A DNA stretch of 18,508 bases from Actinomycetes bacterium (GTDB taxonomy: Bacteria > Actinomycetota > Actinomycetes > Mycobacteriales > Mycobacteriaceae): positions 1 through 18,508 of the forward strand of contig JAHZJY010000047.1 of assembly GCA_022600695.1 (NCBI GenBank). The letters run 5' to 3'. Made by a program: the position numbers and the translations under genes. Below, piece by piece: positions 1 to 18,508 of the stretch. Below the pieces are notes generated by a model. The model was not told where the DNA came from. It searched no databases and saw nothing but the letters and a program-made list of their open reading frames with translations. Position 1 is the first letter of the stretch. Every line of letters begins with the position of its first letter.

Positions 1-4
1 GCCA

Positions 5-730
5 TCAATGCTTCGGGTCGAGGATCGCGGTCGTGTCGCCGTTCTCAACGACCATGCGGGCGACGTCGACCAGACGCCGGTGGGAACGGCGCGCATAGGA
101 TCGCAGCAGTACGAAGGCGCGGTCCATGTCGATAGAACCGCGTTCGGCGAGCACACCTTTGGCCTGCTCGATGACAACCCGGGTGTTGAGCGCGATTTGC
201 AACTGTTGATTGACCGTATCCGAGTGGCTGAGTACCCGGTGATGGAGTATTCCGACCGATGCGACGTCGGCGAGGGCCTGCCCCACCGCGAGGTAGCTCG
301 GCGTCAGGGCACCGGTCTCGGTGCGAAACAGGTTCAGGGCGCCCACCCGTTCGGCTCGCAACCGCAGCGGCAGCGCGGAGACCGAACGGAAGTTGTACTC
401 GGCGGCCTGCGCGGCGAACGCCGGCCAGCGTTCGGTATCGGCGCGAAGATCGTCGACCAGTACCCGCTCACCCGTCCGGAACGCCCGCAGACACGGGCCG
501 CGGTCGGCCTGCACCTGGAGCAGTTCCAGCAGCCGCGCCTCCTCACTGCTGGATGCCAGGACGTGCAGCCGCCCGTTGCCGTCCCCGATCAGGATCCCGG
601 CCGCGGCGATCGGCAGCAGGGCCATCGAGCTCTCCACGAGCTGCTGGGCGAGTTCGACCGCGTCGTAATCCGCGACGAGGGTGTCGGCCAACCCGACGAA
701 GGCCCTGGCCAGCTTCTCGTACTCATCCAT
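5..730 (-). CDS. GAF and ANTAR domain transcription antitermination regulator
   Basis: The predicted 241-residue cytoplasmic protein has a GAF sensor domain (about residues 20-165) and a C-terminal ANTAR domain (about 172-230). The ANTAR core is recognisable from RVVIEQAKGVLAER near 184-197 followed by a three-helix pattern ending in RRLVDVARMVV. ANTAR domains bind paired RNA hairpins and prevent premature termination, while GAF domains sense small ligands or partner proteins. I chose the ATG at 730 because GGAGG (minus strand, 737-741) sits six bases before it; the frame stays open upstream to 877, but that extension has no comparable ribosome site and would run into the divergent promoter region. 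The ligand and RNA targets cannot be read from the sequence. The downstream neighbour lies outside the window. Family assignment is firm; role is family knowledge. Confidence 0.9.
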   Translation of the reverse strand: MDEYEKLARAFVGLADTLVADYDAVELAQQLVESSMALLPIAAAGILIGDGNGRLHVLASSSEEARLLELLQVQADRGPCLRAFRTGERVLVDDLRADTERWPAFAAQAAEYNFRSVSALPLRLRAERVGALNLFRTETGALTPSYLAVGQALADVASVGILHHRVLSHSDTVNQQLQIALNTRVVIEQAKGVLAERGSIDMDRAFVLLRSYARRSHRRLVDVARMVVENGDTTAILDPKH

Positions 731-923
731 GCTGATCCTCCCCGAACAATCCTGATTCCTCCCGCCCGAATCGTCGCATGAGCGGGGCCGGTCGGTGGAA
801 CCGAGCCCGAACGTCCTCGATGGCCCAGGGACGTGTCCTATCATCGCACCGCCGTACGGCCCCGCATTAGGGTTCATGGGTCGGCATCAGCGAACCCGCC
901 GGCAGAACGGTTGGGTGACAGTC
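731..923. promoter_or_regulatory. Divergent intergenic region, GAF-ANTAR gene / HadAB-like dehydratase gene
   Basis: This gap of about 190 bases separates two divergent genes and must hold both promoters. The only element I can support is the GGAGG ribosome site of the minus-strand gene at 737-741. I saw no convincing -10/-35 pair and no strong palindrome. Both reading frames extend into it, so start-site error on either side would shorten it. Confidence 0.4.
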
Positions 924-1952
924 ATGACCGCAGCATCAGAGGCGCCCGCGCTCGAATCCCGGGTCGGCCACTACTACCAGATGGATGGCACGTATCTGGT
1001 CGGGCGGGAGAAGGTCCGCGAATACGCCCGCGCGGTACAGGACTACCACCCCGCACACTGGGATGTCGATGCTGCCGCCGAATCGGGTTACGCCGGACTG
1101 GTGACACCCCTGACCTTCACGTCCACCCCAGGCATGTCCTGCAACCGCCGGATGTTCGAGACGGTGGTCGTCGGCTACGACACCTGGGTACAGACCGAGG
1201 AGGTGTTCGAGCAGCACCGCCCGATCGTCGCCGGCGACGAACTGCATATCGACGTCGAACTGACGTCGGTCCGCAGGATCGCCGGCCGGGACCTGGTCAC
1301 CGTGACCAACACCTTCACCGACGCGGCCGGCGAACGGGTACACACCCTGCACACCACCGTCGTCGGCGTGACGTCGGAGGATATCGATCCGGCGGTGAAG
1401 GCCGCCGTGCAGCGGGCGATGATGCACGACGTGGACATCATGGGAATCGGCGGATCCGATGACGTCTACGAGAAGACCGTGCGCCCCGAGGGGACGGTTC
1501 GGATCGCGCAGGACACCGTCCGCACTCCGAACACCCCCTGCTTTGACGACCTCACGGTCGGCGACGATCTGGGCGTCCACCACACCCGGCTGTCCCGCGG
1601 CGATCTGGTGAACTATGCCGGGGTGGCCGGTGACGCCAACCCGATCCACTGGGACCAGGACATCGCGAAACTGGCCGGGCTGCCGGATGTGATCGCGCAC
1701 GGCATGCTCACCATGGGACTGGGCGCCGGATTCGTATCGCAATGGTCCGGGGACCCCGGTGCGGTCACCCGCTACGCCGTGCGGCTGTCCCAACCGGTGG
1801 TCGTCTCCGCGAAGGAGGGAGCCGATATCGAGTTCGGTGGCCGGATCAAGTCACTCAATCCCGAAACCCGCACCGGCGTCGTGCTTGTCACCGCGAAGTC
1901 CAGTGGCCGCAAGATCTTCGGACTGGCGACGTTGGATGTCCGCTTTCGCTGA
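924..1952 (+). CDS. Fused HadA/HadB-type (3R)-hydroxyacyl dehydratase (double hotdog, MaoC-like)
   Basis: The predicted 342-residue protein is two hotdog folds in one chain. The N-terminal half (about 1-150) is HadA-like and contains the YHPAHWD stretch. The C-terminal half (about 205-342) is MaoC/HadB-like with the hydratase-2 motif GDANPIH, giving catalytic Asp237 and His242, followed by an AHGMLTMGLG segment. Such proteins dehydrate (3R)-hydroxyacyl thioesters, as in FAS-II fatty and mycolic acid elongation, or hydrate enoyl-CoA. In the FAS-II operon HadA and HadB are separate subunits; this fused gene stands alone, so its acyl chain and carrier (ACP or CoA) are unknown. The start is uncertain: ATG 924 was chosen, but GTG 915 and ATG 876 are in frame and no ribosome site is decisive. 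Confidence 0.88.
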   Translation: MTAASEAPALESRVGHYYQMDGTYLVGREKVREYARAVQDYHPAHWDVDAAAESGYAGLVTPLTFTSTPGMSCNRRMFETVVVGYDTWVQTEEVFEQHRPIVAGDELHIDVELTSVRRIAGRDLVTVTNTFTDAAGERVHTLHTTVVGVTSEDIDPAVKAAVQRAMMHDVDIMGIGGSDDVYEKTVRPEGTVRIAQDTVRTPNTPCFDDLTVGDDLGVHHTRLSRGDLVNYAGVAGDANPIHWDQDIAKLAGLPDVIAHGMLTMGLGAGFVSQWSGDPGAVTRYAVRLSQPVVVSAKEGADIEFGGRIKSLNPETRTGVVLVTAKSSGRKIFGLATLDVRFR

Positions 1953-2015
1953 CGTGACGTGCCGGCTGGGCGACGAAGCCGTGGCCGGCCCGATAGTGAT
2001 CACCGTGAGATTGAG

Positions 2016-2705
2016 ATGACGGATGGCGCCGGCCCCCCTGCCCCGAGCCGCCGCCGCCATATCCTGCGGTTGGCTTTGTTCGTCGCGTTCCTGCTGACCC
2101 TGTTCTATCTCGTCGCCATCCGACGGGTCGTCGAAATCGAGGTGTTGCGTAACGCGATCGCCGAGGCCGGGCCGATCGCTCCGCTGCTCTACATCGTCGT
2201 GGCAGCGCTGCTGGCCGCGATATTCGTCCCCGGACCGCTCCTCGCGGCCGGCAGTGGGCTGCTGTTCGGGCCGGTGCTGGGCACCGTCGTCAGCCTGGCG
2301 TCGACGGCGACGACGGCGACCATCACCGCGCTCGTCGGTAGACGGGCCGGCCGCGATAGCGCCCGGGCGCTGATCGGGGCGCAGTGGGCGGAACGGATCG
2401 ACACCCAGATCCAGCGACGAGGGCTGTGGGCGGTCGTCGGTCAGCGTTTCATCCCCGGCATCTCCGATGCATTGGCTTCCTACGCTTTCGGGGCGTTCGG
2501 AATGCCGCTGTGGCAGATGGCCATCGGAGCTCTGATCGGATCGGCGCCGCGGGCTTTCGTCTATACGGCGTTGGGAGCGTCGATCTCCGACCTCAACTCC
2601 CCGTTGGCCTACGTTGCGGTGGTCGTCTGGTGTATGACCGCGATCGTCGGCGCGTTCGGCGCCCACCGCGGGTACCGCAGCTGGCGCGCCCGCGGCCGGC
2701 GTTGA
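2016..2705 (+). CDS. VTT-domain (TVP38/TMEM64, DedA-like) membrane protein
   Basis: The predicted 229-residue integral membrane protein has an Arg-rich cytoplasmic start (SRRRH, 11-15), a first membrane segment at about 17-36, and further hydrophobic stretches at about 54-72, 75-107, 160-188 and 197-217. The family signature is RFIPGISDALASYAFGAFG (144-162), with the conserved F-x-P-G turn and a Gly-rich re-entrant loop. VTT/DedA proteins are implicated in lipid scrambling and envelope homeostasis, but the substrate of this member is unknown. The ATG at 2016 is preceded by a short GAGA stretch; a GTG at 1959 is in frame but lacks a ribosome site and would add a charged, non-membrane leader. 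It follows the dehydratase gene by 63 bases on the same strand, so cotranscription is possible. Confidence 0.85.
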   Translation: MTDGAGPPAPSRRRHILRLALFVAFLLTLFYLVAIRRVVEIEVLRNAIAEAGPIAPLLYIVVAALLAAIFVPGPLLAAGSGLLFGPVLGTVVSLASTATTATITALVGRRAGRDSARALIGAQWAERIDTQIQRRGLWAVVGQRFIPGISDALASYAFGAFGMPLWQMAIGALIGSAPRAFVYTALGASISDLNSPLAYVAVVVWCMTAIVGAFGAHRGYRSWRARGRR

Positions 2706-2706
2706 G

Positions 2707-2719
2707 CCCCGCGCCGGGG
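2707..2719 (+). terminator. Short GC hairpin after the VTT-domain gene
   Basis: CCCCG and CGGGG form a perfect 5-bp stem around a 3-base loop, two bases after the TGA at 2703-2705. No T-run follows, only TCTCC. Actinobacterial terminators often lack a U-tract, so this is plausible but weak. Confidence 0.35.
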
Positions 2720-2966
2720 TCTCCGATCGGCACCTCTGGGCGGTCCACGCCAAGGTCCCGATCAGAGAGCCGGCTTCCGGGTCGTCGCGGGTCAGCAGTC
2801 GGCGTCGCGCCAGCATGCCCACCGATGCGCCGAACCTCGCGCAGACCGGGCTGAATTCGCCAGCCACCAGTCGTGAACCTCAACTAAAATCAGAAGCGGC
2901 CAACAGGTCAGAACCAGGGACCTTTTCTCGTCTCCGGGTCATTTTCAGCGATGGGATTCCGGGACG
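2720..2966. other. Longest intergenic stretch, no gene supported
   Basis: This is the largest gap in the window, about 250 bases. The first part has the GC content of its surroundings and reads open on several frames without a ribosome site or recognisable domain. From about 2876 to 2950 the composition is clearly less GC-rich. It includes TAAAAT at 2885-2890, which could be a -10 element for the acyltransferase gene, though I see no matching -35 box about 17 bases upstream. No tRNA, inverted repeat or mobile-element end was recognised. Confidence 0.4.
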
Positions 2967-4151
2967 GTGGCTGAGGGCCGGCGCAGTCGGGGACCCAGCC
3001 GGCAGAAAACCGCCCCGTACGACGACGATCCGGGCGGCCTCGAGCAGGTCTCCTCCGCCGACCGGGTTCCGGCCCTGACCGGGCTGCGGGCGGTGGCCGC
3101 GCTGGCCGTGGTCGGCACCCACGCCGCCTTTGGAACCGGGGCGCTCAACCGCGGCTATCCCGGTCTGATGCTGGCGCGCCTGGACATCGGGGTGGCGATC
3201 TTCTTCGTGCTCTCGGGGCTGCTGCTGTTCGGGCCGTGGGTGCGCTCCGCGGCGGCAGGCACCCCCCGGCCCTCGGTGCACCGTTATGGCCGCAGCCGGC
3301 TGCGGCGAATCATGCCCGCCTACGTGATCACCGTGGTGCTGGCATACCTGGTGTACGCACTGCGGCCGACCGAACCCAACCCCGGACACACCTGGGTGGG
3401 CCTGGCGCGCAACCTCACCCTGACCCAGATCTACGGCGACTACTTTTCGCGCTATCAGCATCAGGGCCTGACCCAGATGTGGAGTTTGGCAGTCGAAGTC
3501 GCCTTCTACGCTCTGCTGCCGGTGCTGGCCTGGATCCTGCTGACAACGCTGTGCGGCGGACGCTGGCGGCCTCCTCTGCTGCTGGGTCTGCTGGCGGTAC
3601 TGGCGGCGATCAGCCCGTTGTGGCTGGTAATCCTGCACCACACCGACTGGCTGCCGGTCGGGGCGGGCATGTGGCTGCCGCACTACCTGGTGTGGTTCGC
3701 CGGCGGGATGGCCCTGGCGGTGTGGCGACGCACCGGGTTGCGCTGCCGTTGGTGGGCGGCGCTCCCGGTGGCAGTGGTGGGTTACCTGCTGGTGTCCACG
3801 CCGTTCGCCGGGACGATCACCGCGGCCGGCCCGGACCTCGGCGCGGATCTGACCAAGACGCTGCTCTACGCCGTGGTCGCCACCCTGGTGGTCGCGCCGG
3901 TCGTCCTCACCGGCCCCGATCGGCCCGGCCTGTACTCCCGACTGCTGGCCAGCCGGCCGATGGTGCGCCTCGGGGAGATCTCCTACGAGGTGTTCCTGCT
4001 GCACGTCATTGTGATGGAGATCGCGCTGACCTCGGTCCTGGGCTGGCCGTTGTTCACCGGTTCGGCCGGCATCTTGTTCGCGGTGACCGTGGCACTCACC
4101 GTGCCGGCGGCCTGGGTCCTGCACCGAATCACCAGGCCGCGACGCACGTAG
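2967..4151 (+). CDS. Acyltransferase-3 family (OafA/YrhL-type) integral membrane protein
   Basis: The predicted 394-residue polytopic membrane protein opens with a hydrophilic stretch of about 32 residues. The acyltransferase-3 hallmark PALTGLRAVAALAVVGTH follows (35-52), with its conserved Arg41 and putative catalytic His52. Around ten hydrophobic segments follow, including FFVLSGLLLFGPW and a late LGEISYEVFLLH motif typical of the C-terminal part of the family. These enzymes move O-acyl groups (acetyl, succinyl and similar) onto sugars, lipids or glycans of the envelope; the acceptor here is unknown. The GTG start at 2967 is the first usable codon of the frame and has only a weak purine stretch (GGGA) upstream, so a later start is possible. 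The gene converges on the ABC-F gene, with nine bases between stop codons. Confidence 0.87.
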   Translation: MAEGRRSRGPSRQKTAPYDDDPGGLEQVSSADRVPALTGLRAVAALAVVGTHAAFGTGALNRGYPGLMLARLDIGVAIFFVLSGLLLFGPWVRSAAAGTPRPSVHRYGRSRLRRIMPAYVITVVLAYLVYALRPTEPNPGHTWVGLARNLTLTQIYGDYFSRYQHQGLTQMWSLAVEVAFYALLPVLAWILLTTLCGGRWRPPLLLGLLAVLAAISPLWLVILHHTDWLPVGAGMWLPHYLVWFAGGMALAVWRRTGLRCRWWAALPVAVVGYLLVSTPFAGTITAAGPDLGADLTKTLLYAVVATLVVAPVVLTGPDRPGLYSRLLASRPMVRLGEISYEVFLLHVIVMEIALTSVLGWPLFTGSAGILFAVTVALTVPAAWVLHRITRPRRT

Positions 4152-4160
4152 ACCGGCGGC

Positions 4161-5825
4161 CTACCGTTCGGTCACCAGGCCGTCGTCCACCAGCCACGAA
4201 CGGTCCAACCGGACGTTCTGCAGCATTCGGCGGTCGTGGGTCACCAGCAGCAGCGCACCGTCGTAGCTTTCCAGGGCTTGTTCGAGTTGTGCGATGGCGG
4301 GCAGGTCGAGATGGTTCGTCGGCTCGTCGAGGACCAGAACGTTGGTGCCGCAGGCCTGCAGCAGCGCCAGACCGGCGCGGGTCCGCTCCCCGGGGGACAG
4401 TTCGTCGACCTCGCGTTCGACGTGATCGGCGCGCAAGCCGAACTTGGCCAGCAGGGTGCGGACGTCGGCGGTCGCCCAGGATGGCACCCTCCGTTCGAAG
4501 CGCTCGACAAGTCGGCCCGGTCCGGTGAAATCGGCTCGGGCCTGGTCGATCTCGCCGACGGCGACATTGGCCCCCATGCTGGAGCGGCCCTCATCGGGTT
4601 GCCGGCGACCGAGCAGCAGCCGCAACAGCGTCGACTTACCGGCGCCGTTGGGTCCGGTGATGCCGATCCGTTCGCCGGCATCGACCTGCACCGACACCGG
4701 GCCCAGGACGAAATCGCCCTGTCGCACCACGGCTTCGTCCAGTGTCGCGACCACCGAACTCGATCGCGGGGCGGTGCCGATGGTGAACGCCAGGGTCCAT
4801 TCCTTGCGGGGCTCGGCGACCTCCTCGAGGCGAGCGATCCGGCTCTCCATCTGGCGCACCTTCTGCGCCTGCTTCTCGCTGGACTCGGTGGCCGCGCGCC
4901 GCCGGATCTTGTCGTTGTCCGGGGATTTGCGCATCGCGTTGCGGACGCCCTGACTGGACCACTCCCGCTGGGTGCGGGCGCGGGCCATCAGGTCGGTCTT
5001 CTTCTCGGCGAACTCCTCGTATTGCTCGCGCCGATGCCGGCGGCCAACTTCACGCTCCTCCAGATAGCTGTCGTAGCCGCCGCCGAAAACGGTGGTGGTG
5101 TTCTGCGCCAGGTCCAGCTCCAGTACCCGGGTCACGCTGCGGGCCAGAAACTCCCGGTCGTGACTGACCAGCACCACACCACCCCGAAGTTCGCGGACGA
5201 AATCCTCCAGGCGGGTGAGTCCGTCCAGGTCGAGATCGTTCGTCGGCTCATCCAGCAGGGCGATGTCGAACCGGGACAGCATCAGGGCCGCCAGTCCGAC
5301 CCGCGCCGCCTGCCCGCCCGACAGTTCGGTCATCCGGGTCGACATCGGTTGCACCGCATCGGAGTTCAGACCGAGGTCGGCCAACACGGCGGGCAGCCGC
5401 TCCTCCAGGTCCGCAGCACCGGTGACAAGCCAGCGGTCCAGCGCCGCCGAGTAGACGTCAGCCGGATGCCCGTCCAACCGCCCCTCGTCCGGTTCTGCCA
5501 GGGCCGCGGCCGCGGTTTCCATGGCGCGGGTTGCCGCGGCGCATCCGGTCCGGCGAGCGATGTAGCCGGCGACGGTCTCGCCCGGAACCCGTTGGTGTTC
5601 CTGGGGCAGCCACCCGACGAACGCATCGGCGGGCGCCAGGCTCACCGTGCCCTCCAGGGGTTCGACGTCACCGGCCAGGATCCTCAGCAGGGTGCTCTTC
5701 CCGGCACCGTTGACACCGACGACGCCGACGACATCGCCCGGTGCCACGGTCAGGTCCACGCCCTCGAAGAGGGTGCGGTGGGCGAATCCGCCGGCCACAT
5801 TCTTCGCGACAAGGGTTGCGGTCAT
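4161..5825 (-). CDS. ABC-F family ATPase (duplicated ABC domains, no membrane domain)
   Basis: The predicted 554-residue soluble protein has two ATP-binding cassettes in one chain. Walker A motifs lie at 37-45 (GVNGAGKST) and 391-399 (GPNGAGKST), and signature motifs at 168-172 (LSGGQ) and 476-480 (LSPGE). The Walker B regions are LLDEPTNDLDL and VLDEPTNHLDL. The charged linker between the cassettes is rich in Arg, Lys and Glu, as expected of the P-site tRNA interaction motif region. No transmembrane segment is present. ABC-F proteins act on the ribosome as translation factors or antibiotic-resistance ribosome protectors; which applies here cannot be decided. The ATG at 5825 was chosen because the MTATLVAKNV start aligns with the family; an upstream extension to 5888 is unlike ABC-F proteins. 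It is divergent from the Cys-rich gene at 5928. Confidence 0.93.
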   Translation of the reverse strand: MTATLVAKNVAGGFAHRTLFEGVDLTVAPGDVVGVVGVNGAGKSTLLRILAGDVEPLEGTVSLAPADAFVGWLPQEHQRVPGETVAGYIARRTGCAAATRAMETAAAALAEPDEGRLDGHPADVYSAALDRWLVTGAADLEERLPAVLADLGLNSDAVQPMSTRMTELSGGQAARVGLAALMLSRFDIALLDEPTNDLDLDGLTRLEDFVRELRGGVVLVSHDREFLARSVTRVLELDLAQNTTTVFGGGYDSYLEEREVGRRHRREQYEEFAEKKTDLMARARTQREWSSQGVRNAMRKSPDNDKIRRRAATESSEKQAQKVRQMESRIARLEEVAEPRKEWTLAFTIGTAPRSSSVVATLDEAVVRQGDFVLGPVSVQVDAGERIGITGPNGAGKSTLLRLLLGRRQPDEGRSSMGANVAVGEIDQARADFTGPGRLVERFERRVPSWATADVRTLLAKFGLRADHVEREVDELSPGERTRAGLALLQACGTNVLVLDEPTNHLDLPAIAQLEQALESYDGALLLVTHDRRMLQNVRLDRSWLVDDGLVTER

Positions 5826-5927
5826 GGCGTTATCGTCGCACCGACCGACCGGCAGGTGCGCGCGCTCGTCGACCTCGGTGCGGCACAAACCCCGGCGGTG
5901 GCGCCGAAAGCTTGAAATGCTGTTCGG
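5826..5927. promoter_or_regulatory. Divergent intergenic region, ABC-F gene / Cys-rich repeat gene
   Basis: About 100 bases separate the two divergent starts and must include their promoters. The only less GC-rich part is next to the plus-strand gene (about 5905-5925, containing CTTGAAATG). I cannot assign a convincing -10/-35 pair or operator for either direction, and neither gene has a strong ribosome site. Confidence 0.35.
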
Positions 5928-6368
5928 ATGCTGGCCAAATATCTGCTCGCGCCGCTGTCGGTCGCCACCACCGCCGGGGTCGGGGTGCTTGCGTCTCTCG
6001 CCACCGTCGGCAGCGCGATGGTCGCCGGGTCGATCGGCACCGCGGGCAGCGTGGCCGTCGCCGGTTCCATGGGGACCGTCGGTAGCGTCGCGGTCGCCGG
6101 GTCGATGGGCACCTTCTCCAGCGTTGCGGTCGCCGGGTCGATGGCGACCCTGGGCAGTGCCGGTGTCGCCGGCAGCGCCGTGACGGCGCTGTCATTCCTG
6201 ATGAGCGGATGTGCGGCCTGTTTGGCCTGCGTTTCCTGTCGGCGCTGCCGGGCCTGCGTGGCCTGCTCCCAGTGCGAGGACTGCATCGGCTGCGTCGGCT
6301 GCCACAACTGCTCGGGCCTGCGCAATGCAGTGGGGCTGCGCGACGTGCACCTGCCGGTGGCCGCCTGA
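5928..6368 (+). CDS. Unrecognised protein: GS-rich hexapeptide repeats plus a (Cys-x-x)12 array
   Basis: I cannot assign a function. The predicted 146-residue protein has three parts. A hydrophobic N-terminus (1-30) carries one Lys and one Tyr near the start and could be a signal or membrane anchor. Residues 32-90 are hexapeptide repeats alternating AGSMGT-like and VGSVAV-like units, almost free of charge. Residues 95-128 hold twelve Cys at exact three-residue spacing (95, 98, 101 up to 128), with Arg-rich and then acidic and His/Asn fillers. A short tail reads GLRNAVGLRDVHLPVAA. Third codon positions are strongly G/C in this frame, unlike the overlapping antisense frame, which supports coding. 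The period-three array could form a flat thiol face for metal or metalloid binding or a disulfide-stitched solenoid. It is divergent from the ABC-F gene and converges on arsC with ten bases between stops. The ATG at 5928 has only a weak ribosome site. Confidence 0.72.
   Translation: MLAKYLLAPLSVATTAGVGVLASLATVGSAMVAGSIGTAGSVAVAGSMGTVGSVAVAGSMGTFSSVAVAGSMATLGSAGVAGSAVTALSFLMSGCAACLACVSCRRCRACVACSQCEDCIGCVGCHNCSGLRNAVGLRDVHLPVAA
6021..6185 (+). repeat. 36-bp in-frame tandem repeat, four full copies plus a partial copy
   Basis: Units begin at 6021, 6057, 6093 and 6129, each opening with GTCGCCGG, and a partial fifth begins at 6165. Each unit encodes twelve residues, approximately VAGSMGTVGSVA, so copy-number change would keep the frame. 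Copies have diverged mainly in the second half, and the last is the most degenerate. Confidence 0.9.
6210..6311 (+). repeat. 9-bp periodic codon array encoding twelve Cys at every third residue
   Basis: A TGC or TGT codon recurs every nine bases, twelve times without a break, from the codon at 6210 to the codon at 6309. The two intervening codons differ nearly every time, so conservation is of cysteine spacing and not of DNA sequence. That argues for selection on the protein. Confidence 0.9.
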
Positions 6369-6379
6369 TCGGCGCAGGT
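6349..6379. terminator. Inverted repeat spanning both stop codons between the Cys-rich gene and arsC
   Basis: ACCTGC (6349-6354) and GCAGGT (6374-6379) form a perfect 6-bp stem around a 19-base GC-rich loop. The arms lie over the ends of the two convergent genes, so it could work as a shared bidirectional terminator. There is no T-run on either side. Confidence 0.38.
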
Positions 6380-6807
6380 CACGAGCCGCTCGGGGTGTCC
6401 GCGGAGGCGGGCCTCAGTTCGGCGATCAGGGCCTGGACCCGGGTCTTGATCTCGTCGCGGATCGGGCGAACCGCGTCGATCCCCTGGCCGGCCGGATCGT
6501 CGAGTTCCCAGTTGCGGTAGCTGATTCCGGGAAAGATCGGGCAGGCGTCACCGCAGCCCATTGTGATGACCACATCGGAGGTCTCGACGGCCTCACGGGT
6601 GAGTAGCTTCGGGCACTGATCAGAGATGTCGATGCCCACCTCGGCCATCGCCTCAACCGCGGCCGGATTGATGTGCGGGCCCGGATCGCTACCGGCGGAG
6701 CGAACCTCGACGGCCTTACCGCCCAACGACCGCAGGAAACCGGCGGCCATCTGGGAGCGGCCGGCATTGTGGATGCAGACGAACAAGACAGTGGGCCGGG
6801 AAGCCAT
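6379..6807 (-). CDS. arsC: Arsenate reductase, LMW protein-tyrosine-phosphatase type
   Basis: The predicted 142-residue cytoplasmic enzyme converts arsenate to arsenite for export. The phosphatase-type P-loop C-x5-R-S is visible as CIHNAGRS, giving nucleophilic Cys11 and Arg17. Further cysteines lie at 65, 85 and 89 (TMGCGDACPIFPG), and a DDPAGQGIDAVRPIRDEI block near 103-120 carries the DP acid-loop region. Relatives in Corynebacterium and mycobacteria use mycothiol as cosubstrate; that is family knowledge, and the extra Cys pair leaves room for a thioredoxin-type mechanism. The ATG at 6807 is preceded by AAAGG on the minus strand and follows the acr3 stop by eight bases. It is the last gene of the leftward arsR-acr3-arsC operon and converges on the Cys-rich gene. 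Confidence 0.93.
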   Translation of the reverse strand: MASRPTVLFVCIHNAGRSQMAAGFLRSLGGKAVEVRSAGSDPGPHINPAAVEAMAEVGIDISDQCPKLLTREAVETSDVVITMGCGDACPIFPGISYRNWELDDPAGQGIDAVRPIRDEIKTRVQALIAELRPASADTPSGS

Positions 6808-6815
6808 GCTGTGGA

Positions 6816-7898
6816 CTACCTTTCGCGAGCGGGGGCGGTAGCCGAAAATCGGCTGCGCAGGGCCAGCGAGACATACACCAAGCCGACCAGCACCGGCACT
6901 TCGATCAGCGGGCCGACGACCCCGGCCAGGGCCTGACCGGAGGCCGCACCGAAAGTCGCGATGGCCACCGCGATGGCCAACTCGAAATTGTTGCCCGCCG
7001 CGGTGAAGGCCAGCGTGGTGGTCCGCGGATAACCCAGGCCGAGTGAGGCCCCGAGCAGGAATCCGCCCCCCCACATCAGCGCGAAGTAGGCCAGCAGCGG
7101 CACCGCGATGCGGACCACGTCCCACGGCCGGTTCGTGATCTGATCACCCTGCAGCGCAAAGAGAATCACGATGGTGAACAGCAACCCGTACAGCGCCCAC
7201 GGGCCGACCCTGGGCAGGAACCGGTTCTCGTACCACTGGCGGCCCTTGGCCTTCTCCCCGAACCGGCGCGACAGGTAGCCGGCCAGCAACGGGATTCCCA
7301 GGAAGATCAGTACCGATTTGGCGATCTGCCACGGCGAGGTGTCGATGGAGGCCTGCTGCAGGCCCAGCCATCCGGGCAGCACCGACAGATAGAACCAGCC
7401 CAGTACGGCGAACATCACGACCTGGAACATCGAGTTCAACGCCACCAGCACCGCCGCGGCCTCGCGGTCTCCGCAGGCCAGATCGTTCCAGATGATCACC
7501 ATCGCGATGCAGCGCGCCAGGCCGACGATGATCAGCCCGGTGCGGTACTCCGGCAGATCCGGCAGGAACAGCCATGCCAGGGCGAACATCAGCGCCGGGC
7601 CGAGAACCCAGTTCAACACCAGCGAACTGACCAACAGTGCGCGGTCGCCGGTGACCGTGTCCAGGCGGTCGTAGCGCACCTTGGCCAGCACCGGATACAT
7701 CATGATCAACAGACCCAACGCGATCGGCAGCGAGATCCCGTCGACCTGAACCTTCTCCAGCGCCACGTTCAGCCCCGGCACCCAGCGGCCCAACAGCAGC
7801 CCGGCGGCCATCGCCAGTCCGATCCACGCCGGAAGCCACCGGTCCAGGGTGGACAGCTTGCCGGCTACCGGCACTTCGGGATCCAGCGTTCCGGTCAT
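6816..7898 (-). CDS. acr3: Arsenite efflux permease, ACR3 family
   Basis: The predicted 360-residue inner-membrane carrier of about ten transmembrane segments exports arsenite, driven by membrane potential. Two residues known to be essential in ACR3 proteins can be placed: Cys130 in GLARCIAMVIIWNDLACGD, and Glu306 in AGNNFELAIAVAIATFG. A second Cys at 142 lies in the same segment. Length and hydrophobic pattern match stand-alone ACR3, with no fused ArsC domain. Its ATG (7896-7898) overlaps the arsR stop in an ATGA arrangement, so translation is probably coupled; arsC follows after eight bases. Expression should follow ArsR control. Confidence 0.95.
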   Translation of the reverse strand: MTGTLDPEVPVAGKLSTLDRWLPAWIGLAMAAGLLLGRWVPGLNVALEKVQVDGISLPIALGLLIMMYPVLAKVRYDRLDTVTGDRALLVSSLVLNWVLGPALMFALAWLFLPDLPEYRTGLIIVGLARCIAMVIIWNDLACGDREAAAVLVALNSMFQVVMFAVLGWFYLSVLPGWLGLQQASIDTSPWQIAKSVLIFLGIPLLAGYLSRRFGEKAKGRQWYENRFLPRVGPWALYGLLFTIVILFALQGDQITNRPWDVVRIAVPLLAYFALMWGGGFLLGASLGLGYPRTTTLAFTAAGNNFELAIAVAIATFGAASGQALAGVVGPLIEVPVLVGLVYVSLALRSRFSATAPARER

Positions 7899-8263
7899 GT
7901 CGACACTCCCACTGCGGCAGTGGCATCGGTCCCGACCTTCAACAGATCCGACAGCGCTTCGATGGCCGCCGGGACCACCGCGTAGTACACCCAGGACGCC
8001 CGGCGCTGCGAGGTCAGCAGTCCCGCGTCACGCAGAACCTTGAGGTGATGGGACACCGTCGGCTGGGACACCTCGACGCCGACCAAGACATCGCATACGC
8101 ACGCCTCCCCGCCGGCATGGCTGGCGATGGAACTGAGCAATCGCAGCCGGACCGGATCCGACAGCGCCTTGAACCTCGACGCCATCTCAACGGCCGCCGC
8201 CGGGGTGATCGGCTCGGCGACCAACGGAGTCACCCGGCAGCCGTCCCGCTCTGGATTCGACAT
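7895..8263 (-). CDS. arsR: ArsR/SmtB family arsenite-responsive repressor
   Basis: The predicted 122-residue winged-helix repressor is the first gene of the ars operon. The core runs from FKALSDPVRLRLLSSIA (31-47) through the recognition helix region SQPTVSHHLKVLRDAGLL (66-83) to a beta wing SQRRASWVYYAV. A CVCD motif at 55-58 gives Cys55 and Cys57 at the place where E. coli-type ArsR binds arsenite. Cys9 in the N-terminal arm is a possible third ligand. On arsenite binding such proteins leave their operator and release acr3 and arsC. The ATG at 8263 lies beside the divergent region shared with pstS; the stop overlaps the acr3 start by four bases. Confidence 0.94.
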   Translation of the reverse strand: MSNPERDGCRVTPLVAEPITPAAAVEMASRFKALSDPVRLRLLSSIASHAGGEACVCDVLVGVEVSQPTVSHHLKVLRDAGLLTSQRRASWVYYAVVPAAIEALSDLLKVGTDATAAVGVST

Positions 8264-8298
8264 GCGTCGATATTCACAGATGTCTATTCAGGACGCAA
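8264..8298 (-). promoter_or_regulatory. Candidate ars operator/promoter region
   Basis: The bases just upstream of arsR are AT-rich for this window and contain a direct repeat TATTCA at 8271-8276 and 8285-8290. Between and overlapping these is ACAGATGT (8276-8283), whose outer ACA/TGT triplets are symmetrical. ArsR normally binds an imperfect dyad close to its own start, so this is the likely operator. I cannot match it to a specific published box. Confidence 0.4.
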
Positions 8299-8330
8299 GT
8301 GAACCTGCCCGAAACCGGCGAGGTCGAATC

Positions 8331-8426
8331 ATGAATGCCAACCGTCGCCGCGATGAACAACACATGACGGCGCGGCTGATTATCGCCGCAACCCTTGTAT
8401 TCGAGTTTTCAGTGAGTGCAGATTGA
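8331..8426 (+). CDS. Possible 31-residue small protein or leader ORF upstream of pstS
   Basis: This small ORF has a fair ribosome site (GAGG at 8320-8323, seven bases before the ATG). It encodes a short chain with an Arg-rich start (NANRRRDEQH) followed by a hydrophobic stretch, LIIAATLVFEFSV, resembling a signal or membrane anchor, and then stops 46 bases before pstS. I recognise no family. It may be a small membrane protein, a leader peptide, or chance. Confidence 0.3.
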   Translation: MNANRRRDEQHMTARLIIAATLVFEFSVSAD

Positions 8427-8457
8427 CCCCAGGCCACCCACGGTGACACACCGTATC

Positions 8458-8465
8458 GAAGGAGA
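8458..8465 (+). promoter_or_regulatory. Ribosome binding site that fixes the pstS start
   Basis: GAAGGAGA lies seven bases before the ATG at 8473. Other in-frame starts, GTG 8416 and GTG 8443, have nothing comparable, so 8473 is the supported start. Confidence 0.8.
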
Positions 8466-8472
8466 CACGACG

Positions 8473-9594
8473 ATGGTGATCAGTGCGCACCACACTCTGA
8501 GCGCCCTGGCCGCGGCGGGCATGTTCCTGACGGCGGCATGTTCGCAGACCGGTCCGGTGCAGCCCTACGCTCAGGACGCCACCGTGGTCTGCGCCGGGGA
8601 ATCGACATTGACCGCCAGTGGGTCGACTGCCCAGGCCGCGGCGATGGCGCATTTCGCCGAGGCCTACCAGGTGGCCTGCCCCGACTCGACGTTGACCTAC
8701 ACGGCCAACGGTTCCGGCGCCGGGATTGCGGAATTCCTGAGCGACAAGACCGATTTCGGGAGTTCGGACTCTCCACTGGAGGGCGCTGAATACGACGCTG
8801 CGGCACAGCGCTGCGGCGGCGCGGAGGCGCTGAACATCCCGATCGTTTTCGGCCCGATCGCCATCACCTACAACCTGCCCGGCGTCGACGTCCTGATCCT
8901 GGACGGCCCCACCCTGGCCGGTATCTTCTCCGGGGCCATCACCCGGTGGGACGACCCCGCGATCGCCGCCCTCAACCTCCCTGCGGGCCGGGCGCACCCG
9001 AACCCGCGCACCTCCATGCCGGCCGAGGAGATCCGGGTCATCCACCGCAGCGACGAATCCGGCACCACCGACAACTTCCAGCAGTATCTGCAGGCCGCCT
9101 CCGACGGGGCGTGGAACCGCGGTGCGGGAAAGACCTTCAGGGGCGCGGTCGGCCGGAGCGCCGAGGGCAACCAGGGCACCGCGGACATGGTCGGCGCGAC
9201 TCCCGGCGCCATCAGTTACAACGAATGGTCCTTCGCCATCGCCGGGGGCCTGCCGACCGCCGACATCAAGACCCCCGCGGGTGTCACCCATATCGGCACC
9301 GACTGGGTCGGCACGTCCATCGCACCGGTCACGGTCATCGGGCAGGGCAACAACCTTGTTCTCGACCTGACCCCGGCGTTCCAGCCGACCGCGAAGTTCG
9401 GCTACCCGATCATCCTGGCCGGATATGCGATCGTCTGCTCGCAATACCCCGACACTCAGACTGGTGACGCCGTGAAAGCCTTCCTGCAGTCCGCTGTGAC
9501 CGTCGGCCAGACCGATCTGAACAAGGTGGGATACATCCCCCTGCCACCGGAGTTCCAGAGCAAAGCAGCAGGCGCCATCGCCGGCATCTCCTGA
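8473..9594 (+). CDS. pstS: Phosphate ABC transporter substrate-binding lipoprotein PstS
   Basis: The predicted 373-residue exported lipoprotein has the lipobox LTAAC with acylated Cys23. Phosphate-pocket motifs of the PstS family follow: ASGSTAQ, NGSGAGI, FGSSDSPL, and R192-S-D-x-SGTT (192-199). It captures phosphate at the membrane surface and hands it to PstCAB, but no pstC, pstA or pstB is in the window, so it is an orphan or serves a distant permease. The signal peptide is odd: its n-region MVISAHHTLS has no Lys or Arg. It starts divergently from the ars operon, and arsenate is a phosphate analogue, so a role in discriminating or sensing the two oxyanions is plausible but inferred. It converges on the amidohydrolase gene. 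Confidence 0.93.
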   Translation: MVISAHHTLSALAAAGMFLTAACSQTGPVQPYAQDATVVCAGESTLTASGSTAQAAAMAHFAEAYQVACPDSTLTYTANGSGAGIAEFLSDKTDFGSSDSPLEGAEYDAAAQRCGGAEALNIPIVFGPIAITYNLPGVDVLILDGPTLAGIFSGAITRWDDPAIAALNLPAGRAHPNPRTSMPAEEIRVIHRSDESGTTDNFQQYLQAASDGAWNRGAGKTFRGAVGRSAEGNQGTADMVGATPGAISYNEWSFAIAGGLPTADIKTPAGVTHIGTDWVGTSIAPVTVIGQGNNLVLDLTPAFQPTAKFGYPIILAGYAIVCSQYPDTQTGDAVKAFLQSAVTVGQTDLNKVGYIPLPPEFQSKAAGAIAGIS

Positions 9595-9602
9595 GGCCGG
9601 CC

Positions 9603-9620
9603 GGGGTGTGTCCGCGCCCC
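9603..9620. terminator. Hairpin between convergent pstS and amidohydrolase genes
   Basis: GGGGTG (9603-9608) pairs with CGCCCC (9615-9620), including one T-G wobble, around a 6-base loop. It fits exactly between the pstS stop and the stop codon of the opposing gene, as expected of a bidirectional terminator. No T-run is present. Confidence 0.5.
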
Positions 9621-11348
9621 TCAGCAGTGCGGCGGGTGGATGTTACCGAGCAGATTCCGGTCGTGCTTGTGCGCTACTTCCCGAACCGATGCCATGAAGC
9701 CCTCCAAGTCGACGCGGCGGCCGGAGATCCACGTGCCCAATACCGTCATGGTGTCCTGCAATCGGGACGGGTCGACGGTGTACGGGTCGGTGTTGAGCAG
9801 GACCAGGTCGGCGAGTTTGCCGGGTTCGAGGGAGCCGATCTCGTGCTCACGTTTCTGCTGCCAGGCAGCGTTGACGGTGTGCGCGGCAAGAGCCTCATCA
9901 AGAGTGAGGCTCTGTTCGGCGGCGTGCACCGTCCCCGATGCGCTGCGTCGCGTGACCGCATTCTGAATGTTCAACCAGGGCAGCGGCGGTGATACGTAAC
10001 CGTCGTTGTGGAAGGTGGGCCGCAACCCGCCGTCGTAGGCGTCGCGGTAGGGCTGCCAGCGGGATCCGTAGGACGGTTCGAAGACGACACCGTCGTACAG
10101 GTCGCCCCAGTAGAGGGCCTGGAAGGGCGACATCGACGCCGTCACCCCCAACTCTCCGGCACGGATGCACTGCTCCCTGGAGGGGGTGGCGAAGTGTTCC
10201 ACCCGCCACCGGTGATCTGAACCCGCCATCCCGTGTGCGGTGAGCGCCTGTTCGTACCCATCCAGCACCACATCAATACCGGCATCACCGTTGATATGGG
10301 TGGCGATCTGGATGTCCCTGCCGGCGAACTCCCCGGTGAGGGTGAGGAATTGGTCGAGGGTGTAGTTGAGCACCGACAACCCGGGGGCGGTGCCAACCGG
10401 GATGCCGGCGATGCGGGCGCGGTCGGAGTCGAGATAGGGCACGCTGACTGACGCGGTCCCGATCGACGGACTGCCGTCCATCCAGATCTTGTACCCGATT
10501 CGCCGGATCATCGGCGCCAGCTCACCGAAGTGCATGTCCGCGTGCGCATCCGTGTCGTAGGTCGTCTGGTAGAGCGAATAGCGGATCGGGCAGTCGGCCA
10601 AACCGGCCAGCGCCTCCAGCGGCGCCCGGAGCTTATTGACGAACGCCATATCACAGGCCGCCGTGAACCCGTTGCGCGCCAACGTCGAATACCAGGCGCC
10701 GAGGTTCAGTAGCGGCGACGGAATGACCCCAGGCAAAAAGGCGCCGAGCGCCACCATGAACGCCTGGGTCTCGAATCCGACCCCTCCAGCGGTCCCATCC
10801 GGGCGGCGACTCCACCGTGCGTCGGGGGTGTCCGCGGGAGGAGTGGCGCCCCGCCACCCGAACACCGTCGTCGCGAGGGAGTTGAAGTACAGGGCGTGGC
10901 CGGTGATGTCGAGCACCAGGACCGGGTGCTCGGGGAAGTAGCGATCCAGGCTTGTCCGGTCCGGCATCGGGATGGACAGCAGCAGCCGGTCCAGTCCGGA
11001 GAAGAGCAGCGGCTGTCCGGCGGGTGTCTGGCCGCGCAACCGAACGAAGAGGGCATCGACGTCCTGCCAGGTCGGGAACCCCATGAACGGGGCGATCCAA
11101 TGCGCGGGTTGCTCGCACAGCACCGCCGCGGGAACGGGATGGTCGTGCGCCTGAATGAACCCGGGCATCAGCACCGCGGTCCCCAAATCCTCGACCGGGG
11201 CGTGCGGTGCGCCTGCCCGGCACTCTGCGAGCGAACCGACCGCCGCGATCCGGCCGGAGTCGGTATCGATCGTGATCGCGTCGGCGCGCGGTTGAGCGTC
11301 GTTCATGGTAATGATCGACGACGCGGTGAGGATTCTTCGCGACACCAT
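9621..11348 (-). CDS. YtcJ-like metal-dependent amidohydrolase (amidohydrolase-3 type)
   Basis: The predicted 575-residue cytoplasmic hydrolase has an N-terminal composite beta domain and a TIM-barrel core. The entry motif PGFIQAHDHP gives metal-ligand candidates His68 and His70. Later conserved elements are ATHINGDAG, RVEHFATP and a FHNDGYVSPPLP stretch. The C-terminal EIGSLEPGKLADLVLLNTDPY is the usual family ending. YtcJ-like proteins hydrolyse amide or related C-N bonds, but substrates are mostly unknown and cannot be read here. The ATG at 11348 is supported by AGGAGGG on the minus strand just before it, over a longer frame that opens at 11447. It lies 129 bases downstream of the FUSC-type gene on the same strand, so cotranscription is possible but not compelling. 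Confidence 0.9.
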   Translation of the reverse strand: MVSRRILTASSIITMNDAQPRADAITIDTDSGRIAAVGSLAECRAGAPHAPVEDLGTAVLMPGFIQAHDHPVPAAVLCEQPAHWIAPFMGFPTWQDVDALFVRLRGQTPAGQPLLFSGLDRLLLSIPMPDRTSLDRYFPEHPVLVLDITGHALYFNSLATTVFGWRGATPPADTPDARWSRRPDGTAGGVGFETQAFMVALGAFLPGVIPSPLLNLGAWYSTLARNGFTAACDMAFVNKLRAPLEALAGLADCPIRYSLYQTTYDTDAHADMHFGELAPMIRRIGYKIWMDGSPSIGTASVSVPYLDSDRARIAGIPVGTAPGLSVLNYTLDQFLTLTGEFAGRDIQIATHINGDAGIDVVLDGYEQALTAHGMAGSDHRWRVEHFATPSREQCIRAGELGVTASMSPFQALYWGDLYDGVVFEPSYGSRWQPYRDAYDGGLRPTFHNDGYVSPPLPWLNIQNAVTRRSASGTVHAAEQSLTLDEALAAHTVNAAWQQKREHEIGSLEPGKLADLVLLNTDPYTVDPSRLQDTMTVLGTWISGRRVDLEGFMASVREVAHKHDRNLLGNIHPPHC

Positions 11349-11351
11349 GGA

Positions 11352-11358
11352 CCCTCCT
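11352..11358 (-). promoter_or_regulatory. Ribosome binding site that fixes the amidohydrolase start
   Basis: AGGAGGG on the minus strand ends three bases before the ATG at 11348. It is the strongest Shine-Dalgarno match in this region and rules against the 33-residue longer frame. The spacing is somewhat short. Confidence 0.75.
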
Positions 11359-11477
11359 GTGCGGTCGAAAACCATCCTGACACGCTGCGGACGGTCCGGT
11401 CCTGGCGAACACCGTTTCCCGCATCCCAGTATCGTCCGGACGATCACCGCGCGGTTCCCGATCCGGCCCGCCGACCG

Positions 11478-13232
11478 CTACCGGCGCTCCTCGAGAGCGC
11501 GGATCAGCAGCCGCACCTCGGCTGCGGCGAACGGCGGCAGCTCACCGGTGATGGTCGGCGCCGTCAACCCCCGGATCGAATCGGAGATCGCCTGCAGTAG
11601 AGCAAGATAAGCGGCGGGGTCGGCTGATCCGAACAGCTCATCGGTGCGCTGTTCGGCTGCCCAGCATGCGGTGACGGTCGCGTACCCGAGGTGCTCGGCT
11701 GCAGCGACCGTCGGAGCCAGCCGGGCCGCGGCAGCCCGGTCCCGGCGCGAGCCGTTGCGGGCGGCGTCCTCAGCGGCGACCACGTCGAAGACACTGTTCT
11801 GCAGATCTCGCCGGGCGGCCCGGGATGCCAGCGACGCGGCGTCCCCGCGGGCGAGAAATCCGGTGGCGGTGATGGTGCGTCCGAGCATGGCGACAAGCGC
11901 CTCACCGATGCGGTGCGCCTCCTGGCGGCGCACCGCCAGCAGATAGACCACCAGGCCGATACCGCAACCGATCGCGGTGTCCACGCCGCGGTCGATGACG
12001 AGCTCGCCGATATCGGTTCTGCCACCGCCTGAGGCGATGGTCAATGCCATCGCCGTGATGAACACCGTCGCCAGCGCATAGTGCGTCACGACGAACAGTT
12101 CGATGACGAACTGCAGCGCCGCAACCACCAGGACCAGCCACAGGCCTTGCGGGTGCAGGCCGAGGATGGCCGCCGCCAGTCCCAGCCCGACCATCGTGCC
12201 GAGCACCCGGTCGGCACCGCGCCGCAGGGTGGCCAGCCGGTGCGTTCCCTGATGCAGCACCAACACGGCCGCGGCCATCGCCCAGTACACGTGCCCGATG
12301 CCGAGTGTCCCGGCCACCGCGCCGGCGACCGGCGCGGCGACACCGACGCGCCACATCACCCGTCGGGTGTGAGCCCCGGGTCTGATCGCCCGGGTCAGGA
12401 GGCTCAGCGCGGGTGGGCGCCGCAGCGGGGGGCGGTTCGGGTCGCGATTGGCGATGACGCCGGGCGCGAGGTCCAAGGTGCCGATCGCGCGGGCGGTGGC
12501 CGCACGGTCGTCCGGGATCGGCCGGCCCTGACCGCGCGCGTTCAACGCATCGGCGAACAGCACGTGTAGTGCGTGGTTGGCTTCCCTGAGTTGGTGCAGC
12601 GGGCCCCGCGCCGCCGCGCGGGGCTGGTACTCGACGAGTACCGTCCAGGCCCGGGTCAGGGCCAGGGCTGCTGTCTGGCGGGCAACGGCCGGTGGTCCGC
12701 CGGCGGCGTTGTCGAGGTAGCCGGCGACGGCCTCCCCTGCGGCGGCCACGGCGGCTTTCTCTGGTTGGCGGGGACCGGTCAGGGCTGCGCTCATCTGGCT
12801 GAACCAGGCGATCACCCCGCCGGCCAGGACCAACAAGCCGATTTGCCAGGGCGGTCGGTGGGATTCCGAGATTCCCACTCCCGCAGCACAAACCAGGACG
12901 AACATATAGGCCCCCGGCGGGCCCACCGCCAGGGCCGAGCACAGCCACACCGCGAGCACGGCGATGGCGGACACCGCGAGCACTGCGGCCCAGATAGCCG
13001 TGGCCGCCCAAGCCCCGACGGTCACCGCCGCCGCCAGGCCGACGGCGATGATCCCCAGCTGGGCGCCCCGGTTCCGGTACGGCCGGTCGGTCCCGTAGTC
13101 CGCGGTGAACGCCCCGAGAGTGGCGATCAGTCCGGCGCCGACATCTCCGGCGGCCCAACCGATCAGCAACGGTACCGCGGTGCTGACCGCGACCCGCAGT
13201 GCCGTCGACCACCTGCTGAAGGAGAACCGCAC
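11478..13232 (-). CDS. FUSC family (fusaric acid resistance-like) integral membrane protein
   Basis: The predicted 584-residue membrane protein has the two-block layout of the FUSC/aromatic-acid exporter family. Membrane segments lie in roughly 10-150, followed by a soluble region of about 150-285 rich in Ala and Arg. A second membrane block (about 290-450) contains HRLATLRRGADRVLGTMVG, the conserved signature after the second-block helix pair. A C-terminal cytoplasmic helical domain of about 130 residues follows. Relatives are proposed to export aromatic or other toxic organic acids, but transport by stand-alone actinobacterial members is largely unproven. The start is a GTG at 13232 with no strong ribosome site. 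It is divergent from the alpha/beta hydrolase gene, with 71 bases between starts. Confidence 0.85.
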   Translation of the reverse strand: MRFSFSRWSTALRVAVSTAVPLLIGWAAGDVGAGLIATLGAFTADYGTDRPYRNRGAQLGIIAVGLAAAVTVGAWAATAIWAAVLAVSAIAVLAVWLCSALAVGPPGAYMFVLVCAAGVGISESHRPPWQIGLLVLAGGVIAWFSQMSAALTGPRQPEKAAVAAAGEAVAGYLDNAAGGPPAVARQTAALALTRAWTVLVEYQPRAAARGPLHQLREANHALHVLFADALNARGQGRPIPDDRAATARAIGTLDLAPGVIANRDPNRPPLRRPPALSLLTRAIRPGAHTRRVMWRVGVAAPVAGAVAGTLGIGHVYWAMAAAVLVLHQGTHRLATLRRGADRVLGTMVGLGLAAAILGLHPQGLWLVLVVAALQFVIELFVVTHYALATVFITAMALTIASGGGRTDIGELVIDRGVDTAIGCGIGLVVYLLAVRRQEAHRIGEALVAMLGRTITATGFLARGDAASLASRAARRDLQNSVFDVVAAEDAARNGSRRDRAAAARLAPTVAAAEHLGYATVTACWAAEQRTDELFGSADPAAYLALLQAISDSIRGLTAPTITGELPPFAAAEVRLLIRALEERR

Positions 13233-13303
13233 GTACCGCCCCGGATCGGATTGCCGAAGAACGCTCTACAAATTACCGCGAGTCCGTAGGCTCAATCACC
13301 GCG

Positions 13304-14368
13304 ATGACGAGTACGCCGGATATCCCCAACGCCGTGGTCCTGCCCGACGGCGAGGCGTTGCAGACCCTGATGGGTGACCTCAACGGCGGTACCGGCCCTC
13401 GCCTGGTCCCCGGTCGCAGCATCCCGGTGCCGACCTCGGTCAGCGCCGAGATGCAGGCCACCATCGCCATGCCGTACCGCAACAGCGAATGGCTGTTGAA
13501 CCCGCCGGACGCGGCCGGGTGGAAGGCGGCGATCACCGATCTGGCCGCACAGTCGATCCCGCAGATCGAGACGATCATCGACCGGCTCGCGGTGCGGGTC
13601 GAATCCGCCACGATCGCCGGGGTTTCCGCCTTCATCGTCACGCCGGACCACGTCCCGGAACGCAACGCCGACCGGCTGCTGGTCAACACCCACGGCGGCG
13701 GCTATCTGTTCAACCCCGGTCGCGCCTCGCTGTTGGAGCCGGCGGTGATCGCCGCTTCCTGCGGCATGAGGGTGATCGAGGTCGATTACCGGATGCCGCC
13801 GGATCATCCGTTCCCGGCGGCCTCCGACGACGCCATCGCGGTATGGGAGGCCGCACTCGACATGGCACCAGCGGCCAATATCGGTATCTGCGGCGGGTCG
13901 GCGGGCGGCGGGCTGGCCCTGTCGACAGTCCTGCGGGCCCGGCAAGAGGGCCTCACGCTGCCCGCCGCGGTCGCCGTGCAGACGCCGTGGTGTGATTTGG
14001 CGCCGGTCGGTGATTCCCTCAAAGTCCACGAGTGGGTCGACAACGTTCTGGTCAGCTACGACGCCGTGGCCACCCGCGGCGCTCGGCTCTACGCCGGGGA
14101 CAACGATATCGGCAACCCACTGCTGTCGCCACTGCGCGGTGAGTTCTCCGGCTTCCCGCCCACCATGCTGCTCTCGGGCACCCGGGATCTGCTTCTCAGC
14201 CAGGTCGTGCTCATGCACCGCAAGCTGCGCAAGGCCGGCGTCGAGGCCGAACTGCATCTGTCCGAGGGGGCCTCGCACTTCACCTATTTCATGGACCCGT
14301 TCGCACCCGAGTCCCAGGACGTGTTCGACGAGATGTCCCGGTTCTGGGACCGCCACCTGGGGCGGTGA
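13304..14368 (+). CDS. Alpha/beta hydrolase, HSL-type esterase/lipase
   Basis: The predicted 354-residue hydrolase belongs to the hormone-sensitive-lipase group (alpha/beta hydrolase fold-3). The oxyanion-hole motif HGGG is at 130-133. The nucleophile elbow GGSAGG places the catalytic Ser at 199. The remaining triad is Asp295 in SGTRD and His325 in GASHF. No signal peptide or membrane segment is evident, so it is probably cytoplasmic. Family members cleave short- to medium-chain acyl esters; its physiological ester is unknown. The ATG at 13304 opens the frame 71 bases from the divergent FUSC-type gene, and the two may share a control region. It converges on the FGE gene with nine bases between stops. 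Confidence 0.9.
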   Translation: MTSTPDIPNAVVLPDGEALQTLMGDLNGGTGPRLVPGRSIPVPTSVSAEMQATIAMPYRNSEWLLNPPDAAGWKAAITDLAAQSIPQIETIIDRLAVRVESATIAGVSAFIVTPDHVPERNADRLLVNTHGGGYLFNPGRASLLEPAVIAASCGMRVIEVDYRMPPDHPFPAASDDAIAVWEAALDMAPAANIGICGGSAGGGLALSTVLRARQEGLTLPAAVAVQTPWCDLAPVGDSLKVHEWVDNVLVSYDAVATRGARLYAGDNDIGNPLLSPLRGEFSGFPPTMLLSGTRDLLLSQVVLMHRKLRKAGVEAELHLSEGASHFTYFMDPFAPESQDVFDEMSRFWDRHLGR

Positions 14369-14388
14369 AACACTCCGTCATGACCGCC
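14361..14388. terminator. Inverted repeat spanning the convergent ends of the esterase and FGE genes
   Basis: GGCGGT (14361-14366) and ACCGCC (14383-14388) form a perfect 6-bp stem with a 16-base loop that contains both stop codons. Candidate bidirectional terminator without a T-run. Confidence 0.4.
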
Positions 14389-15259
14389 GCACACAGCGAA
14401 AACCCAAGTGGCTCATCCCGGTGTCGACCATCTGGGGTCGGCGGGCGGCGGGCCGGTACCGCAGGCAGTAGTTGTCGGCGCACAAGAACGAGCCACCCTT
14501 GATGACCTTGCGCGCCACCTGGAACTGCGGCTGGGCCGGATCGTAACTACTTGCCTCACAACAGGGTTCGCCCGCACGAGTGTCGCTGTAGAAATCGCTG
14601 GTCCACTCCCAGACGTTGCCGGCCATATCGAACAGTCCGTATCCGTTGGGCGGGAAACTCCCCACCGGACTGGTGCGGCCGTAGCCGGGGTCCGGCCGCC
14701 AGGGGAAGTCACCCTGCCAGTGGTTGGCCAACCGCTGGCCTGGGTGTTCCGGCTCATCACCCCAGGTGTAGGCGGTGTGGTCCAGGCCGCCGCGGGCGGC
14801 GGTCTCCCATTCGGCTTCGGTGGGCAAGGCCAGGCCGGCCCAGTCCGCGTAAGCCTCGGCGTCCTCGTGGGCGATGTGGACGGCGGGGTGATCGGTTCGT
14901 TTCGTTATCGACGAGAGCGGGCCCACCGGCCGGCGCCACGAGGCGCCCGGGGTCCAGGTCCACCACTGGCTCAGGTGCCGCAGATCCACCGGACCTGCGG
15001 TGCGGTGGAAGACCATCGAACCGGGTTCCAGGTTCTCCGCGGGAGCACCCGGATAGTCCGCGGGGTTCAGCGGACGTTCGGCCACGGTGACGTACCCGGT
15101 GGCCTCGACGAATTCCGCGAAGTCGGCGTTGGTGACCGGATGGGCCTGGATGGCGAACTCCGCGACGGAGACGGCCCGCGCGGGAGCTTCCTCGGGGTAG
15201 TGGTCGTCGGAGCCCAGCACCGCCGTCTGGGCGGGAATCCGGACCAGGTGAACGGTCAC
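14378..15259 (-). CDS. Formylglycine-generating enzyme (sulfatase-activating, SUMF1/FGE type)
   Basis: The predicted 293-residue enzyme oxidises the active-site Cys of sulfatases to C-alpha-formylglycine. The FGE fold is recognisable from the N-terminal MTVHLVRIPAQ, LPTEAEWETAARGG, GNVWEWTSDFY and the C-terminal GFRCVRR. The two catalytic cysteines of true copper-dependent FGEs are present with correct spacing: Cys260 and Cys265 in KGGSFLCADNYCLRYRP. This separates it from EgtB-like and other FGE-fold relatives. The GTG start overlaps the stop of the upstream HAD gene (GTGA), indicating translational coupling. It is the third gene of the leftward sulfatase-HAD-FGE operon and probably also matures the divergent sulfatase at the right edge. 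In M. tuberculosis Rv0712 has the same role beside the arylsulfatase Rv0711. Confidence 0.94.
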   Translation of the reverse strand: MTVHLVRIPAQTAVLGSDDHYPEEAPARAVSVAEFAIQAHPVTNADFAEFVEATGYVTVAERPLNPADYPGAPAENLEPGSMVFHRTAGPVDLRHLSQWWTWTPGASWRRPVGPLSSITKRTDHPAVHIAHEDAEAYADWAGLALPTEAEWETAARGGLDHTAYTWGDEPEHPGQRLANHWQGDFPWRPDPGYGRTSPVGSFPPNGYGLFDMAGNVWEWTSDFYSDTRAGEPCCEASSYDPAQPQFQVARKVIKGGSFLCADNYCLRYRPAARRPQMVDTGMSHLGFRCVRRS

Positions 15260-16173
15260 GGTGCCTGGAAGACGGTCGCCCACTCGTCCCGGATGCTGGC
15301 CACCGGCCAGCCCCGCTCGGCGGCGACGGCGAACGCACGCTCGGCGCCGGTGGTGTAGTCGAACTCCCGTTGCGCGTCGTCGTGGCGGACCAGCATGCTC
15401 AGCGACGGGCCCGGGGCGGCGGCGGTGAACTCCAGCATCTCGATATCGCCGTTGGAGTTGCCGGCGGCGAGAATCGGCCGCCGACCGGTCCGTCCCCAGA
15501 TGCGCACCGCCTTGGCCGGGCCGTCGTTGAGGAACTCCGGCCGTGAGGTGGTCAGCAGATGGCCGTCGGCGAAGTCCAGGCCGGTCGAACTGCCGATCAC
15601 CCGCTCCGGGGGAATGCCGTACATGCCGGTGGTCACCGGCCGCATGAAGTCTCGGCCGCCGCCGGAGACGATGTAGTTGGAAAAGCCCTGGGATTGAAGG
15701 TAACTCAGCAACTGCACCATCGGGGTGTAGCCGCAGGCGGTGTACGGGCGGTTCAGGGTGGGGTGGACGGCGGCGTCGAAGAACGCACCCACCCGCGCGG
15801 CGTGATCCTCCACGGTCAGACCCTGATAGGCCGAGAACAGCCCGCCGGCCAACTCCTCCAGACCGGAGTCGTCCCCGTTGTAATGGCGCACCATGACGTC
15901 GTCGAACCAGGCCAGGTCGCCGGCCGCGGCGGCGGCGTAGGGCTGCCGGTCGCACAATCCCGGGTCGGCGGCGGCCAGTTCGGCCAGCCGGCGCACCAGG
16001 AAGTCCAGTTGCACCAGGGTGGGCTTCTCCACCCACAGCGTGCCGTCGTTGTCGAAGACCGCCACCCGCTCCTCGGGTGCGACGAAATCCGGGCCGTCGG
16101 TGGTGACGCGGCCGACGAAGTCGAGGATCGCTGACTTCGTCGGCCCGTCGCGCCAGGCCTCCAGACCGGCCAA
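15256..16173 (-). CDS. HAD superfamily hydrolase (phosphoserine-phosphatase-like), in sulfatase operon
   Basis: The predicted 305-residue protein carries the HAD motif I FDNDGT with Asp41 nucleophile and Asp43 acid/base. A motif II candidate is IVSGGGRDFM (Ser), and motif IV is GNSNGDIEML. Such enzymes are usually phosphomonoesterases; the substrate is unknown. I placed the start at TTG 16173 because MAGLEAWRDG matches the usual beginning of this group as I recall it, and no ATG or GTG is suitable before motif I. The TTG lies two bases after the sulfatase stop, so translation probably depends on the ribosome finishing the sulfatase. Its own stop overlaps the FGE start by four bases. This packing implies a shared pathway, for example handling a phosphate ester of the same substrate, but that is inference. 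Confidence 0.85.
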   Translation of the reverse strand: MAGLEAWRDGPTKSAILDFVGRVTTDGPDFVAPEERVAVFDNDGTLWVEKPTLVQLDFLVRRLAELAAADPGLCDRQPYAAAAAGDLAWFDDVMVRHYNGDDSGLEELAGGLFSAYQGLTVEDHAARVGAFFDAAVHPTLNRPYTACGYTPMVQLLSYLQSQGFSNYIVSGGGRDFMRPVTTGMYGIPPERVIGSSTGLDFADGHLLTTSRPEFLNDGPAKAVRIWGRTGRRPILAAGNSNGDIEMLEFTAAAPGPSLSMLVRHDDAQREFDYTTGAERAFAVAAERGWPVASIRDEWATVFQAP

Positions 16174-16175
16174 CC

Positions 16176-17720
16176 TCAGCCGGCCATCGTCTCGGAGTAC
16201 TTCTTCAGCTTCTCCACCGCCGCGGTGATGGTGAACGACGCCGGCTCCCCACGCGGCGGGAACTCCTTGAAGGTATCCAGGAACTGCAGCACCAGCGCGT
16301 TGCCGTACAGAGCGATGAAGACGTTCTCCAGCACCCAGTCCCAATACGAGTTGGAGGTGATGTCGGCGCGTTCGAACGGGTCGGTCCGGAGGTTGAAGAT
16401 CTTGGGCACCCGCAGTTCGGTGAAGGGCTCGAACCAGATCTGCAGGGTGCCCCGGCAGCGCTGCTCGAGGAACACCAGCTTCCAGTTCTCGTAGCGCAGG
16501 CCGAGCACATCGCAGTCGTCGGAGAAGTAGATCAATCCGCGGCGCGGGCTCTTGTCTACCTCGCCGGTCAGGTACGGCAGCAGATCGTAGCCGTCGATGT
16601 GCACGTGGTAGGTCTGGTTGCCGATCGTGTGGCCCTGTTTGAGCTTGGTGACGATATCCGGCTCGCCCGCCGCGGCCAGGAACGTCGGCAGCCAGTCGTG
16701 GTGCTGGACGATCTCGTTGGACACCACCCCGGCCGGAATCCGGCCGGGCCAGCGGATCATCTCCGGCACCCGGAAGGCTCCCTCCCAGCCGGTGTTCTTC
16801 TCGCTGCGGAACGGAGTGGTGGCGCCGTCCGGCCAGGTGTTGGCATGCGGGCCGTTGTCCGTGGAGTAGATGACGATGGTGTCTTCGTTGATGCCGAGCT
16901 CATCGACGCAGTCCAGCAACCGGCCGACGTGATTGTCGTGGTCGATCATGGTGTCGTGGTACGGCGACTGCCACCGGCCGGCCTGCCCGAGGCTCTCCGG
17001 TTTAGTGTGGGTGCGGAAATGCATGTGAGTGGCATTCATCCACACGAAGAACGGTGTGTCGGCCTCCGTCTGGCGCTTGATGAAGTCGATGGCCGCCGAC
17101 GTGGTCTCGTCATCGATGGTTTCCATTCGCTTGCGGGTCAGCGGACCGGTGTCCTCGATGCGCTGCCGCCCGACCGGGCCGTACCGTTCATCCACCTCGT
17201 TGGAGACCTCCTCGGTGGCCCAGGAGTGGATGACGCCGCGCGGCAGCATCTGCGCGCGCATCCGCGGCGCCTCCTCCTCGGTGGGGTAGTTCGGGTTCTC
17301 CGGTTCCTCCTCGGCGTTGAGGTGGTAAAGGTTGCCGAAGAACTCGTCGAACCCGTGCGCGGTGGGCAGGTACTTGTTCAGGTCGCCGAGGTGGTTCTTG
17401 CCGAACTGACCGGTGGCGTAGCCGTGCGGTTTGAGCAGTTCGGCGATGGTCGGGTCTTCGGCGGACAGCCCGATGTCGACACCGGGCATCCCGACCTTGC
17501 TCAGCCCGGTCCGGTACACGCTCTGACCGGTGATGAACGACGCCCGGCCCGCGGTGCAACTCTGCTCACCATAGGAGTCGGTGAACCGCATGCCCTCGGT
17601 GGCGATCCGGTCGATATTGGGTGTCCGGTAGCCCATCAACCCGTCGCTGTAGCAGCTGAGGTTGGTGATCCCGATGTCATCGCCCCAGATCACCAGGATG
17701 TTCGGTTTGCCTGCCGGCAT
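16176..17720 (-). CDS. Sulfatase (type I, formylglycine-dependent), CTAGR motif
   Basis: The predicted 514-residue sulfatase hydrolyses a sulfate ester. It begins with the alkaline-phosphatase-fold strand PNILVIWGDDIG, whose Asp14-Asp15 are calcium ligands. The modification motif is SCTAGRASFITG with Cys55 as formylglycine precursor; it has Ala in place of the more common Pro of C-x-P-x-R, which is an accepted variant. Downstream active-site elements are FGKNHLGD, MNATHMHF and STDNGPHANTWPDG. No signal peptide is visible, so it is probably cytoplasmic. A minus-strand GAGG at 17728-17731 supports the ATG at 17720. It is the first gene of the sulfatase-HAD-FGE operon and divergent from the second sulfatase. 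The substrate is not evident. Confidence 0.93.
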   Translation of the reverse strand: MPAGKPNILVIWGDDIGITNLSCYSDGLMGYRTPNIDRIATEGMRFTDSYGEQSCTAGRASFITGQSVYRTGLSKVGMPGVDIGLSAEDPTIAELLKPHGYATGQFGKNHLGDLNKYLPTAHGFDEFFGNLYHLNAEEEPENPNYPTEEEAPRMRAQMLPRGVIHSWATEEVSNEVDERYGPVGRQRIEDTGPLTRKRMETIDDETTSAAIDFIKRQTEADTPFFVWMNATHMHFRTHTKPESLGQAGRWQSPYHDTMIDHDNHVGRLLDCVDELGINEDTIVIYSTDNGPHANTWPDGATTPFRSEKNTGWEGAFRVPEMIRWPGRIPAGVVSNEIVQHHDWLPTFLAAAGEPDIVTKLKQGHTIGNQTYHVHIDGYDLLPYLTGEVDKSPRRGLIYFSDDCDVLGLRYENWKLVFLEQRCRGTLQIWFEPFTELRVPKIFNLRTDPFERADITSNSYWDWVLENVFIALYGNALVLQFLDTFKEFPPRGEPASFTITAAVEKLKKYSETMAG

Positions 17721-17857
17721 TGAAGGGCCTCGCTCTCAGCTCATATCGTGCTTGGGTCGGTCCCCCTACGCTAACCGCTCGCCCGGCACGTGGTCGGCGA
17801 ACACCTGCTTGGCAGGGGCATACAGGTAACGTCGCCCCCGACGAAAGCGGGTCGACG
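17721..17857. promoter_or_regulatory. Divergent intergenic region between two sulfatase genes
   Basis: This stretch of about 140 bases must drive the sulfatase-HAD-FGE operon leftwards and the second sulfatase rightwards. The GAGG ribosome site for the leftward gene is at 17728-17731. I saw no clear -10/-35 pair or strong operator palindrome. Coregulation of the two sulfatases from here is a reasonable inference. Confidence 0.45.
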
Positions 17858-18508
17858 ATGGCGGGTACGGCGGATGCTGACGGATCGACACTGCCGTTCC
17901 CCCCGGCTCCCTCGGCGAGTACCGCCGGCTACACGTTGGCCGAGTCCGACCACCACCGTCGCGTCGAACCCCGCCATCTGCCCGACGATGCCCCCAATAT
18001 CGTCATCGTCCTGCTCGACGATGTCGGCTTCGGCCTCTCCGATGTGGTCGGCGGCGAGGTGCGAACCCCGGCGTTCCGGCGGGTGGCCGAGTCCGGCATC
18101 TGCTACAACACTTTTCACACCACCTCCATCTGCTCCCCTACCCGGGCCGCGCTGCTGACCGGCCGCAACCACCACCGCGTCCATTCGGGCACGATCGCCG
18201 AACGCGCTGTGGACTGGGACGGCTACACCGGGGTGATCGGTAAGGACACCGCCACCGTCGCTGAGGTGCTCGGCCACTACGGCTACTGCACCGCCGCCTT
18301 CGGCAAGTGGCACAACTCCCCGGCCACCCAGACCACGGCCATGGGTCCGTTCGACCGCTGGCCCACCGGGCACGGTTTCGACCACTTCTATGGGTTCATC
18401 GCCGGTGAGACCTCACAGTGGGAGCCGCGGCTGTATGAGAATCTCAATCCGATCGAGCCGCCGGAACGCGAGGGCTACCACCTGTCTGAGGATCTGGCCG
18501 ATAACGCC
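17858..18508 (+). CDS. Arylsulfatase, AtsA-like, N-terminal part (runs off the window)
   Basis: An open frame of 217 codons reaches the window edge without a stop. After a Pro/Ala-rich, hydrophilic leader of about 45 residues comes the sulfatase core NIVIVLLDDVGFG, with calcium-ligand Asp54-Asp55. The formylglycine motif is ICSPTRAALLTGRNHH with Cys92 in a canonical C-x-P-x-R. Further core elements are FGKWHN and TGHGFDHFYGFIAGE. The long leader and the GRNHHRVHSG stretch resemble the large AtsA-type arylsulfatases such as M. tuberculosis Rv0711, which are near 790 residues; that comparison is from memory. No signal peptide is seen. The ribosome site is weak (AAAGCGGG). It is presumably activated by the FGE at 14378-15259. 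Confidence 0.93.
   Translation, partial: MAGTADADGSTLPFPPAPSASTAGYTLAESDHHRRVEPRHLPDDAPNIVIVLLDDVGFGLSDVVGGEVRTPAFRRVAESGICYNTFHTTSICSPTRAALLTGRNHHRVHSGTIAERAVDWDGYTGVIGKDTATVAEVLGHYGYCTAAFGKWHNSPATQTTAMGPFDRWPTGHGFDHFYGFIAGETSQWEPRLYENLNPIEPPEREGYHLSEDLADNA

Follow-up and report, generated by a model that had tools for sequence, protein, structure and literature searches.

What kind of protein carries a cysteine at every third residue, twelve times over, and what could so many thiols be for? The question is raised by a gene in the window, by which we mean the whole 18,508-nucleotide stretch of DNA analyzed here. An array of Cys with a period of three invites interpretation as a linear ladder or as a peptide precursor. 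We propose that this array is better read as the interior of a slender β-helix whose thiols would bind metal, and we put the probability of this explanation, taken as a whole, at roughly 0.45. The argument draws on the following features.

5928..6368, plus strand: gene of the Cys-array protein (146 aa plus stop, ATG start), defined by its translation and coding by pN/pS
5958..6209, plus strand: seven 12-residue units (residues 11–94), which in the register of the later Cys read STGV, STSV five times, and STSM
6210..6317, plus strand: (Cys-x-x)12 array, three 12-residue units (residues 95–130) with Cys at all four putatively inward positions
6318..6353, plus strand: last 12-residue unit (residues 131–142), LRNAVGLRDVHL, in which the Cys register reads L, A, L, V
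4161–5825, minus strand: gene with two ABC-transporter ATPase domains, on one flank of the Cys-array gene
6379–6807, minus strand: arsenate-reductase-like gene (ArsC-like, LMWPc), on the other flank
6379–8263, opposite strand to the Cys-array gene and convergent with it: ars set of ArsC-like (LMWPc), ACR3, and ArsR genes

The seven-unit feature is based on the period of 12 in the family, on a register found in 81 of 81 members, and on the near absence of charge from that register.

Coding Status and Cysteine Spacing

Long antisense ORFs overlap the Cys-array gene, a codon-usage caller chose an antisense ORF in some relatives, and one antisense frame has a pN/pS of 0.34, all of which could be taken to mean that there is no protein gene at 5928–6368 and that the frame is either a chance one or the shadow of a gene on the other strand. 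Against this, the sense-frame pN/pS is 0.165 over 182 close pairs of relatives, with changes mostly at codon position 3, which speaks against a chance frame, and the three antisense frames contain stops over the last 330 nt in 32, 44, and 66 of 80 loci. The low ratio of the 0.34 antisense frame is itself expected, since that frame has its third codon position in common with the sense frame. The 5928–6368 frame is coding, and we find it scarcely credible that no protein gene is there. The ATG start of the window gene is common to its nearest relatives. Recoding through selenocysteine was rejected as a separate matter: a stop was flagged in seven rows, and in the four of these seven for which loci were read it is the terminal stop.

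The translation bears out the twelve Cys that a preliminary description of this DNA had placed, with an unbroken period of three, at residues 95 to 128 (residues 95, 98, 101, 104, 107, 110, 113, 116, 119, 122, 125, and 128). In 20,000 shuffles of the whole protein the longest period-3 Cys run was 5, and in 20,000 shuffles of residues 87–146 alone it was 6, compared with the real run of 12. The description was also right that the preceding repeats are nearly free of charge, residues 35–88 being devoid of D, E, K, R, and H, and the GLRNAVG tail that it pointed out is present in the window protein and largely kept in relatives. At the DNA level, the gene repeats with a period of 36 bp (4.9 copies, 74% matches).

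Distribution and Conservation of the Family

In Pfam and NCBIfam, no model scores above its cut-off for the window protein; its only Pfam match is the collagen-like family (PF01391), at 14.8 bits against a cut-off of 27.2, and the protein does not have Gly at every third residue. Run against 248 genomes of the genus, Mycobacterium taken broadly, a profile built from 71 sequences finds the family in 110, four of these carriers (G212, G228, G244, and G270) giving weak matches with E above 1e-14. In the genome to which the window belongs (2.8 Mb, 86% complete) it matches once. A scan of named genomes yielded 207 loci, the best 80 of which come from Mycobacterium/Mycolicibacterium, Pseudonocardia, Actinomycetospora, and MAGs, in keeping with the remark in the preliminary description that similar uncharacterized proteins occur in actinobacteria. 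In a scan of 396 genomes of the phylum, 28 gave matches at E ≤ 0.001. Clear ones come from two genomes of another class (1.5e-30 and 6.4e-28), whose arrays have 10 Cys by eye, with triplets 2 and 12 lacking Cys; many of the other matches cover the repeats only.

All member counts below refer to 81 proteins, namely the window protein and the best 80 of the 207 loci. The array has 12 Cys in 71 of them, 11 in six, and 10 in four. Over a span from 60 residues before the array to 15 residues after it, 1021 Cys lie in register and 2 out of register; in the part of this span that precedes the array, all 63 Cys are in register. Homologues do keep the cysteine period, and these counts support the suggestion that the geometry of the thiols is under selection.

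Several individual sequences deserve mention. Two MAGs titled Bifidobacterium breve (L060 and L096) have a family gene whose surroundings match those in mycobacterial contigs, and these are probably mislabeled or mixed assemblies. Five database relatives (P0010, P0037, P0038, P0044, and P0051) keep the repeats and seem to have the array in another frame, as if frame-shifted. In one clade (L035 and other members of its group), a GCTGACATGCTC motif is conserved directly before the proposed GTG start.

Gene Neighborhood

The window gene lies between the gene with two ABC-transporter ATPase domains, whose product we read as ABC-F-like, and the ars set. The adjoining ArsC-like, ACR3, and ArsR genes invite the reading that the Cys-array protein belongs with them in the response to arsenic, and by hand count ACR3 is somewhat commoner in carriers of the family (100 of 110) than in non-carriers (111 of 138; p = 0.03). 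The ars genes are, however, on the opposite strand and convergent, ACR3 occurs almost throughout the genus (211 of 248 genomes), and the ars neighbors are not common to relatives: gene neighbors vary by clade, with 25 context groups among 80 loci. We consequently rejected the arsenic link, which we hold to be extremely unlikely.

The two largest context groups comprise 24 and 19 of the 80 loci. In the first, an SDR gene adjoins the family gene in the loci read; in the second, which represents one clade (L031 and 18 others), the family gene stands directly downstream of sdhA-sdhB. Among the 80 loci we found no constant operon partner, and no metal-related gene is a constant neighbor, which counts against the explanation proposed here. 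Genomic context follows the family tree (15 changes against a minimum of 9 and a shuffled mean of 48.7, on a tree built from few columns and with many forks open). A mobile element was considered and rejected, there being no phage match and one plasmid match (Streptomyces, E 3e-4), which covers 44% of the query.

Repeat Unit and Register

The preliminary description recognized hexapeptide repeats ahead of the array. Hexapeptides are indeed present, but the true unit is 12 residues long, two hexapeptides alternating within it, and the array continues this unit in register. Across the family, repeat identity at lags of 6, 12, and 18 residues is 0.43, 0.73, and 0.44. The strand center alternates between a Thr/Ser class and a Val/Ile/Ala class, this class being the same in 843 of 894 cases at lag 12, as against 55 of 954 at lag 6 and 61 of 823 at lag 18. 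Twelve residues is also the commonest gap between close members (62 of 185 gaps, from pairs at ≥75% identity that are not independent of one another). All 81 members have the hexapeptide Ser in phase with the first Cys, and 77 of them agree in the phase of Thr modulo 12; the other four form one clade. The filler residues between the array Cys recur with a period of four triplets (p = 0.0046, or 0.032 when lags 2–6 are taken together). As read from the sequences, the Cys array is a continuation of the 12-residue repeat in which positions 1, 4, 7, and 10 have turned to Cys.

These periodicities bear on the form that the chain could take. The preliminary description had proposed a left-handed threefold helix that would present every Cys on the same face. 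The strict period of three would suit a helix of this polyproline/polyglycine II-like type, bearing a Cys ladder. Such a helix predicts no 12-residue superperiod, whereas one is present in the repeats and in the array alike; moreover, the Cys register is common with that of the hexapeptides throughout the 81 members, and Gly is concentrated at two of the 12 positions and does not recur at every third residue. We regard a threefold helix as highly unlikely, and an inward-facing register within a 12-residue coil accounts better for the period of three.

A solenoid of another coil length, for example a left-handed hexapeptide helix with 18 residues per turn, would account for the hexapeptide unit, and one of 55 database relatives (P0024) has a precomputed PF00132 call; there is also a weak sequence match to LpxD (E 0.24). 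The low agreement of the strand-center class at lag 18 compared with lag 12, although an indirect measure taken from sequence only, argues against this geometry, and the window protein has no PF00132 match up to E 1. We judge a different coil length distinctly unlikely; one of 24 residues is conceivable.

The distribution of charge distinguishes the Cys register from the other two. In the 66 residues before the array, counted in full and unfiltered, the Cys register has a single charged residue in 1777, compared with 51 in 1777 for one of the other registers and 68 in 1778 for the third; inside the array the Cys register has none in 972, and the other registers have 114 and 206. A register that shuns charge is expected if its positions face a core. 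Since this one register extends along the entire protein, nearly free of charge, we read the array as a solenoid interior. A point against this reading is that the outward columns of the repeats are mostly I, V, A, and G, which is unusual for a soluble protein. The question asked here, whether the Cys register is charge-free in the flanking repeats, can be put to other Cys-x-x proteins.

Proposed Architecture

In excerpts of PMC8038014, the beetle antifreeze protein is described as having 12-residue coils in which residues 2, 5, 8, and 11 point inward and two of these are Cys. To the 12-residue unit, the single period-3 register, the scarcity of charge in that register, and its conserved Cys, all established at the level of sequence, this in/out pattern offers a structural analogue, and from it, together with a moderate-confidence AF2 model, we consider a β-helix to be the probable architecture. 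The protein would form a slender helix of 11 coils. Each coil would comprise 12 residues, every third of them facing the interior, and from coil to coil the interior would read STGV, STSV five times, STSM, CCCC three times, and LALV. A Ser/Thr/Val-cored stalk would lead into three all-thiol coils, the core of which would be filled by the 12 thiols, and then into a hydrophobic capping coil; for the latter we propose residues 131–142, where the register reads L, A, L, and V in 75, 65, 50, and 65 of the 81 members. The coil type is already known, and the four-Cys-per-coil interior extending over three coils would be the new part. A literature search found no paper on the family and none on such an interior, a weak negative since most subscription journals lay outside the search.

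With 71 sequences, AF2 placed strands of three residues every six residues over residues 13–87 and bridges at about every third residue in the array. The best model had a mean pLDDT of 68.7 (43 to 63 in the other four) and a pTM of 0.47, with block values of 73–75 for residues 21–60, 74–83 for residues 91–130, and 82–83 for residues 101–120. With 20 sequences, the model was poor and the repeats contained no strands. According to excerpts of PMC11795689, AF2 predicts solenoids for perfect repeats, even those of random sequence; given this bias, the case rests on the sequence pattern, with which the AF2 model is in agreement. Structure prediction, a check proposed in the preliminary description, did return a solenoid, but at moderate confidence and subject to the bias just described.

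A Foldseek search with the AF2 model gave no solved structure at E ≤ 0.001, a sequence search of solved structures gave none at E ≤ 0.01, and beetle antifreeze proteins were absent from the matches of both. The best structural match of the model is a giant-virus protein of 138 aa named TNFR-Cys (BFVD A0A5B8IEK9, E 9.6e-4).

Candidate Thiol Chemistry

The kept thiols point to thiol chemistry, either as metal-thiolate or as disulfides, both of which the preliminary description had raised; size alone fails to explain 12 kept Cys, since Ser, Thr, and Val pack the same core in neighboring coils. In the first case, the protein would stay in the reducing cytosol and its core would hold metal as thiolate, bound by four Cys per coil in three stacked layers; storage, buffering, and redox chemistry are candidate uses. 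By eye, the members read have no signal peptide, and on this ground we assume a cytosolic location.

In the second case, the Cys of the same β-helix would be structural: disulfides across the core would lock the rod, rich in Ala, Gly, and Val and self-associating, at one end. In favor of this, the excerpted text of PMC8038014 reports disulfides between residues 2 and 8 in every coil of the beetle proteins, and the outside of the repeats has almost no charge. Ten members have together lost 14 Cys, and none of these losses is accompanied by that of the opposite Cys in the coil, which, as far as sequences can tell, speaks against obligate Cys pairs. Six members have the odd number of 11 Cys, the lack of a signal peptide is likewise unfavorable to disulfides, and four Cys per coil would, as we infer, require two crossing bonds in one layer. 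We consider the disulfide rod unlikely.

It is the existence of 11-Cys members, the lack of co-loss of opposite Cys, and the missing signal peptide that lead us to prefer metal over disulfides. The metal-thiolate role of the 12-Cys core is nonetheless put forward tentatively, as a possibility somewhat short of an even chance. In its most specific form, the proposal would make the sealed core a metal-thiolate wire of three layers with four inward Cys each, borne on the Ser/Thr/Val stalk and closed by the hydrophobic coil, and in this form we hold it to be doubtful. If the array is indeed the inside of a solenoid, members of an unnamed family matched in 110 of the 248 genomes would bury as many as 12 thiols in a set arrangement.

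Peptide-Precursor Alternative

The protein might instead be the precursor of a thiazole/oxazole-type modified peptide. In this reading, which follows a proposal made for heterocycloanthracin, a YcaO enzyme whose gene lies elsewhere would cyclize the array. The passages of PMC2674419 drawn on here describe heterocycloanthracin precursors with Cys-Xaa-Xaa repeats, as in our array, and place them far from their maturation genes. By hand count, YcaO is commoner in carriers of the Cys-array family (25 of 110) than in non-carriers (5 of 138; p = 6e-6, a statistic that ignores the tree), two of the 30 matching genomes being below the cut-off of the YcaO family. Of the first 61 genomes, five belong to the genus and bear YcaO, and all five are carriers. 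The YcaO-bearing carriers that were read (L007, L009, L015, and L017) have one array type, CVAC.AC.ACTRC.

On the other hand, 85 of the 110 carriers have no YcaO match by hand count. Two of the carriers without YcaO are nearly or fully complete (G026, in one contig and 99% complete, and G007, 100% complete), and their arrays (L013 and L010) are of the same type as in the YcaO-bearing carriers. None of five YcaO regions read contains a Cys array, and in the one region scanned for both, YcaO stands with TfuA. We judge the co-occurrence of YcaO and the Cys-array family to be co-inheritance by kinship; maturation by YcaO as a general route is not supported, and we hold the precursor reading to be very unlikely.

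The mycobacterial YcaO loci have features of their own. At L113, L114, L116, and L117 (also L115), a YcaO gene (~392 aa) lies beside a gene of ~480 aa; by Pfam the L113 pair is YcaO and TfuA, and the second gene of L114 is TfuA. A frame of 25 to 28 aa lies near YcaO in two of the five regions (L114 and L117, found with a narrow pattern) and could be a precursor peptide. YcaO was matched up to 8 times in one genome.

Comparison with Known Systems

Among repeat proteins, the pentapeptide-repeat proteins MfpA and Qnr have a period of 5 and a four-sided coil in excerpts of PMC8145042, as against periods of 6/12 and 3 in the family described here. The left-handed β-helix of hexapeptide proteins (PF00132, LpxA/LpxD type) has in common with our proposal the hexapeptide unit and the solenoid form, but the superperiod here is 12 residues, not 18. 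The precursors of heterocycloanthracin (TOMM) share Cys-Xaa-Xaa repeats at the C-terminal end, as far as the excerpts of PMC2674419 go. In the Cys-array protein, by contrast, a long repeat domain takes the place of the short leader, the coding sequence continues past the array into a tail, and there is no general link to YcaO.

The beetle hyperactive antifreeze proteins (TmAFP/DhbAFP, TCTxSxNCxxAx) are alike in build, with a 12-residue coil, every third residue inward, and Cys and small residues inside in the excerpted text of PMC8038014, the inward pattern of the bacterial family being suggested by charge counts. We found no sequence relation between the two, and the family here is bacterial. 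Its Thr lie in the putatively inward Cys register instead of pointing outward, so that there is no Thr-x-Thr ice face, and its array places four Cys in each of just three coils.

Bacterial metallothioneins such as mycobacterial MymT are small and Cys-rich, and the Cys-array protein, for which metal binding is putative, resembles them in both respects. It differs from them in the strict three-residue spacing of its Cys and in their position at the end of what we propose to be a long repeat solenoid. If the core should prove to be a metal-thiolate wire within a β-helix, it would, to our knowledge, be unlike metallothioneins, Cys-lined helical bundles, and ferredoxins.
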